64,000 nt of DNA from assembly GCF_023544445.1 (NCBI RefSeq), contig NZ_JALPVJ010000004.1, positions 372,001 to 436,000 of the forward strand, in the 5' to 3' direction. The notes under the pieces are model-generated. The model worked only from the letters and a program-made list of their open reading frames with translations. It did no database searches and was not told the origin of the DNA. Position numbers and translations under genes: made by a program. Below are positions 1 through 64,000 of this stretch, in pieces. This DNA is from Actinoplanes sp. M2I2. GTDB taxonomy: Bacteria > Actinomycetota > Actinomycetes > Mycobacteriales > Micromonosporaceae. The first letter of the stretch is position 1. The number at the start of each line of letters is the position of its first letter.

Positions 1-681
1 CAGCGCGCCGAGCACGGCTGTCTGGTCGAAGGTGAGCGAACGGCCGGCCGCGTACGTTCTCTCGCCGAGTCGCACCGCGGAGTGCCCGGCCCGTTCCAGC
101 AGGGCCTCGGGGCTGCGACCGGGCGCGAAGAACCGGCCCAGCCGGATGCTCACCTCGGCGGTCGCGGCGGCCATCCGCCGGCGATCGTCACCCTCGACAC
201 TCGCCACCCGCGCGGCCAGCGCAGCCCGGTCGGGCAACGCGACCTGACCCTGGTAGATCGCCGCCGCGGCGACCGGGTTGTGCGGGGAGGGCACCGGGTG
301 ACCGTCCGGTGGGCAACAGTCCGGTTCGGGGCGGTCGAGGCACCACCAACGTCCGTCGGTGATTCGCAGTCTGTCCCGGACCGCGAGCCCACCCCGGGCC
401 AGCGCGGCGCCGAGGGTGTCGATGGTCCGGTCGACCGGGTCGGGCGGACCGAAGCCGAGGAGCGCGATGGTCTCCACGGGCTGACGGCTGACCAGCGGAG
501 CCAGCCAGTCGACGCCGTCGGAGCCGGGCGGCGGCAGGTCGTGCCGTCCGGCGAAGCTCACCCGGCGGCCGGCCATGCCGATCACGACGATGCTGTCGGC
601 CGGGTGGAAGCCCAGCAGGTAGGGCGTCACGGCGATGAGGTCGGCGGGGGTGCGGACGACGATCGAGCACTCGGGGTTCAT
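1..681 (-). CDS. DUF4192 family protein (3' end missing)
   Basis: Reading the minus strand from ATG at 681 gives an open frame to the left edge, so the C-terminus is outside the window. The start of the protein carries the DUF4192 hallmark: a short strand, then 'ADLIAVTPYLLGFHP' and 'DSIVVIGM', followed by a strand ending in DLPPPG. Later segments (AIYQGQVALPDRAAL, an RRM-rich helix) also fit this actinobacterial family. The function of DUF4192 proteins is not established. ATG was chosen because the conserved block begins only about nine residues later; no good Shine-Dalgarno sequence precedes it. An upstream in-frame TTG at 723 is the alternative. Confidence 0.8.
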   Translation of the reverse strand, partial: MNPECSIVVRTPADLIAVTPYLLGFHPADSIVVIGMAGRRVSFAGRHDLPPPGSDGVDWLAPLVSRQPVETIALLGFGPPDPVDRTIDTLGAALARGGLAVRDRLRITDGRWWCLDRPEPDCCPPDGHPVPSPHNPVAAAAIYQGQVALPDRAALAARVASVEGDDRRRMAAATAEVSIRLGRFFAPGRSPEALLERAGHSAVRLGERTYAAGRSLTFDQTAVLGAL

Positions 682-733
682 GCCGGGCAGCGTGGCCCGA
701 CGGGCTTCCTCCGCGAGTGCCAAGCGTCCGGCC

Positions 734-759
734 TGTGGATGACACGCGGGTTGTCCACA
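734..759. promoter_or_regulatory. Inverted DnaA-box pair
   Basis: TTGTCCACA, the preferred actinobacterial DnaA box, is present without mismatch at 751-759. Facing it at 734-742 is TGTGGATGA, two mismatches from the reverse-strand box. Together they form the inverted repeat CCTGTGGAT/GTCCACAGG in the 95-bp gap between a DUF4192 gene and a GNAT gene. It could instead serve as a weak hairpin at the end of the GNAT transcript; there is no T-tract. Confidence 0.45.
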
Positions 760-776
760 GGCCCGCTGTCAACGCT

Positions 777-1280
777 TCAGGAGCGGAACGGGAGCTCGTG
801 CAACTGAAGACCTTCCTGCTGCCACCCGTGCTGCGCGCGGTTCAGGTCGAGCGTCAGCTGGAACGACGAGACCACGTCGTAGCCGGCCGCGTGCAGACTG
901 CGGATCGCATCCACGTTGCGGGACTCGGGCGAGATGGTCAGCGCGGTCAGGTTGCGGCGGCGTGCCTCGTCGGCGACGTGCCGCAGCAGCTTGCGGCCCA
1001 CGCCCTTGTGCCGGTGCGAGGCCGTGACCACGACCGGCTCGACCTCACCGGCCAGCCCACGGAGCACCAGTCCGACCAGCCCGATCACCCCGTCGTCGGC
1101 ATGGTCGGCCACCCACAGCCCGCCCAGGTCGAGCCGGGTGAGGTACTCCTCGAAACCCTCACCGGCGTCCTCGTCGGGCACGCCGTACATCCGGTTGTGC
1201 TGATTGGTCAGCTCGGACCACAGGCGACGGCCCGCGGAGTGGTCACTCGGCCGGTACGAACGCACTGTGACAGGGCTCAT
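777..1280 (-). CDS. GNAT family N-acetyltransferase
   Basis: Predicted 167-residue single-domain GCN5-related acetyltransferase that moves an acetyl group from acetyl-CoA to an unidentified acceptor. The acetyl-CoA pyrophosphate loop is visible as 'SHRHKGVGRKLLRHV' (R/Q-x-x-G-x-G/A), preceded by the beta-4 strand VEPVVVTAS and followed by the 'TISPESRNVDAIRSLHAAGYD' region typical of motif B, given here only as its position near residues 120-145. Translation is taken from ATG at 1280; a longer frame reaches 1382 but its extra 34 residues are Arg/Pro-rich and lie in the divergent promoter region shared with the kinase-like gene at 1337. Substrate unknown. Confidence 0.85.
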   Translation of the reverse strand: MSPVTVRSYRPSDHSAGRRLWSELTNQHNRMYGVPDEDAGEGFEEYLTRLDLGGLWVADHADDGVIGLVGLVLRGLAGEVEPVVVTASHRHKGVGRKLLRHVADEARRRNLTALTISPESRNVDAIRSLHAAGYDVVSSFQLTLDLNRAQHGWQQEGLQLHELPFRS

Positions 1281-1336
1281 GCCGACATTTTGACTCCGAT
1301 TCCGGACAGGCGTAAGCCGAAGCGGAAGATAAGGCG

Positions 1337-2218
1337 GTGGATCTGGCGTACCTGCGCGCGCACCCGGAGCACCTCCCGACATTTCTCACCCATCAGCGCA
1401 TCCGGGAGACGCCGGTGAGCGGTGGCAACGTGTCCACGGCCAGCCGTCTCACGCTCGACGACGGCGCGTCGGTCTTCACCAAGACCTGGCCGTCCGGGGC
1501 AGCGCCGGAGGGCTTCTTCGCCGCCGAGGCGTCCGGCCTGGCGTGGTTGCGCGAGGCTGGAGTGCCGGCGCCCGAGGTGATCGTCGCGCTGCCCACGATG
1601 ATCGCGACCGAGTGGATCGAGCCGGGCGAGCCCACTCCGGCGGCGGCCGAGCAGCTGGGGCGTGACCTGGCCCGCCTCCACCGGGCCGGCGCCGACGCGT
1701 TCGGGGCGGCCTGGGCCGGCTACATCGGTCCGCTCGGCCTCGACAACACGCCCTCTCCGGAACCGTGGGGGCGGTGGTTCGCCGAGCGCCGGCTCCTGCC
1801 GTACCTGAAGGTCTCGGTCGATCGCGGTGCGCTCTCAGCGACGGAGGCGGCGCTGGTCGAGCGTGTTCTCCAGGGCCTTGAGACGTACGCCGAGGGCGAG
1901 CCACCCAGCCGCACGCACGGCGATCTGTGGCCGGGAAACATCCTGTGGGGCGCCGACGGCCGAGCCTGGCTCATCGATCCGGCCGCCCACGGAGGCCACC
2001 GGGAGACCGATCTGGCCGAGCTGACCCTCTTCGGTGGCGCACCTCACCTGTCGTCGATCATCGGCGCCTACGACGAGTCCTACCCCCTCGGCGACGGCTG
2101 GCGGGAACGGGTGCCGATGCACCAACTGCACCTCCTGCTCGTGCACGCCGCCGCGTTCGGGGCGGGCTATCGCGGGTCGGTGCGTTCGGCCGCGGAATCC
2201 ACCCTCCGAGCGCTGTGA
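1337..2218 (+). CDS. Fructosamine kinase / ketosamine-3-kinase family protein
   Basis: 293 residues with the aminoglycoside-kinase fold. The catalytic loop reads 'THGDLWPGNILW' near residues 192-203, the form characteristic of fructosamine/ketosamine-3-kinases, and the metal-binding loop follows as 'WLIDPAAHGGHRETDLAE'. These enzymes phosphorylate sugar groups on glycated amines or proteins as part of deglycation. The N-terminal lobe has the expected 'SGGNVSTASRL' and 'FTKTW' strands with a lysine. The start is GTG at 1337, with AAGG just upstream. It stands alone, divergent from the GNAT gene. The actual substrate cannot be read from the sequence. Confidence 0.85.
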   Translation: MDLAYLRAHPEHLPTFLTHQRIRETPVSGGNVSTASRLTLDDGASVFTKTWPSGAAPEGFFAAEASGLAWLREAGVPAPEVIVALPTMIATEWIEPGEPTPAAAEQLGRDLARLHRAGADAFGAAWAGYIGPLGLDNTPSPEPWGRWFAERRLLPYLKVSVDRGALSATEAALVERVLQGLETYAEGEPPSRTHGDLWPGNILWGADGRAWLIDPAAHGGHRETDLAELTLFGGAPHLSSIIGAYDESYPLGDGWRERVPMHQLHLLLVHAAAFGAGYRGSVRSAAESTLRAL

Positions 2219-2226
2219 TCGAGTCG

Positions 2227-2235
2227 CTGTCCACA
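2227..2235 (+). promoter_or_regulatory. Near-match DnaA box
   Basis: CTGTCCACA differs by one base from TTGTCCACA and is again followed by GG, as at two other intergenic sites in this window. It sits in the 67-bp gap upstream of moaA. A single degenerate box is weak evidence alone. Confidence 0.3.
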
Positions 2236-2273
2236 GGCGGAGTTCGGCTGGCGACGTCGGCCGGGAAAGCGGA

Positions 2274-2279
2274 TAGATT
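2274..2279 (+). promoter_or_regulatory. -10 element of a leaderless moaA promoter
   Basis: TAGATT fits the actinobacterial -10 pattern TANNNT and ends six bases before the GTG start of moaA. Transcription would therefore begin at or within a base of the start codon. No Shine-Dalgarno sequence precedes the GTG, which agrees with a leaderless mRNA. Confidence 0.5.
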
Positions 2280-2285
2280 CGATCC

Positions 2286-3332
2286 GTGAGCATGCATGAG
2301 AGATCGGCAACCGCTGGGGGCGGGGTGATCCCGCTCGCCGACAGGTTCGGCCGAGTGGCGACCGATCTGCGTGTCTCCCTGACCGACCGCTGCAATCTGC
2401 GCTGCACCTACTGCATGCCCGAGGAGGGCCTGGCCTGGCTTCCCCGCGATCAGCAACTGACCGACGACGAGGTCAATCGGCTGATCCGGATCTCGGTCGA
2501 GACGCTCGGGATCAAGCACGTCCGGTTCACCGGCGGGGAGCCCCTGCTGCGGCGGGGTCTGGTCGGCATCGTACGGGCGGCGGCGCAACTGGAGCCCCGG
2601 CCCCGGCTGATGCTGACGACGAACGGCATCGGTCTCGAACGGCTCGCCGGTCCGCTGCGCGACGCCGGGCTCGACCGGGTCAACGTCTCCCTGGACACCC
2701 TCGATCCGGAGCGCTTCAAGGCTCTGACCAGGCGCGATCGGCTCGCCGACGTGCTCCGCGGGCTCGAGGCGGCGGCCGCGGCCGGGCTCACTCCAGTCAA
2801 GATCAATACGGTGCTCATGCGGGGCATCAACGACGACGAGGCGCCGGCGCTGCTGCGGTTCGCGCTCGACCACGGCTATCAGCTGCGCTTCATCGAGCAG
2901 ATGCCGCTCGACGCCCAGCATCAGTGGGACAGGCACCAGATGGTCACGGCCGACGAGATCCTGGCCGACCTCGAGCCCTACGGTCTGCTCCCCGATCCGG
3001 TTTCACGTGGAACAGCGCCGGCCGAGACCTGGCTCATCCCCGGTCACGTCGACGCCGCCGGGGAACCGGCCCGGGTCGGGGTGATCGGCAGCGTGACCAG
3101 GCCTTTCTGCGGCGATTGCGACCGCACGCGGCTCACCGCCGATGGCCAGGTGCGCAACTGCCTGTTCGCCACCGACGAGAGCGACCTGCGCAAACTGCTC
3201 CGCTCCGACGTCGGCGACGACGCCGTGGCCGAGGCCTGGCGGGTCGCGATGAGTGGCAAACGCGCTGGTCACGGCATCGACGACCCCTCGTTCCTGCAGC
3301 CGACCCGCCCCATGTCCGCCATCGGAGGATGA
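2286..3332 (+). CDS. moaA: GTP 3',8-cyclase MoaA (molybdenum cofactor step 1)
   Basis: 348-residue radical SAM enzyme converting GTP to 3',8-cyclo-GTP in the first step of molybdopterin synthesis. The N-terminal [4Fe-4S] cluster motif CNLRCTYCMP (CxxxCxxC) is at about residues 36-45, followed by 'FTGGEPLLRR' for SAM binding. The second cluster is formed by C-terminal cysteines in 'RPFCGDCDRTR' and 'VRNCLF', and the protein ends in the required double glycine. moaD follows after one base, with no gap to speak of, so the two are one operon. The remaining moa genes lie on the opposite strand about 11 kb away. Start GTG chosen because of the -10 hexamer six bases upstream. The coding sequence contains a parS-like site. 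Confidence 0.97.
   Translation: MSMHERSATAGGGVIPLADRFGRVATDLRVSLTDRCNLRCTYCMPEEGLAWLPRDQQLTDDEVNRLIRISVETLGIKHVRFTGGEPLLRRGLVGIVRAAAQLEPRPRLMLTTNGIGLERLAGPLRDAGLDRVNVSLDTLDPERFKALTRRDRLADVLRGLEAAAAAGLTPVKINTVLMRGINDDEAPALLRFALDHGYQLRFIEQMPLDAQHQWDRHQMVTADEILADLEPYGLLPDPVSRGTAPAETWLIPGHVDAAGEPARVGVIGSVTRPFCGDCDRTRLTADGQVRNCLFATDESDLRKLLRSDVGDDAVAEAWRVAMSGKRAGHGIDDPSFLQPTRPMSAIGG
2999..3014. promoter_or_regulatory. parS: parS chromosome-partition site
   Basis: GGTTTCACGTGGAACA matches the actinobacterial ParB-binding consensus TGTTTCACGTGGAACA at 15 of 16 positions and contains its full core. It lies inside moaA. ParB binds such sites near the origin and ParA separates the replicated origins. 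Origin-proximal context elsewhere in the window supports the call. Confidence 0.75.
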
Positions 3333-3333
3333 C

Positions 3334-3582
3334 GTGGCGACCCTGACCGTTCGCTATTTCGCCGGCGCGCGAGCCGCCGTCCAGGGCACACGCAGCGAGG
3401 TGGCCGAGGCGGCCTCGCTGGAAGAGCTGAAGCAACGGCTGACCGACCGCCACGGCGAACGCCTCGGCGTCGTCCTCAAGGCGGCCAGCTTCCTGGTCGA
3501 CGGCCTGGCCTGCCACGATCAGGCGGCGCCTTTGCCGGCCGACGCCACGATCGACATCCTGCCGCCCTTCGCCGGCGGCTGA
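3334..3582 (+). CDS. moaD: Molybdopterin synthase small subunit MoaD
   Basis: 82-residue ubiquitin-fold sulfur carrier. It starts with the typical strand 'TLTVRYFAGARAAV' and ends in Gly-Gly (PPFAGG), the tail that is adenylated and thiocarboxylated before sulfur is delivered by the MoaD-MoaE complex. GTG at 3334 is chosen because GGAGG lies at 3324-3328 with ideal spacing and the preceding in-frame residues overlap the end of moaA. It is co-transcribed with moaA. Its partner moaE is at 14663-15079 on the other strand. A ThiS role is less likely given the moaA linkage. Confidence 0.93.
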   Translation: MATLTVRYFAGARAAVQGTRSEVAEAASLEELKQRLTDRHGERLGVVLKAASFLVDGLACHDQAAPLPADATIDILPPFAGG

Positions 3583-3989
3583 CCCCAACCTGCGGCGCGC
3601 CGAGGCTGCTCGGCCGCACGGGGTGCGCATCGAGGCTGGCTGGCCGTATCTGGCAGCGCGTCGAGGTCGGTCGCAACGGGCGAATCGGCTGGCCGTGGCC
3701 GTGACGTCAGCGCAGCTTTCGCTACATTCGCGGCCGCTTGCCCGGGGGCGGACAGAACACCGATAATTTTGAGCCGCAGATTGCCTGTGTCCGGCCCGAG
3801 AATGCGCACCTTGAATCGGTAGAAACTGGCGCGAAAACCCTGGGATTTCGTCGACGCTGTGGCTGTTTCGGAGCGGGGCTGAAGCCTGTCGGCGACTGCC
3901 GGACCGGCCTTCCGAATCCGGGACGACCGTCGATGGGCCGTCCGGGATTGAGCGACTGAATTCTCTTTAGTTCCGGGGGGGGGCGGTGG
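3583..3989 (+). other. 407-bp intergenic region with inverted repeats, no gene seen
   Basis: No convincing gene is present; the short open frame at 3738-3959 lacks a ribosome site and family resemblance. A small hairpin GCCGAG-GCTG-CTCGGC lies at 3599-3614 just after moaD and could be a weak terminator. A longer imperfect inverted repeat spans 3915-3949 (arms match at 12 of 14 positions). Bases 3975-3983 are nine consecutive G residues just before the next gene. The stretch around 3755-3840 is less GC-rich than its surroundings and probably holds the promoter for the next gene. Confidence 0.5.
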
Positions 3990-5246
3990 GTGACCGTGGC
4001 GGCATCGGGACGAGACGTTGTGAGCGGACAGGCCGCACTGGTTGCCGAATCGTTCGGGCTGGGAACGGTCGACGGTGGGCTGGTGCCGGTGAGCTTCCGC
4101 AGTTCGCAGACCTGGCGCCTGGCTACCCGGGACGGGCCGGTGCTGGTCAAGCATGTCCCGGCTGAGGAGTGGCTCGAAGACTTCTCGCGGGCGATGGCCT
4201 TCGAACAGCGGGCGATCGACGCCGGCGTCGCGATGCCCCGGCCGATCGAGCCCGTGCGCGGGACAACTCAGCCGACGGCCGGCTCCTCCAGCACTGGGGC
4301 TCACGCAACACAGTGGCCGACGCCTGCGGGCACGCCGACCGCGCGGAGGCTCGGCTTCGCCGTGCGGATCGATGGCCTGGGTTGGGTCCGGGCGTACGAG
4401 TGGGTCGATGGGCGACCACTGGCCGATACGGACGACGTCGCCGAGTGGCTGGGCACGACGTTGGCGAGGCTTCACCGACTGTCGCCGGCCATCCCCGGCA
4501 AAGCCCTGACCACCGGCGACGCGGCGGAGCGCGCCGGTGCAGCCAGGCCGTCAGGTGCGGCGGCGGCCCACGGTTCCGCAGAGTCTCGCGGTGCCGCAGA
4601 GGTCAGCAGTGCCGCAAAGCCTCGCGGTGCGGCAGAGTCCCTCGCGGCGGCAGAGCCTCGCGGGGTGGCGGCGGCGGCCGGAGCGCCCGACTGGTATCGG
4701 CTGGACGTTCCGGGGCTCTGGCAGGGATGGCTGGAGGCCGGGCAGCGGGAGGGCCGGAGCTGGGCCGCGCTGCTGCGGCTGCATCTGGCGAGCGTCCTGG
4801 AGGCGGCCGAGTGGGTCGCGCGGAGTTTTGAAGCGGCCGGCGACTACGTGATGACCCATCGGGACGTCGAGCCCTGGAATGTGCTCATGACCGACGGCGG
4901 GCCCGTGCTGATCGACTGGGATGTGGCCGGGCCGGACAGCGCGAGCCTCGAGGCGGCGCACGCCACGCTGGAGTTCGCGCGGCGCGGGCGGGCGACGGCT
5001 GATCTGGCGGCCGTCCGCCGGACAGTCGAGGCCTACGTCGGCGCGGGTGGGTCGCCGTTCGGCGGGCCGGATGTGCTGGCGCGGCGGGCTGGGCTGCGGC
5101 TCGGGCGGCTCGCCGAGCGGCTGCGGATGTCGCTCGGGGAGGAGGCGCTCGGCCCCCGCGACCGGCAGGCGATCGAGCGCCGGGCCGCCGAACAGATCGT
5201 CGAGATGCCGTCCTTCCTGGCCGCACTCCGGAGCTACCGGCTCTGA
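3990..5246 (+). CDS. Aminoglycoside phosphotransferase-family protein
   Basis: 418 residues with the APH/choline-kinase fold. The catalytic loop is 'MTHRDVEPWNVLM' near residues 286-298 and the metal loop 'VLIDWDVAG' follows; the N-lobe lysine is in 'GPVLVKHVP'. Likely transfers phosphate from ATP to an unidentified small molecule; the family name does not imply antibiotic resistance. Between the lobes, around residues 174-235, lies a degenerate Ala-rich insertion with repeated 'RGAAE'-like units, unusual for this fold and probably a flexible loop created by DNA repeat expansion. Start GTG at 3990 is preceded by a nine-G tract that may act as the ribosome site. The gene is single. Confidence 0.75.
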   Translation: MTVAASGRDVVSGQAALVAESFGLGTVDGGLVPVSFRSSQTWRLATRDGPVLVKHVPAEEWLEDFSRAMAFEQRAIDAGVAMPRPIEPVRGTTQPTAGSSSTGAHATQWPTPAGTPTARRLGFAVRIDGLGWVRAYEWVDGRPLADTDDVAEWLGTTLARLHRLSPAIPGKALTTGDAAERAGAARPSGAAAAHGSAESRGAAEVSSAAKPRGAAESLAAAEPRGVAAAAGAPDWYRLDVPGLWQGWLEAGQREGRSWAALLRLHLASVLEAAEWVARSFEAAGDYVMTHRDVEPWNVLMTDGGPVLIDWDVAGPDSASLEAAHATLEFARRGRATADLAAVRRTVEAYVGAGGSPFGGPDVLARRAGLRLGRLAERLRMSLGEEALGPRDRQAIERRAAEQIVEMPSFLAALRSYRL

Positions 5247-5464
5247 CCAGGCGCGGACCGGGACCGACCGGGGCAGCGGCCGGAGCACCCGTTCCCACGA
5301 CGGAATCGACCGGAATCGTCCGTTGTCGGCGAGGGCAGCTGCCCGAGTCGCCGGCCTTCGGCTGGACGGCCATCGGGCGAGGTCAGCCGACTTCAGGGGT
5401 TCGTCAGTGGGCTCTCAGGAACGACCAGGAGACTGTGCGGGGAAAGTTTCTGGGGGAGGAAGTC

Positions 5465-6763
5465 TTGATCGTCTTCGTCGGGCTGATCGTGGTCGTCATC
5501 GGCCTGATCCATTTTTATCTGTACAAGCGGCTCGTCAAAGACCCGCTGCCCGGCAAGCGCGCGCGACGGATCGGGGCGGGGATCGTCGTCGTGCTGACGG
5601 TGCTGGCTCCGGCGACGCTCATCGGGGTGCGGTCGGGGGCCGTTCCCTGGCTGGCCTGGCCGGGCTATCTGTGGATCGCGCTCATGTTCTATCTGCTGGT
5701 CACGCTGGCCGTTCTCGAGATCCCCCGGCTCGCCCTGCTGCTGGCGTGGCGCTCCCGCGGGCGTACGGGGAACGGCACCTCGACGCCGACGGCCGCAGGC
5801 AAGCCGGGGGAGCCCGCCGCAGGCGAGGTCCGAGCCGAGCCGTCACCGGTGCTGACCGCCGACAAGCCACCGACGCCCGGCGACGACGACGGCAACCGGG
5901 TCGGCGACGGCGTTTCGGCCGGCGCCGGCGACAAGCCCGGCCTCGACCGGAGGCTCGTCCTCGCCCGCGGCGCGGCGATCTTCGCCGGTCTCACCGCGGC
6001 CGGCGTCACCGGCTACGGCGTGCGGACGGCGCTCGGTGGCCCGCGCATCGACCGCATCCAGATCCCGCTGGCCAAGCTGCCCCGGGTCATGGACGGCACC
6101 CGGCTGGCCGTCGTCTCCGACATCCACCTCGGGCCGCTGACCGGCATCAATCACACCCGGCGCATCGTTGATGTGATCAATTCGGTGCAGGCGGACATCG
6201 TGTGCGTCGTCGGTGACCTTGTCGACGGCAGCGTGGCGGAGCTGGGGCGGCTCGCGGCGCCGCTGGCCGATATCCAGTCGCGGCAGGGGGCGTATTTCGT
6301 GACCGGGAACCATGAGTACTACTCGGGCTTCCAGGAGTGGGTCGACGAGGTCGCGCGCCTCGACGTGCGGCCGCTGCGCAACGAACGCCTCGAGCTCGGC
6401 GGTCTCGACCTGGCCGGCGTCAACGACCTGAACGGCGGGGCCGAGGGCGACCCGGCCGACTTCGCCAAGGCGCTCGGCGACCGCGACCCGTCGCGGCCCG
6501 TCGTGCTGATGGCCCACCAGCCGTTGGCTGCCCGGGACGCGGCCCCGTTCGGGGTCGATCTTCAAGTTTCCGGTCACACGCACGGCGGCCAGATGGCACC
6601 CTTCAACCTGCTGGTCAAGCTGGAACAGCCCGTGGTTTCGGGGCTCGGCCGGGTCGATGGTGTGCCGGTCTATGTCACCAACGGCGCCGGTTTCTGGGGC
6701 CCGCCGGTCCGGGTCGGCGCGCCGCCCCAGGTGAGCGTGATCGAGCTGCGTTCGACGCGATAG
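5465..6763 (+). CDS. Membrane-anchored metallophosphoesterase
   Basis: About 432 residues. The N-terminus has several membrane segments (roughly residues 1-20, 33-52 and 58-85), then a Pro/Gly/Asp-rich linker, a further hydrophobic segment near residue 170 and a calcineurin-like catalytic domain. Metal-binding motifs appear in order: 'SDIHLGP', 'GDLVDG', 'GNHEYY' and 'GHTHGGQ'. This is the YkuE/YaeI-like branch, thought to act on phosphoesters at the membrane surface. TTG at 5465 is preferred over the upstream GTG at 5435 because GGGGGAGG sits five bases before it and the first membrane helix then starts at residue 1. Substrate unknown. Confidence 0.85.
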   Translation: MIVFVGLIVVVIGLIHFYLYKRLVKDPLPGKRARRIGAGIVVVLTVLAPATLIGVRSGAVPWLAWPGYLWIALMFYLLVTLAVLEIPRLALLLAWRSRGRTGNGTSTPTAAGKPGEPAAGEVRAEPSPVLTADKPPTPGDDDGNRVGDGVSAGAGDKPGLDRRLVLARGAAIFAGLTAAGVTGYGVRTALGGPRIDRIQIPLAKLPRVMDGTRLAVVSDIHLGPLTGINHTRRIVDVINSVQADIVCVVGDLVDGSVAELGRLAAPLADIQSRQGAYFVTGNHEYYSGFQEWVDEVARLDVRPLRNERLELGGLDLAGVNDLNGGAEGDPADFAKALGDRDPSRPVVLMAHQPLAARDAAPFGVDLQVSGHTHGGQMAPFNLLVKLEQPVVSGLGRVDGVPVYVTNGAGFWGPPVRVGAPPQVSVIELRSTR

Positions 6764-6866
6764 AAAAGACATGGCAAAGCACCCGACGCGACCGGGGCCG
6801 AAGCATCAAGATCCATAAGTTCGTCAAGGCGTGGCGATTCGTGTGAGCACCGGAGGGCGTGACAGG

Positions 6867-9981
<3,115 letters not shown>

Positions 9982-9995
<14 letters not shown>

Positions 9996-10668
9996 CGGCG
10001 ACCAGCGCGCCGGCCAGCAGCGCCGGTCCGAACGGGAGCGGCCGGCCGCGCCGGGCGAGCAGCAGCGCCAGCGCGATCGGCCCGTTGATCAGATGCGGAA
10101 CGACCAGCCCGGTGATCACCGCCGGCCACCCGGCGAAGCCCAGGATCACCGCCAGCACCGTCGCGAGCTTCACGTCGCCGAGGCCCAGCCCGGCTCCGGG
10201 CAGCAGAGCGATCACCAGGTAGGCCGTGAGCACGAGCCCGCCGGCCACCAGCGCCGTTCCGATCCGGTCCGGCGCCAGCAGTGCCGACGGCGGCACGGTG
10301 ACGACCGCCAGCACGGCGACCACCCGGTCGGGCAGCCGCAGGCAGCGCAGGTCGATCAGCGCGAGCAGCAGGCCGGGTACGACCGCCAGCAGGTGCACCG
10401 GCAGCAGCGCGCACGGTCCGAGCGCCACGGCCAGCAGGGTGCTCACCGCCGCGCCGGCCACCACCGTCAGCCCGTACGCCCGGCTGGCGCAGCAAGCACC
10501 CACCCGGACCCACCCACCCGGCCCGGGGACGAAGCGCCGGCCGCAGGACGCGCAGGCCGATCGGGGCGGCTCGCCGAAGGGAACGGCCAGCCGGTGCGCG
10601 ACGTGCGGGAGGTATGCGGCTGCGGATCCGCCGAAGGCGGCGGCGGAGATCACCAGAAGTAGGGACAC
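9982..10668 (-). CDS. A24-family prepilin peptidase
   Basis: 228-residue polytopic membrane protease that would remove leader peptides from type IV pilin-like or Tad/Flp pilin proteins. The two catalytic aspartates are visible in 'ALIDLRCLRLPDRVV' and in the diagnostic 'GLGLGDVKLATVLAV' (GxGD). The cytoplasmic loop has 'CASCGRRF' but only an adjacent 'CC' where a second CxxC is usual, so zinc binding may be altered and the methyltransferase domain is absent or reduced. No pilin or pilus-assembly gene lies nearby. Start GTG at 10668; a longer frame to 10968 adds an Arg-rich segment with no sign of coding. Confidence 0.82.
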
Positions 10669-10800
10669 GAATCGGCACCGTAGTGTTCGGACCGGCGGTG
10701 TGCGGGTCGTGTTGCCGACACCGGCGGCGATTCCGTCCGGCCCTGTGGCGGCCTCGCACGCTACGGTGGCAGCAGCGTATTCCGCTTCCGGAGGATCCTG

Positions 10801-11454
10801 ATGTCGCAGAACGGCCCGTACTCCGGCCCGCCGTGGTCGCACGGGGGCTCCGACGAGCCGTATGCGGAGCCGGCTGATCCCTGGGGTGAGCACAGCTCCC
10901 CCGTCCCGGAGCAGCCTTCCTGGGGTGGCCATCCTCCGTCGATCCCGCAGCAGCCGATGGGCTATCAATCAGCGCCGATGGGTGCGGTCGTCAACGAGTC
11001 CTCGTGGGACCGGCCGCCGCCCCCGCCGAAACGCAATACGCCGATCATCGCGCTGGTGGTGGTTCTCGGTCTGCTGATCGTGATCGGCCTCGGCACGACG
11101 GCCTGGCTGCTCAACCAGCGCAACGACCGCGGCGATCAGGCCGCTCCGACCCAGTCGGCAACCGCGCCGGTCGTCGGTCCGGCGCCGCAAGGCAGCGAGG
11201 ACGCCCGCTTCTACGTGAAGAAGGGCGACTGCGTGGTCAACGAGGGCACCGACGAGGAGCCCAACATGCGCTCGACGGTCTGCACGACCGGCACGTACCA
11301 GGTGCTGGATCGGATCAAGGGCAAGACCACGGGGGAGAAGGACGCGGAGCGCAAGTGCTCCAAGGTCACGGGCTACACGAAGTGGTTCTTCTTCGACAGC
11401 CCGCTCGACGAGCTCGACTTCGTGCTGTGCCTGAAGGAACATAAGGCGCTCTAG
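10801..11454 (+). CDS. Single-pass membrane protein with cysteine-containing extracytoplasmic domain
   Basis: 217 residues. About 75 N-terminal residues are Pro/Ser/Gln-rich and probably disordered in the cytoplasm. A helix near residues 80-102 ('IIALVVVLGLLIVIGLG') spans the membrane, followed by a short linker and a globular region of about 85 residues with four cysteines (contexts GDCVV, STVCTT, RKCSK, FVLCL), likely two disulfides outside the cell. This layout matches the LppU/SCO3897-like actinobacterial family of unknown function. ATG at 10801 follows GGAGGATCCTG. It is divergent from the prepilin peptidase gene. Confidence 0.75.
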   Translation: MSQNGPYSGPPWSHGGSDEPYAEPADPWGEHSSPVPEQPSWGGHPPSIPQQPMGYQSAPMGAVVNESSWDRPPPPPKRNTPIIALVVVLGLLIVIGLGTTAWLLNQRNDRGDQAAPTQSATAPVVGPAPQGSEDARFYVKKGDCVVNEGTDEEPNMRSTVCTTGTYQVLDRIKGKTTGEKDAERKCSKVTGYTKWFFFDSPLDELDFVLCLKEHKAL

Positions 11455-11564
11455 CCTTTTATAGCTCAGAGGTTAGATACCGCTAGACCCTCCTCGAAGA
11501 CATTCGCGAGGTCTTGCTAGCGCACTCTAGCTATTTCGCTAGACAACCCGATACGGTGCAATGC
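11455..11564 (+). promoter_or_regulatory. CTAG-rich promoter region of the AAA ATPase gene
   Basis: CTAG, a rare tetranucleotide in high-GC DNA, occurs five times between 11451 and 11544. Two copies form the direct repeat CGCTAGAC at 11481-11488 and 11537-11544, 56 bp apart. A -10-like TACGGT at 11552-11557 lies seven bases before the GTG start at 11565, suggesting a leaderless transcript with the repeats as possible operator sites. Confidence 0.4.
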
Positions 11565-12773
11565 GTGGATCCGGTGAGGAACCCGTACGCCCCCGGCGCC
11601 GGCCAGCGCCCACCCGAGCTGGCCGGTCGTGACCGTGAGCTCGACGCCTTCGACGTGGTGCTCGAGCGCATCGCCCGGGGCCGCCCCGAGCGCAGCCTCG
11701 TCCTGACCGGCCTGCGCGGGGTCGGCAAGACCGTCCTGCTCAACACCCTGCGGTCGGCGGCGATCGGCCGGCTGTGGGGCACCGGCAAGATCGAGGCCCG
11801 GCCCGATCAGTCGCTGCGCCGCCCGGTGTCGGCCGCGCTCCACATGGCGATCCGCGAGCTCGCGCCCCACCACCGTGATCCCGACCGGGTCGACGAGGTG
11901 CTGGCGGTGCTCAAGGCGTTCGCGTTGCGGGCCAACGACAGCTCGGCCAAGCTGCGCGATCGGTGGGCACCCGGCATCGACGTGCCCCCGGCCCGGGGCC
12001 GCGCCGACTCGGGCGACATCGAGATCGACCTGGTCGAGCTGTTCACCGACGTGGCCTCGCTCGCCACCGACGTCGGCACCGGCATCGGGCTGTTCATCGA
12101 CGAGATGCAGGATCTGGGACCGGCCGACGTCTCCGCGCTGTGCGCCGCCTGCCATGAGCTGTCCCAGCTGGGCGCGCCGTTGATCGTGGTGGGCGCCGGT
12201 CTGCCTCATCTCCCGGCCGTGCTGTCCGCGGCCAAGTCGTACTCGGAACGTCTCTTCCGCTACCAGCGCATCGACCGGCTCGACCGGGTCGCGGCCGATC
12301 TCGCGCTCTGTGCGCCGGCCGCCCGCGAGCAGGTCGAGTACGAGGCCAAGGCGCTCGACCTGCTCTACGAGAAGTCCGGCGGATATCCGTACTTCGTCCA
12401 GGCGTACGGAAAGGCGACGTGGGATCACGCGCCGCAGTCCCCGGTGACCGACGCCGACGTCCGGGTGGCCGCTCCCGAGGCCGAGGCCGAGCTGGCCGTG
12501 GGCTTCTTCGGCTCCCGGTTCGAACGGGCCACCCCGGCCGAGCGCGACTACATGCGGGCGATGGCCACGCTCTCCGGCGACCACGGCAGCAACGACATGG
12601 ACGCGGCCGTTTCGACCGCCGACATCGCCACCGCCCTGGGCCGCAAGCCGGCCGGCCTGTCGCCGGCCCGCGACGCGCTGATCAAGAAGGGCCTCATCTA
12701 CTCGGGCGAGCGCGGCACCGTCGCCTTCACGGTGCCGCATTTCGGCCGTTACCTGCGCACGCAGCCGGTGTGA
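11565..12773 (+). CDS. AAA-type ATP-binding protein (STAND/Orc-like)
   Basis: 402 residues. 'AGRDRELDAFDVVLERI' leads into Walker A 'TGLRGVGKTVLLNTL', Walker B 'GLFIDEMQDL' and a sensor-1-like strand 'PLIVVGAGLPHLP'. The last 100 residues look like a winged helix ('DIATALGRKPAGLSPARDAL'). This layout is shared by Orc1/Cdc6-related and STAND ATPases of actinobacteria, for which no role is established; the proximity to origin elements is suggestive only. GTG at 11565 is preferred to 11514 or 11556 because a -10 hexamer lies seven bases before it. The DoxX gene follows after 27 bp. Confidence 0.75.
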   Translation: MDPVRNPYAPGAGQRPPELAGRDRELDAFDVVLERIARGRPERSLVLTGLRGVGKTVLLNTLRSAAIGRLWGTGKIEARPDQSLRRPVSAALHMAIRELAPHHRDPDRVDEVLAVLKAFALRANDSSAKLRDRWAPGIDVPPARGRADSGDIEIDLVELFTDVASLATDVGTGIGLFIDEMQDLGPADVSALCAACHELSQLGAPLIVVGAGLPHLPAVLSAAKSYSERLFRYQRIDRLDRVAADLALCAPAAREQVEYEAKALDLLYEKSGGYPYFVQAYGKATWDHAPQSPVTDADVRVAAPEAEAELAVGFFGSRFERATPAERDYMRAMATLSGDHGSNDMDAAVSTADIATALGRKPAGLSPARDALIKKGLIYSGERGTVAFTVPHFGRYLRTQPV

Positions 12774-12788
12774 TCGGCCTCCGGCGGG

Positions 12789-12794
12789 TATAAC
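12789..12794 (+). promoter_or_regulatory. -10-like element before the DoxX gene
   Basis: TATAAC ends six bases before the ATG at 12801, and no Shine-Dalgarno sequence is present, again suggesting a leaderless start. The last base departs from TANNNT. Confidence 0.35.
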
Positions 12795-12800
12795 CAGTTC

Positions 12801-13364
12801 ATGAAGCCCGTACGCACTGCTGCCCGCGCGATGCTCGCGTCGATCTTCGTCATCCAGGGCGTCCGGTCGCTCGTCAAACCCGACGCGACCACGGAGACCG
12901 CGAGCCGCGTGACCGACCGGATGAAGCCGCTCCTGGAGAAGGCCGATCCTCGCATCCCGACCGATGCCCGCACGCTGGTCCGCATCAAGGGCGCGAGCGA
13001 CACGATCGCCGGCCTGGCCCTGGCCACCGGCCACTTCACCCGGCCGGCCGCGTTCGTCCTCGCGGCCAACCTGGTGCCGACCACCATCGCCGGTCACCCG
13101 TTCTGGGACCGCTCGCGGCCCGACGCGAAGGTCCACCAGACCCAGTTCCTCAAGAACCTGGGCCTGCTCGGCGGCCTGCTGCTGGCCGCGGTCGACACCG
13201 AGGGGCGCCCCGGGCTGGGCTACCGCGCCAGCCACGCGGTCGACCGTTCCCAGCATTCGATCAAGCGTTCCCAGCGGTCGGTCAAGCGAGCCCTGCGCAC
13301 CGCCAAGCGGGAGGCCAAGATCGCTGCGATGAGCGCCGCGACGGCCCGCCGGCTGCCCGGCTAA
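12801..13364 (+). CDS. DoxX family membrane protein
   Basis: 187 residues. The pattern of a short first helix ('AMLASIFVIQGVRSL'), a loop with many charged residues, 'RIKGASDTIAGLALATGHFTRPAA', then 'NLVPTTIAGHPFWD' and 'QFLKNLGLLGGLLLAAVDT' is typical of DoxX proteins, small four-helix membrane proteins linked in some bacteria to thiol redox homeostasis. The tail is very basic with repeated 'SIKRSQRSVKRALRTAKRE' residues near 145-170 and is presumably cytoplasmic. Function in this organism is not known. Confidence 0.8.
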   Translation: MKPVRTAARAMLASIFVIQGVRSLVKPDATTETASRVTDRMKPLLEKADPRIPTDARTLVRIKGASDTIAGLALATGHFTRPAAFVLAANLVPTTIAGHPFWDRSRPDAKVHQTQFLKNLGLLGGLLLAAVDTEGRPGLGYRASHAVDRSQHSIKRSQRSVKRALRTAKREAKIAAMSAATARRLPG

Positions 13365-13491
13365 CAACCTCCCGGCGATCTCCCGCGTTAGAGCCGACGA
13401 GGGGCTCGGCCCCGCCATGACGCCGGTCTCCGGCTTCGTGGCCGGCATGGCTCCGCCGTGCCCGGAGGACGAGAGCGACGGGGGTCGCGCC

Positions 13492-14676
13492 ATGCCGGCG
13501 TTGGGGCAGCACGTACGGACTTCGAGGTCCGTGGCGATCGGGCTGGGGTGCCTCGGGGCGCTCTGGGCGGTCGGTTACTTCCTTCGGTCGTACGGAGGAC
13601 AGGCGCTCCGGTCGGAGGCCGGGCCCGACCCGGTCACCGCCTGGCTGATCGCCCTCGCCGGCGTCGCCGCGCTCGTCCTGGCCGCGTTCGCGCTGGCCGG
13701 CCCGGTCGCGCGTCGCTACGGGCGGTCGCGCCGACCGGTCGCCCTGGTGGCGGCCGCGCTGGCGCTGATGGCCGAGCCGGTCCGCGCGGCGATCGGCCTC
13801 GGTCATCTCGACCTGCTGCTGTTCGGCCTGGTCACCGCCGACGTGGTGGCGTTGCGCCGTTCGGCCTGGGCCCGGCGGCGAGCTGCCTGGTGGCCCGGGC
13901 CGGCGGCTTCCCGCCCGCCGCGCGGACGCCTCGGCACGCTGCGCCGATGCTGGTCGACCGGGACGTGGGCGGGCGCGGGCATCGGTGTCGCGTCCGCGCT
14001 GGCCTTCACCCCGATGCTGTTCATCCTGTATCTGGTCGTCACCCGGCGATGGCGGCCCGCACTGATCGCGGCCGGCACGGCGGCGGCGCTCCGGCTCACC
14101 GCGCTGCCGGCCGGGTCGCCCGGTCCTGTCCCGATCGACGGCGAGTCGCCGATCGGCGACCCGGCCAACCAGTCGCTCGCCGGACTGCTGGCCCGCCTCT
14201 ACGACTCGTCGAGCACGCCCGTGCTGGTCTGGTTGTCGTTCGCCGCGCTGCTGCTCGCGGTCGGGCTGATCCGCGCGCGGGCCGCGCACGCCGACGGCGA
14301 CGAGATCGCGGCGTTCACGCTGGTCGGGCTGACCGGAGCAGCCATCGCCCCGGTGACGTCCGGGCACGAGTTGATCTGGATGCTGCCGGCGGTGCTGATC
14401 CTGGTCGACGCGGCGGCCCGGCTGCGGGCCTCCCGGCGTAGGCGACGGCCTCGGCGCCCGACCGGGCTGGGCTACGCCGGAGCCGCGCTCGCCATCTACC
14501 TGATCATGGCCGCGCCTCCGGAGTGGACGGTGAGCTGGAACGCCTACGCCTTCACGGTGATCCTGCTGATGAACGCGTTGCCATGGCGGCCCGGCGTGGT
14601 GCCGGCGATCCGGCCCGTACGCCGGCCGGTCGAGCCCGCCCGGGTGCCGGCGATCCCCGGCCCTAGGGGCAGTTGA
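13492..14676 (+). CDS. GT87-like (DUF2029) polytopic membrane protein
   Basis: About 394 residues with eight or more membrane helices. 'GLGHLDLLLFGLVTADV' and 'NQSLAGLLARL' are the sort of signatures seen in the GT87 family, whose mycobacterial members are polyprenyl-phosphate-mannose-dependent mannosyltransferases. A strongly basic Arg patch near residue 325 should be cytoplasmic. ATG at 13492 is preceded by GGGGG; in-frame GTG 13417 and ATG 13447 are alternatives but their extra residues are Pro/Asp-rich. The gene converges with moaE and overlaps it by 14 bp. Acceptor and donor are unknown. Confidence 0.65.
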   Translation: MPALGQHVRTSRSVAIGLGCLGALWAVGYFLRSYGGQALRSEAGPDPVTAWLIALAGVAALVLAAFALAGPVARRYGRSRRPVALVAAALALMAEPVRAAIGLGHLDLLLFGLVTADVVALRRSAWARRRAAWWPGPAASRPPRGRLGTLRRCWSTGTWAGAGIGVASALAFTPMLFILYLVVTRRWRPALIAAGTAAALRLTALPAGSPGPVPIDGESPIGDPANQSLAGLLARLYDSSSTPVLVWLSFAALLLAVGLIRARAAHADGDEIAAFTLVGLTGAAIAPVTSGHELIWMLPAVLILVDAAARLRASRRRRRPRRPTGLGYAGAALAIYLIMAAPPEWTVSWNAYAFTVILLMNALPWRPGVVPAIRPVRRPVEPARVPAIPGPRGS

Positions 14677-15079
14677 CCCATTCCTCGGTGCCGTCCGCGA
14701 AGACCTGCCTCTTCCAGATCGGCAACCGCGCCTTGGCCTCGTCGACCAGCCGGGAGCAGGCCGCGAACGCCGCCGCCCGGTGGGCCGTGCTCACCGACGC
14801 GACCAGCGCGACGTCGCCGATGGCCAGCGTTCCCACGCGGTGCGAGACCGCGACCGCGTAGACGTCGGGGTCGATCTCGATCTCGGCGGCGACCTCGCGC
14901 AGCACCGCGGCGGCGCTGGGGTGGCCCTCGTACTCGAGCAGCGTCACGCCGCGCCCGTCGTCGTGGTCGCGCACGACACCCTGGAACGACACGACGGCGC
15001 CGGCCCGCGGGTCGGCCACCGCCTTTTCGTGGGCAGCCAGGTCGAGCGGGCTGTCCAGCACCTCGGCGATGACGATCAT
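14663..15079 (-). CDS. moaE: Molybdopterin synthase catalytic subunit MoaE
   Basis: 138 residues. MoaE, with thiocarboxylated MoaD, inserts the dithiolene sulfurs into precursor Z to make molybdopterin. Family features are 'GAVVSFQGVVRDHDDGRGV', 'LEYEGHPSAA', 'SHRVGTLAIGDVALVASVSTAHR' and 'LPIWKRQVFADG', the last containing the active-site Lys region. ATG overlaps the moeA stop by four bases, so translation is probably coupled. It is the last gene of moaC-mog-moeA-moaE. Confidence 0.96.
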   Translation of the reverse strand: MIVIAEVLDSPLDLAAHEKAVADPRAGAVVSFQGVVRDHDDGRGVTLLEYEGHPSAAAVLREVAAEIEIDPDVYAVAVSHRVGTLAIGDVALVASVSTAHRAAAFAACSRLVDEAKARLPIWKRQVFADGTEEWVNCP

Positions 15080-16311
15080 GGGCGCTCCCCGGTCACGAGT
15101 GGAAGTGGAAGGAAGGGGACTAGGTCGCCGGGCGCCGCCTCGGTGCCCGGCCGGACCACGACGAAGCCGTGAGCGTTGGACAGGCCACGCAGCATGGCCG
15201 AGCCGACGTGGCCCACCGGAGTGGCCGACCGTCCATCATGGTCGAGCCGGGCCAGGGCCAGATGCGTGTCGGCGCCGCGGCCGCGAACCTTCGTCGCCGC
15301 CTCGACCAGGGGCAGCGTGGGGGCCGGGCGACCGTGCAGGCCGGCCAGCAGCGGGGCGACCAGCGTGATCAGCGCGATCACGGCGGACTGGGGGTTGCCG
15401 GGCAGGCCGGCCAGGAAGCGCGGGCGCCCGTCCGGGCCGGGCACGCGGGCCAGCAACATCGGAAAACCCGGCCGGACGGCCACCGTGTTGACGATGTACT
15501 CGGCGCCCAGTTCGGCCAGCGCCGGGTGCAGGTGGTCGACCGGTCCGTGCATCGTGCCACCGGTCGTGCACACGAGCTCCGCGCCGGCCAGGGCGCCGCG
15601 CACGGCGCCGAGGTGCGCCTCGAGCGTGTCCTTGACCGGACCGTCGACGGCCTCCGGGGGCACCGCCGCGCCGTAGCGGCGCAGCCAGGCGGGCACCTGC
15701 GGGCCGAGCGAATCGCGCACCCGGCCGGCTCCCGGGGTGCCGCCGGTGAGCAGCTCGTCGCCGAACACGAGCAGCCCGGCACGCGGCCGCCGATAGACGT
15801 TGAGCGACTCATAACCGCAGGTGGCGGCGATGCCGATCACCGCCGGGTCGACCGCCGTGCCGACCGGCAGCAGCTCCTCGTCCTTGCCGGCCTCCTCGCC
15901 GGGCATGCGCCACTCGGGGACATAGCCGTCGCGCGGCTCGCCGCTCACCCGCCCGTCACCGTCGCGAGTGGACGCCTCGACGCGGACCAGCGCCTCGGCG
16001 CCGGCCGGCACCATCGCACCGGTGGCGATCTCGACGCAGGTGCCGTCCTCGGTCAGCGGCGGGGCGACGCCACCGGCCAGCACCCGGCCCACCGGCCGCC
16101 ACGGCCGGGGACCGCGCACGGCCCAGCCGTCGATGCTCGAGGTGGGAAAGGCCGGCAGGTCGGTCAGGGCGCGCAACGGCTCGGCCAGCGTGCGACCGTC
16201 GGCCTCGGGCAGGGCCACCGGCTCGGCCGGGCCGGCCGCCGCGCGACCGGCCGCATAGGCCAGCTCGCGGGCCGTCGCCCAGTCGACCGGGGTGGTGTCG
16301 TCGCTGCTCAC
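15076..16311 (-). CDS. moeA: Molybdopterin molybdenumtransferase MoeA
   Basis: 411 residues. MoeA inserts molybdate into adenylylated molybdopterin. The order of domains is standard: N-terminal 'EPLRALTDLPAFPTSSIDGWAV', 'EIATGAMVPAGAEALVRVE', then the molybdopterin-binding domain with 'LVCTTGGTMHGPVDHLHPAL' and 'FLAGLPGNPQSA', and a short C-terminal beta domain. The third motif normally reads TGGxSxG; here 'TGGTMHG' is a small deviation. GTG start at 16311. It follows the mog gene by 9 bp. Confidence 0.95.
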   Translation of the reverse strand: MSSDDTTPVDWATARELAYAAGRAAAGPAEPVALPEADGRTLAEPLRALTDLPAFPTSSIDGWAVRGPRPWRPVGRVLAGGVAPPLTEDGTCVEIATGAMVPAGAEALVRVEASTRDGDGRVSGEPRDGYVPEWRMPGEEAGKDEELLPVGTAVDPAVIGIAATCGYESLNVYRRPRAGLLVFGDELLTGGTPGAGRVRDSLGPQVPAWLRRYGAAVPPEAVDGPVKDTLEAHLGAVRGALAGAELVCTTGGTMHGPVDHLHPALAELGAEYIVNTVAVRPGFPMLLARVPGPDGRPRFLAGLPGNPQSAVIALITLVAPLLAGLHGRPAPTLPLVEAATKVRGRGADTHLALARLDHDGRSATPVGHVGSAMLRGLSNAHGFVVVRPGTEAAPGDLVPFLPLPLVTGERP

Positions 16312-16320
16312 CGCTCGAGC

Positions 16321-16815
16321 CTATCCAGCCGCACCGGACGAGGGATGGTCACCGCCGTGGATTTGATCGACGGTGTGCCTCAGGAGAGGTCCGAGAACGG
16401 CCAGACCGTCCTTGGCGCCGCCGGTCGAGCCGGGCAGATTGACGATCAGCGTGTGTCCGGCCACCCCGGCCAAGCCGCGGGAAAGAACCGCGGTGGGCAC
16501 TTTGTCACGGCTGTGGGCCCGGATCGCCTCGGCTATGCCGGGAATCTCGAAGTCGAGCAGCCCGCAAGTCGCCTCGGGGGTGCGGTCGGTCGGGGTGACC
16601 CCGGTGCCGCCGCTGGTCAGCACGACGTCGACACCGTCGGCGACGGCCAGCCGGAGCGCGTCGGCCACCGGCTCACCGTCCGGCACTACGACCGGGTCGC
16701 CGACCTCACAACCGAGTTCGCGGAGGCCGGTGACGAGGCGCGGGCCGCTCGTGTCGGCGTAGACGCCGGCGGCGGCGCGGTTGCTGGCCACGATGACCCG
16801 GGCCGTGATGGTCAT
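16321..16815 (-). CDS. mog: Molybdopterin adenylyltransferase (MogA/MoaB family)
   Basis: 164 residues. The enzyme adenylylates molybdopterin before MoeA acts. 'VVLTSGGTGVTPTDRTPEAT' is the diagnostic MogA/MoaB active-site segment, and 'LIVNLPGSTGGAKDGL' closes the substrate pocket. ATG at 16815 overlaps the moaC stop (ATGA), so translation is coupled; the in-frame extension to 16839 lies within moaC. MogA and MoaB cannot be told apart safely from sequence alone. Confidence 0.93.
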   Translation of the reverse strand: MTITARVIVASNRAAAGVYADTSGPRLVTGLRELGCEVGDPVVVPDGEPVADALRLAVADGVDVVLTSGGTGVTPTDRTPEATCGLLDFEIPGIAEAIRAHSRDKVPTAVLSRGLAGVAGHTLIVNLPGSTGGAKDGLAVLGPLLRHTVDQIHGGDHPSSGAAG

Positions 16816-17303
16816 GGACGGTCCTCCGGGCGTACCCACTCGCCGGTCTTGCCGCCCTCTTTGCGCAGGACCCGCACCGACTCGATGCTCGCCGCCGGGT
16901 CGACGGCCTTGATCATGTCGATCATCGTGAGGCCGGCGGTGGCGACCGCGGTGAGCGCCTCCATCTCGACACCCGTGCGGTCGGCCGTCTTGGTGGTGGC
17001 GGTGATCTCGACCGTCGTGCCGGTCAGCTCGAGATCGACGGTGACGCCGTGCAACCCGATCGGATGACAGAGCGGGATGAGGTCGGGAGTGCGCTTGGCG
17101 CCCATGATCCCGGCGAGCCGGGCCACGGCGATCGCGTCACCTTTGGGAAGTTCGTCACCACGCAACAGGGCGATCACCTCGGGGGTGGTCACCACTCGGC
17201 CGGCAGCGATGGCACGGCGCGCGCTCACCGTCTTGGCCGAGACGTCGACCATACGTGCGGCACCGGTCTCATCGACGTGAGTGAGCAGGGATTCGTCGGG
17301 CAT
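16812..17303 (-). CDS. moaC: Cyclic pyranopterin monophosphate synthase MoaC
   Basis: 163 residues. MoaC rearranges 3',8-cyclo-GTP, the MoaA product, into cyclic pyranopterin monophosphate. Conserved segments include 'MVDVSAKTVSARRAIAAG', 'GDAIAVARLAGIMGAKRT', 'IPLCHPIGLHGV' with the catalytic His, and 'TGVEMEALTAVATAGLTMIDM' near residues 113-133. It is the first gene of a four-gene moa operon. A TATAAA sequence at 17312-17317 on the minus strand lies eight bases before the ATG and may be its -10 element. Confidence 0.97.
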   Translation of the reverse strand: MPDESLLTHVDETGAARMVDVSAKTVSARRAIAAGRVVTTPEVIALLRGDELPKGDAIAVARLAGIMGAKRTPDLIPLCHPIGLHGVTVDLELTGTTVEITATTKTADRTGVEMEALTAVATAGLTMIDMIKAVDPAASIESVRVLRKEGGKTGEWVRPEDRP

Positions 17304-17718
17304 ACCGGGAGTTTATAGAAGCAACTTCCAAGAATCTCGTTCGCGTAATAGCGAGTCCTCGTCCACGATTCGGTCACGTCAAATGTTGGCGATCTATGCG
17401 CAGGTCAGAGACCATGTGACGGGCTGGGAAAACGGGGAACCGACACACGACCATTGGCAATCCGGAGCGTTAGACAAACGGCACGCTCCGCGACTTGGAC
17501 ACTGCGCCCAAATCGACGACTCAGGTAGCTAAGAGTCGTATGCCCGGGACGGCGTGTAGTCAAATCATCTCGTCTTATCATTTTCTGCGCAATGCGACAC
17601 GAATCGGTATCGACATCGCTTCTCGGTGAATATTGTTTGGCCTGTCGCGACGGACTTGCTTTTGAGAAACCGGAACTCTCCGGGTTACCCGACGGCCCAT
17701 ACCGCGAGGAGAAGAACG
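17304..17718 (+). other. Intergenic leader with two stable hairpins upstream of a GGDEF-EAL gene
   Basis: This 415-bp stretch is visibly less GC-rich than its neighbours. Two perfect 7-bp stems are present: CGGAGCG/CGCTCCG at 17463-17469 and 17484-17490 (14-base loop), and ACGACTC/GAGTCGT at 17516-17522 and 17533-17539 (10-base loop). They are followed by a short ORF and then the cyclic-di-GMP gene. I could not fit them to a riboswitch consensus I know. The left part also contains the moaC promoter. Confidence 0.4.
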
Positions 17719-17742
17719 ATGAACATCAACGACTGGGATTGA
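17719..17742 (+). CDS. Candidate leader peptide (7 codons)
   Basis: ATG at 17719 has an excellent ribosome site (AGGAGAAG at 17707-17714, spacing four) and encodes M-N-I-N-D-W-D before TGA at 17740-17742. The stop codon overlaps an in-frame TTG of the next gene and lies five bases before its GTG. It could couple or attenuate translation of the GGDEF-EAL gene. A sequencing frameshift joining the two is the main alternative. Confidence 0.4.
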   Translation: MNINDWD

Positions 17743-17747
17743 GGTTG

Positions 17748-20354
17748 GTGCGCGAACGCGCGCCCTTGCCTACGCTGGAGCCCGGACCTGTCTCCGATGC
17801 GCTCAGCGACTGGAAGACTTCCTTGAGTAATACCCAAAGCTCCAACGACGACGCGACCGGTCGGCAGCTCTCGCTGCTCATCGGTCTCGTCGTCGTTCTG
17901 GCGTCAGGCGTCGCCGCCGCCGACCTCTGGTACGCGATCACCCATCCGCAGCCCGTCCCCCACGTCGGTCTCCTCGCGCTGGTGGTGATCGGCGCCGCCG
18001 TGGCAAACCGCGTCAAGGTCTACGTCCGCGTGCGATCCAGCCGCAACGGCACCACCTGGGGCGAGATCCCGATCCTGGTCGGTCTGGCTTTCCTGCCCCA
18101 CCTGTGGGTCGTGATCTGCTCCGTGGCCGGCATCGCCATCGTCAAGATCATGGGGCGGTCCGCGCCTCAACGAGCGATCTTCTCGCTCGCGAAGGAAGTT
18201 CTGGTCGTCAGCGCCGCCGGCCTGGTCCTGTCTCTCGCCGGCGCACCACCGGTGCCGCACTCGCTCCTCGTCACCGGCGTCGCCGTCGTGCTGGCGTACG
18301 TGACGATGTCGCTGGTCGACGAACTCGTCTTCCTCCCGGTCATCGCCGTCGCGTCGCGCACGACGATCCGGCGGGTGATGGGCCGCTACCTGGGCGACCG
18401 GCTGATCGCGCACGTCTTCCGGCTCGCCACGGTCGTCTACATCATCACCATCCTCGCCACCGGGGCCAGCCCGCTGCTGCTGGGCTTCGTACCGCTGCTC
18501 ATCGCCTGCCTGCACCTCTGGCACTCGCGGCAGTTGCGCACCAAGGAGGAGCGGCGCTCCTGGCGGGAGCTGGCCAAGACGACCGACGAGCTCAACTCGG
18601 TCGAGCTCACTCAGGTGCTCCACGTGGCCGCGACCCAGGGCGCACGCGTCTTCTCCTCCGACGGGGTCGAGATCGACCTGACGGCCAGCGGCGTCGACCG
18701 CGTGGTCCGCGCGCGAGGCAGCGACGTGGTGCACGACGGTCCTCTGCCCAGCCGCGACGCCTACGTCACCGAGATCACGGCTGACCTGGAGACCGGCGAC
18801 CATACGTACCGCGCCGGCCTGCTCACGCTCGGCTTTCACGGCCGGGTCAAGCTCAACGAGTTCGAGCAGTACAAGCTCAAGACCTTTGCCGCGGCGCTCT
18901 GCACGGCCATCCGGAACGCCACGGCGTACGCCGAACTGCAGCGGCTCAACGAACAGAACGCCTACGACGCGGCCCACGACCCGCTGACCGGTCTGGTCAA
19001 CCGCCGCGAGCTCTACGAACACGCCGGTCAACACTTCCCCGGCCATTCCGGGGACGGTGTGACCGCGCTGCTGCTGATCGACCTCAACCACTTCAAGGAG
19101 GTCAACGACACGCTCGGGCACGCCGCGGGTGACGCCGTGCTCCGCGAGGTGGCCCGGCGGCTGGCCGACGCGGCGACGCCCGGCGACCTGGTGGCCCGGC
19201 TCGGCGGCGACGAATTCGCCGTGCTGATGACCGACCTGACCACCCCCGCCCTGGCCACCCACCGCGCCAAGGCGATGCTCGCCACCCTCGCGGGAAGCGT
19301 GACCGTGGAAGGCATGCGGATCACCGTCGAGGCGGCCGGCGGCATCGCGCTCGCGCCCGGCAGCGGTGGCGTCAACGAGCTGATGCGACGGGCCGACATC
19401 GCGATGTACCAGGCCAAACGGGCCGGGGTGCAGACGGCCACGTACGCACACGCCCAGGACACGGCCGACGTCAGCCGCCTGGTGCTAGGTGGCGAGCTGC
19501 AGCGCGCGGTGGCCGAGCACGAGTTCGTGGTCGACTTCCAGCCCATCGTCGACCTGGGCAGCGGCGAGGTGATCGCGGCCGAGGCGCTGACCCGGTGGCA
19601 CCACCCCGAACACGGCTACCTCACGCCGATGGAGTTCCTGCAGACGGTCGAGCGCTCGGGTCGGCTGCCGGCGTTCGCCGACGCGGTGCTCGACCAGGCG
19701 CTCGAGGCCTCCGACGTGTGGCGGGAGGCCGGTTTCGACCTGCCCGTCGCGGTGAACGTGTCGCCCCGCAGCCTGCTCGACCCCAGCTTCCCCGAGGCGG
19801 TGCTGGCCCGTCTGCGCCGGCACGCGGTCCCGGCCGACCGGCTGATCTTCGAGCTCGCCGAGACGCTCACGCTCAGCCAGCTGGACGTGGTCGGGCGCGC
19901 GCTGACGGAGTTGAGCGAGGCGGGCGTACGGCTGGCCCTCGACGACTTCGGCACCGGCGTCACCCCGCTGTCGGTGCTGTCGCACATCCCGGTCCACCAG
20001 CTCAAGATCGACCGCGAGTTCGTCGGGGCCGTCCAGACGTCGTCCGAGGCCGCGGCGGTGATCCGCTCGACGGTCGACCTGGCCCGCAGCCTGCACCTGA
20101 CGGTGATCGCCGAAGGGGTGGAGAGCGAGCCGCAGAGGCACGCGCTGTGGGCGCTGGGGTGCGTGGCCGGCCAGGGACACCTCTTCGCGCGGCCGATGTC
20201 GGCGGCCCGCCTGCTGGCGACGTTGCAGCGCGGGACGGCGGGCCGGCCCGGCGCGCTGGCCGCGTCGTTGCACGAGGGTGGAGCGGTGGTCCGCATGTCG
20301 CGGCGGCGGTCCACGGGTACGGGAAGATCGACTCTGCCACACTTGCCGGCGTGA
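17748..20354 (+). CDS. Membrane GGDEF-EAL cyclic-di-GMP protein
   Basis: About 868 residues. Six or seven membrane helices fill roughly residues 45-260, followed by a cytoplasmic linker domain, a GGDEF domain ('DPLTGLVNRREL', 'LLIDLNHFKEVNDTLGH', 'RLGGDEFAVLM') and an EAL domain ('AEALTRWHHPEHG', 'VNVSPRSL', 'FELAET', 'LALDDFGTG', 'LKIDREFV', 'IAEGVES'). Both catalytic signatures are intact, so it may both make and break cyclic di-GMP; membrane sensing input is inferred. No I-site RxxD is evident before GGDEF. The start is uncertain: GTG 17748 directly follows the leader peptide, TTG 17823 is preceded by GGAAG, and the frame stays open back to 17592. Confidence 0.88.
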   Translation: MRERAPLPTLEPGPVSDALSDWKTSLSNTQSSNDDATGRQLSLLIGLVVVLASGVAAADLWYAITHPQPVPHVGLLALVVIGAAVANRVKVYVRVRSSRNGTTWGEIPILVGLAFLPHLWVVICSVAGIAIVKIMGRSAPQRAIFSLAKEVLVVSAAGLVLSLAGAPPVPHSLLVTGVAVVLAYVTMSLVDELVFLPVIAVASRTTIRRVMGRYLGDRLIAHVFRLATVVYIITILATGASPLLLGFVPLLIACLHLWHSRQLRTKEERRSWRELAKTTDELNSVELTQVLHVAATQGARVFSSDGVEIDLTASGVDRVVRARGSDVVHDGPLPSRDAYVTEITADLETGDHTYRAGLLTLGFHGRVKLNEFEQYKLKTFAAALCTAIRNATAYAELQRLNEQNAYDAAHDPLTGLVNRRELYEHAGQHFPGHSGDGVTALLLIDLNHFKEVNDTLGHAAGDAVLREVARRLADAATPGDLVARLGGDEFAVLMTDLTTPALATHRAKAMLATLAGSVTVEGMRITVEAAGGIALAPGSGGVNELMRRADIAMYQAKRAGVQTATYAHAQDTADVSRLVLGGELQRAVAEHEFVVDFQPIVDLGSGEVIAAEALTRWHHPEHGYLTPMEFLQTVERSGRLPAFADAVLDQALEASDVWREAGFDLPVAVNVSPRSLLDPSFPEAVLARLRRHAVPADRLIFELAETLTLSQLDVVGRALTELSEAGVRLALDDFGTGVTPLSVLSHIPVHQLKIDREFVGAVQTSSEAAAVIRSTVDLARSLHLTVIAEGVESEPQRHALWALGCVAGQGHLFARPMSAARLLATLQRGTAGRPGALAASLHEGGAVVRMSRRRSTGTGRSTLPHLPA

Positions 20355-22552
20355 CAGATGCAGGGCAGACGACGGGCAAACCCGCAGCTGAGGAGCCCGT
20401 CGCCGAGGGAGGACCCGGCTCGGATCCCGGGGTATCGCCCGCGAAGAGCGACGTCGCTCCGCCGGTTTCCGCCACCGATACGCCGGTGGAGAGCGCGTCC
20501 CCGGAGCCGGCCACAGAGGACGATCCGCCTCCGGCAACTGAGGACCTGCGGTCTACCGGCGCCCCCGCGAATGCGGCCGGCGACGACGTGAAGCGCGGCC
20601 TGTCCGACGGCGCGAGCGACGAGGCCCAGGACGACGAGGCCCAGGACGACCGGGCTCCGGGGGACGAATCCGGCGCTACAGACGGCAATGAAGATTCTCG
20701 GACAGACAGTGACGGTCTCGCCGAGGCGGGGACAGAAGGCTCCAGCGCAGCGGCCGGATCCGTAGCAGCGGAGGCGGAAAGCACCGAGGCGGCAAAAGCC
20801 GACGATTCGGTTGAGGCGAAGGACGAGAGTCCCGTTCCAGCCAAGGACCACAGCTCTGTCTTGGTTGAAGACGACACCGCCGGCTCGGTCGAGGAGTCCG
20901 AAGACACGATCGAGAACCCGGAGCCCGCGGCATCCGACCATGCCGGCGCTCCGACCGGCATGGTCGTCGTCGTCAGCGAGAAGCCGATCACGGCGGAAGA
21001 CGCAGATCCGATCACAACAGCCCGGATCACCCCGAAATCCGCCAAGGGCTCGGCACCGGACGTTCCAACCGCTCCACCGGGAGGGGATCGTGACGAGCCC
21101 CCGGCCGAGTCGGCAGCTCCCCTCGCCGAGAACGCGACCGTCCCGACCACACCCGCGCAGGCCGACCCGGAAGAAGGCGGACCCCGTACCGGGATCGGCC
21201 GTTTCTTCACCCGCGTCGATCAAGCGGCCGGCGGTTATGCGGTCGATCTGACCCTCTACGCCCTGTCGGCGGCGTTCGCCCTCATCACCGCGCTGAACTC
21301 GACACTGCTGCCGCACCGCGCCTGGGGCACGATCGCCGTCTGGTCGTACTCCGCCGCGTTCCTCGTCGCCGGTCTGCAGTTCGCCGGCTACCTGATCACC
21401 CGGCGACGCGCGACCGGAGCCGGCCGATCGCGGTCCGTCGCCGCGCTGTTCGGCAACGGCGGCCGGGCGGCTGTCACCTGGACCGTCTGGGGCGCGGCGG
21501 CTTTGCTCCCGCTCGTGGTTCAGGCCGTCCAGCGCGCCGGCGGCCGCACCGATCGGGCCCAGGAGGAAGTGCTGGTCGTCGAGCACATGGGTGAGCGGCT
21601 CCTCAACGAGGGCACGCCGTACCTCTCGCGGGACGCGATCGCCGCGCTGCCGGCCGACGAACGGCTGACCGGCTACAGCCCGTACCAGCCGGGAATGTCC
21701 ATCTTCGGCCTGCCGCGCGCCCTCTTCGGCGACGGCTGGTGGACCGACTCACGGGTGTGGTTCGCCCTGTTCACCGCCGCGATCCTGATCGCTGCCGTGG
21801 TGCTGCTGCACCCTCGATTCTCCCGGCGGCCCTCGGTCGCGCGGTCGTTCGCCACCGTGCGGGCGCTGCAGGCTGTGACTGTCCTCCCGATCTGCGCTCT
21901 CACGCTCGCGACTGGCGGCGACGACATCCCCGTGCTCGCTTTCTGTCTGCTCGCCCTGACGCTCGCCGCTACGGATCGTTACGGCTGGGCCGGTGTCGCG
22001 ATCGGCGCGGCCGCCGCCTGCAAGCTGATCGCGCTCCCGGTGGTGGCTGTCCTGGCCGTACTGGCCCTGGCCGTCGGGCGCGGCGGGCGCTTCCTGCCGG
22101 GCGCGATCGGCCTGCCGATCCTCGTGCTGGTCGCGCCGTTCCAGGTCGACCAGGACGGGTTCCTCGAGAACGTCATCCGCTTTCCCCTGGGGCACGGCCT
22201 GGTGACCAGTCCGGCCCAGTCGCCGTTCCCGGGCTACCTGCTCAGTCAGAATGTGCCCAACGGCCGGTACGTCGCTCTGGGGTTGCTGCTCGCGGTGGCG
22301 CTCGTCATCACCGTACGGATTCTCTGGTGGCGCCCGCGTAGTGCCGACACCGCTTCGCTGATCTGCGGCTGGGGTCTGCTGGCGGCGATCCTGCTGATGC
22401 CGACGACGCGGTTCGGCTATCTGCTCTACCCGATCGCGTTCCTGGTCTGGGCCGGCGCCCTGCGTCCACCGCTCGGCAAGATCGGCTCGGACAGTGCCTC
22501 GGAACCGCTCGGCACTCAGCAATCACACAGCTCCAAGTCGCCCGCTGGATGA
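20351..22552 (+). CDS. Polytopic GT87-like membrane protein with long acidic N-terminus
   Basis: 733 residues. The first ~280 are Ala/Glu/Asp/Pro-rich and disordered, with short repeats such as 'DDEAQDDEAQDD'. The remainder has about ten membrane helices with 'VVEHMGERLLNEGTPYLSRDA', 'GYSPYQPGMSIFGLPR' and 'AAAACKLIALPVV', a pattern resembling DUF2029/GT87 glycosyltransferases that use polyprenyl-phosphate sugars. GTG at 20351 overlaps the stop of the GGDEF-EAL gene (GTGA), implying co-translation with it. Sugar and acceptor unknown; linkage to a cyclic-di-GMP protein may hint at surface glycan control, which is inference. Confidence 0.7.
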   Translation: MTDAGQTTGKPAAEEPVAEGGPGSDPGVSPAKSDVAPPVSATDTPVESASPEPATEDDPPPATEDLRSTGAPANAAGDDVKRGLSDGASDEAQDDEAQDDRAPGDESGATDGNEDSRTDSDGLAEAGTEGSSAAAGSVAAEAESTEAAKADDSVEAKDESPVPAKDHSSVLVEDDTAGSVEESEDTIENPEPAASDHAGAPTGMVVVVSEKPITAEDADPITTARITPKSAKGSAPDVPTAPPGGDRDEPPAESAAPLAENATVPTTPAQADPEEGGPRTGIGRFFTRVDQAAGGYAVDLTLYALSAAFALITALNSTLLPHRAWGTIAVWSYSAAFLVAGLQFAGYLITRRRATGAGRSRSVAALFGNGGRAAVTWTVWGAAALLPLVVQAVQRAGGRTDRAQEEVLVVEHMGERLLNEGTPYLSRDAIAALPADERLTGYSPYQPGMSIFGLPRALFGDGWWTDSRVWFALFTAAILIAAVVLLHPRFSRRPSVARSFATVRALQAVTVLPICALTLATGGDDIPVLAFCLLALTLAATDRYGWAGVAIGAAAACKLIALPVVAVLAVLALAVGRGGRFLPGAIGLPILVLVAPFQVDQDGFLENVIRFPLGHGLVTSPAQSPFPGYLLSQNVPNGRYVALGLLLAVALVITVRILWWRPRSADTASLICGWGLLAAILLMPTTRFGYLLYPIAFLVWAGALRPPLGKIGSDSASEPLGTQQSHSSKSPAG

Positions 22553-22562
22553 CACAGCCTTG

Positions 22563-22568
22563 TACCGT
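22563..22568 (+). promoter_or_regulatory. -10 element for a leaderless zinc-ribbon gene
   Basis: TACCGT ends seven bases before ATG 22576. This supports that ATG over the upstream in-frame ATG at 22549, which lies inside the end of the preceding gene. Confidence 0.45.
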
Positions 22569-22575
22569 CTGTGGG

Positions 22576-22992
22576 ATGCAGATGACCTGTCCGAAGTGTC
22601 ACGGCGAGATGCGAGTGTACGAGCGCAGCGGCGTCACGGTCGACCAGTGCACCGAGTGCCGAGGGATCTTCCTCGACCGTGGTGAGCTCGAGAAACTGTT
22701 CGAGGCCGAGTCGAATTTCAACACTCGCCAGGCTCCGCCCCAGTCCGCGCCGCCCCGTCCGGCCGGCGCCCCGCCCGCGCCGGGTTACGGTCAGCCGCAG
22801 CCCGGTGGCTACGCCCCGCCGCCGCCCCCGCCGGGTTACGGCGGCCAGCCCGCCCCCGGCTACCCGCCGGCTCCGGCTCCCGGTCACTACGCCCCGGCTC
22901 CGGCCTACGGCCACCACGGCCACTACCGGCGCCAGGGTCACCACGGCCACTACCGCCAGAAGAAGAGCTTCCTGCACGGCCTCTTCGACTGA
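22576..22992 (+). CDS. TFIIB-type zinc-ribbon protein with His-rich tail
   Basis: 138 residues. The N-terminal ~45 form the zf-TFIIB domain: 'MTCPKCHGEM' and 'QCTECRGIFLDRGELEKL' supply the four zinc cysteines. The middle is Pro/Gly/Tyr/Ala-rich. The last 30 residues are His-rich with a duplicated 'HHGHYR', followed by a basic, hydrophobic end (KKSFLHGLFD). Function unknown; the family is common in actinobacteria. ATG 22549, in an ATGA overlap with the upstream gene, is an alternative start that would add nine residues including a fifth and sixth cysteine. Confidence 0.8.
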   Translation: MQMTCPKCHGEMRVYERSGVTVDQCTECRGIFLDRGELEKLFEAESNFNTRQAPPQSAPPRPAGAPPAPGYGQPQPGGYAPPPPPPGYGGQPAPGYPPAPAPGHYAPAPAYGHHGHYRRQGHHGHYRQKKSFLHGLFD

Positions 22993-22997
22993 GGCCC

Positions 22998-23052
22998 GCT
23001 GACGTTCGCCCGCCGGCCCTCCGACATGCCGCAGGGCCGGCGGCACGTCAGC
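22998..23052. terminator. Bidirectional nested hairpin terminator
   Basis: An 11-bp perfect stem CCGCCGGCCCT/AGGGCCGGCGG (23010-23020 and 23033-23043) is nested in a 7-bp perfect outer stem GCTGACG/CGTCAGC (22998-23004 and 23046-23052). It fills the 66-bp gap between two convergent genes. No U-tract, as is common in actinobacteria. Confidence 0.65.
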
Positions 23053-23058
23053 ACGCCC

Positions 23059-24273
23059 TCACCACGTCCCGTCGTCGCGCACCCGCCGCGCCGGACCGTC
23101 CCCGGTGAGCAGCCCGGTCAGCGCCTCGTCGAGCGTGCTGCCGACAAACCACTCCCCGGCCTGGTCGAGCACGAAGACCCGCCCCAGCTCGTCGATCGCC
23201 ACCACCGCGTCGCCGCCCTCGATCCCGATCGGGAAGAGCGGCGCCCCGATGACCTCGGCCAGTTCGGCCAGCGTGGCCGCCGCATAGGCGCCCGGCACCG
23301 GGTCGAGCAACAGCAGGCGGATGGCCCGGCGCAGTCCCGGCCCGCGACGGGCGCACCGCACCCCCGGGAAATCGGCCACGGCGACGCGCGCCGCCTCGAA
23401 CGGCCGCAGACGTCCGCCGGAGGCCTCGACGGCACGCTCGATCGCCGCCTCACCGAGTGATCCCGTTCCCGGGCCGATCCACCCGCCGCCGGCCAGCGTC
23501 CGCGCCACCTCGTGCGGGAAGCGGCCGGCCACCGGCACACGCTCCGAGCCGTGCCTCCACTCGCTGGCGTAGGCCCGGTCCGACCACGGCAGCACCGCGA
23601 GGTCGACCAGCACGCCGATGCAGGTCTCGCACGGGCGGAACTCCTGGCCGCCCAGGGGGTCGCCCTGGTCCCGTACGAGGAAAGCCCGGAAATCGGCCTC
23701 GACCAGCCCGGCTCTCGCCTCGTCGAGCGTGATCTCCCCTCCCCGGGCGCGGGACGCCTCGTGCAGCGCGTCGGAGAGGGCGATCAACTCGGCGTGCCGC
23801 TCGGCGCCGCGCACCCGGGCCTGCGCGCCCAGCATCTCGAGGCGATCCACCACCAGCGGATGGTGGCCGATCCGCTGGTCACCCTTCGCACCCTGTGACC
23901 GGTACAGCCGATCACCCACGGTGAGATGCGCGACCGTCGTCGGCGTCGGCCGCCGCCGGGTCAGCCGAAGCAGCGAGACAGCCGGATCCACTGTGCCCGG
24001 CGGGGTGGGCCGTCGGTCCCGATAGATCGCGACGATCTCGTCGGTCGGGACCCCGGGCCAGGTGGAGATCACTCCGGTCTCGCGGTCGATGACCGTGCGG
24101 GCGCCGTCGCCGGGCACAGCCGGCACGGTGGCCGGCCGGCGCGTCCAGATCACATAGCCGAGGTCGAACTCGGCCAGCATCGGCTCACACCCGTATCCGC
24201 GCTGCTCGGACTCGTTGCGCGCCCACCGCGCGGCGATCTTCTCGGCCTCGGTCCGCGTGATCACCGTGTTCAT
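23059..24273 (-). CDS. YwqJ-type deaminase / SUKH-3 immunity domain protein
   Basis: 404 residues in three parts. Residues 1-95 resemble YrhB-type immunity domains ('TRTEAEKIAARWARNESEQ', 'TVIDRETGVISTWPG'). Residues 100-235 carry a zinc-deaminase signature, H160-A-E162 and P214-C215-x-x-C218, as in YwqJ-like deaminases of toxin systems. Residues 250-404 look like SUKH-3, a domain that neutralises contact-dependent toxins: 'HEVARTLAGGGWIGPG', 'ADFPGVRC', 'GEWFVGSTLDEALTGLL'. It is divergent from a WXG100/toxin operon with 98 bp of shared promoter region. Whether the deaminase domain is active, a toxin relic or a decoy cannot be seen. Start ATG 24273 follows AAAGGGG closely. Confidence 0.75.
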   Translation of the reverse strand: MNTVITRTEAEKIAARWARNESEQRGYGCEPMLAEFDLGYVIWTRRPATVPAVPGDGARTVIDRETGVISTWPGVPTDEIVAIYRDRRPTPPGTVDPAVSLLRLTRRRPTPTTVAHLTVGDRLYRSQGAKGDQRIGHHPLVVDRLEMLGAQARVRGAERHAELIALSDALHEASRARGGEITLDEARAGLVEADFRAFLVRDQGDPLGGQEFRPCETCIGVLVDLAVLPWSDRAYASEWRHGSERVPVAGRFPHEVARTLAGGGWIGPGTGSLGEAAIERAVEASGGRLRPFEAARVAVADFPGVRCARRGPGLRRAIRLLLLDPVPGAYAAATLAELAEVIGAPLFPIGIEGGDAVVAIDELGRVFVLDQAGEWFVGSTLDEALTGLLTGDGPARRVRDDGTW

Positions 24274-24371
24274 CCCCTTTCGAAGCGTGAACCTGATCGC
24301 CCGTGGCGACGTTCGCAGATTGAAGTTAACCGAACACGCAAAGTCCCGACACGGACGAGGGGTGTGGCCCG

Positions 24372-24797
24372 GTGGCTGTTACGACGAACCGCGACGCGAA
24401 TCGGGAACTGCGCGACCGTTTCGCGGAGGTGCACGAACGATATGCGCGTCTGCGGTCCGATTTGGATGATCTTCAACGCCGTCTCGAAGCTGTTCGCGTC
24501 ACCGTCGTCTCCACCGACGGACTCGTCCGCGTGACGGTCGGCCCCCGGGGCGAACTGATCGACTTGCGGTTGATTCGCCGGGCCACCCGGAACATGGACA
24601 GCGAATACGTCTCCCGCACGATCGTGTCGACTGTCCACACTGCCGCGCAGCGCGCGGCGGAGCGCGTTCAGTCTTTGCTGGGCGACTATCTGCCGGCCGA
24701 TTCGGGTGCGCTTCGCTATCTGCGCGATCACGATTTCGGTTCGCTGCTCGGACGGTCCGACGAGATCGTGCAGGACCTGGCCGGCCGCCATGAATGA
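24372..24797 (+). CDS. YbaB/EbfC-like protein
   Basis: 141 residues. A heptad-like helix ('RFAEVHERYARLRSDLDDLQRRLEAV' region, residues 14-40) is followed by the YbaB core, 'VRVTVGPRGELIDLRL', and a C-terminal helix. YbaB proteins are small dimeric nucleoid-associated proteins, but in actinobacteria divergent copies regularly sit before WXG100 and toxin genes, where they may act as chaperones or exported partners; that role is unproven. Start GTG at 24372. The next gene overlaps it by eight bases. Confidence 0.75.
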   Translation: MAVTTNRDANRELRDRFAEVHERYARLRSDLDDLQRRLEAVRVTVVSTDGLVRVTVGPRGELIDLRLIRRATRNMDSEYVSRTIVSTVHTAAQRAAERVQSLLGDYLPADSGALRYLRDHDFGSLLGRSDEIVQDLAGRHE

Positions 24798-25125
24798 CGC
24801 CCGGCTGTGGCTCGACGCCGAGGAGGCCCTCGCCGGCTCAAGCGCCCTGAGCGCGGCCGGCGAGGACCTGGGCGCGCGCCGCAACCGGGCCGGCGCCGAG
24901 ATCGCCGCGGCCAGTTCCGCGACGCCGTGGGGGCGGGACGAGTACGGCCAGTCCTTCGAGCGGCACTACCGGCCGTTCGAGCAGCAGGTTCTCGAGGCGT
25001 GGGAGCAGCTCTCGGCGTACCTGTCCGGACTCGGCGACGCGGCCGCGCAGTCGGTGCGTGACAACGTTCAAGCGGACGCCGACGCGGCGGAGCGCGTCCG
25101 CTCCACCTATCGGAGCCGGCCATGA
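24790..25125 (+). CDS. WXG100-like / ESX secretion-associated small protein
   Basis: 111 residues, almost entirely helical, with 'AAASSATPWGRDEYGQSFERHY' in the middle (residues 40-60) and long flanking helices, the size and fold expected for WXG100-like partners of type VII-exported toxins. The exact W-x-G is replaced by 'PWGRDEYG'. ATG 24790 is chosen because it begins the coding signal; it overlaps the YbaB-like stop by eight bases, and its own stop overlaps the toxin ATG (ATGA), so the three genes are translationally coupled. Confidence 0.7.
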   Translation: MNDARLWLDAEEALAGSSALSAAGEDLGARRNRAGAEIAAASSATPWGRDEYGQSFERHYRPFEQQVLEAWEQLSAYLSGLGDAAAQSVRDNVQADADAAERVRSTYRSRP

Positions 25126-28100
25126 GCGTGCTGCCCAGCCCCGTCCCACACCCCCTCGAGTTCAGCCCGTTCGACGTTCCGGCCTGGGCCTACGAGGCGC
25201 TCGAGTGGGTCGTCGGCTTCGACTGGCCGGCCGGCAACGAGGTCGCCACCTGGGACGTCGCCGACCGCTGGTATCTGCTGGCCACCTCTTTGGCCGAGCC
25301 CAACGAGGCCGCCCTGTCGGCGGCCCACCGGTTCCTCTCCGGTTACGGCGGCGCGGGCATCACCGCGGAGGGTTTCGAGGACGCGTGGCGTCTGGTCGCG
25401 GGTGACGAGAACGCCCCGCTGCACGACCTGCTGCGGGTGTCCGACGAGCTGGGCAAACTCGTCGAAGGCTGCGGCGCCGACATCGAGGCGGCCAAGCTCG
25501 AGGCCTGGATCGAGATCGGCATCTTCCTCATCGAGCTGGTCGGCATGGCCGTCACCGTCGCGCTCACCCTGGGAGCGGCGTCCCCGGTGGCCGGCGGCCT
25601 GATCGTCGCGACCCGGCTCGCCATCCAGCAGATCTTCCGCCGCCTCGTCGAGCAGCTCGGCACCAAGGCGCTCAAGCAGACCGCCGGCCGCGCGGTCAAG
25701 CAGGTGACCAGCCGGGAAGGACTGCGGAACCTGGGCCGGAAGGCGCTCGACGAGGGCTTCGACGAGGCGCGCGAGGAGATCGCCACCAACGGCGGCATCC
25801 AGCTCTACCAGCAGTCGACCGGGCGCTCGGACGGATTCGACTTCGAAGACCTGGGCCGGACGGCGCTGGCCGGTTTCGCCGGGGGCGTCGCGTCGAGCGG
25901 TGCCCAGATCGGATCGAACGGTCACGGCGGACTCCTGCGCGGCGCCGGCGGCGAGGTCATGGCCGAATTCGGGGCAGCCGCCACGTACGGGGAACTGCCC
26001 GATGCGACGAGTATCGCGAAATCGGCCAGTTCGGGCGCCGCCGGGTCGGCTCTCCAGGGCATGCCGTCGGCGATCGATATCGGTCAGCTGCCGCAACTCG
26101 ACGGAACCCTTCCAACGGTCGCGGTGGGTGGGTCTTCGGCTTCCGGAAATACGACGGTAGGCGTCGAACTGATAGGCGGACCGGCAGCCGACGGTGGGCT
26201 GGGCGCGAATGCCACCCCGTCCACAAACGCAGGTGAGGGTTCATCACTCTCCACCACTGCTCCCGGGGATCCCCCTCCGGCTCACGCTCAGCCGGCGCCG
26301 GTTCAAGACGCGGCGTCCACCGCGAGTTCGTCGACCGCTCCTGAGGCCTCTGCTTCCTCTTCTCCGGAGCCCTCCACTGCTGCGCAGCCCGCCACTGCTT
26401 TGCCGGAGTCCTCCTCTACGCAGCCCTCTTCCTCAGCCGACTCCCCGTCAGCGGGCACCGCCTCACCGACCGCGGCGTCTTCGTCATCCGCACCGCCGCC
26501 GTCTTCTCCATCCGTACCGCCGGCGCAGTCCGCGCCGCCTTCTCCATCCGCGCCGCTGGACGGGTCGAGCACCCTGGCGACGGCCGGCTTGGCTGATCCG
26601 CTCACCGCCGCCTCGGTCACGTCATCCGCCCCGGTCATCTCCACTCCCCTCCCGGCTTCTGGTGATTCACTGCCTGGCCCCGGGACGCCTGCGGCCGCCG
26701 CGTTCAACCCCGCCGCGTCCAACCCCGCCGCGTTCAACCCCGCCGCCGCCGTGCCCCGGCACGCAGCCACCAACGCGGCCGCCCGCCACCGGCCGGCACG
26801 AAGGCGGACGGACCTCAACCCGGGCGACGACTCCCGTACCCGACCGGTCGACGCCCCCGGCTCCACACCTCCAGGCTCCCGGCGCAGCTCACTCTCCGAT
26901 CTGGAGCGCATCGCCGACGCCCTGGGCCCGCGCCCCCTCCCGCGCCGGCCGGCCCGCCGATACTCCGACCCCGCCGTCCCCGACACCACCGTCGCCGCGT
27001 CCACCCACGTTCCCCGCCACAGCTCGCCGCCGTCCCCCCAACCGGAGGTCCGCGACGAGCGGGCGTACTTCGGCTACGCCGCGCACGCCCGGCAGACCCA
27101 CGAACAGAACCGGCGGGACGAATACGCCGCCTACCTGACGTCGATCGCCGAGGACAACCGCGCCAAGGTCGTCGACCTGAGCCGCCGAGCCGACGAAGCC
27201 GCCCGGGCCGGTTTCACGCTGCGCGAGGCGCAGTACCGCCACCAGGCCCGCGAGCTCAGCGAGATCGTCATCGAGCTGGACGACCAGGTCACCCAGGTTC
27301 GATCGGGCGCACTGGCCCCCGACCGCGTGGAAGTGGACCCGCCCGAGTGGGCCCGCATCAACCGCGACGTCGGCAACCTCGCCCCCGGCGGCATCCGCAC
27401 CGGCGACAACTCGGCCCTCGACGGCTTCGCCGGCCGCCCCCCGATCGACCGCACCCGCCGCTACAACGTGGTCGGCGGCCTCCGCCCGCCGTTGGCCGTC
27501 CACCAGATCGACGTCGAGAACGCCGTCCCCCGCGACCACGACGGCAACGTCTCGCGCCTGGCCGACCCCCGCGAAGGCACCTGGTTCGGCCTGGCCAACG
27601 ACGGCGGCCCGGCCGCCGACCCGACGCGAGGCCTGAACTGCGTGGACGGCGTGCTGGCCCTGTTCGACACGTACATCCACGGCCGCCCCCGCGTGTCCGC
27701 CCCCAGAACGTTCGACGTCTACGCCCAAGGCGACCCCGACCGCCCCCTGGGCGGCGAGCTGGAAGGAATCCACCGCATCCGCCTGGCCACCGGCGGCGAC
27801 TTCCAGAACGTCTGCCCCTACCTCGGTGAAGCCGACCCGTCCCAGTCCAGGCCGGTCATGGACCAGGCCGTGCAGAACCTGACCAACCACCTGCTCAACA
27901 CCGGCCACGGCGCGTACGCCTTCCTGGTGACCGACCTGGAGGGCGGCGGAAGCCACTCCTGGGCGGCGCTCAACCAGAACGGAACCGTCCTCTTCGTAGA
28001 CCCCCAGATAGGCCGGATCTCCGAACACACCCCCCTGTACCGCCACCACGGCGTCCCCACCCCCATCAACGTCGTCTCCCTGGAAGCCCTGGTAGTCGAC

Positions 28101-28982
28101 GCGTCCGGCACCCCAGCCCCCCTCCCACACCACGGCCCCGGCCAGTGGTCCGCCACTCCAACCGGTGTTGATGATGGCAATCCTCGGCCGACTCATCAGC
28201 CGGCTTTCGAATCGTTGGCGACCGATCAGCAGGAGGCTCTACGTGCTGCTACCGCAGAGTCGCACCGGGTGGCCTCCCGTGTTGCGAGTGACCTTCACGC
28301 GGTGACGCGCGCCGTTGACCACCCGGCTCGGCTTGTGGACGAGGAACATAGGGTCAAATCAATCGAGAGCCTGAGCCGTAAGTACCTGGAGGCCTTCGAA
28401 ACGGAGAACGTTGCTCTCGACGAGTTCGTCGGACGAGTGAAGGACCGCGTTCGGTTCTCCGTAGAAGTACCCGAAACCGCCTACGGAACCACCGTGAACC
28501 AAGTAATGGCAAGGCTTCACGAGCTTGGGTACCGAAGGACCGGCACGGCGAATTTCTGGTCAGATCACAGCCGCCACAACGGGCTCAACGTCTGGCTCAT
28601 CGATCCCGGCGGCTTCCGTATCGAGATCCAATTCCCCACACCCCTGTCTCGGGCGGTGGGACGAGAGACTCACCAGAGCTACGAGACTTTGCGCCTCGGC
28701 CGCAACCCCGCTTATGCGCGAGTCAACGCTTTCCTCGAAATCCTGGCGATCAACAAGCGGTTCGACATCTACGCCCATCAGCCGCCTGACCTGTATGTAG
28801 TTTCCGACACCAAGACGAAGACGAGCACCATGGCCGCGTGGTTCCGAGCAGAGCCTGGAACCCTGATCCAGTACAAAAAGGACCTTCATGCGCGCGGCAT
28901 ATCATTCGAGAGCGAGTTGCGACGGCACGGCCTCACCTTTGACGACGTACCCGGCCTCGAAGAGATGGGCCTGACCGGATGA
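25122..28982 (+). CDS. Polymorphic toxin: glutamine-deamidase plus RelA/SpoT-like domains
   Basis: 1286 residues. Residues 1-130 form a WXG-type export domain ('WEVVGFDWPAGNEV'-like region), then a hydrophobic helix pair at 128-175. Residues 350-610 are a Ser/Ala/Pro-rich linker with 'FNPAA' repeats, followed by a coiled segment to ~740. Residues ~795-1005 match the papain-like toxin glutamine deamidase: Cys840 in 'RGLNCVDGVLALFDT', His945 in 'GSHSWAAL', Asp960 in 'VLFVDPQIGR'. Residues ~1040-1286 look like a RelA/SpoT-type pyrophosphokinase: 'HRVKSIESLSRKY' (R1077, K1079), 'VKDRVRF' (D1108) and 'FRIEIQF' (E1168). The G-loop Tyr seems replaced. Cell target and export route are inferred. Confidence 0.8.
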   Translation: MSVLPSPVPHPLEFSPFDVPAWAYEALEWVVGFDWPAGNEVATWDVADRWYLLATSLAEPNEAALSAAHRFLSGYGGAGITAEGFEDAWRLVAGDENAPLHDLLRVSDELGKLVEGCGADIEAAKLEAWIEIGIFLIELVGMAVTVALTLGAASPVAGGLIVATRLAIQQIFRRLVEQLGTKALKQTAGRAVKQVTSREGLRNLGRKALDEGFDEAREEIATNGGIQLYQQSTGRSDGFDFEDLGRTALAGFAGGVASSGAQIGSNGHGGLLRGAGGEVMAEFGAAATYGELPDATSIAKSASSGAAGSALQGMPSAIDIGQLPQLDGTLPTVAVGGSSASGNTTVGVELIGGPAADGGLGANATPSTNAGEGSSLSTTAPGDPPPAHAQPAPVQDAASTASSSTAPEASASSSPEPSTAAQPATALPESSSTQPSSSADSPSAGTASPTAASSSSAPPPSSPSVPPAQSAPPSPSAPLDGSSTLATAGLADPLTAASVTSSAPVISTPLPASGDSLPGPGTPAAAAFNPAASNPAAFNPAAAVPRHAATNAAARHRPARRRTDLNPGDDSRTRPVDAPGSTPPGSRRSSLSDLERIADALGPRPLPRRPARRYSDPAVPDTTVAASTHVPRHSSPPSPQPEVRDERAYFGYAAHARQTHEQNRRDEYAAYLTSIAEDNRAKVVDLSRRADEAARAGFTLREAQYRHQARELSEIVIELDDQVTQVRSGALAPDRVEVDPPEWARINRDVGNLAPGGIRTGDNSALDGFAGRPPIDRTRRYNVVGGLRPPLAVHQIDVENAVPRDHDGNVSRLADPREGTWFGLANDGGPAADPTRGLNCVDGVLALFDTYIHGRPRVSAPRTFDVYAQGDPDRPLGGELEGIHRIRLATGGDFQNVCPYLGEADPSQSRPVMDQAVQNLTNHLLNTGHGAYAFLVTDLEGGGSHSWAALNQNGTVLFVDPQIGRISEHTPLYRHHGVPTPINVVSLEALVVDASGTPAPLPHHGPGQWSATPTGVDDGNPRPTHQPAFESLATDQQEALRAATAESHRVASRVASDLHAVTRAVDHPARLVDEEHRVKSIESLSRKYLEAFETENVALDEFVGRVKDRVRFSVEVPETAYGTTVNQVMARLHELGYRRTGTANFWSDHSRHNGLNVWLIDPGGFRIEIQFPTPLSRAVGRETHQSYETLRLGRNPAYARVNAFLEILAINKRFDIYAHQPPDLYVVSDTKTKTSTMAAWFRAEPGTLIQYKKDLHARGISFESELRRHGLTFDDVPGLEEMGLTG

Positions 28983-29308
28983 CAGAGAACTTCGCCTACA
29001 AAGCGATCTTGAGAAGTGATGACCGCTCGACCATTACGAGCTTGGTCGCATATCAGCCCGGCGATCAAGCACTTCGTGCCGTCCTCTGGAGTGTTCCGCG
29101 CCAACAGTGGATCTACGCGCCCAACATTGCCGCGCCCATCCTCTACGACGATCAGGAGCAAGACCGGGGCCGCCCAGTCGATCGCCGGACAGCCGAGCAG
29201 ATCTCTCGCGAGATTCTCCACACCGCGCTACCCACTGAGGCCGCCTTGTCGGAATTGTCCGATGAGGGCGAACGCAACGGCTGGGACTACGGGCCTCCTC
29301 GATCGTGA
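28979..29308 (+). CDS. Candidate cognate immunity protein
   Basis: 109 residues, acidic, soluble, with no family I recognise. It begins at an ATG that overlaps the toxin stop (ATGA), the usual position for an immunity gene, and shares the lower-GC, mixed codon use of the toxin's C-terminal domain. Visible segments are a beta-rich first half ('AYKAILRSDDRSTITSLVAYQPG', residues 6-28, then 'AVLWSVPRQQWIYAP') and a helical second half ('RTAEQISREILHTALPTEAAL'). Function is inferred from position; an RNA- or nucleotide-hydrolase type antitoxin is not evident. It ends four bases from the dnaB stop on the other strand. Confidence 0.65.
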   Translation: MTENFAYKAILRSDDRSTITSLVAYQPGDQALRAVLWSVPRQQWIYAPNIAAPILYDDQEQDRGRPVDRRTAEQISREILHTALPTEAALSELSDEGERNGWDYGPPRS

Positions 29309-29312
29309 GTTG

Positions 29313-30731
29313 TCAGACGATCGCCATGTCGACGAAGCGGGACAGGTGGAGCTGGGCCGCGACGGTCACCGTGTCGGTGGGGCCGTTTCGGTGCTTGGCG
29401 ATGATGAAGTCGGCCTCGCCCGCACGGGGCGACTCCTTGTCGTAGTAGTCGTCGCGGTGGAGCAGGATGACCACGTCGGCGTCCTGCTCGATCGAGCCGG
29501 ACTCACGCAGGTCGGACAGTTGCGGCCGCTTGTCGGTGCGCTGCTCGGGACCACGGTTCAGCTGGGACACGGCGATCACGGGGCACTCGATCTCCTTGGC
29601 CAGCAGCTTGAGACCACGGGACAGCTCGGAGACTTCCTGCTGGCGGCTCTCGGTCTTTTTCGGCGAGGACATCAGCTGGAGATAGTCGATCACCAGCAGC
29701 TTGAGGTTGTGCCGCTGCTTGAGCCGGCGCGCCTTGGCCCGGATCTCCATGAGGTTCATGTTGGGCGTGTCGTCGACGAAGATCGGAGCCTCGCTGATCT
29801 CGCCCATGCGCCGGGCCAGCTTGCTCCAGTCGTCGTCGGTGAGCTGGCCGGAACGCAGCACATGCAGGGGCACCCGGGCCTCGGCGGAGAGCAGACGCAT
29901 GACCATCTCGATCTTGCTCATTTCGAGCGAGAAGATCGCGCTGGCGCAATTGGCGCGGATGGCCGCGTTGCGGGCGAAGTCCATGCTGACCGTCGACTTA
30001 CCGAGACCGGGACGCCCGGCCACGATGATCAGCTGGCCGGCGTGCAGGCCGTTGAGCAGGCGGTCGAGGTCGGAGAAGCCGGTCGGCACGCCGGTCATCA
30101 TGCCGCCGTTGGCGCCGACCGCCTCGATCTCGTCGAGGGTGGGCTGCAGCATGTCACCCAGGGCGGCGAAGTCTTCGCTCACCCTTTTCTCGGTGACGTC
30201 GTAGATGGCCTGCTGGGCGAGGTCGACGATGTCGTCGACGTCACGCCCGCCGTTGCCGTTGGCCCCGTAGCCGAGCTGGACGATCTTGGTGCCGGCCTCG
30301 ACGAGACGGCGGAGGATGGCCCGCTCGCTGACGATCCGGGCGTAGTAGGAGGCGTTGGCCGCGGTCGGCACGCTCTCGATCAGGGTGTGCAGATAGGGCA
30401 CACCACCGATGCGTTGCAGATCACCCGAGTCGGCGAGGGCGGCGGCGACGGTCAGCGCGTCGGCCGGCTCCCCTCGCCCGTACAGATCGAGGACGACGTC
30501 GTAGATCGTGCCGTGTACCGGCCGGTAGAAGTCGTGCGTCTTGAGAATCTCGACGACGTCGGCGATCGCGTCCTTGGACAGCAGCATGCCGCCCAGGACG
30601 CCCTGCTCAGCCGCGACGTCCTGCGGAGGGGACTTGTCGAAGGAGCCGCCACCCGACGGCCCACCGCCCCCGCCACCCGACGGCCCGCCGCCGGGCTTGG
30701 CCGGTGGCCGTGTCTCATCGGTGATCGACAC
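29313..30731 (-). CDS. dnaB: Replicative DNA helicase DnaB
   Basis: 472 residues, the normal length, with no intein. A Gly/Pro-rich N-terminal tail of ~30 residues precedes the helical N-terminal domain ('AAEQGVLGGMLLSKDAIADVVE'-type start, residues 38-60). The RecA-like domain has Walker A 'GRPGLGKSTVSMDFARNAA', 'FSLEMSKIEMVMRLLSAEA', 'VDDTPNMNLMEIRAKARRLK', 'VIDYLQLM' and the arginine finger region 'EQRTDKRPQLSDLRESGSIE'. DnaB unwinds DNA at the replication fork. GTG at 30731 follows AGGAGGT by three bases. It is separated from the rplI cluster by a large insert gene on the other strand. Confidence 0.97.
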   Translation of the reverse strand: MSITDETRPPAKPGGGPSGGGGGGPSGGGSFDKSPPQDVAAEQGVLGGMLLSKDAIADVVEILKTHDFYRPVHGTIYDVVLDLYGRGEPADALTVAAALADSGDLQRIGGVPYLHTLIESVPTAANASYYARIVSERAILRRLVEAGTKIVQLGYGANGNGGRDVDDIVDLAQQAIYDVTEKRVSEDFAALGDMLQPTLDEIEAVGANGGMMTGVPTGFSDLDRLLNGLHAGQLIIVAGRPGLGKSTVSMDFARNAAIRANCASAIFSLEMSKIEMVMRLLSAEARVPLHVLRSGQLTDDDWSKLARRMGEISEAPIFVDDTPNMNLMEIRAKARRLKQRHNLKLLVIDYLQLMSSPKKTESRQQEVSELSRGLKLLAKEIECPVIAVSQLNRGPEQRTDKRPQLSDLRESGSIEQDADVVILLHRDDYYDKESPRAGEADFIIAKHRNGPTDTVTVAAQLHLSRFVDMAIV

Positions 30732-31128
30732 CGGACCTCCTCAGTTCGCCGTCCGTGCACCCTGATCAAACAGCTCGGGTATGACACTTTCGGCTGATCC
30801 CCGCCATGATCAGGAAAAACTCCGGATCAAGCCCCGCGCCTGCGGCGGCCCCACTGTACGAACCCGGCCCCGACCTGCCCAACCGCACCGGTGGACGAGC
30901 CTCGGGACAACCTGTGGACATCTAGCCCCAGCCTGTGGGCAGCCCTGTGCACAGCCTGTGTAAAACTCCTGGGGACGGTGTTCGCAGTGCCTTCTCCAGC
31001 AGGCAATACGCCGTCCCCACCTGTGGAGGACAGAAAAAGTCCTGCACAAGTGCGAAAAGCCGCCTCGCGTGAGCAAGCCGTCGCGCGGAGGCGTTGCGGT
31101 TCCGACGCGCGGAAGGCACGCTTTTCAC
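30732..31128. other. 397-bp intergenic region with clustered CCTGTG motifs
   Basis: Divergent promoter region of dnaB and a giant membrane-protein gene. CCTGTG occurs at 30911, 30932, 30944, 30955 and 31020; the first four are 21, 12 and 11 bp apart, roughly helical spacing. The first continues as CCTGTGGACA, eight of nine bases of an inverted DnaA box, and the others match at about seven of nine. The complement GTCCACAGG recurs in other gaps of this window. No gene is supported here; the small minus-strand frame at 30810-31076 is Cys/Arg-rich noise. Confidence 0.4.
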
Positions 31129-34100
31129 GTGGACCAACGGGAGTGGGACTACGGCGCCCGCATGTCGCGAGAGCGACAAGCCGCCGAGCCTTGGACTCCC
31201 CGCGCCTCCGAGGTGCCCGATTTAGCCGAGTCTGATCAGAAATGGTCATCTCTGACCGACACGGGGAGCCTGCAGCCCAGCGACGAGGCGCTCGACTGGC
31301 AACGCCGGGCCGACGCGTGGGCTCAGCAGGCCGAGTCCGACCCGCACCAGTCCGTCGAGCCGGCCAACCGCTGGTCCGACGCGGCCGCCACCGGCCGCCC
31401 CACGTTCCCGGCCGACGGCGTCGGCTGGCGCACCGAGACGGCCGAGTGGCGCGCGACCGGCGCCCGCTGGCGGCAGACCACCGAGTGGCGCTCCACCACC
31501 GGCACGCACGTCTGGCGCTCGACCACCGAGGCCTGGCAGACCGACGGCAACAAGTCGTATCCGGCCGTCGCCGAGACCCCGATGGCCCAGCCGGCGATCT
31601 CGGACACCGCCTGGTCGGACGATGCGAGCTCCGACGCCCGCCCGTCCTGGCAGCAATACGCCGACCCGTCGGCCGAGCCCGAGACGCCGAGCCGGCATCA
31701 GCGCGACCGGCCCGGGTCGCCCGGCGAGTCGACCGTCCCGAGCTGGCAGCAGCCCTCCCCGCGGACCCCCGTGGAGAGCTCCCCGTCCTGGCAACAAGGG
31801 GTCGAGCAGCCGTCGTGGAACTCTCGTCCGTCCTGGCAGCGGGACGCGATCGAGGGTTCCGCGACCTGGACCGACCTGACCGATCAGCGTTCGGCCGCCC
31901 CGACCGGCGCCGCCACGTGGCTGCCCGACGATCAGCGGGACGACGGCCGTCACCTGGTGCGCGAGGACGACCGCGCCGCCTGGCGACGCGACCCGGCCGG
32001 CGGGTCACCCTCGGTGGGGCGCCGTCGCGCTCCCGAGCCCGGTTCCCCTCCTTCCGGCGGTACGGGTTGGTCGAGCGCCCGTCCCGAGGCGGAGACCGGG
32101 GAGAACACCGACAGCTGGGCCCGCCACACCGACACGGGCGGCATTCAGCTGTACGGCGACACACCCGCCGCGTCCTCCTGGGGCACGGGCACCGGGTTCG
32201 GTTCCCGCAACGTCAACCGGCGCGATGAGGGCCGCCGCCAGGCCCCCTCCGCGTACGGCGAGTCGCCCGGCTACGAGATCCCGCCCGCGGCGCCGTACGA
32301 GCCACCGCCGCGCCAGCCCCGCCGTGACGACACTTCCGCTGCCCGGGCCCTCCCGGCCGGCGACTACGACGAGACACCGCGCCGTCGTTACGCCCCCGAG
32401 GACGAGCAGCCGCGGTACGCCGACGAGGCGCCGGGCGGCCGCTCCCGTCGCGGTCACCGTTACGCCGACGAGCCCGACACTTCGCGTCGCGCCGACACCG
32501 GTTCCTTCTCGCCGCCCGAGCCGCGCTCCCCCCGCCGGGCCCGGGCCGAGTCCGACGAGACCGCCACGTTCAGCGCCGTCCCGATGCCGGCCCCGCCCCC
32601 GTCGTCCGCCCAGCGCAGCGCCATCCCGATGCCGGCCCCGCCGCCGTCGTCCGCCCAGCGCAGCGCCGTCCCCATGCCGGCCCCACCGCCGTCGTCCGCC
32701 CAGCGCAGCGCCGTGCCCATGCCGGCCCCACCGCCGTCGTCGGCGCCCCGCAGCGCGGTCCCGATGCCGACGTCGTCCGCGCCACGCGGCGGTTCGTCGA
32801 AGGGCCGCGCGAAATACAACGCCGGTGGCGCCGACTGGCGTGAGCAGACCGGCTCGTGGGAGGCGGAGCCCGACACGAGCAGCTGGGTCCGCGACCCCGA
32901 CACCGGCCAGTGGAGCCGTTCCGAGGACGACCCGCGCATCCTGGCCTGGCGGCGTGAGGCCGCCCGTCGCGAGGCGATGGGCGAGGGCCCGCAAGCCTTG
33001 CTTCCCCCGCCGGGCGAGGGTGAGGCGTATCCGTCGGCGGAGCAGCCGTCCACCGGCTGGCGCAACACGGCGCCACCACAGCTGCCGCCGGGGCCGACGC
33101 CGCGCAGCGCGAATCCGTATGGCGAGAGCACGTCTCCCACCAGCTCCGTGCCCGGTCGCGGCCCGTACGACCAGCCTCGCGGCTACGCCCCCACGAGCTC
33201 GGTGCCGTACAGCGACCCCTACGGCGCCGCGCCGACCAGTGCGGTGCCCGAGCGGGACCCCTACGGCGAGCCCACGAGCTACGGCGGCGCGCCCACCAGT
33301 GCCCTTCCCGACGGCCGGCCCCGTGGCTACGGCGACCAGTACGGGGATCCGCGCGGCTACGGCGCCACGCCGACCAGCTCCGGCCGGGTTCCGTACGACG
33401 AGCCGCGCGACTACGGCAGTGCCCCCGCCAGCGCGGTTCCCGGCCGCGACCGGTACGACCAACCCCGCGGCTACGGCGCCGCACCCACCGGCCCGGTTCC
33501 CGGCCGCGACGCGTACGACGAACCGCGCGGCTACAGCGCCGGGCCCACAAGCTCGATGCCGGCCCGCGACCCCTACGGCGTCGCGCCCACCAGCTCGATC
33601 CCGGGCCGCGAGCCTTACGACCCGTCCCGGGCCGACGGTGGCTACGGTGCCGCGCCGACGAGCTCGGTTCCCGGCCGCGGTTCGTACGATCAGCCTCGCG
33701 GCTATGGCAGCACGCCCACCAGTTCGGGTCCCGGCCGCGCCCCGTATGACGACGACAGCGCCCCGACGGGTGTGCTGCCGCGCCGCGACTATCGGGACGA
33801 CCCCCGCAACGCCCCACGCAGCGGATCGGCCTACGGCGGCGCCCCGTACGGTGGTCAGCCCGCCCTGCCGAGCGCACCGCGCAGCGCCCCCGGCTACGGC
33901 AGCTCGGACGCCGCGCCGACCGGCGGTCCGCTCGGCTACTCCGGACCGGGTCCGGTCAGCGCTCCCCGTGGCCCGTCAGGCTATTCCGGCGCGGCTTCGA
34001 CGCCGGTCAGCTCGGCCCCGACCGACAGTCCGCGCTACTCGAGCTCGGCGCCGGCCGGCGGCCCGCAGTACACCTCACCGGAGGAGCCACCGCGGTCCGG

Positions 34101-34980
34101 CCGCCGGCGCGCCGACGACGACGAGCCGTCCGGCCGGCGTGGCGCGCTCGACCCGACCGCCTACGCGGCAGAACCGCTGAGCCCCGACACCTGGCGCCCC
34201 GGACCGTCACCGCAGGATCGCCCGGCTCCCGACGACGTACCGCCGTGGTCGCGCGGCGAGTCGACCGGCGCCCGGCCGACGTCCACCGAGTCGGCGCAGT
34301 GGCATCTCGAGGAACGCCGCGAACGGGCTCGCGGCAGCGCGACGTACCGCGAGAGCGGTGGCGCCGACTGGCGACGCGACCTGGCTGATCAGAGCGATCT
34401 GGCCGAGGGCGAGTCCCGACGATTCGGCACCTCGGATTACGTGCCCTTTCGCTCGAGCGGCTCAGCCGCGGCCTCGGGACCAACAAACTTATCCAGCACG
34501 TCGACCTCGCTGATCTCCCCGGTCCTGCGGGAGGCCGACCTGCCGCCTTCTCCGCAGCGCGGACCGGCGAGCTGGAACGGTCCCTCCGGGGCGTACGAGC
34601 GTCGCCCGGTAACCGGCGCCTATCCGACCGGCCGGAAGAGCGACCTGCTCGATCCGGACGACGAGGAGGATGACCAGGAGTCCGGCAGCCCGCTCGCCGC
34701 TGTCGGTTACACCGTCGTCTGGTACGGCGTTCCGGTCGTCCTGTTCGTCGCCTACATGCTCGTGGTGGGCAGCGGCTCGCAGGGGCATGCCCTCGGCACC
34801 CTGGCCAAGGCCGCTCCCCAGTTCCTGATCTCGCTGGTGCTCAGCGTCGTCGTGGCGCTCGGTCTGCGTTTCGTGAGCCACTCGTGGAAGGCGATCAGCG
34901 TGGGCCTGGCCGCGGCCGTGGTCGGCGGCGGACTCGCGACGGTCCTGACGTCGGCGATCACCGGCAACAGCCTCAGCTGA
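31129..34980 (+). CDS. Giant Pro/Ser/Tyr/Gly-rich membrane protein with repeats
   Basis: About 1283 residues. The first 330 contain recurring Trp-centred units such as 'PSWQQ' and 'WRSTT'; residues ~480-560 hold four and a half copies of 'SAVPMPAPPPSSAQR'; residues ~660-900 hold about a dozen degenerate 'APTSSVPGRDPYDEPRGYG' units. Only the last ~110 residues are hydrophobic, with three membrane helices ('VVLFVAYMLVVGSG', 'FLISLVLSVVVALGLRFV', 'ISVGLAAAVVGGGLATVLT'). The bulk is predicted to be disordered and cytoplasmic. Function unknown; position between dnaB and the S6-L9 operon may suggest a conserved cell-envelope or division role, which is inference. The start is unsure: GTG 31069, GTG 31129 and ATG 31162 are all in frame. 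Confidence 0.7.
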   Translation: MDQREWDYGARMSRERQAAEPWTPRASEVPDLAESDQKWSSLTDTGSLQPSDEALDWQRRADAWAQQAESDPHQSVEPANRWSDAAATGRPTFPADGVGWRTETAEWRATGARWRQTTEWRSTTGTHVWRSTTEAWQTDGNKSYPAVAETPMAQPAISDTAWSDDASSDARPSWQQYADPSAEPETPSRHQRDRPGSPGESTVPSWQQPSPRTPVESSPSWQQGVEQPSWNSRPSWQRDAIEGSATWTDLTDQRSAAPTGAATWLPDDQRDDGRHLVREDDRAAWRRDPAGGSPSVGRRRAPEPGSPPSGGTGWSSARPEAETGENTDSWARHTDTGGIQLYGDTPAASSWGTGTGFGSRNVNRRDEGRRQAPSAYGESPGYEIPPAAPYEPPPRQPRRDDTSAARALPAGDYDETPRRRYAPEDEQPRYADEAPGGRSRRGHRYADEPDTSRRADTGSFSPPEPRSPRRARAESDETATFSAVPMPAPPPSSAQRSAIPMPAPPPSSAQRSAVPMPAPPPSSAQRSAVPMPAPPPSSAPRSAVPMPTSSAPRGGSSKGRAKYNAGGADWREQTGSWEAEPDTSSWVRDPDTGQWSRSEDDPRILAWRREAARREAMGEGPQALLPPPGEGEAYPSAEQPSTGWRNTAPPQLPPGPTPRSANPYGESTSPTSSVPGRGPYDQPRGYAPTSSVPYSDPYGAAPTSAVPERDPYGEPTSYGGAPTSALPDGRPRGYGDQYGDPRGYGATPTSSGRVPYDEPRDYGSAPASAVPGRDRYDQPRGYGAAPTGPVPGRDAYDEPRGYSAGPTSSMPARDPYGVAPTSSIPGREPYDPSRADGGYGAAPTSSVPGRGSYDQPRGYGSTPTSSGPGRAPYDDDSAPTGVLPRRDYRDDPRNAPRSGSAYGGAPYGGQPALPSAPRSAPGYGSSDAAPTGGPLGYSGPGPVSAPRGPSGYSGAASTPVSSAPTDSPRYSSSAPAGGPQYTSPEEPPRSGRRRADDDEPSGRRGALDPTAYAAEPLSPDTWRPGPSPQDRPAPDDVPPWSRGESTGARPTSTESAQWHLEERRERARGSATYRESGGADWRRDLADQSDLAEGESRRFGTSDYVPFRSSGSAAASGPTNLSSTSTSLISPVLREADLPPSPQRGPASWNGPSGAYERRPVTGAYPTGRKSDLLDPDDEEDDQESGSPLAAVGYTVVWYGVPVVLFVAYMLVVGSGSQGHALGTLAKAAPQFLISLVLSVVVALGLRFVSHSWKAISVGLAAAVVGGGLATVLTSAITGNSLS
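32572..32790 (+). repeat. In-frame 45-bp tandem repeats
   Basis: Four consecutive 45-bp units (32572, 32617, 32662, 32707) each encode SAVPMPAPPPSSAQR with one or two changes, followed by a truncated fifth unit. They are part of the giant membrane-protein gene and are nearly identical at the DNA level, so they are likely to vary in number by slippage or recombination. Confidence 0.85.
33130..33760 (+). repeat. Degenerate ~60-bp coding repeats
   Basis: About a dozen imperfect units encode variations of APTSSVPGR-x-x-YD-x-PRGYG. Spacing ranges from about 45 to 66 bp and DNA identity is moderate, so they look older than the 45-bp array upstream in the same gene. Confidence 0.75.
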
Positions 34981-35024
34981 GCCCGGCACGGCGGCGAAGA
35001 CCCGTTCGGTCCTGGAAACGACGA

Positions 35025-35060
35025 ACGGCGCGCCGAGATCCGTGGATCCCGGCGCGCCGT
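35025..35060. terminator. Bidirectional terminator between convergent genes
   Basis: ACGGCGCGCCG at 35025-35035 pairs perfectly with CGGCGCGCCGT at 35050-35060, an 11-bp GC-rich stem with a 14-base loop. It lies between the end of the giant membrane-protein gene and the end of rplI, which are convergent. Confidence 0.75.
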
Positions 35061-35079
35061 CCGAACGCGCGAAACAGTC

Positions 35080-35529
35080 TTACTTGGCGGCGACGACGTT
35101 CACCGGGAACGTCGCGGTCACCTCGGGGTGGAGCTTGACCTGGACGTTGTAAGCGCCCGTGGTCTTGATGTGGTTCGGCAGCTCGAGGCGCCGCCGGTCC
35201 AGCGACGGACCGCCGGCGGCCTTGACCGCGTCGACGATCTCGGCCGGGGTGATCGAGCCGAACAGCCGGCCACCGGTGCCGGAGCGCGCGGTCAGCGTCA
35301 CCTTGAGGCCGGACAGCTGGCCCTTGACCTCGTTGGCCTGGCCCAGGTCACGGATCTCGCGCGCCTCGCGGGCCCGCTTGATGACCGAGACCTGCTTCTC
35401 CGCGCCCTTGGTCCACAGGATCGCGAAACCCTGCGGGAGCAGGTAGTTACGGCCGTAACCGTTCTTGACCTCGATGACGTCGCCGGGGGTGCCGAGGCCC
35501 GACACCTCCTGGGTGAGGATGATCTTCAT
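35080..35529 (-). CDS. rplI: 50S ribosomal protein L9
   Basis: 149 residues, full length. The N-terminal domain '[36 protein letters not shown]' region (residues 1-36) is the L9 signature, followed by the long connecting helix and the C-terminal rRNA-binding domain ('[17 protein letters not shown]', '[13 protein letters not shown]'). Last gene of rpsF-ssb-rpsR-rplI; it follows rpsR by 14 bp and ends at a strong terminator. Confidence 0.98.
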
Positions 35530-35543
35530 GTTGGTGATCCCCC

Positions 35544-35783
35544 TCAGCGCGCCGTCGCCGTGTACGGCAGAAGCGCCATCTCACGGGCGTTCTTGACCGC
35601 GCGAGCGATCTGCCGCTGCTGCTGCGAGGTCACCCCGGTGACACGGCGGGCACGGATCTTGCCCCGGTCGGAGATGAACTTCCGCAGCAGGGCGGTGTCC
35701 TTGTAATCGATGTAGGTGATCCCGTCCTTGTCGAGCGGGTTCACCTTCTTCTTCGGCTTGCGAAGCGCCGCAGCCTTAGCCAT
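35544..35783 (-). CDS. rpsR: 30S ribosomal protein S18, zinc-free (C-minus) form
   Basis: 79 residues. '[24 protein letters not shown]' (residues 27-50) and '[17 protein letters not shown]' are unmistakable S18. The segment that holds a CxxC in zinc-binding S18 reads '[14 protein letters not shown]', and the second pair, normally NCxxHQR, reads '[10 protein letters not shown]'. All zinc ligands are therefore gone, as in the zinc-independent paralogue of mycobacteria, yet this copy sits in the main rpsF operon. No second rpsR is in the window. S18 pairs with S6, encoded two genes upstream. Confidence 0.97.
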
Positions 35784-35831
35784 TGCTCTTACTCCTGAAC
35801 TCGGTAAGCCCTTACTGGGTGGACCAGCGGG

Positions 35832-36410
35832 CTAGAAGGGAGGCTCGTCGTCGAACGAGGAGTTGCTGCCACCGCCGGAGCCGGCACCGCCGGAGCGGCC
35901 GCTGCCGCTCGAGGCCGGAGCCGCCGTCGCCCACGGGTCGTCGAAGTTGTTGTTGCTCGCTCCGCCGCCACCGCTGGGCTGCCGGTTACCACCACCGGTG
36001 GCGCCGAAGCCGCCACCGGAACCACCGCCGGAACCACCGCCGGAGCGGTTCATGCGCTGCACCTTTGCCGTGGCGTAGCGCAGCGACGGGCCGATCTCGT
36101 CGACCTCGAGCTCGTAGACGGTGCGCTTCTCGCCCTCGCGGGTCTCGTAGGACCGCTGGCGCAACCGGCCCTGCACGATCACCCGTGAGCCGCGTTGCAG
36201 CGACTCGGCGACGTGCTCGGCGGCGTCACGCCAGATGTTGCACGCGAGGAAGAGTGGCTCGCCGTCTTTCCACTCGCCCGACTGCCGGTCCAAGGTCCGC
36301 GGCGTCGAAGCGATGCGGAACTTGGCAACCGCCGCACCCGAGGGGGTGAAGCGCAGCTCGGGGTCGTCGGTCAGATTGCCGACGACCGTGATGGTGGTTT
36401 CTCCTGCCAT
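35832..36410 (-). CDS. ssb: Single-stranded DNA-binding protein SSB
   Basis: 192 residues. The OB fold occupies residues 1-115 ('[21 protein letters not shown]', '[23 protein letters not shown]', '[15 protein letters not shown]'). It is followed by a Gly-rich flexible linker and the acidic partner-binding tip 'FDDEPPF'. SSB coats exposed single strands during replication and repair and recruits partner proteins through this tip. Encoded between rpsF and rpsR, 66 bp after rpsF. A Shine-Dalgarno-like GGAGAAG precedes the ATG. Confidence 0.98.
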
Positions 36411-36476
36411 GATCTTCTCCTCGCCGCTTCACTCGTTCCGTTGGAGGCTCTCAGAACCCCCTGACAAAAACGAGGC

Positions 36477-36767
36477 TCAGCGGGTCTCGGGCCGGATGAC
36501 CTTGGTACGGAGGATGGACTCGTTCAGCCGGAGCTGACGGTCCAGCTCGGCCACGGCCTCAGGCGTCGCCTGCAGGTCGACGACCGCGTAGATGCCCTCG
36601 GCCTTCTTGTTGATCTCGAACGAGAGCCGGCGACGGCCCCAGACGTCGAGCTTTTCCACCGAACCACCCGCGGTCCTGATGACGTTCAGGTACTGATCGA
36701 GCGACGGCGCAACGGTGCGCTCCTCGAGCGAGGGGTCGAGGATCACCATGAGTTCGTAATGACGCAA
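36477..36767 (-). CDS. rpsF: 30S ribosomal protein S6
   Basis: 96 residues. '[18 protein letters not shown]', '[29 protein letters not shown]' (residues 32-60) and '[16 protein letters not shown]' define S6, which binds the central domain of 16S rRNA together with S18. Translation is assigned to TTG at 36767, because AGGAGGTGA lies seven bases before it and the usual S6 sequence begins immediately (L-R-H-Y-E-L). The longer in-frame ATG at 36800 would place the ribosome site inside the gene. First gene of rpsF-ssb-rpsR-rplI. Confidence 0.96.
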
Positions 36768-36777
36768 GACGGTCTCA

Positions 36778-36820
36778 CCTCCTGTGGGCTTGACGGCCAC
36801 GGTCTCTCCGCGGCAGGAGG
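36778..36820 (-). promoter_or_regulatory. rpsF leader hairpin that masks the Shine-Dalgarno (possible S6:S18 element)
   Basis: On the mRNA strand CCTCCTG (36820-36814) is perfectly complementary to CAGGAGG (36784-36778), which is the rpsF Shine-Dalgarno sequence. The left arm is followed directly by CCG. A hairpin carrying a CCG bulge next to the ribosome site is the known form of the S6:S18 autoregulatory leader, so free S6-S18 complex may bind here and block translation. Assignment to that motif is tentative. Confidence 0.5.
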
Positions 36821-36879
36821 TCTTGTGTCGCTCACAGCTGAGCCGAATCCGTGCTGAAGTGATGTCGACGCTGAACCGA

Positions 36880-36903
36880 CGTCGACGGGTGGACCCGTCG
36901 ACG
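36880..36903. promoter_or_regulatory. 24-bp perfect palindrome upstream of rpsF
   Basis: CGTCGACGGGT, two bases, then ACCCGTCGACG: an 11-bp perfect inverted repeat with a 2-bp centre, about 113 bp before the rpsF start. The tight centre suits a protein-binding operator better than an RNA hairpin. No regulator can be named. Confidence 0.4.
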
Positions 36904-37001
36904 ACTCAGCAAACGAGCCCATTCACCAAGGAACCGTGGGACTGGGCCCACGGCAGCCAGACTGCGAACCGAGCAAGCATACCCGTGACCGTCTCGCGGC
37001 C

Positions 37002-37035
37002 AAAAAGGAGGACCCCGCCTGGTCGGCGAGGTCCT
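37002..37035 (-). terminator. Rho-independent terminator
   Basis: On the minus strand AGGACCTCGCC and GGCGGGGTCCT form an 11-bp stem with one mismatch (37035-37025 with 37019-37009), followed within two bases by a run of five T residues. It lies about 110 bp after the stop of the secreted protein gene at 37148-38152 and upstream of the rpsF leader. Confidence 0.7.
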
Positions 37036-37147
37036 GCCTGGTAGAGCCGCGGGGCGCCCGATCCGCATTCGTTGGGTGGGACCTGGGGAGGAACGACCAC
37101 ACCGATGAGGTTGGACGCGGCCGCCCCGCGGAGCTTGTGGCGAAAGT

Positions 37148-38152
37148 TTATGCGATCTCTGCCCGGTTTGCACGTTGCGACACGAATGCCCGAATAGCGG
37201 CAACTGTTACTCCCACCACACATACCGAGGCGGTCAACGCGAGCAGACCCAGCGGTCCGTCCTCGCGCATCGGCTCCAGCGTCGCCACCGGCTCCGCCGC
37301 GGCGATCTGCGTGGGAGCCCCGGCCGGAGTGGTCGGCTCGGCGTCGATCGTCACCGGGTCGACGGCCAGGGTGGGTACGCCGGAGAGAAGCGCGCGGGAG
37401 TCGCCGGGCGGCATACCGGCGAAGGCGGGGGCGGCGCCGGCCGACGTACCGGGGACGGCCTTGGTCGTGACCGTCGGACGGGCGGCGGTCGCGTGGGGCA
37501 GGGCGGAGGCGGTCGGGGCGGTCGTCCGGGCATCGTGAGGACGCCGGTCGGGCTGCCGACGCGTGTCGTCCCGGGTCGCGGACCTGACACGGGTGGGACG
37601 CTCGGCCGGCGAGGCGGCGTCCGGAGCCGACGATCCGGCGGACGACCTGGCCGAAGACCTGGCCGACGAGTCGTCGGGATCGGCCGGCGGGAGCGACATC
37701 GGCGTCGCGTCGGTCGCGGTGGGCGCCGGACCGGGGTCGAACTGGTCGTCCACGGAAGCGGCCGGTGAAGCAGTGACCAGAACGGGACTCGCATCGTCAT
37801 CGATGGCGCACTTGGGCTTGAGCACCACCGCCGTCGTGCCGCGCCGGAAGACCACCTCGGTCGACGAGTTGTCGGCAAGCGTGCCCTTGCTGTTGCCGCC
37901 GAGCAGCAGCCGCGCGGCGTAGCCGGTCTCGTTCACCACCCGGATCGTGCTTTCCGCCGGTACGGTCATCGACTCCACACTCGGGCGCGAATCGCACGAG
38001 AGGCCGAACATCCCGCTCCCGGAGAAGGTCACCGCGCGGGTGCCCTGGGGAATCGGATCCGCGCTGGCCGAACCGATCGCCAGCATGGGCGCGCCGAAGA
38101 TGAGACCGCCCAGCACGATCGCCGTCACTCGCTGTCGGACCTGCCGAGACAT
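37148..38152 (-). CDS. Secreted, C-terminally membrane-anchored protein
   Basis: 334 residues. The N-terminus is a clear Sec signal peptide ('RQRVTAIVLGGLIFGAPMLA', cleavage near 'SASA-DPIP'). A globular domain of ~100 residues follows with two cysteines (FGLSCDSRP and KPKCAID) that could form a disulfide. Then comes a long Ser/Thr/Pro/Arg-rich stalk (residues ~130-290) and a C-terminal membrane helix ('GLLALTASVCVVGVTVAAI') ending in a short basic tail. No sortase motif is seen. No family recognised; a surface protein is inferred. ATG 38152 follows GGGAG; divergent from the nfo gene. Confidence 0.75.
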   Translation of the reverse strand: MSRQVRQRVTAIVLGGLIFGAPMLAIGSASADPIPQGTRAVTFSGSGMFGLSCDSRPSVESMTVPAESTIRVVNETGYAARLLLGGNSKGTLADNSSTEVVFRRGTTAVVLKPKCAIDDDASPVLVTASPAASVDDQFDPGPAPTATDATPMSLPPADPDDSSARSSARSSAGSSAPDAASPAERPTRVRSATRDDTRRQPDRRPHDARTTAPTASALPHATAARPTVTTKAVPGTSAGAAPAFAGMPPGDSRALLSGVPTLAVDPVTIDAEPTTPAGAPTQIAAAEPVATLEPMREDGPLGLLALTASVCVVGVTVAAIRAFVSQRANRAEIA

Positions 38153-38269
38153 GCACCATCTCCCACTTCGCCCCGGCCGTGAGCCGGTATCGGTCAAACG
38201 TGATCAATGGAGCTAACGAGACCCGGCAAGGCGCGGTGACGCGCGGCGGAAACTGTCGGACGCGCGTCG

Positions 38270-38275
38270 TAGTCT
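38270..38275 (+). promoter_or_regulatory. -10 element for a leaderless nfo gene
   Basis: TAGTCT ends six bases before the ATG at 38282 and no ribosome site is present, which fits a leaderless transcript in the 129-bp divergent promoter region. Confidence 0.45.
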
Positions 38276-38281
38276 CATCCC

Positions 38282-39058
38282 ATGCGCATCGGAGCCCATG
38301 TCGATCCCGCCGCACCCCTCGACGAGGCCATCGCCCGCGGGGCCGAGGCGGTGCAGTTCTTCCTCACCGACCCGCAGGGCTACAAATCGCCCAAACCGCG
38401 CGAGGACGCGGCGGCGTTGCGGGAGTCCGAGGTGGACGTCTACATCCATGCGCCCTACATCGTGAATGTCGCCTCTCCCAACAACCGCATCCGCATCCCG
38501 AGCCGCAAGCTGCTCATGGCCCATGCGCAGGCCGCGGCCGAGCTGGGGGCGAAAGGGCTGATCGTGCACGGCGGCCACGTCGGCAAGGGCGCCGACATCG
38601 CCGCCGGCTTCGAGAACTGGCGCAAGGCCTTCGAGTACGCGGAATCCGACGGCGGTCTGCCCCTGCCCATCCTGATCGAGAACACGGCCGGCGGCGACAA
38701 CGCGTGCGCCCGCCGGTTCGACGACCTGGCCCGGCTGTGGGACGCGGTGGGCTCGTTCGGCGCCGGCTTCTGCCTGGACACGTGCCACGCGTTCGCCGGG
38801 GGCGAAGACTTGGTCGGCGTCGTCGACCGGGTCAAGGCGATCACCGGGCGGATCGACCTGATCCACGCCAACGACTCCAAGGGCGGCTTCGACTCCGGCC
38901 AGGACAGGCACGACAACCTCGGCAATGGCAAGATCGACCCGGAATTGATCGTGGCCGCCATCCGGGCCGCCGGCGCGCCGGCCGTCGTCGAGACGCCGGG
39001 CGGCGCCGAAGGACAGACGGCCGACATCACTCTCCTACGGGAGCGGACGGCCCGGTGA
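38282..39058 (+). CDS. nfo: Endonuclease IV-family AP endonuclease
   Basis: 258 residues, TIM barrel. Metal-binding segments of the Nfo family are present in order: 'RIGAHV' , 'VYIHAPYIVN', 'LIVHGGHVG', 'PILIENTAGG', 'GFCLDTCHAFAGG', 'LIHANDSKGGFDSGQDRHDNLGNG' (residues ~196-219) and 'VVETPGG'. These supply the His/Glu/Asp ligands of the trinuclear zinc site that cuts abasic DNA. Slightly shorter than the E. coli enzyme (285). A sugar-isomerase-like role is possible but the motifs favour Nfo. The next gene starts 22 bp later. Confidence 0.9.
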   Translation: MRIGAHVDPAAPLDEAIARGAEAVQFFLTDPQGYKSPKPREDAAALRESEVDVYIHAPYIVNVASPNNRIRIPSRKLLMAHAQAAAELGAKGLIVHGGHVGKGADIAAGFENWRKAFEYAESDGGLPLPILIENTAGGDNACARRFDDLARLWDAVGSFGAGFCLDTCHAFAGGEDLVGVVDRVKAITGRIDLIHANDSKGGFDSGQDRHDNLGNGKIDPELIVAAIRAAGAPAVVETPGGAEGQTADITLLRERTAR

Positions 39059-39080
39059 CACGCCGCACGGGAAGAGAGTC

Positions 39081-41534
39081 ATGACCACCGAGCAGCCGAG
39101 GCAGCCTCCCGCCCCGCCGGCTCCACGGTCCGCCGACGCCCTACGCCCAGCCGCCCCGGGCCCAACCTCCACAGGCGATCCCGCCCCGAGCTCCGAGCCC
39201 GCCGGCACCACGCCCGCAAGCTCCGCAAGCTCCGCACCGGGCAGCACCACGCCCGCAAGCTCCACCAGCCCCACGCCTGGCAGCACCACGCCCCCAAGCT
39301 CCACCAGCCCCGCGCCGGCCGGCTCGGGCGGCGCAACGCCGGCAGTCCCAGCGGCTTTCGTCGACAAGGCTCAGCGACGACGCGGTTGGCTGCGCGGCCT
39401 CTTCCGCAGGTCGTCCGTCCCACATCCCGACCGGCCCGCCGCCGGGCCGAGCGGCGGAACGCCACCCACCATCCCGGCGCAGGCCGGCCCACCGGCTCAA
39501 GAGAGCACCGGGCAGGCCGGCCCACCGGCGCAAGAGAGCACGGCGCAGGCCGGGCCAATGGCGCAGGCCGGGCCATCGGCGCAAGAAGGCGCGGCGTCGG
39601 CATCGCCCCTGGTCAAGCCTCAGTCGGCACCGGGCGATTCGTCGGGACAGGCGGTCCCCCAAGGCGCAGCGGCGACGCAGACCAAGACCGACCTGCCCGC
39701 GATCAATCCACAGAAGACGGCGAAACCCGCCGACCCCCTGCCGACCGAGCGACCCCCCGGCACGCCGCCCGATCCGTGGACGGCCTTCGCCGCCACCACC
39801 GAACGGCCACCGGGCTGGTTCCGCCGCTCCACCCGCCGCTTCGCCCGCTCGCTGATCCACGAGTACGCCCTGGTCGTCTACGCCGGCATCCTGCTGGCCG
39901 TCGCTCTCACCTGGCCCACGCTGCGCTACCCGCTGCACACGCTCCCGCAGGACATCTGGGACCCGTCCCGCCAGGCCTGGCAGGTCGCCTGGGTCGGCCA
40001 CATCCTGCTGACCGATCCGACCCGCCTGTGGCAGTCCAACGCCTTCTACCCGTTGGCCGACAGCTTCGCGTTCGGCAACGGACTGCTCGGCTACGCGCCC
40101 TTCGGCATGGTCGGCGAAGGGCCACTGGCCGCGACGCTCCGCTACAACCTCCTCTTCGTACTGGCCCACGCTCTGCTCGCCATCGGTGGCTACGCCCTCG
40201 TCCGGCAGCTCGGCGCCGGCCGCACGGGCGCCGCGGTGGCCGCCGTCGCCTTCGCGTACGCGCCCTGGCGCCTCGCGCAGGAAGGCCACCTCGACATCAT
40301 CTCGGCCGGGGGCATCCCCCTCACGCTGGCGATGCTGGCCCGGGGGCATGGCTGGTCACTGCGTCGCGGCCTGCACCCGGAGCGCCGCAACGCCGGGTGG
40401 GCAGCGGCTGGTTGGCTTATCGCGATCTGGCAGGTCAGTCTCGGCTTATCGCTGGGTGTCCCCTTCCTCTACGTGCTGGGCCTCCTGGTGCTCGTGATCG
40501 CCTTCGGGGTGCCGCTCCGCCGCTTCCGCCGCCCGGCCGAGCGCCCGGTTCTCGGCTGGCGTCTGCTGCTCGTCGACACGATCGGCCCGCTGATCCTGGC
40601 CGGGGTCAGCGCCCTGATCGCCATCCCGTATTTCCGCGTCCCCGACTCCGGCGCGGCCGGCACCGAGATCGCCTTCTTCTCACCGCCGCTGCGCAGCCTG
40701 CTGATCGGTCCGGCCGAGTCCCGCATCTGGGGCGGCGCGCACGAGGTGCCGCGCTCCTCGCTCGGCTGGCCGGCCGAGATGGGTCTGCTTCCCGGCTTCG
40801 TGCTCTACGCCCTCGCCCTGGCCGGTCTGGCCTTCTCGATCTGGACGCTGCGCCAGCGCCTCCTCCTGCTGGCCGCCCTGGCCGTCACGATCGTCCTCAC
40901 CCTGGGCACCAACTTCTACGAGGGTCGCTGGACCTACCTGCCCCTGTTCGGCCACCTCCCCGGCTCGTTGGGTCTGCGCATCCCCGGCCGCCTCATGATC
41001 TGGGCCACGCTGCTGCTGGCCATCCTCGCCGCGGGCGCCGTGGCCGAGTTCGTCCGGCGTGCCGAGCACCTCGCCGAACACCGCATCCCGCCCTGGCCCG
41101 GCCCCTGGTTGCGGCTGGCCACCTTCGTGCCGCTGCTGCTGGTGCTGGCCGAGGGCTGGAACGCCACCGCGCACCCGGTGGCTCCGGCCCAGCCCACCGC
41201 GATGCGCACTGTCAGCGGTCCCATGGTGGTGCTGCCCACGGCCGCCCTGACCGACCAGACCATCATGTTGTGGTCGACCACCCGCTTCCAGCCGATGGCC
41301 AACGGCGCGGGTGGGTTCGCCGCGGCGCGCCAGGCCGAGTTGCGCGGCCGCGTCCAGTCGTTCCCCGACGCCGCCAGCATCGAATATCTGCGCTCCCTGA
41401 ACATTGACCGTGTCCTCCTGCTCCGCGCCCCGGCGGCCGGCACGCCATGGGAGCGGGCCGGTGACATCCCTGTGGACGCCCTGGGCATCCGCCGCGAAGA
41501 CTTGGACGACGCCGTCGTCTTCCACCTCCGCTGA
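39081..41534 (+). CDS. GT-C-like polytopic membrane protein with long disordered N-terminus
   Basis: 817 residues. The first ~240 are Pro/Ala/Gln/Ser-rich with repeats of 'QAGPPAQEST' and 'SSTSPTPGSTTP'. A helix after 'SLIHEYALVVYAGILLAVALTW' begins a region of ten to twelve membrane segments. The first loop contains 'PQDIWDPSRQAWQVAWVGHIL' and 'NAFYPLADSFAFGNG', and a later one 'NFYEGRWTYLPLFGHLP', the layout of GT-C glycosyltransferases or YfhO-like proteins. The last ~120 residues are extracytoplasmic and carry the conserved 'SIEYLRSLNIDRVLLLR'. Donor and acceptor unknown. ATG follows GGGAAGAGAG. Confidence 0.65.
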   Translation: MTTEQPRQPPAPPAPRSADALRPAAPGPTSTGDPAPSSEPAGTTPASSASSAPGSTTPASSTSPTPGSTTPPSSTSPAPAGSGGATPAVPAAFVDKAQRRRGWLRGLFRRSSVPHPDRPAAGPSGGTPPTIPAQAGPPAQESTGQAGPPAQESTAQAGPMAQAGPSAQEGAASASPLVKPQSAPGDSSGQAVPQGAAATQTKTDLPAINPQKTAKPADPLPTERPPGTPPDPWTAFAATTERPPGWFRRSTRRFARSLIHEYALVVYAGILLAVALTWPTLRYPLHTLPQDIWDPSRQAWQVAWVGHILLTDPTRLWQSNAFYPLADSFAFGNGLLGYAPFGMVGEGPLAATLRYNLLFVLAHALLAIGGYALVRQLGAGRTGAAVAAVAFAYAPWRLAQEGHLDIISAGGIPLTLAMLARGHGWSLRRGLHPERRNAGWAAAGWLIAIWQVSLGLSLGVPFLYVLGLLVLVIAFGVPLRRFRRPAERPVLGWRLLLVDTIGPLILAGVSALIAIPYFRVPDSGAAGTEIAFFSPPLRSLLIGPAESRIWGGAHEVPRSSLGWPAEMGLLPGFVLYALALAGLAFSIWTLRQRLLLLAALAVTIVLTLGTNFYEGRWTYLPLFGHLPGSLGLRIPGRLMIWATLLLAILAAGAVAEFVRRAEHLAEHRIPPWPGPWLRLATFVPLLLVLAEGWNATAHPVAPAQPTAMRTVSGPMVVLPTAALTDQTIMLWSTTRFQPMANGAGGFAAARQAELRGRVQSFPDAASIEYLRSLNIDRVLLLRAPAAGTPWERAGDIPVDALGIRREDLDDAVVFHLR

Positions 41535-41877
41535 GCGGTGCAGCCATCCTGCCCCGAGACCGGCATGATCGTTTCGTTGTCCACAATTCGCGGTTGTCCA
41601 CAGGAGAGCCCCGCCGCGACCGAGAATTGTCGGACGGCGGAACTACCGTCCACGCCATGAAGAACAGCCGCCCCGATAACCGGGCCCGCCATGGCAACCA
41701 TGCGCTGCGTCGACCCCGTTGCGTCGGCCTGCCGCACCAAGGGCGATTGCCGACATGTACCAGATCCAGTGCGGCTCAAGGTGACGCACTACTTGAGTGC
41801 GGCCCAGGGTCGTCGGCCCCCGGCTGCGCATGGGTGGCCACATGAGGAACTTGCAAGCGGATCACCTGAGCGACCGA
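41535..41877. other. 343-bp intergenic region with paired DnaA boxes
   Basis: Lies between two genes ending toward each other. No gene is convincing: overlapping small frames (41594-41909) are Arg/Pro/His-rich and lack ribosome sites. The notable content is two perfect TTGTCCACA boxes at 41577-41602. Confidence 0.5.
41577..41602 (+). promoter_or_regulatory. Tandem perfect DnaA boxes
   Basis: TTGTCCACA occurs twice in the same direction, at 41577-41585 and 41594-41602, 17 bp apart. It is the preferred DnaA-binding sequence of high-GC actinobacteria. Located between convergent genes, so a role in gene promotion is unlikely; titration of DnaA or origin-region architecture is possible. Confidence 0.6.
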
Positions 41878-42480
41878 TCAGTCGGATGGCGCTCGGTCCA
41901 CTCGGATGAGTCGGCGCGCGAGCTCGATCAGGTGTGCGCGGTATCGGGCGCGGAGCTCGGGAGTGATTTCCTCGTCGAGCACCATGCGGGTGATCTGCGG
42001 TGCGGCGACGAACCAGCTCACCAGGGCCATCATCGACAGGACGACGAACGAGGGTGCAAGTGACCCGTCGACCAGCCCCGCGGACTGCGCCTCGACGACC
42101 GCACTGGTCTTGCTCGCGTAGTGGTCGCGCCGTTCCGCGAAGTCCGGAGCCGCATCGGGGGCGAAGTGCAGGGCCTCCTGCGACACCAGCCGCAAGACGT
42201 CCGGGTTCGCTGTCATGAAGTCGAACAGGTCGCCCACGAATGTCTCGACGCTTTCCGGACGGAGGACGACGGCTTCCGCCAGCTGCGTCATCCGTGCCCG
42301 CAGAACGGCCGCGAACAGCGTCTCCTTGTCTCCGAAGTAGGAGTAGATCAGCGCTTTGCTGCTGTCCGCGTTAGCCGCGATCCGGTCGACCCGAGCACCC
42401 GCGATCCCGTAGGTCGCGAACTCGGCTGTGGCGGCCCGGAAGATCCGCGCCGTGGTCTCCGCCCTGTCGTACTTGGCCAT
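41878..42480 (-). CDS. TetR-family transcriptional regulator
   Basis: 200 residues. The N-terminal helix-turn-helix is canonical: 'RIFRAATAEFATYGIAGARVDRIAANADSSKALIYSYFGDKETLFAAVL' spans residues 12-60. The C-terminal ligand domain is helical and unclassified. It lies 291 bp downstream of, and in the same direction as, an MFS transporter whose promoter holds a TetR-like palindrome; this is the usual repressor-efflux pairing. The ribosome site GGAAGGTGAGG precedes the ATG. The inducer is unknown. Confidence 0.9.
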   Translation of the reverse strand: MAKYDRAETTARIFRAATAEFATYGIAGARVDRIAANADSSKALIYSYFGDKETLFAAVLRARMTQLAEAVVLRPESVETFVGDLFDFMTANPDVLRLVSQEALHFAPDAAPDFAERRDHYASKTSAVVEAQSAGLVDGSLAPSFVVLSMMALVSWFVAAPQITRMVLDEEITPELRARYRAHLIELARRLIRVDRAPSD

Positions 42481-42771
42481 GCCTCACCTTCCCGAGAATG
42501 CTGGACTGCCCGTGACAGGAGTCGGTCCCTGGGCGGCCGCCCGCTTTCGTATCCGCGCCCGGCGCAGAACCAGGCCGTGGAGCCGCCGAACGGGGACAGC
42601 ACGATGACGACGGTTCACGCAGCGGCGCGGTATCGCCCCGTCCAGTGTCCCGCCAGGCTTGCCAGCGCGCTCGCACCAGAGGCCACCACAGCTACCAGAA
42701 CCACCACGTGCATTGCTCCGTTGGGTCGGCGACCACGCTCGCGGTATCCGCGAGCACGGTCGGACGGGCGC

Positions 42772-43995
42772 TCATACCACCGGGCTGACGGACATCGACG
42801 GGCCGCGGCCCGCGGCGCGTCGGTCCCACAAGGACGACGTCAGCCACACCACGCCGGCGAGGGCGGCCAGGACGACACCGATCTCGCCGACGCCGGTCAT
42901 CCCATCTCGGTCGAAGGCGATCGAGCCCAGGGCTGCGCCGAGCGAGCCACCGAGGAACACCGCGGTCATGAACATGGTGTTCGCCTGCGCCGCGCTTCCC
43001 GGGTTCGCCAGCAGCACGCGACTCTGATTCGCGGACTGCAGGACCTGGTTGGCCCAGGTGAGCAGGAACACCGATGGGGCGAAAAGCCAGATCAGCCGGT
43101 TGTCGACCGTAGCGCTCGACAGAGCAGCGATCAGCACGACGATCGCGGTGGTCACCGCCCGCCGGCTTCCCCAACGCTGGACCGCTCGTGCGGCGACCAG
43201 CGTCACCACGCCGGCAGCTATGCCCACCAGCCCGAACAAGCCGGCGGCGGCGACGCTCCAATGCACCGATGGGCCGGTCAGGTGCAGCACCATCACGGTC
43301 CAGACCGCGTTGAACGCCGCGAACCCGAAGAACTGCATGATCGCGCTCTCGAGCAGGACCCGGCTGGTACCGAGCCGACGCACCGTCGACAGCAGGATCC
43401 GGTGGTAGGCGATGCGGTCGGCGACGGGCAGGTCGTTCGGGATGACCCGCCGGATCAGCGGCAGGCACAGCACGACGAACAGCGCGAAGAGCAGCAGGAC
43501 GCCGCGCCAGCCGATGAGCGCGCCGAGCAGGCCGGCCACGATGCGACCACCGAAGATCCCGATGAGCAGGGATCCGACCAGAACCGAGGTGGTCGAATGC
43601 TTGGCGTCGGCCGGCGCCAGCTTGGCCGCGGTGGGAATGATCAGCTGAGCGATGTTGGCCACCAGCCCCACGACAAAGAAGCCTGCTGCGACCGAGCCCG
43701 TTGCCGGGAGAGCGGCCGTCGTGACGAGTCCCGCGGCAAGCAATGCCATCTGAAGGGTGATCTGCGAGCGCGGCTGGAAATGGTCGGCGAGCGGTACGAA
43801 CAGAAAGATGCCGAGCGCGTAGCCGAGTTGCACCGCTGTAGCGATCGAACTGGCGCCCGCCGTCGAGGCGCCGAGCTGACTGATGAAGTCGGTCAGCAGC
43901 GGTTGGGGGAGATAGATCGTACTGACGGCGACGGCGGTCACCGTGGCGAGGACGGCGAGGGATGGCCCCCACCGCCGGGTCGAGTCGGAAGTCAT
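42772..43995 (-). CDS. MFS transporter
   Basis: 407 residues, twelve predicted membrane helices. Typical MFS features are the loop 2-3 motif region 'VPLADHFQPRSQITLQM' and the equivalent 'AARAVQRWGSRRAVTTA' in the second half. The overall sequence resembles the YnfM/arabinose-efflux branch, proton-driven exporters of drugs or sugars. Substrate not determinable. The promoter overlaps a CTGACTAGTCAG palindrome, and a TetR regulator gene follows on the same strand. Confidence 0.88.
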   Translation of the reverse strand: MTSDSTRRWGPSLAVLATVTAVAVSTIYLPQPLLTDFISQLGASTAGASSIATAVQLGYALGIFLFVPLADHFQPRSQITLQMALLAAGLVTTAALPATGSVAAGFFVVGLVANIAQLIIPTAAKLAPADAKHSTTSVLVGSLLIGIFGGRIVAGLLGALIGWRGVLLLFALFVVLCLPLIRRVIPNDLPVADRIAYHRILLSTVRRLGTSRVLLESAIMQFFGFAAFNAVWTVMVLHLTGPSVHWSVAAAGLFGLVGIAAGVVTLVAARAVQRWGSRRAVTTAIVVLIAALSSATVDNRLIWLFAPSVFLLTWANQVLQSANQSRVLLANPGSAAQANTMFMTAVFLGGSLGAALGSIAFDRDGMTGVGEIGVVLAALAGVVWLTSSLWDRRAAGRGPSMSVSPVV

Positions 43996-44008
43996 GCGCC
44001 CCTTCTTT

Positions 44009-44020
44009 CTGACTAGTCAG
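44009..44020. promoter_or_regulatory. TetR-type operator before the MFS gene
   Basis: CTGACTAGTCAG is a perfect 12-bp palindrome, extended to 9 of 11 matching positions per half-site (44004-44025). It lies 14 bp upstream of the MFS start, beside the unusually AT-rich TAATAAATTA, where a promoter is expected. The TetR protein encoded next to the MFS gene is the likely ligand. Confidence 0.6.
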
Positions 44021-44148
44021 TAATAAATTACTCCTCTCCGGTCAAGCGATGGCGTGCGGAACCTATGAGCTGCGTGACAAGCCGCATCTAGCGACGTTGG
44101 GTTCCGGTCGGCCGCGCTCGCGGACGCGCCGGGGGACCGGCCCGGCGG

Positions 44149-45681
44149 TCAGGCGTTGGCCGCGACCTGGTCCGCGGGCGGTGGCGGATCGAGGGGCGCG
44201 GGCGGAGCCGGGGAGCGGTCCACGCGGAATGTGCGGCGCAGGCGGCCGATCCACGGGGCGTCAGCGCCGTTGAGCGGGCCGCCGTCCGGGTCGTCGCTGT
44301 AGTTCTGGCGGACCGCGTCGAGCTCGGGCTTCCAGATCTCGCGGACCACGAGGCCGCACAGCACCGCGACCGTGATCAGGCGCAGGCTCGAGGCCAGCAC
44401 GAACGTGCCCTCGGGGATCACCGGCTTGCCGCCGGCGCCCATCAGCTCGGCGTAGAACGCTGTGAAGTAAGCGAACTCGGCGACCGTCCAGGCGATGATC
44501 GCTCCCCAGCGGGGGCGGGCCAGCACGATCAGCGGCAGCAACCAGAGCACGTACTGCTGTGACCACACCTTGCTGGTGATCAGGAACGCCGCCACGACGA
44601 GGAAGGCGAGCTGGGCCACCCTTGGCCGGCGCGGCGCCAGCCAAGCCAGCAGGCCGATCGCCGCGCAGGCCAGGCCGAACAACGCGTACGAGACCAGGTT
44701 GAGCGTCGGCACATGGTCACTCAGCCATTGGAATGGGCCCTGGTCGCCCGTGGATCCCGAGTTCCACTTGCCGTCGAAGTAGCGCCCGATGTACCAGAAC
44801 GTTCCCCAGTCGATCGGCCGTTCACTGTTCAGCCGGAAGAAGCGCAGCCAGCTTTCGTGGTACCAGTAGAAGACCGGGAAGTTGGCGACCGCCCAGCTCA
44901 CCGCCGCGGTGGCCATCGCGGCCCCCCAGGAGCGCATCGCCTTGGACCGCAAGGCCAGCACCAGCAACGGGCCGAGGATGAACAGCGGCCACAGTTTGGC
45001 CGCCCCGCCCAGCCCCAGGAAGACACCCGCCCAGGCCGGATGCTTCTTGGCCCATAGGTAAAGCCCGGCCGCGGCCAGCCCGATCGCCAAGAAGTCCCAG
45101 TTGACCGTCGCGGTGAAGAAGATGATCGGCGAGACCGCGAAGATCGCGGCGTCCCAGGGTCGACGCCGGCGCAACGCCAGGATCACCGCCGCGGTCGCCA
45201 CGGCCAGCGCGGAGAGCACGATCGCGTTGATGTTGTAGAACCACGTGCCCTGGTTGATCTCGGGGTGGGACTCGCCGTAGGCGTGCACCGGCAGCCCGAG
45301 CGCCCCCATGAAGTAGCCGGTGACCACCGGGTATTCCACCGGCCAGTCCTTGTACGGGACCGCGCCCTCGTTGAGGTGTTCCGCGTAGTACAGCGCGAGC
45401 ACGTCGGTGTAGCAGAACCGCGTGTACTGGACGTTTTGCTGCCAGTCGCCGCTCTGGCAGGGCGATTTCTGCACCCACGAGAAGGCGAGCGTCAGGCAGG
45501 TCAGCGCCATGATGATCCGCGACGCCGTCCAGAAGCGACCCCGCCTGACGTCGGACCGCACCGCGTGCGAGCCGAGCGGCCCGCCGATCGCCTCGGACAG
45601 GCCGCGCACGAAACCGTCCGACGTCGCCGTCGCGCTCGGCTTGTCGGGGCGGTCGAGGTCCTCGGACGGTTGCGTGCTCAT
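44149..45681 (-). CDS. GT87-family membrane mannosyltransferase-like protein
   Basis: 510 residues with about eleven membrane helices. The first extracytoplasmic loop contains 'CYTDVLALYYAEHLNEGAVPYKDWPVEYPVVTG' (residues 91-123), with the 'YTD' and 'EYP' acidic residues typical of DUF2029/GT87 enzymes that use polyprenyl-phosphate mannose. 'WDFLAIGLAAAGLYLWAKK' and 'GGAAKLWPLFILGPL' are further family blocks. The order GT87 - class A PBP - DUF5318 is conserved near the origin in actinobacteria. The C-terminus is a basic and Pro-rich cytoplasmic tail. Glycan product unknown. Confidence 0.8.
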   Translation of the reverse strand: MSTQPSEDLDRPDKPSATATSDGFVRGLSEAIGGPLGSHAVRSDVRRGRFWTASRIIMALTCLTLAFSWVQKSPCQSGDWQQNVQYTRFCYTDVLALYYAEHLNEGAVPYKDWPVEYPVVTGYFMGALGLPVHAYGESHPEINQGTWFYNINAIVLSALAVATAAVILALRRRRPWDAAIFAVSPIIFFTATVNWDFLAIGLAAAGLYLWAKKHPAWAGVFLGLGGAAKLWPLFILGPLLVLALRSKAMRSWGAAMATAAVSWAVANFPVFYWYHESWLRFFRLNSERPIDWGTFWYIGRYFDGKWNSGSTGDQGPFQWLSDHVPTLNLVSYALFGLACAAIGLLAWLAPRRPRVAQLAFLVVAAFLITSKVWSQQYVLWLLPLIVLARPRWGAIIAWTVAEFAYFTAFYAELMGAGGKPVIPEGTFVLASSLRLITVAVLCGLVVREIWKPELDAVRQNYSDDPDGGPLNGADAPWIGRLRRTFRVDRSPAPPAPLDPPPPADQVAANA

Positions 45682-45735
45682 GTCATGGCATCATGCCGTA
45701 CTTCGTACCGGGGACCGGGAACGACCTACGCCCAA

Positions 45736-45772
45736 AACGAACCGGCGCGCACCCCCGAGGGATGCGCGCCGG
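45736..45772 (-). terminator. Terminator after the penicillin-binding protein gene
   Basis: CCGGCGCGCA/TGCGCGCCGG (45742-45751 and 45763-45772) is a perfect 10-bp stem. On the minus strand it is followed by TTCGTTTTGG, a T-rich run, just after the stop of the PBP gene. Confidence 0.75.
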
Positions 45773-45780
45773 ACTGCGAC

Positions 45781-48618
45781 CTAGTCGCCGGCGTCCTGTG
45801 GCGTGAGGGTCGGTTGCGTGGGCAACTGCTCGGGGGTTCCGCCGCCGTCGTTGTCACCGCCGCCGTTGTCGTCCCCGCCGTCGTCACCGTCGTTGTTGCC
45901 ACCGCCGCCGTCGTTGTTGCCGCCGCCGGCATCACCGCCGTTGTTGTCCCCGCCGCCGTTGTTGTTGCCACCGCCGTTGTTGTCGCCGTTGCCGTTGTCG
46001 CCGTTCCCGTTGCCGCCACCGTTGTTCTGGTTGCAGTCGGGCCCGATGAAGCCGAGCACGCAGTCACCGCCGTTGTCCTGCGGCTTCTCGACCGGGGGCG
46101 CCTGGCCATTGGCGTAGGGGCTGTCCGGGTTGCCGGTCTCGACGCGTTCCGGGAAGTCCTCGCGCTCCAGGTCCTTCGCCTTGATCACGGCGTCGAGGAA
46201 CTTCTTCCAGATCTTCGACGGCGTGCCGGCGCCGAACATGTCGCGGCCGTTGGACTCCTTGAGCTCGACCTTGTTCTTGGCGCCGCCGACCCAGACCGTC
46301 GCGGCGAGCTGCGGCATGCCACCGACGAACCAGGTGTCACCGCTGCCCTCCTTGAACTCCCAGGTGCCGGACTTGGCGATGCCCTCCTGGCCGCCGCGCA
46401 GGTCGCGGTCGTCGACCTCGACGATCTCCTTCATCACCGACTGAAGGTTCGACATCTGCTCGGCGTTGAAGACCGGCTTACCGGCGACGTTCTCCTTGCC
46501 CACCAGCTTCTTCCGGCCGGTCTCGGGGTCGACCCGGCTCACCGACTTGATGAAGTGCGCGTCGTGGTGGACGCCGTTGCCGACGATCGTCGCGACGCCC
46601 TCGGCGTGCTCGAGGGGGACGACACGGTACTGGCCGAAGGCGACCTCGTTGTCGAAGTACCCCTTCTTCTCCCAGACGTCCTTGTCGGTCTTGGTCAGAT
46701 CGACCAGCTTGCCGTCGTCGGTGAACATGTGGCTGACGCCGGCGTCACGGGCGGCCGCGATGACCTTGTCGCGGCCGATGGCGTCCGCGATCCAGTAGAA
46801 CGGGAAGTTGTACGACTTGACCGTCGCCGTCTCCAGGTCACAGAACTTGATCTTGCCCTTACAGACAGCTCCGGGGTCGGCGCCCGCGTTGCTGATCTTC
46901 GTGCCGTTCCGGCGCAGCTTGGTGCCGTCCCAGCGCGTCTTGAAGGAGATGTCCTCCTTCAGCGCGGCGGCCAACGTGTAGATCTTGAACGTCGAGCCGG
47001 GTGACTGGCCACCGTCGATCTTCAGCGTGTCACTACGCATGTAACCGCCGTAGTCGATGCCGGTCGGATCGTCGCCGCCGTAGTAACCGAGCACGCGTCC
47101 GGTCTTCGGGTCGATGCCGATCACCGCCGCCTGGTACGACGCCGGCTTGCCGTTCATCGGGGAGCTCTCGCTCTTGCGCGAGCCCGCCTCCTCGGCCGCC
47201 TTCTGCACCGCCGGGTCGATCGTCGTCGTGACGGTCAGACCGCCCTTGTCGAACTCCTGCTGGCTGATGCCCATCTCGGCCAGCTCGGCCCGCACGTGCC
47301 GCATGATCATGCCGACCGGCTTGCCGTCGGTGCTCTTGGCGGACGAGTTCGTCGACTTCTTGACCTGGGGGTAGACGCGCTTGTCGTAGACCTGCTGAGA
47401 GATCCAGCCCATCTCCAGCATGTTCTTCATCGTGTACTCCCACCGCGCTTTCGCGTCGACGGGGTTGATGGTCGGGTCGTATCCCTTGTGCGTCGCCGTG
47501 GGCTCCGGCTGCTTGATGATCGAGGCCAGAACAGCGGCCTCGTACGGCGTGACGGCGTTCTTCTGCCCGGCCGGCGTGGTGACCGACTTGCCGAAGTAGC
47601 CCTGCGCCGCGGCCTGGATGCCGTACCGGCCCTTGCCCAGGTAGATGTAGTTCAGGTACATGCCCATGATCTGGTCTTTGTTGTACTTGGACTCCATCTT
47701 GCGGGCGATCACGGCCTCACGGATCTTGCGGTTGTAGCTGATCTCCTTGAGGTCCGCGGCGTGCCGGGCGTACTGCTGGGTGATCGTCGACGCGCCCTGC
47801 TGATCGCCGCCGGTGAAGTTGTTCCACGCGGCGCGGACGATGCCCTTCATGTCGATGCCGTGGTGCTTGTAGAAGTTCTTGTCCTCGGCGGCGGCCACGG
47901 CGTGCTCGACGACCTTGTTGATCTGAGCCTCGGGAACGACCGTGCGGTTCTGGTCGCCGAGCTTCGCCAGGACCGAGCCCTTGGTGTCGAGGATCACGTT
48001 CGACTGGTCCTCGGTGACCGGCGAGGGCAGGTCGACATCGTCGAAGAAGTAGGTGCCGCCGACCACACCGGCCCCGAGCAGGATGACCAGCACGGCCGCC
48101 GCGGCGGTCAGGATGTTGGTGCGGCGGCGGCGCTTGGCCGCCTTGGACTTGTCCTTGCCGCCGACCGACCGGCCACCGCCGATGCTTCCCTCGTCGTCCG
48201 GGCCGAGGACCGAGGGCCCGGGGCGTACGGCCGCACGGGCGACAGTCCCCGTGCCCCGCACCGGGGCGGCGGCGCCGACCGAGGCGCGCGCACCGACGCG
48301 GGCCGACCCGACGGAGGCACGCCCGGGGACGGCCGGTCCCGGGGACGCGCTGCCCACAGAGGCGCTGCCCACGGATGCGCTGCCCACGGACGCGCTGCCC
48401 ACGGACGCGCTGCCGACCGAGGCACGGCCGGCCGGAGCCGGTCCGGCCGGAGTTGAGCCGACGGAGGCGCGACCACCGGCCCCGCGGCGGTACGCATCCG
48501 GCGCCGGCCGGGCCGATGCCGAAGGAGGAGAAGAGGACTGGTCGTCAGGCGCGGAGCTCGAGGACCCGGGCACACGGGCCCGGGCACGCGAGGACTGCGG
48601 TTCGCCGTACGAGTTCAT
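45781..48618 (-). CDS. ponA: Class A penicillin-binding protein (PonA-type)
   Basis: 945 residues. A disordered cytoplasmic head with five 'SVGSA' repeats precedes the membrane anchor 'ILTAAAAVLVILLGAGVVGG'. The glycosyltransferase-51 domain has 'AAEDKNFYKHHGID' and 'GASTITQQYAR'. The transpeptidase domain has 'GGQSPGSTFKIY' (catalytic Ser, SxxK), 'VKSYNFPFY' (SxN) and 'IAKSGTWE' (KSG). The enzyme polymerises and crosslinks peptidoglycan outside the membrane. The last ~70 residues are an Asn/Gly/Asp-rich tail of low complexity. ATG 48618 follows GAGGTGTG; a longer frame to 48786 is Arg/Ser-rich and less likely. Confidence 0.95.
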   Translation of the reverse strand: MNSYGEPQSSRARARVPGSSSSAPDDQSSSPPSASARPAPDAYRRGAGGRASVGSTPAGPAPAGRASVGSASVGSASVGSASVGSASVGSASPGPAVPGRASVGSARVGARASVGAAAPVRGTGTVARAAVRPGPSVLGPDDEGSIGGGRSVGGKDKSKAAKRRRRTNILTAAAAVLVILLGAGVVGGTYFFDDVDLPSPVTEDQSNVILDTKGSVLAKLGDQNRTVVPEAQINKVVEHAVAAAEDKNFYKHHGIDMKGIVRAAWNNFTGGDQQGASTITQQYARHAADLKEISYNRKIREAVIARKMESKYNKDQIMGMYLNYIYLGKGRYGIQAAAQGYFGKSVTTPAGQKNAVTPYEAAVLASIIKQPEPTATHKGYDPTINPVDAKARWEYTMKNMLEMGWISQQVYDKRVYPQVKKSTNSSAKSTDGKPVGMIMRHVRAELAEMGISQQEFDKGGLTVTTTIDPAVQKAAEEAGSRKSESSPMNGKPASYQAAVIGIDPKTGRVLGYYGGDDPTGIDYGGYMRSDTLKIDGGQSPGSTFKIYTLAAALKEDISFKTRWDGTKLRRNGTKISNAGADPGAVCKGKIKFCDLETATVKSYNFPFYWIADAIGRDKVIAAARDAGVSHMFTDDGKLVDLTKTDKDVWEKKGYFDNEVAFGQYRVVPLEHAEGVATIVGNGVHHDAHFIKSVSRVDPETGRKKLVGKENVAGKPVFNAEQMSNLQSVMKEIVEVDDRDLRGGQEGIAKSGTWEFKEGSGDTWFVGGMPQLAATVWVGGAKNKVELKESNGRDMFGAGTPSKIWKKFLDAVIKAKDLEREDFPERVETGNPDSPYANGQAPPVEKPQDNGGDCVLGFIGPDCNQNNGGGNGNGDNGNGDNNGGGNNNGGGDNNGGDAGGGNNDGGGGNNDGDDGGDDNGGGDNDGGGTPEQLPTQPTLTPQDAGD
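48349..48423 (-). repeat. Five tandem 15-bp repeats in the PBP gene
   Basis: Units close to GCTGCCCACGGACGC encode Ser-Val-Gly-Ser-Ala on the minus strand. Five units are contiguous, two of them identical, and further scattered VGSA/VGAR copies flank them. Such an array in the cytoplasmic head can change length by slippage without altering the reading frame. Confidence 0.8.
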
Positions 48619-48807
48619 GCGGTCACACCTCGGTCGCGGTGACGTGCGCAGGGACGACCCTGGAGGGGCCTTCGCCTGTGACGACGCGCGCGGACGATTT
48701 GGGCTGCGTACCGGCAGCCGCCCTGACGGATGTCCTGAATGACCGGCTGTGGCGCTGGATGCGCGAGCCGGTCGGGGTCGTGTCAACGGTAGCGAGATCG
48801 ATCCGCG

Positions 48808-49278
48808 TCATCGGCGGGCGTCCCATCCGTGTGACGACAACCCGGTTTCGCGGTGGCGGCCCGCGGCGGCCGAGGCGGCGATCGCCTCGACCTGATCGAG
48901 TTCGTCGGCGGTGAGCGCGTCCCGTCCGAGCAGGTATTGCTCGGCCAGGTGATTCCACGCGCAGGACTGGCACACCTCCACGACGAACACCTGGAACTCA
49001 CGCAGTGTCATCGCCAGGACGGGAAGCTCGGAAAGCTTGCGAGCCTGCCCGGCGGACTGCTTGAGCTCGTCGCCGTAGATGTAGTGAACGAGGGTCAGGT
49101 TGTCTCGACGGCAGATCGGGCACCGGTCCTCAGTCGGCTCGCCATGGAATCGAGCAGCGCTTTTGAGGTAGGGCGAGGCATCACAGACCTCGAGCGTGCC
49201 GATCTTGCCGTTGTGCACGTCGCGCAGCACTGCTCGCTTCTGTAGCGAGTAGTCGACCACCTGCCGCTGCGTTCGCAT
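48808..49278 (-). CDS. DUF5318 family protein
   Basis: 156 residues. 'RTQRQVVDYSLQKRAVLRDVHNG', 'VCDASPYLKSAARFHGEPTEDRCPICRR' (residues 31-58) and 'EVCQSCAWNHL' are the signature blocks of this actinobacterial family. The two Cys pairs (CPIC and CQSC) should form a zinc knuckle. The gene is conserved beside ponA in this lineage but has no known function. A TACTCT sequence seven bases before the ATG suggests a leaderless promoter. Confidence 0.92.
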   Translation of the reverse strand: MRTQRQVVDYSLQKRAVLRDVHNGKIGTLEVCDASPYLKSAARFHGEPTEDRCPICRRDNLTLVHYIYGDELKQSAGQARKLSELPVLAMTLREFQVFVVEVCQSCAWNHLAEQYLLGRDALTADELDQVEAIAASAAAGRHRETGLSSHGWDARR

Positions 49279-49285
49279 GGCGAAG

Positions 49286-49291
49286 AGAGTA
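49286..49291 (-). promoter_or_regulatory. -10 element for the DUF5318 gene
   Basis: TACTCT on the minus strand ends seven bases before the ATG at 49278; no ribosome site is visible, consistent with a leaderless mRNA. Confidence 0.45.
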
Positions 49292-49391
49292 CGCGGTCCA
49301 ACGGCGAGGGGCGACAGTCATCACACAGCGTGGCGGACGCGTAGCTCCTTCATGAACAGCTTGCGCACTTGTGGCAACGGATCTACGGTTG

Positions 49392-49414
49392 CGATGTATC
49401 GGGCCGATACATCG
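49392..49414. promoter_or_regulatory. PadR operator
   Basis: CGATGTATCGG, one G, CCGATACATCG: a perfect 11-bp inverted repeat with a single-base centre. PadR proteins bind palindromes built on ATGTAT/ATACAT. It ends 21 bp before the padR GTG and must overlap its promoter, so autoregulation, extending to the downstream ino1 gene, is expected. Confidence 0.75.
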
Positions 49415-49435
49415 GGGCAGACGAGGAGGTGGCCG

Positions 49436-50086
49436 GTGCTGGAACTGGCGATTCTCGGCCTCCTGCAGGAGACCCCGATGCACGGCTACGAGCTGCGCAA
49501 GGAGCTCGTGACCAAGCTGGGCACGTTCCGCGCCGCGATCAGCTACGGCACCCTCTACCCGACGCTCAAGCGACTGCAGACGGCCGGCTGGATCACCGAA
49601 ACCGAGTCCGATCCGTCGATGATCCCCCCGATGACCAGCAAACGGGGCCGCGTTGTTTACAAGATCACTGCCGATGGCAAGGAGCGGTTCGCGGACCTGC
49701 TCGCCCAGGCCGGCCCCGAGACGTACGACGACGCCGGCTTCGGTGTTCACTTCGCGTTCTTCTCCCGGACCGACCGCGCCACCCGGCTGCGCATCCTGGA
49801 GGGCCGCCGCCGGCGCATCGAGGAGCGGCGAGAGGGTCTGCGCGACGTGCTCTCCCGCGCCGCCGGCCGTCTCGACGCCTACACGCTCGAATTGCAGCGC
49901 CACGGGCTCGACGCCTGTGAGCGCGAGGTCCGCTGGCTGGAGGAGCTCATCACCAACGAGCGCTCCGGCCGGGCCCCGGCAGGATCCGCCGGGACGCTCG
50001 ACATCCCCGCCGCTGAGCAGCCACGAGAGCGAGCGGCTGAGGATGCATCCCCCGAAACCCCGCGTCCACAACAGGACCGGCCGTGA
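49436..50086 (+). CDS. PadR-family transcriptional regulator
   Basis: 216 residues. The winged helix starts at once, '[23 protein letters not shown]', residues 2-24, then '[19 protein letters not shown]' and the wing '[17 protein letters not shown]'. The C-terminal helical dimerisation part is of the long PadR-s2 type ('[20 protein letters not shown]'). GTG 49436 was chosen because GAGGAGG lies at ideal distance and the family begins with this residue. ino1 starts 20 bp after the stop. Effector unknown; the palindrome upstream is the probable binding site. Confidence 0.93.
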
Positions 50087-50106
50087 TGAACAAGGAGGCA
50101 AACGCG

Positions 50107-51186
50107 ATGGGCTCCGTCCGCGTCGCCATCGTCGGTGTGGGTAACTGCGCCTCGTCCCTCGTACAGGGCGTGGAGTATTACAAGAACGCCGACCCCAACG
50201 ACCGCGTCCCGGGTCTCATGCACGTGACCTTCGGCGACTACCACGTATCCGACGTGAAGTTCGTCGCGGCGTTCGATGTGGACGCCAAGAAGGTCGGCAT
50301 GGACCTGAGCGAGGCGATCGTCGCCAGCGAGAACAACACCATCAAGCTGACCGACGTGCCGCCGACCGGCGTCACCGTCCAGCGGGGGCCGACCTTCGAC
50401 GGTCTGGGCACCTACTACCGCGAGATCATCGAGGAGTCGGCGGCCGAGGCGGTCGACGTCGTGCAGGCGCTGCGCGACGCTGAGGTCGACGTGGTCGTGT
50501 CCTACCTCCCGGTGGGCTCCGAGCAGGCCGACAAGTTCTACGCCCAGGCCGCGATCGACGCGGGCTGCGGCTTCGTCAACGCGCTGCCGGTCTTCATCGC
50601 CTCCAACCCGGAGTGGGCCCAGAAGTTCGCCGACGCCGGTCTGCCGATCGTCGGGGACGACATCAAGAGCCAGGTCGGCGCGACGATCGTGCACCGTGCC
50701 CTGGCCAAGCTGTTCGAGGACCGCGGCGTCGAGCTGCTGCGTACGTACCAGCTCAACTTCGGCGGCAACATGGACTTCATGAACATGCTGGAGCGCAACC
50801 GCCTGGTCTCGAAGAAGATCTCGAAAACCCAGTCGGTGACCTCGCAGATCCCGCACGAGATGATCAAGAGCGACGTGCACATCGGCCCGTCGGACCACGT
50901 GCCGTGGCTCGACGACCGCAAGTGGGCCTACATCCGGCTCGAGGGCCGCTCGTTCGGCGACACCCCGCTGATGGCCGAGCTCAAGCTCGAGGTGTGGGAC
51001 TCGCCGAACTCGGCCGGTGTGATCATCGACGCCGTCCGCGCCGCCAAGATCGCCAAGGACCGCGGTGTCGGCGGCCCGATCCTGTCGGCCTCGTCGTACT
51101 TCATGAAGTCCCCGCCGGTGCAGTACAACGACCACGACGCCAAGGAGTCCGTCGAGGCGTTCATCCGCGGCGACATCGAGCGCTGA
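50107..51186 (+). CDS. ino1: Inositol-3-phosphate synthase
   Basis: 359 residues, actinobacterial/archaeal size. The NAD-binding loop is '[20 protein letters not shown]'. The catalytic half holds '[15 protein letters not shown]', '[11 protein letters not shown]', 'KKISKTQSV' and '[15 protein letters not shown]' region with the essential lysines. It converts glucose-6-phosphate to inositol-3-phosphate, the precursor of phosphatidylinositol, its mannosides and mycothiol. ATG 50107 is favoured because AAGGAGG ends nine bases before it. Co-transcribed with the PadR gene and followed by a strong terminator. Confidence 0.97.
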
Positions 51187-51199
51187 ACCACCTGATCGA

Positions 51200-51227
51200 A
51201 AGGGCCGGGCCGAGAGGCCCGGCCCTT
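51200..51227. terminator. ino1 terminator
   Basis: AAGGGCCGGGCC and GGCCCGGCCCTT form a perfect 12-bp stem around the tetraloop GAGA, followed by CGT rather than a T-run. It lies 13 bp after ino1 and just before the end of the convergent ogt gene, so it may serve both. Confidence 0.85.
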
Positions 51228-51229
51228 CG

Positions 51230-51688
51230 TCATGAGAACCAGCTGCGGGTGAGCGCCACGCCCGCCTCGAGCTCCAGCAGCTTGCGCTTGCGGTCGAGCC
51301 CGCCCCCGAAGCCGACCATCTTGCCGCCGGCGCCGACGACCCGGTGACAGGGCACGATCACCGGCACCGGGTTGTGGTTGCAGGCCGTGCCGACCGCCCG
51401 GGCCGCCCCCGGGTCACCCAGGGCGGTCGCGATCGCGCCGTAGGTCACCATCTCCCCGTACGGAATCTTGGCGATCTCGCCCCAGACGGCCCGCTCGAAC
51501 GCGGACCCGCCCGGCATCTCGACCGGCACGGTGAAATCGGTGAGCTCGCCGGCGAAGTAGGACTCGAGTTGCGAGACGGCCGCATGCGAGCCGGGCGGCC
51601 CCGGAAGCGCCCCGAACCGCACCCCCACGACGGTGTCACCCGAGACGGCCACACCCAGGGGCCCGATGGGGGAGTCGACGAAGAACAT
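51230..51688 (-). CDS. ogt: Methylated-DNA-protein cysteine methyltransferase
   Basis: 152 residues. The active site is 'VPVIVPCHRVVGAGG' with the acceptor cysteine, followed by 'GFGGGLDRKRKLLELE'. The helix-turn-helix 'GEMVTYGAIATALGDPGAARAVGTACNHNP' (residues 79-108) places DNA in the site. The protein removes O6-alkyl groups from guanine in a suicidal transfer to itself. Convergent with ino1. The length without an AraC-like Ada domain fits Ogt. Confidence 0.95.
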   Translation of the reverse strand: MFFVDSPIGPLGVAVSGDTVVGVRFGALPGPPGSHAAVSQLESYFAGELTDFTVPVEMPGGSAFERAVWGEIAKIPYGEMVTYGAIATALGDPGAARAVGTACNHNPVPVIVPCHRVVGAGGKMVGFGGGLDRKRKLLELEAGVALTRSWFS

Positions 51689-51708
51689 GCCCCGATTCTG
51701 CTCCTGGG

Positions 51709-52128
51709 CTATGACAAGTCCTGAAGCTCGTCCGCGTCTTTCTCGCTTCGCGGGTCCGGAGTCGCCGGCGGCCTCGACCGGGCCAGGTCGACGAGGGCGG
51801 TGATGGTGGCCAGCGGGAGGTTGACGATCAGGCCCAGCACCGAGTTGACCCCGACCAGCGCGGTCGCGTTCGAGATGGAGTCCAGGCTCCGGGCCACGAA
51901 GCTGCCGTCGTCACCACCCTGCTGCAGGTAAGTCGTGCCGACCTGCTCCCCGTCGTAAGTCAGCATGTACATGCCGAGGGCGCAGGTCGCGACCACTCCG
52001 ACGATCGACAGAGCGGCGAAGGCCAGGCGTGCGCGCCGGCTGCCGAACGACCACAGCACGATCCACGTCACGACGAGCGCGACCGGCAGAATCCAGGCCG
52101 GCCACGGGAGTTCGACGAGCATTCCCAC
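51709..52128 (-). CDS. Small membrane protein of unknown function
   Basis: 139 residues with three hydrophobic segments: 'WILPVALVVTWIVLWSFG', 'LAFAALSIVGVVATCALGMYM' and 'ALVGVNSVLGLIVNLPLATI'. Between the second and third lies an extracytoplasmic loop of ~35 residues; the C-terminus is a charged tail. No family recognised. It lies 20 bp upstream of ogt on the same strand and may be co-transcribed. GTG 52128 is preferred to ATG 52122 because TAGGGT lies six bases before it. Confidence 0.65.
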   Translation of the reverse strand: MGMLVELPWPAWILPVALVVTWIVLWSFGSRRARLAFAALSIVGVVATCALGMYMLTYDGEQVGTTYLQQGGDDGSFVARSLDSISNATALVGVNSVLGLIVNLPLATITALVDLARSRPPATPDPRSEKDADELQDLS

Positions 52129-52134
52129 GCGGCG

Positions 52135-52140
52135 ACCCTA
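52135..52140 (-). promoter_or_regulatory. -10 element of a leaderless small-membrane-protein gene
   Basis: TAGGGT on the minus strand, with six bases to GTG 52128, in the 38-bp gap between this gene and pcnA. Confidence 0.4.
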
Positions 52141-52166
52141 ACGGCGGCGCGCCACCGGCAGACCGG

Positions 52167-53597
52167 TCAGGAGAGGTGCCCGTTGTCGCGGGCCCACTTG
52201 TACAGCTCGGCCTCGGCCTCGTCCCGGTCCAGCGGGCCCCGGTCGAGGCGCAGCTCCTTGAGGAAGCGCCAGGCCTGACCCACGACCGGGCCGGGCGGTA
52301 CGCCGAGCAGTTCCATGATCGCGTTGCCGTCCAGATCGGGGCGGACCCGGGCCAGATCCTCCTCGGCGGCCAGCCGGGCGATCCGCTCCTCGAGCGCGTC
52401 GTAGTCGGCGGCCAGGTTGGCCGCCTTGCGCTTGTTGCGGGTCGTCACGTCCGAGCGGGTCAGTTTGTGCAACCGGTCGAGCAGCGGCCCGGCGTCGGTC
52501 ACGTAGCGGCGCACCGCCGAGTCGGTCCACTCGCCCCGGCCGTACCCGTAGAAGCGCAGATGCAGGCCGACCAGCTCGACCACCTCGGAGGTGACGTCCT
52601 TGGGGTACTTCATCGCCTTCATGCGCTGCTTGGTCATCCGGGCCCCGACCACCTCGTGGTGGTGGAAGCTGACGCGCCCGTCCCGCCCGACCGCCTTCGT
52701 CGCCGGCTTGCCGATGTCGTGCAGCAGGGCAGCCATCCGGAGCACGAAGTCGGGGCCCTCGTCGCCCTCGAGCCGCATCGCGTTCTGCACGACGATCAGC
52801 GTGTGCTCGTACACGTCCTTGTGCTGGGCGTGCTCGTCGATCTCGAGCTTGAGCCCGGAGATCTCGGGGATGAAGTGGTCGGCCAGTCCGGTGTCGACCA
52901 GCAGGCGCAGGCCGGCGATGGGGTCGGCCCCGCACAGCAGCTTGGTGAACTCGTCCCGGATCCGCTCCGCGGTGATTCGTTCCAGATCGGCGGCCATGTC
53001 CCGCATGGCCGAGATGACCTTTTGATCCACAGTGAACCGGAGCTTGGCCGCGAAGCGCGCGGCCCGCAGCATCCGAAGTGGATCATCGCCGAACGACTGG
53101 GCCGGCGCGGCCGGCGTGCGGATGAGCTGAGCGGCGAGGTCGTCCAGTCCCCCGTACGGGTCGGTGAAGACGTGGCCGGGCAGCGACACCGCCATCGCGT
53201 TGATCGTGAAGTCGCGGCGCTCCAGGTCGTCCAGCAACGAGGTGCCGTACTCGACCACGGGATTGCGGGTCACACCGTCGTACGCCTCGGCCCGGAAGGT
53301 GGTGATCTCGAGCCGCAGACCGTCCTTCTGCAGGCCGATGGTGCCGAACTCGCGACCGGTCTCCCAGATCGCATCGGCCCAGTTCCGCACGATGTCGAGG
53401 GTCTGCTCGGGGCGGGCATCGGTGCAGAAGTCGAGGTCGTCGCCCAGCCGGCCGAGCAGCGCGTCGCGCACCGAACCGCCGACCAGGTGCAACTCATGGC
53501 CGGCGGCGCCGAATCGGCGCCCCAGCTCATCGGCGACAGGGGAGACCCGCAGCAGCTCGGCGACCGCGTTCTGCTGGGCGCTAGTCAACACAGACAT
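52167..53597 (-). CDS. pcnA: CCA tRNA nucleotidyltransferase
   Basis: 476 residues. The class II nucleotidyltransferase head has 'LHLVGGSVRDALLGRLGDDLDF' (residues ~36-57) with the DxD metal pair, 'RRDFTINAMAVSL', 'DPYGGLDDL' and 'DPLRMLRAARFAAKL'. A C-terminal HD domain follows ('AALLHDIGKPATK', 'FHHHEVVG'). It adds or repairs the CCA end of tRNAs. The gene name pcnA follows actinobacterial convention for this position beside murJ. ATG 53597 begins the family sequence; the frame stays open upstream but only opposite another gene. Confidence 0.95.
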   Translation of the reverse strand: MSVLTSAQQNAVAELLRVSPVADELGRRFGAAGHELHLVGGSVRDALLGRLGDDLDFCTDARPEQTLDIVRNWADAIWETGREFGTIGLQKDGLRLEITTFRAEAYDGVTRNPVVEYGTSLLDDLERRDFTINAMAVSLPGHVFTDPYGGLDDLAAQLIRTPAAPAQSFGDDPLRMLRAARFAAKLRFTVDQKVISAMRDMAADLERITAERIRDEFTKLLCGADPIAGLRLLVDTGLADHFIPEISGLKLEIDEHAQHKDVYEHTLIVVQNAMRLEGDEGPDFVLRMAALLHDIGKPATKAVGRDGRVSFHHHEVVGARMTKQRMKAMKYPKDVTSEVVELVGLHLRFYGYGRGEWTDSAVRRYVTDAGPLLDRLHKLTRSDVTTRNKRKAANLAADYDALEERIARLAAEEDLARVRPDLDGNAIMELLGVPPGPVVGQAWRFLKELRLDRGPLDRDEAEAELYKWARDNGHLS

Positions 53598-53699
53598 GGG
53601 ACCACCAGGGTATCGGCCCTCCGTCAGCTTTCGGGTGGCGGGTGGCGGGGTGGGACGGCCGCCGTGGCAGTGGGGCAGGACAGCGGGCAGGATGGGCGG

Positions 53700-54578
53700 G
53701 TGCCCGTTCCCGAGGCGCTGCTCCGCCTGGCCGAGGATCCGCAATTCTGGGCCGGCGACGGCGTGACCAGTGACGATCAATCTCCCGAGCTGCGGGTGAC
53801 CTTCCCGGTCACCGGTGGCTACGCGCTCGTGCTCGATCTCGACCCGGCCACCGGGGAGCGCACGCTCGGTCTGCGCGGGCCGGCCTCGAGCGAGCCGATC
53901 CCGCTCGCCTGGGCGCCGCCCGGCGGTCCGGCTCCAGCCGCTCTGCGGTGGTGGGAGCTCGACCTCTGCGCCCGGGTGATCGCCTGGGAAGATCCCACGC
54001 TGCCCCATCCGGGGCTGGTCGTGGCCCTGCTGTCGCCCTTCGCGCCGGCGACGCCCGACGACGACGAGCCCGCGGTCGCCGCGATGCGGGAGGCGGCGTA
54101 CCGGTCGCTGCGCCGTGACGTCCCACCGGCCGAGCCCGCCGGCCCCGAACAGGCCCCTCTGCCGCTCTTCACGGGCGCGAACTGGTGGCCGGCTCCGGCC
54201 ACGCCGTCCCCCCAGGTGCTCGACGAGGCGTCGATCGCCCAGCTCAGCCAGCCCGAGCGAGCCCTGCAGGACGTCCGCGGCGGTTCGCGCTTCCCGCGTG
54301 AGTTGCTGGCCGATCTCGTACGCCGGGCGACCGCGCACCTCGAGGCGGTGGCCGGCGAGCGCTGGTATGCGGAGACCCGCCCGATCGCTCGGCACATCCT
54401 GGACACTCGTGATCTTCGGCCCATTCCGGCCCTGCTCGGTGCGCTCACCGAGGCCGGCTGCGATCATCCGACGGTGCTCGACGCGCTGAGTGAGCCGCTG
54501 GTGCCCGCCGAGGCCTGCTGGATGGTGGAGACGCTGGCCGGCGCCGAACCGGGCACGCTCCTGCGGCACAGTCTGTAA
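53700..54578 (+). CDS. Conserved hypothetical protein
   Basis: 292 residues, soluble and acidic, without motifs I can assign. The first ~85 residues are beta-rich ('LRVTFPVTGGYALVLDLDPATGERTLGL', residues 28-55), the middle is Pro-rich ('PLFTGANWWPAPATPS'), and the last 110 are helical ('FPRELLADLVRRATAHLEAVAGERWY'). The gene lies between pcnA and murJ, divergent from pcnA over 102 bp. GTG 53700 is placed after AGGATGGG. Function unknown. Confidence 0.7.
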   Translation: MPVPEALLRLAEDPQFWAGDGVTSDDQSPELRVTFPVTGGYALVLDLDPATGERTLGLRGPASSEPIPLAWAPPGGPAPAALRWWELDLCARVIAWEDPTLPHPGLVVALLSPFAPATPDDDEPAVAAMREAAYRSLRRDVPPAEPAGPEQAPLPLFTGANWWPAPATPSPQVLDEASIAQLSQPERALQDVRGGSRFPRELLADLVRRATAHLEAVAGERWYAETRPIARHILDTRDLRPIPALLGALTEAGCDHPTVLDALSEPLVPAEACWMVETLAGAEPGTLLRHSL

Positions 54579-54626
54579 CGAGCCCTCTATGGTGGCTGAA
54601 GTTCCGCACGACGCTCGGGAGGTTCG

Positions 54627-56393
54627 GTGAACGGCGGTCTTTACCGCAGCGCGCACGCCGCGCCCGACGGTGAGCCATCGAGGCCGGAGGACGGCGTCAC
54701 CGTGATCTCGGTGGACGAGCAGGTTCCCGGCGTCTCGGCCTCCGAGGGTCAGTCCCTCCCACCCGAGCAGGTGCCGGCGTCCGAGGGGCAGAGCACGGTC
54801 GGCACGAGCGCGATGATGGCGGTCGCCAGCTTCGTCAGCCGGATCATCGGCTTCGTCCGCAACGCGCTGATCGGCATCACTCTCGGCCCGTACATCGGTA
54901 GCGCGTTCACCAGCGCGCAGTTCCTGCCCGGCCAGATCTACGAGCTGCTGCTCGGCGGCATCCTGAGCAGCGTGCTCGTGCCGCTTCTGGTGCGCCGGCG
55001 CAAGACCGACGCCGACGGCGGACTGGAATTCACCCGCAAGCTGCTCACCTTCGCCGTGGTGTCACTCGGCATCGCTACCGTGCTGGTGGTGATCGCTGCT
55101 CCGGCGATCACCTGGATCCAGGCCAGCGACGACAACACCACCGCCTACCGCGCGCTGGTCACCAACTTCGCGTACTGGATTCTCCCGATCATCTTCTTCA
55201 CCGGGCTCTCCGCGATGATCGGCGCGGTGCTGAACACCCGGGGTCACTTCGCCGCACCGACCTGGGCCCCGATCCTCAACAGCCTGGTGGTGATCGCCGC
55301 CTGCGGTGTCTTCATCGTCTCCTTCGGCACCAACAAGGCCCTCCAGCCCGAGGACGTGTCAGGCGCGCAGATCGCCGTGATGGGCGGCGGCATGCTGCTC
55401 GGCATGGTGGCGCAGGCGCTCGGCCTGCTGCCGGCGCTGCGCAAGGTGGGCTTCACCTGGAAATGGCGCTGGAATCCGCGCTCGCTGGGCCTCGGCGAGA
55501 TCGGCCGCCTGGCCGGCTGGATGCTCTGCTACGTGGCGGCCAACCAGATCGCCGTCTTCGTCGTGGTCCGCATCCTCAACCGGGTCGCCGGCAAGGACAG
55601 CGCCAGCGTGCTCGCCTTCAACAACGTCTTCCTGCTGGTGGTCATGGCGCACGGCATCATCGGCGTCTCGGTGATGACCGCGCTGCTGCCCAAGATGAGC
55701 GCGGCCGCCGCCGAGGGCCGGTACGCCGAGGTGAGCGCCGACCTGAGCCGGGCCATCCGGCTGGTCACCGTCGCGCTCGCCCCGATCTCAGTCGTCTACG
55801 GCGTGCTGGGCGCGCCGATCGCGGTCATGCTCTTCCAGGGCGGCGCGTTCGACAACGGTGACGCGCTGGCCACCGGCACGGTGCTGGTGGTGGCCGCGTT
55901 CGCGGTGATCCCGTTGTCGATCAGCTATCTGTGCACCTACACCTTTTACTCTTTGCAGGGCAACCGGACCGCCGCTCTGATCAATGTGCCGGTCGTCGCG
56001 GTCCGCATCGCGGCCTACTTCGTGCTGGCCGAGGTGCTCAGGGCCTCGCTGTCGGCGGCCGGCATGACCGCCGCCAACGCGATCTCGTACGCGGTCTCGG
56101 CGTTGATCTCGCTGGCCGTGCTGCGCCGCCAGATCGGCCGGCTCAACCTCGGCTCGGTGGTGGTGTCGATGATCAAGGTGCTCGTGGCGGCCGCGCTCGC
56201 CGCCGCGCTCGGTCTCCTGGTCGTGCATCTGCTGCCCGGCGCCGGAGCCCCGTCGGGCCGCGGCGAGGCAGCTCTGCAGCTTCTCGCCGGTGGATCCGTG
56301 ATCCTGGTGGTCTACCTGGCCGCGGCTCTCGCTCTGCGGGTCTCCGAGATCAGTCAGGTGATCGGGATGGTGCGCCGCAAACTCGGTCGCTGA
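54627..56393 (+). CDS. murJ: Lipid II flippase MurJ (MviN)
   Basis: 588 residues. After a ~60-residue disordered head come about fourteen membrane helices of the MOP exporter fold: 'VASFVSRIIGFVRNALIGITLG' (residues 67-88), 'FTSAQFLPGQIYELLLGGILSSVLVPLL', 'AVLNTRGHFAAPTWAPILNSL' and 'FYSLQGNRTAALINVPV'. MurJ moves lipid-linked peptidoglycan precursor across the membrane for the PBP enzymes. Mycobacterial MviN carries a fused C-terminal pseudokinase; here MurJ ends after the membrane part and the pseudokinase is encoded as the next gene. GTG start follows GGGAGG. Confidence 0.95.
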   Translation: MNGGLYRSAHAAPDGEPSRPEDGVTVISVDEQVPGVSASEGQSLPPEQVPASEGQSTVGTSAMMAVASFVSRIIGFVRNALIGITLGPYIGSAFTSAQFLPGQIYELLLGGILSSVLVPLLVRRRKTDADGGLEFTRKLLTFAVVSLGIATVLVVIAAPAITWIQASDDNTTAYRALVTNFAYWILPIIFFTGLSAMIGAVLNTRGHFAAPTWAPILNSLVVIAACGVFIVSFGTNKALQPEDVSGAQIAVMGGGMLLGMVAQALGLLPALRKVGFTWKWRWNPRSLGLGEIGRLAGWMLCYVAANQIAVFVVVRILNRVAGKDSASVLAFNNVFLLVVMAHGIIGVSVMTALLPKMSAAAAEGRYAEVSADLSRAIRLVTVALAPISVVYGVLGAPIAVMLFQGGAFDNGDALATGTVLVVAAFAVIPLSISYLCTYTFYSLQGNRTAALINVPVVAVRIAAYFVLAEVLRASLSAAGMTAANAISYAVSALISLAVLRRQIGRLNLGSVVVSMIKVLVAAALAAALGLLVVHLLPGAGAPSGRGEAALQLLAGGSVILVVYLAAALALRVSEISQVIGMVRRKLGR

Positions 56394-56698
56394 CCAGCTG
56401 TTTCACCGGCACCGGAGGTCACCGCGGCGCTACGGTGCGAGGCGGCCGGGCTTGCCGCGCCGGGGGGACGACCTGCCGCGGGATGGCCCCGGGCGGGTAT
56501 GGTCGGTGTCGGCATGTGCTCTTGGCACGTCGCCATTCACGTTTCAGCACGGCATCCGGTTCGAGCATGTACCCGGGGGACCAAGCACTTACCCAGGGAT
56601 CAAGCACTTACCCGGATCAGGCACGGCAGCAACACCTGCAGCAGCGCAGCATCTGCACCCAGCACGGCGAACCGTGCGTGGAGCACCGAGGAGGACTG
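56394..56698 (+). other. 305-bp intergenic region with triplicated ~19-bp repeat
   Basis: No gene seen. Three imperfect copies of a ~19-bp unit with core AGCAnnTACCC lie at 56561-56580, 56581-56599 and 56600-56618; the 13-mer CAAGCACTTACCC is exact in the last two. The unit repeats at about two helical turns, so a regulator may bind side by side here, upstream of the pseudokinase gene. The rest of the interval shows no hairpin of note. Confidence 0.4.
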
Positions 56699-58222
56699 GT
56701 GACCCAGGTCGGCGAAGGCCACGAGACCGCGGCCGATGCGGACGGACCGGTCATGACCTTCGGTGCACCCGCCGTCGGTGAGATCCTGGCCGAGCGCTAT
56801 CAGCTCGAGGAACACGTCAACGACGACAGCGCCGGCCGCCAGGTCTGGCGCGGCATCGACGTCATCCTCCGCCGCCCGGTCGCCGTCGTGCTGCGCTACC
56901 CCGGTGGCGAACCGGCCGCCGAGATGCTGCAGGCCGCGGTCGACGCGAGCCGCGTGATACACCCCAACCTGGTCGGCGTCTACGACGCGATCGACGAGGG
57001 CTCCCGGTCCTACGTGGTGCGTGAGTGGGTCGACGGCGAGTCGTTGCGCGAGCTGGTCGCCACCGACGGGCCGCTCGACCCGGCCCGGGCCACCGCCATC
57101 GCCCACTCGATCGCCGACGCCCTGGCCGCGGTGCACGCCACCGGCATGGTGCACGGCAACGTGCACCCCGGCACGACGCTGATCGGCGACGACGGCCGGG
57201 TCGTCCTGGCCGACGCGCGGGCCGATTCGGCCGACTCGGTCGAAAGCGACATCCGCGCGGTCGGCGGCATCATCTATTTCGCCCTGACCGGCCACTGGCC
57301 CCACACCGAGGTCAACCACTCCGCGCTGCCCGACGCGAACAGGGACGCGAGCGGCAATCCGGCCGCGCCCCGGCAGATCCGTGCCGGCGTCCCGGCGTAT
57401 CTCGACGACCTGACGATGGACCTGCTCGACACCCGGGTCGCCGCACCGGAGGCCGACGCGCTCGCCGCCGAGCTCGACCGGCTCGACGCGACCGAGGACG
57501 ACTACGAGGACGCCGGCCCGCTGCGGTTCGCCCAGAGCGCCGCGACCGAGCCGGCCCGCAGCACCTCCAAAATCATCATCGGGGTCGCGGCCCTGGTCGT
57601 CATCGCGGTCATCGGCCTGGTCTTCGGCATCCGCGCGATCAGCAGCTCGAGCGACCCTCAGCCGACGACCACCACCCAGGCCGACGTGGGCGCCGCAGCC
57701 GACCCGACCGACGAGCAGACTCCCGCCCCGGCGCCGAAGAAGATCCCGCTGACGGCCAAGATGGTTCGGATGGTCGACCCTCCGGAGGGTGACCGGCAGC
57801 AGTCCAACGAGGCGAAATACACCGTCGACGACGATCCCGAGACGGTGTGGAGCACCGAGCACTTCAACCAGGCCAACTTCGGTAACCTCAAGAAGGGCAT
57901 GGGGGTGCTGATCAACCTGGGCACCCCGCGCCGGCTCTCCGAGGTGACCGTCGAGACGTCCAGCCCCGACGTGGCGATGGACATCCGCACCGGCCCGTCC
58001 GACTACGGCAACAGTTCGGCCGGCGACAAGAAGATCGTCGACACGTACAAGAAGCTGGGTGACGGCGACACCGAGAAGACCGAGGGCACCCGCGAGGTGT
58101 TCTCCGGGTTCGACCCCAATCAGCAGTATCAGTACGTTCTGGTCTTCCTGACCGAGCTGCCCAAGGGTGATGACGGCCGCTACCAGGTCGACGTCGAGAA
58201 GATCGAGGTCACCGGATACTGA
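56699..58222 (+). CDS. Membrane pseudokinase of the MurJ system
   Basis: 507 residues. A protein-kinase-like domain fills residues ~20-260 but all catalytic landmarks are lost: the VAxK lysine is absent ('RRPVAVVLRYPG'), HRD is replaced in 'GMVHGNVHPGTTLI', and DFG in 'VVLADARAD'. A membrane helix follows ('IIIGVAALVVIAVIGLVFGI'), then a Thr/Pro linker and an extracytoplasmic galactose-binding-like beta domain of ~150 residues ('ETVWSTEHFNQANFG', 'GVLINLGTPRRLSEVTVE'). In mycobacteria the pseudokinase part of MviN binds FhaA after phosphorylation to restrain cell-wall synthesis; a similar role is inferred. GTG follows GGAGGA. Confidence 0.85.
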   Translation: MTQVGEGHETAADADGPVMTFGAPAVGEILAERYQLEEHVNDDSAGRQVWRGIDVILRRPVAVVLRYPGGEPAAEMLQAAVDASRVIHPNLVGVYDAIDEGSRSYVVREWVDGESLRELVATDGPLDPARATAIAHSIADALAAVHATGMVHGNVHPGTTLIGDDGRVVLADARADSADSVESDIRAVGGIIYFALTGHWPHTEVNHSALPDANRDASGNPAAPRQIRAGVPAYLDDLTMDLLDTRVAAPEADALAAELDRLDATEDDYEDAGPLRFAQSAATEPARSTSKIIIGVAALVVIAVIGLVFGIRAISSSSDPQPTTTTQADVGAAADPTDEQTPAPAPKKIPLTAKMVRMVDPPEGDRQQSNEAKYTVDDDPETVWSTEHFNQANFGNLKKGMGVLINLGTPRRLSEVTVETSSPDVAMDIRTGPSDYGNSSAGDKKIVDTYKKLGDGDTEKTEGTREVFSGFDPNQQYQYVLVFLTELPKGDDGRYQVDVEKIEVTGY

Positions 58223-58272
58223 TCCGGGCGCGGGTCGGACGAGCGCGTCCCTCACCGGCGCGAGTTATTCGT

Positions 58273-58278
58273 TAGCGT
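58273..58278 (+). promoter_or_regulatory. -10 element for a leaderless sigM gene
   Basis: TAGCGT ends six bases before the GTG at 58285; no ribosome site is present. Confidence 0.4.
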
Positions 58279-58284
58279 GTCAGC

Positions 58285-58992
58285 GTGAATACCGGGGACG
58301 GCCCGAGCGGGGCGCCCGGCACCGGCAGCGCCGGGCCGAGCGACGCCGATCTCCTGCGCGCCCACGTCGACGGCGACCGCGACGCGTTCGGTGAGCTGGT
58401 CCGCCGTCACCGTGACCGCCTCTGGGCCGTCGCCCTGCGCACGATCGGCGACCGTGAGGAGGCGGCCGACGCGGTGCAGGACGCGCTGCTCTCGGCGCAT
58501 CGCAACGCCGCCCGCTTCCGAGGTGACTCGGCCGTCACCACCTGGCTGCACCGCATCGTGGTCAACGCCTCCCTCGACCGGATCCGCCGCCGCCAGGCCC
58601 ATCCGACCGTGCCACTGCCCGACGGCAGCCGCTCCGACGACCGGCCGTCCGGTGTGGAGCCGGCCGCGCCGGCCACCGATCACGAGACCGCGCTGGTCGT
58701 GCGGCAGGCGCTGGCCGACCTGCCGGCCGATCAGCGGGCCGCGATCGTGCTGGTCGACATCCAGGGCTATCCGGTCGCCGAGGCGGCCGAGATCCTCGAG
58801 GTGGCGGTCGGCACGATCAAGAGCCGATGCGCCCGCGGGCGCGCCCGCATGGCGCTGGCCCTCGGCGAGCTGCGGGGGAGAGACCGCGGTCACGCCCCGG
58901 CCGGGAACCAGGACGCCCCCGAGGCCGTCCCATCCGGACCGGGCGCGGCGCAGCCACGACCCGGGCGGCACGACGGGAGGGACCAGAGGTGA
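58285..58992 (+). CDS. sigM: ECF RNA polymerase sigma factor SigM
   Basis: 235 residues. Region 2 ('LLRAHVDGDRDAFGELVRRHRDRLW', residues 24-48, 'EEAADAVQDALLSAHRNAARFRG', 'TTWLHRIVVNASLDRIRRR') and region 4 ('ALADLPADQRAAIVLVDIQGYPVAEAAEILEVAVGTIKSRCARGRARM', residues 146-192) are both complete. Position after murJ and before an anti-sigma gene matches SigM of mycobacteria and streptomycetes. The C-terminal 40 residues are a Gly/Pro/Arg tail. It would redirect RNA polymerase on release from the anti-sigma factor. Confidence 0.93.
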   Translation: MNTGDGPSGAPGTGSAGPSDADLLRAHVDGDRDAFGELVRRHRDRLWAVALRTIGDREEAADAVQDALLSAHRNAARFRGDSAVTTWLHRIVVNASLDRIRRRQAHPTVPLPDGSRSDDRPSGVEPAAPATDHETALVVRQALADLPADQRAAIVLVDIQGYPVAEAAEILEVAVGTIKSRCARGRARMALALGELRGRDRGHAPAGNQDAPEAVPSGPGAAQPRPGRHDGRDQR

Positions 58993-59807
58993 CCGGGGCC
59001 GATTTCAGTGGGGTCGACATCGACCTGCTGGCGGACTACATCGGCGGCGCCCTCGAGGGCACGCCGGACGAGTCCGTGGTGGCCACGTTGATCGCCGACG
59101 ATCCGGCCTGGCGTGCGGCCTACGAGTCGCTCGGGGGCGGCGTCGCGGCGATCCGCGCCGAGCTGGGACGCATCGAGCCCGAGCCGATGCCGGCCGAGCT
59201 CGCCGCCCGGCTCGACGGCATGTTCAGCGCGCCGGCGTTGACCCTGGTCAAGGGTGATGCCGCAGCCGAGAGACCGACGGGCCGTCGTCGTCGCTGGGTC
59301 ACGCCGATCGCGATCGCCGCCGGTTTCATCGCCTTCGTCGGTTTCGGTGCTGACTATCTCTCCGGGCGAGGCGCGCCCCAGACGGAGGACGCCGCGAGCA
59401 CAGCCGCCGGCACGCTGGCGGCCGAGGGCCCGGCCATCCTGTCCACCGGCGCCGATTACACCCGCGCCACCCTCGCCGGGGAGCCACCCCAGCCCCTCGC
59501 CGCGAGCGGCAAGGCACCGGGCTTCGGCGAGTCCGACGCGCAGGAACAGCGCACGGCCGTCAACGACCCGGCGCTCGCCCGGCTCGCCGATCCGGCCGCG
59601 CTGCAGGCGTGCCTCGAGGCCATCCAGCGCGAGAACGCGGGCAGCGCCATCGCGGTACAGACGGTGGATTACGCCCGGTTCGATGGTGTTGCTGCGCTGA
59701 TCGTCCGGTTCACGGCGGACAACGGCAACTGGGTCTGGGCGGCCGGCGCCGACTGTGGCACGCCTGCGGCCGGCGCCGACGCGCTCGACAAAGTGACGGT
59801 ACGCTGA
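58989..59807 (+). CDS. Membrane anti-sigma factor for SigM
   Basis: 272 residues. A cytoplasmic head ('DIDLLADYIGGALEGTPDESVVATLIADDP', residues 9-38) is followed by one membrane helix ('PIAIAAGFIAFVGFGADYL', near residue 110) and an outer domain with two cysteines (LQACLEA and GADCGTP). No HxxxCxxC zinc motif is present, as in other SigM-type anti-sigma factors. GTG overlaps the sigma-factor stop (GTGA), so the two are made together. The signal that frees SigM is unknown. Confidence 0.88.
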   Translation: MTGADFSGVDIDLLADYIGGALEGTPDESVVATLIADDPAWRAAYESLGGGVAAIRAELGRIEPEPMPAELAARLDGMFSAPALTLVKGDAAAERPTGRRRRWVTPIAIAAGFIAFVGFGADYLSGRGAPQTEDAASTAAGTLAAEGPAILSTGADYTRATLAGEPPQPLAASGKAPGFGESDAQEQRTAVNDPALARLADPAALQACLEAIQRENAGSAIAVQTVDYARFDGVAALIVRFTADNGNWVWAAGADCGTPAAGADALDKVTVR

Positions 59808-59940
59808 ACGACACCCCAGACCACCCGCGTGAGGTCGGCCACGGCCGCGTGTGCGGGAATGGTCTGCGCCTAGCATGGCGTTCTAGCGTGCAGTGTCGCC
59901 GATCGGATATACCGGCGAAGAGCAGACTGAGGAGTCGGCA

Positions 59941-60900
59941 GTGGACGAGGTCCGTAATCTGATCATCATCGGTTCGGGACCGTCCGGATACACCGCGGCG
60001 CTCTACGCGGCCCGGGCGAACCTCAAGCCGCTCGTGATCGAAGGCGTCCAGTCCGGCGGCGCCCTGATGACCACCACCGATGTGGAGAACTTCCCGGGCT
60101 TCCGCGAGGGCATCATGGGCCCCGAGCTGATGGACAACATGCGCGCGCAGGCCGAGCGGTTCGGCGCCGAGTTCCTCACCGATGACGTCACCCGCGTCGA
60201 GCTGGGCGACAAGCCCACCGAGGCCGGCACCGAGGGCCTCAAGACCGTGTGGGTCGGTGAGAAGGAATACTTCGCTCGCGCCGTGATCCTCTCCACCGGC
60301 TCCGCGTGGCGCCCCCTGGGTGTCCCCGGCGAGCAGGAGCTGCTCGGCCACGGCGTCTCGTCCTGTGCCACCTGTGACGGCTTCTTCTTCCGCAACCACC
60401 ACATCGTGGTGGTGGGCGGCGGCGACTCCGCGATGGAGGAGGCGACCTTCCTCACCCGGTTCGCCGAGTCGGTCACGATCGTGCACCGCCGCGACTCGTT
60501 CCGGGCCAGCAAGGTCATGCAGCTGCGGGCGCTGAACAACCCGAAGATCAAGGTCGAGTGGAACTCGGTGGTCGAGGAGATCATCGGCCACGACGGCAAG
60601 GTCTCCGGCGCCCGGCTCAAGAACATCCAGACCGGCGAGGAGAAGACCCTCGACGTGACCGGCGTCTTCGTGGCGATCGGGCACGACCCGCGCAGCGACC
60701 TCTTCAAGGGCCAGGTCGAGCTGGACGACGAGGGCTACGTGAAGGTCGACGCGCCGAGCACGCGCACCAAGGTCCCCGGCGTGTTCGCCGCCGGTGACCT
60801 GGTCGACCACACCTACCGGCAGGCCATCACCGCCGCCGGCACCGGCTGTGCCGCGGCGCTGGACGCCGAGCGGTTCATCGCCTCATTCGTCGAGCTGTAG
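59941..60900 (+). CDS. trxB: Thioredoxin reductase
   Basis: 319 residues. FAD-binding '[20 protein letters not shown]', the redox-active disulfide '[13 protein letters not shown]', NADPH-binding '[13 protein letters not shown]' and the C-terminal FAD block '[23 protein letters not shown]' are all intact. It uses NADPH to reduce thioredoxin, encoded next. GTG 59941 is chosen because GAGGAG lies seven bases upstream; the frame extends to 59893 but the extra residues are not conserved in the family. trxA follows after 33 bp. Confidence 0.97.
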
Positions 60901-60933
60901 AACCGTAAGTCGCTGTCAGACCAGGAGGGTCTA

Positions 60934-61260
60934 GTGGGAATCGCAGGTAAGGCGGTCACCGACGCCACGTTCGTGAGTGACGTGCTGCAGTCGGACAAGC
61001 CGGTGCTGGTCGACTTCTGGGCGGAGTGGTGCGCGCCCTGCAAGAAGGTCGACCCGCTGCTGGCCGAGATCGCCAAGGAGATGGGCGACAAGGTCGAGAT
61101 CGTCCAGGTCAACATCGACGAGAACCCGGAGACCACGCGCGCCTACCGGGTGATGTCGGTGCCGACCCTCACCATCTTCAAGGGCGGCGAGGCGGTCAGT
61201 TCCGTGACCGGCGCCAAGCCCAAGAGTGCCCTCGTCAACTTCATCGAGTCCGCCATCTGA
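60934..61260 (+). CDS. trxA: Thioredoxin
   Basis: 108 residues, single domain. The active site is 'WAEWCAPCKKVDPLLAEIA', with Ala in place of the more usual Gly of WCGPC. The cis-proline loop 'SVPTLTIFKGG' and 'VNIDENPETTRAYRVMSVPT' are typical. It reduces protein disulfides and is regenerated by TrxB. GTG start with AGGAGGG upstream. Confidence 0.97.
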   Translation: MGIAGKAVTDATFVSDVLQSDKPVLVDFWAEWCAPCKKVDPLLAEIAKEMGDKVEIVQVNIDENPETTRAYRVMSVPTLTIFKGGEAVSSVTGAKPKSALVNFIESAI

Positions 61261-61268
61261 TCCATCGA

Positions 61269-61304
61269 ACGACGCCCCGCGCCCCCTTGGGTGCGGGGCG
61301 TCGT
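61269..61304 (+). terminator. trxBA terminator
   Basis: ACGACGCCCCGC (61269-61280) pairs perfectly with GCGGGGCGTCGT (61293-61304), a 12-bp stem eight bases after trxA. No T-run follows. Confidence 0.75.
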
Positions 61305-61371
61305 CGTCGGGTGGCCCGGGCAGGCCCGGAGTACGCTGCCCGGAGTCGTTCTTCGTTCTAGGGAGTGGCGC

Positions 61372-62520
61372 GTGCGTTCCATCCGACGTGGAGACAGCGG
61401 CCCAGCCGTTGCCGAGATCCGATCGATCCTGGTCGGTCTCGAGTTGCTGGAGTCCGCCGGGGACGTCTTCGACGACGCCATGGACACCGCGGTGCGAGCC
61501 TTCCAGCAGAGTCGCGGGCTCGGCGTCGACGGCTTGGTCGGCGACGAGACGTGGGGCGCCCTCGACGCGTCCCGGTGGCGGCTCGGCGCCCGGACGCTGT
61601 TCCACTCGGTGCCCGACGCCCTGGTCGGTGAGGACGTCCGCACCCTGCAGGAGCGTCTGCTCGAGATGGGCTTCGACTCCGGCCGGGCCGACTCGATCTA
61701 CGGCTCGCGGACGGCTCGGGCAGTCGCCCAGTTCCAGCGTGAGGTCGGTCTCACCCCCGACGGCTCCTGCGGCCCCCAGACCATGAAGGCGTTGCGCCGC
61801 CTCGGGCGCAAGGTGGTCGGCGGCCGGCCGCAGTGGCTGCGCGAGGCCGAGGCGTTCCGCCAGGCCGGTACGAACCTGGTCGGCAAGACGATCGTGATCG
61901 ACGCCGGGCACGGTGGCGGGGACGACACCGGTGTGGTGGTGCCTGACGGTCCGCTGCGCTGGAGCGAGGCCGACCTGGTGTTCGACCTCGCCGCCCGGCT
62001 CGAGGGCCGGCTGGCCGCGGCCGGCATGCGCGTCCACCTGACCCGCGGTCCGCACCCGGCCGCGCCGATGAGCAGCGCCGACCGGGCCAAGCTGGCCAAC
62101 GGCCTCGGTGCCGACCTGCTGATCTCGCTGCACCTCGACGGTCACGACAACGAGTCGGCCAACGGCGTGGCGACCTACCACTACGGCACGGGCAGCGGCC
62201 TGAGCTCGACCGTGGGGGAGCGGCTGGCCAACCTGGTGCAGCGCGAGATCGTGGTCCGCACGGGCATGCGCGACTGCCACATTCACGCCAAGACGTGGGA
62301 GCTGCTGAGGCTGACCCGCATGCCCACCGTACGGGTCGATCTGGGTTACCTCACGTCGCCGCTCGACCGTGACCGGCTGGTGAACCCGCTGTTCCGCGAG
62401 CAGATCGTCGAGGCGATCCTGGCTGCCGTGCAGCGCATGTACTACCCGGTCGAGGCCGACGTGCCCACCGGCTCGATCGACGTACGCCAGCTGCGGATGG
62501 CGCTGGCCAACAGGGCTTAG
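61372..62520 (+). CDS. cwlM: CwlM-type N-acetylmuramoyl-L-alanine amidase-like protein
   Basis: 382 residues, no signal peptide, so cytoplasmic. Two peptidoglycan-binding repeats come first ('AEIRSILVGLELL', 'VRAFQQSRGLGVDGLVGDETWGAL'; then 'LQERLLEMGFDSGRADSIYGSRTARAVAQFQ'), followed by an Amidase_3 domain: zinc ligands in 'IDAGHGGGDD', 'RWSEADLVFDLAARL' and 'LLISLHLDGH'. The catalytic Glu position in the usual vExGFlsn block is Asp here ('VRVDLGYLTSP'). In mycobacteria CwlM, at the same site after trxA, is a PknB-phosphorylated regulator of MurA and not a hydrolase. GTG start after AGGGAGTGG. Confidence 0.9.
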   Translation: MRSIRRGDSGPAVAEIRSILVGLELLESAGDVFDDAMDTAVRAFQQSRGLGVDGLVGDETWGALDASRWRLGARTLFHSVPDALVGEDVRTLQERLLEMGFDSGRADSIYGSRTARAVAQFQREVGLTPDGSCGPQTMKALRRLGRKVVGGRPQWLREAEAFRQAGTNLVGKTIVIDAGHGGGDDTGVVVPDGPLRWSEADLVFDLAARLEGRLAAAGMRVHLTRGPHPAAPMSSADRAKLANGLGADLLISLHLDGHDNESANGVATYHYGTGSGLSSTVGERLANLVQREIVVRTGMRDCHIHAKTWELLRLTRMPTVRVDLGYLTSPLDRDRLVNPLFREQIVEAILAAVQRMYYPVEADVPTGSIDVRQLRMALANRA

Positions 62521-63185
62521 CCCTCGACGCCGCGGGTCGCTGTGGCCGGGCGCACCGGCCGCAGCAACGTCTCGGGGCTCATCGAGCCGAGCAGCTTCTC
62601 CAGCGCGTACTCGACATCGGACTTCCAGGACAGGGCGGTGCGCAGCTCGAGCCGCAGCCGGGGGAAGCGCGGATGCGGCCGGACGGTCTTGAAGCCGACC
62701 GACAGGAAGAAGTCGACCGGGGCGACACACCCGGACTGCTTGTCGTCGTCGCCCTCGCCGAATTTCGCGTCGCCGAACGCCTCGATCGCCTTGACCCCAC
62801 GCTTGGTCAGGTCACGCGCGACACCCTGGACGAGCATGCGGCCCAACCCGCCGCCGGCGAACGAGGCCACCACGTGCGCGGTCATCAGCAGGGCGGCGTC
62901 GGCGCTGACCGGCGAGGTCGGGAAGGCCATCGAACGGGGGACATAGGCCGGCGGGGCGTACATCACAAAACCGGCGGGCATGCCGTCGACATAGGCCAGC
63001 TTGCCGCACGAGCCCCACTCCAGCAGGGTCTGCGAAACCCACGCCTCCTTTTCGAGGCCGGGGTCGCCCGAGGCACACGCCCGTTCGGCCGCCACCGGGT
63101 CCAACTCCCAGTACACGCACTGGCTGCAGGGTTGGGGGAGATCCCCGAGTGTGTCCAACGTGAGGTTGACCAGGCGTCGCGACAC
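62517..63185 (-). CDS. GNAT-like protein of the parB-cwlM interval
   Basis: 222 residues. An acetyl-CoA loop-like 'ASFAGGGLGRMLVQGVARDL' lies in a GNAT fold, with a preceding strand 'LLMTAHV' and a following 'KAIEAFGDAKFG'. An N-terminal 'PCSQCVYWELDP' motif and the segment 'GCVAPVDFFLSVGFKTVRPHPRFPRLRLEL' (residues ~150-180) are characteristic of a conserved actinobacterial group found between cwlM and parB. Function unknown. It converges with cwlM, overlapping by four bases. GTG start at 63185. Confidence 0.85.
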   Translation of the reverse strand: MSRRLVNLTLDTLGDLPQPCSQCVYWELDPVAAERACASGDPGLEKEAWVSQTLLEWGSCGKLAYVDGMPAGFVMYAPPAYVPRSMAFPTSPVSADAALLMTAHVVASFAGGGLGRMLVQGVARDLTKRGVKAIEAFGDAKFGEGDDDKQSGCVAPVDFFLSVGFKTVRPHPRFPRLRLELRTALSWKSDVEYALEKLLGSMSPETLLRPVRPATATRGVEG

Positions 63186-63372
63186 TGCATCCCCCTCGGC
63201 GTCATCGGGCCCAGCGCCCCGGTGGGGATCCTACGCCGCAATGGTCATGAACGGGACCAGCTCCGGGCAGGCCGACTGGTTAACCGAGGGCTTCCACCGC
63301 CCCGCACGGCTACGATCGGACATCGGCACCGTTCCTCCATGGCGAGTCTTCCAACTGGCGAGGTGAAGCCGC

Positions 63373-64000
63373 ATGACCGGCACTACCCAGGACGATTACA
63401 CCGATCGGTACGCGCGACGGGTGCGGGGGATGACCACCTCCGAGATCCGCGCACTGTTCGCCGTCGCCAGTCGTCCCGAGGTCGTGTCGCTCGCCGGCGG
63501 GTCGCCCTACATCGCCGCCCTCCCGCTCGACGCGGTCGGCGAGATGCTCAACAAGCTCGCCGCCGAGCAGGGCGCCAGCAGTCTTCAATACGGCATCGGT
63601 CAGGGCACGGTCGACCTGCGTGAGCGCATCTGCGAGGTGATGGCGCTCTCCGGCATCCACGGCGCGTCGCCCGACGACGTGGTGGTCACCGTCGGCGGCC
63701 AGCAGGCGATCGACCTGCTCGCCCGTCTCTTCCTCGACCCGGGCGACGTGGTGCTCGCCGAGGGCCCGAGCTACGTCGGCGCGCTCGGCGTCTTCCAGGC
63801 CGCCCAGGCTCAGGTCAAGCACGTCCCGATGGACGACGAGGGACTGATCCCGGCCGCCCTCGAGGAAGCGATCGCCGCCGTCGAGCGGTCCGGGCGCAAG
63901 GCCAAATTCCTCTACACGATCCCGACCTTCCAGAACCCGGCCGGTGTCACCCTCACCGACGAGCGGCGCGAGCAGGTGCTCGACATCTGCGAGCGCGCCG
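63373..64000 (+). CDS. PLP-dependent aminotransferase (cut by right edge)
   Basis: 209 residues are visible; the rest, including the PLP lysine, lies outside. 'MTTSEIRALFAVASRPEVVSLAGGSP' leads into fold-type I features: 'LQYGIGQGTVDLRERICEVM', 'VVVTVGGQQAIDLLARLFLDPGDVVLAEGPSYVGAL' (residues ~98-133) and 'FLYTIPTFQNPAGVTLTDERR', with the Asn that contacts PLP. It resembles 2-aminoadipate/valine-pyruvate-type class I enzymes without a GntR domain. ATG at 63373. parB-parA are expected next. Confidence 0.88.
   Translation, partial: MTGTTQDDYTDRYARRVRGMTTSEIRALFAVASRPEVVSLAGGSPYIAALPLDAVGEMLNKLAAEQGASSLQYGIGQGTVDLRERICEVMALSGIHGASPDDVVVTVGGQQAIDLLARLFLDPGDVVLAEGPSYVGALGVFQAAQAQVKHVPMDDEGLIPAALEEAIAAVERSGRKAKFLYTIPTFQNPAGVTLTDERREQVLDICERA

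What the first reader, a model, noticed from the sequence alone, without database searches (positions are those of the whole stretch)
25122..28982. Polymorphic toxin with two candidate warheads: glutamine deamidase and RelA/SpoT-like synthetase
One chain carries a papain-like deamidase domain with a full Cys840/His945/Asp960 set and, after it, a domain with RelA/SpoT synthetase hallmarks (R-x-K-S-x-x-S near 1077, D1108, E-I-Q at 1168). Stand-alone toxic small alarmone synthetases and the type VI effector Tas1 show that such folds can poison cells by making (p)ppApp or by modifying tRNA. I know of none joined to a WXG-type export module and a deamidase. Whether both domains act, or the deamidase is a processing domain for the tip, is open.
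Basis: partly seen in the sequence, partly recalled or inferred. Interest (0 to 1): 0.78.

Follow-up and report, generated by a model that had tools for sequence, protein, structure and literature searches.

The report
Secreted toxin with alarmone-synthetase tip
A bacterium related to Actinoplanes encodes a large toxin, likely exported by a type VII secretion system, whose C-terminal RelA/SpoT-like domain is likely the part that poisons rival bacteria and is likely blocked by the small protein encoded right after it; in some related bacteria the counterparts of that small gene lie inside the toxin's reading frame, in another frame.

The parts
23059..24273 (-). divergent gene: YwqJ-like deaminase domain plus SUKH-3 immunity domain (404 aa)
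   Evidence: Pfam PF14431 6.5e-18 and PF14433 3.5e-29; homologue in 77 of 81 loci, the other four being cut off inside the toxin by the contig end
24372..24797 (+). YbaB/EbfC-like protein, first gene of the toxin operon
   Evidence: PF02575 3.2e-13; in the same 77 of 81 loci
24790..25125 (+). small protein (about 111 aa from ATG 24790), likely WXG/ESX-type partner; overlaps both neighbours
   Evidence: no Pfam hit (on the longer ORF 24706-25125); homologue in the same 77 of 81 loci; WXG likeness is my reading of the sequence
25122..28982 (+). toxin gene, 1286 aa
25179..25613 (+). WXG100_2 domain, residues 20-164, export module
   Evidence: PF25547 5.1e-17
26112..27071 (+). Ser/Pro/Ala-rich linker, about residues 331-650
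   Evidence: sequence
27417..28136 (+). papain-like domain (PF15644 Gln_amidase, which I equate with Tox-PL1), residues 766-1005; C840 at 27639, H945 at 27954, D960 at 27999
   Evidence: PF15644; C/H/D in 146/146/145 of 146 copies
28197..28979 (+). SYNTH (RelA/SpoT-fold) tip, residues 1026-1286; D1108 at 28443, R1111 at 28452, N1156 at 28587, E1168 at 28623, Q1170 at 28629
   Evidence: PDB 8vx3 by sequence and fold; residues; lower GC3 than the papain-like domain
28979..29308 (+). candidate immunity gene, 109 aa, ATGA overlap with the toxin stop
   Evidence: family present in 35 of 35 SYNTH-tipped loci, 2 of 46 others; confident model, no PDB fold match
29313..30731 (-). dnaB replicative helicase gene, convergent neighbour (name recalled from the protein sequence, not searched)
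   Evidence: homologue downstream of the toxin in 24 of 81 loci, this one included

Best explanation
The gene at 25122-28982 joins a WXG100-like domain, a papain-like domain and a domain that matches RelA/SpoT-fold alarmone synthetases, and the last of these is likely the exchangeable antibacterial warhead: predicted to move pyrophosphate from ATP onto nucleotides inside a neighbouring cell, likely neutralised by the 109-residue protein encoded just after it, while the papain-like domain likely belongs to the fixed delivery body and would process the chain rather than poison. Shown here: the domains and their conserved catalytic residues; the SYNTH-like fold of the predicted model; exchange of the synthetase behind unchanged bodies; the tight link of the immunity family with this tip and not with the papain-like domain; the recurrent gene order YbaB-like, small WXG-like protein, toxin; EccC and EccD genes in the same genome. 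Inferred: type VII export, entry into a rival cell, the product (ppGpp, ppApp or pyrophosphorylated RNA), inhibition by binding, and what the papain-like domain cuts or deamidates.
For: Fold and sequence match to SaEAS, an enzyme with measured (p)ppGpp/(p)ppApp synthesis (PMC12691689). The crystallised SaEAS is the inactive D121A mutant, and its Ala falls on our D1108; SaEAS R124, N169, E182, Q184 fall on R1111, N1156, E1168, Q1170. Tip swap: P0064 and P0065 are 100% identical over the first 330 residues and over the papain-like domain but 42% over SYNTH; in 9 of 9 pairs that I picked the papain-like domain is more alike than SYNTH. Papain-like GC3 exceeds SYNTH GC3 in 34 of 35 loci; window 0.93 against 0.72, immunity gene 0.71. 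Immunity family: 35 of 35 SYNTH-tipped loci, 2 of 46 others (with the single window protein as query 34 of 35 and 1 of 46). Bodies that end with the papain-like domain leave 4 bp (L024) or a 4-bp overlap (L029) before dnaB, so no immunity gene there. T7SS: EccC 878.9 bits, EccD 198 bits, both over cut-off. AaEAS, an LXG-type relative, makes (p)ppGpp and is followed by a small ORF that its authors read as a likely immunity gene (PMC12691689 section 10).
Against: No activity, export or neutralisation was measured. SaEAS K154 (ATP binding) falls on G1141, and a Tyr of SaEAS in the acceptor loop (role recalled) on H1152, so acceptor choice may differ. The papain-like triad is intact even in proteins that carry no tip after it, which plain tip release does not explain. 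GC3 is also low in the body's own linker (0.60-0.72 in residues 301-480) and in the YbaB-like gene (0.74), so the GC3 drop alone does not prove an imported cassette. The profile behind the 35-of-35 count was built from hits in these loci, and the loci share ancestry. The papain-like domain could not be modelled.
Confidence: 0.66

Rival explanations
1. Both enzymes poison: the papain-like domain is a second, independent warhead (Gln deamidase or protease) that acts in the target beside the synthetase.
For: C/H/D conserved in 146/146/145 of 146 copies, including proteins where it is the last domain (14 of 123 proteins with tails under 80 aa; 10 of 81 loci). Zhang et al. 2012 read C-terminal Tox-PL1 as a toxin and internal Tox-PL1 as an auto-processing peptidase.
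Against: It stays constant while tips are swapped. Of the 10 loci where it is C-terminal, five (L024, L029, L039, L042, L046) leave under 200 bp before the next widely conserved gene, so hardly room for an immunity gene; four (L041, L049, L068, L075) leave more or were not resolved; one (L058) has a weak immunity homologue. A target absent from the producer could explain this.
Confidence: 0.25
2. The synthetase tip pyrophosphorylates tRNA or other RNA rather than free nucleotides, as some toxSAS enzymes do.
Confidence: 0.2
3. The synthetase acts outside cells or on the producer as a signal, like Sec-exported SaEAS, not as an antibacterial toxin.
For: SaEAS is a secreted relative without an immunity gene that does not harm its producer.
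Against: Here an immunity-like family accompanies every SYNTH-tipped locus examined (35 of 35) and the tip varies more than the body, which fits conflict.
Confidence: 0.08

Closest known systems
Exported alarmone synthetases (EAS): SaEAS (PDB 8vx3) and the T7SS-linked AaEAS (PMC12691689)
   Same: SYNTH fold, D/R/N/E/Q active-site residues, export route, T7SS link and small ORF downstream (AaEAS)
   Different: SaEAS is Sec-exported and lacks an immunity gene; AaEAS has an LXG domain. The words deamidase and papain do not occur in that paper's main text. K154 and the acceptor-loop Tyr are not kept here.
RelA/SpoT tips of ESX/T7SS polymorphic toxins (Micau_0989, PMC3482391)
   Same: ESX/T7SS export and RelA/SpoT-fold toxin domain in Micromonosporaceae
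   Different: 22 of 120 relatives carry a tip that reaches Pfam RelA_SpoT; the tip here does not and has its own immunity family. I did not compare with Micau_0989 itself.
Tox-PL1 (which I equate with Pfam Gln_amidase PF15644)
   Same: NC-H-DxQ signature (N839-C840, H945, D960-x-Q962), WXG toxins of actinobacteria, internal position
   Different: no functional difference could be tested; its internal role is predicted in the 2012 paper
Tas1/Apk1 (T6SS) and Apk2 (MuF prophage)
   Same: toxic SYNTH domain with a cognate immunity protein; the tip also hits a phage head-morphogenesis family, phrog_7625, E 2.6e-9
XopAD/skwp type III effector C-terminus
   Same: best NCBIfam match of the tip (E 2.3e-20, residues 1026-1190)
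   Different: plant-directed injected effector; only a part of that model is matched (71.6 bits, cut-off 2000); named only, not fetched

Membership tests
Exported alarmone synthetase (EAS) | SYNTH fold | tested here: met
Exported alarmone synthetase (EAS) | active-site residues cited for SaEAS (D121, R124, N169, E182, Q184, K154) | tested here: inconclusive
   five of six align with the same residue; K154 falls on G1141
Exported alarmone synthetase (EAS) | export-associated N-terminal domain | tested here: met
   WXG100_2, E 5.1e-17
Exported alarmone synthetase (EAS) | makes (p)ppGpp or (p)ppApp | not testable with these tools
   needs nucleotide chromatography
Type VII polymorphic toxin | constant N-terminal body, exchangeable C-terminal tip | tested here: met
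   P0064/P0065: 100/100/42% identity for N, papain-like, SYNTH
Type VII polymorphic toxin | cognate immunity gene beside the tip | tested here: inconclusive
   genetic link 35 of 35 against 2 of 46; neutralisation untested
Type VII polymorphic toxin | T7SS machinery in the genome | tested here: met
   EccC and EccD above curated cut-offs, about 325 kb away on the same contig
Tox-PL1 / Gln_amidase PF15644 | profile score above cut-off and NC-H-DxQ signature | tested here: met
   83.2 bits against 24.1; N839, C840, H945, Q962 in 146 of 146, D960 in 145
Tox-PL1 / Gln_amidase PF15644 | glutamine deamidase activity | not testable with these tools
   name only; could equally be a peptidase
Pfam RelA_SpoT PF04607 | profile match | tested here: not met
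   no hit up to E 1 for the whole protein or up to E 10 for the tip (HMMER's filters drop most matches above 0.1)
Toxic SAS toxin-antitoxin module (toxSAS) | partner gene product neutralises the synthetase | not testable with these tools
   gene order fits; neutralisation untested; here the toxin is a multidomain protein with an export module

The most novel reading that the evidence does not exclude
The window's toxin-immunity pair is the simplest member of a family in which toxin and antidote come to share the same DNA: in six Micromonosporaceae genera the immunity gene is overprinted, in the +1 frame and with its own start, inside one continuous toxin gene, and SYNTH tip plus overprinted antidote is repeated up to several times, so that one giant toxin gene carries a hidden array of antidotes.
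Probability: 0.75. Interest if true: 0.85.

Novelty: new variant of a known kind. Interest (0 to 1): 0.62.

Why it matters
For the window gene: comparative evidence separates the likely warhead from the delivery body of a WXG toxin, and points to an immunity family with no Pfam and no PDB fold match against RelA/SpoT-type toxins. For the family: fully out-of-frame overlap of toxin and immunity genes, repeated in arrays, would be an unusual case of dual coding that ties antidote to toxin so that neither can easily be lost alone.

Tried and rejected
Pfam, PADLOC and PHROGs gave nothing convincing for the immunity protein (best of 50 members 9.8e-4 to Apyrase, in 2 of 50, taken as chance). Chance motif match as the explanation of the C-terminal domain was rejected. 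A PDB search with the papain-like alignment A2 gave one match below E 0.07, SaEAS, through the attached tips. A PE-family search of the genome found nothing. The immunity model has no fold match in the PDB search, which does not show that the fold is new. A sequencing artefact for the embedded immunity genes was rejected: they recur in several genera, one-contig genomes included. Chance openness was tested by random synonymous recoding. The nine 'embedded' copies are open by definition, so that comparison (9 of 9 against 2 of 29 non-embedded copies) is only a base rate; the test is. Against the overprinting reading: the 31 regions were picked from the table, which shows the open-frame length, so the choice was not blind; two immunity hits lie in the SAME frame as the toxin (L125, L126); two regions (L122, L123) have tips but no immunity hit; 7 of 43 neighbouring tip pairs lie in different ORFs, in L124-L126; the loci within a genus are related, so counts are not independent. 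Two SYNTH-less loci (L058, L070) have weak immunity homologues (38-39 bits). Literature searches for overprinted or out-of-frame immunity genes (1, 0, 7, 0 and 10 papers; listings and abstract starts seen; PMC3482391 passages) showed no such report; subscription papers are not held, so this is weak evidence of absence. Searches were the other paper searches.
Full report
WHAT IS THERE. The ORF 25122-28982 on the + strand encodes 1286 residues. Pfam finds WXG100_2 (20-164) and Gln_amidase PF15644 (839-964). The last 261 residues match no Pfam RelA_SpoT profile but match the crystallised exported alarmone synthetase of Streptomyces albidoflavus, PDB 8vx3, by sequence (E 2.3e-7 with the whole protein; 3e-8 with the tip alone), part of the XopAD/skwp model (E 2.3e-20, residues 1026-1190, far below that model's full-length cut-off) and a phage head-morphogenesis family (phrog_7625, E 2.6e-9). 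The nearest relatives are Actinoplanes/Paractinoplanes proteins.

THE PAPAIN-LIKE DOMAIN. Cys840 and His945 are in 146 of 146 copies and Asp960 in 145. The N-C, H, D-x-Q pattern is that of Tox-PL1 in Zhang et al. 2012, who read it as a toxin when C-terminal and as an auto-processing peptidase when internal (passages of PMC3482391); that Tox-PL1 is PF15644 is my equation. Of the 123 proteins listed (one search matched 527 and lists 120), 48 have one to three SYNTH domains after it; the other 75 have other tails, among them a second copy of itself, a Pfam RelA_SpoT tip or a YwqJ deaminase, or almost nothing.

WHICH ONE IS THE WARHEAD. Four lines point to the synthetase. First, tip exchange: P0064 and P0065 are identical over 330 N-terminal residues and over the papain-like domain but 42% identical over SYNTH; P0016 and P0054 are 95% and 41% identical over the two domains; in 9 of 9 pairs that I picked the papain-like domain is the more alike. 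Second, composition: third-position GC in the window is 0.90 in the N-terminal body, 0.93 in the papain-like domain, 0.72 in SYNTH and 0.71 in the next gene, while dnaB beside it has 0.91; the papain-like domain exceeds SYNTH in 34 of 35 loci. Tip and following gene thus look like one cassette; but GC3 also falls to 0.60-0.72 in the body's linker and is 0.74 in the YbaB-like gene, so this line is weak alone. Third, immunity: the family of the 109-residue protein at 28979-29308 is present in 35 of 35 loci with a SYNTH tip and in 2 of 46 without, the two being weak hits (81 loci: L001 and the best 80 of the 121 relatives found). With the window protein alone as query it is 34 of 35 and 1 of 46. 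The profile was built from these loci and the genomes are related, so the numbers are not independent. Fourth, bodies that end with the papain-like domain: 10 of 81 loci have under 80 residues after it. Beside dnaB, L024 leaves 4 bp and L029 a 4-bp overlap, so no immunity gene; L039, L042 and L046 leave under 200 bp before the next widely conserved gene; L041, L049, L068 and L075 leave more or were not resolved; L058 has a weak immunity homologue. The triad stays intact in such proteins, which argues for a function of its own that does not endanger the producer; release or maturation of the chain is my preferred reading, a second effector is the rival.

THE LOCUS. In 77 of 81 loci (the other four are cut off inside the toxin) the toxin is preceded by a YbaB-like gene and a small WXG-like gene, with a divergent YwqJ-deaminase/SUKH-3 gene upstream. 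In the window the four genes overlap end to start (24372-24797, 24790-25125, 25122-28982, 28979-29308). A dnaB homologue lies downstream in 24 of 81 loci. The genome holds EccC (878.9 bits) and EccD (198 bits), both over their curated cut-offs, and three PF04607 RelA_SpoT matches elsewhere.

OVERPRINTED IMMUNITY GENES IN RELATIVES. While checking the immunity link I found that in seven of the 81 loci the immunity homologue lies inside the toxin ORF, in the +1 frame, behind a SYNTH domain and before a further tip in the toxin frame: RelA_SpoT-like in L010 and L078, nuclease-like in L013, L014, L016 and L022, YwqJ-like in L033 (tip names are my reading of the sequences). SYNTH domains occur in 91 of 250 genomes of the family. 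I fetched 31 regions: the 26 genomes that in my reading have two or more SYNTH hits close together on a contig, plus five with large ORFs; 20 first, 11 of another genus (g17) later as a held-out set. In the first set 46 of 48 immunity homologues are in the +1 frame and two are in the toxin's own frame; in the held-out set 34 of 34 are in the +1 frame. The frame of the preceding tip is open through all 80 out-of-frame copies, against 22.6 of 46 and 12.0 of 34 expected from synonymous recoding; among 29 non-embedded immunity homologues 2 are open in the corresponding frame. L119 has four immunity genes in a row between two SYNTH domains, and L132 five immunity genes with four SYNTH domains, each in one open toxin frame. 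The genomes with embedded copies among the 31 bear six genus labels (g1, g4, g17, g21, g31, g34). Inside these stretches GC by immunity codon position is 0.65/0.49/0.87 (first set) and 0.64/0.43/0.94 (held-out set), like the 0.70/0.45/0.87 of 74 SYNTH domains in their own frame, so the immunity frame has the signature of real coding (named loci). Eighty of 82 copies have a start codon near the expected N-terminus (69 ATG), and 35 of those 80 have five of six Shine-Dalgarno matches against 4.5% of random positions. Substitutions between 16 close pairs fall 167/158/259 on immunity codon positions 1/2/3, a mild third-position excess, as would be expected if both frames are constrained. Neighbouring SYNTH domains share one ORF in 36 of 43 pairs; the seven exceptions are in L124-L126. 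L122 and L123 have tips but no immunity hit. Between the window's 4-base overlap and full embedding there are intermediates: L015 and L069 (the toxin ORF covers 89 nt of the immunity domain) and L035 (278 nt). I conclude that toxin and antidote likely share DNA in these relatives; that both are made is inferred.

PRIOR WORK AND NOVELTY. RelA/SpoT tips on ESX/T7SS toxins and internal Tox-PL1 were described in 2012 (PMC3482391, section 16 and passages), and T7SS-linked exported alarmone synthetases with one biochemically tested example, AaEAS, in 2025 (PMC12691689, outline, sections 5, 9, 10 and passages). Of PMC12226406 (Apk2) I saw the outline and abstract. The window gene is thus a variant of a known kind, with a tip outside Pfam RelA_SpoT and an immunity family without a Pfam entry. 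The overprinted arrays I did not find in print in the searches.

Noticed in passing
L010, L013, L014, L016, L022, L033, L078 and L112-L121, L124-L142: Homologues of the window's immunity gene lie inside the toxin's open frame in the +1 frame (80 of 82 copies in 31 regions), 80 of 82 with a start codon near the expected N-terminus; up to four in a row (L119).
   Followed up: yes
L125:4632-4913 and L126:4265-4480: Two immunity homologues are in the same frame as the toxin, as if fused to it.
   Followed up: no
window 23059-24273 (-): A YwqJ-deaminase plus SUKH-3 immunity fusion is encoded divergently beside the toxin in 77 of 81 loci (the other four are cut off); a deaminase domain fused to an immunity domain, always kept, is unexplained.
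   Followed up: partly
window 24372-24797 (+): A YbaB/EbfC-like protein heads the toxin operon in the same 77 loci; why a nucleoid-type fold accompanies a WXG toxin is unknown.
   Followed up: no
window 28979-29308 (+): The immunity protein has a confident model without a convincing PDB fold match.
   Followed up: yes
G483:C82 and G095:C48: Open frames of 20,955 aa with PF15644 domains and 10,612 aa with two SYNTH domains.
   Followed up: no
window 29313-30731 and 24 of 81 loci: The toxin locus sits convergently beside dnaB in Actinoplanes-type genomes, with the last stop codon within a few bases of the dnaB stop in several.
   Followed up: partly
L058:8126-8368 and L070:9625-9906: Weak immunity homologues beside toxins without a detected SYNTH tip, perhaps orphan immunity genes.
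   Followed up: no
window residues 301-480 of the toxin and 24372-24797: GC3 is also low in the toxin's linker (0.60-0.72) and the YbaB-like gene (0.74).
   Followed up: no
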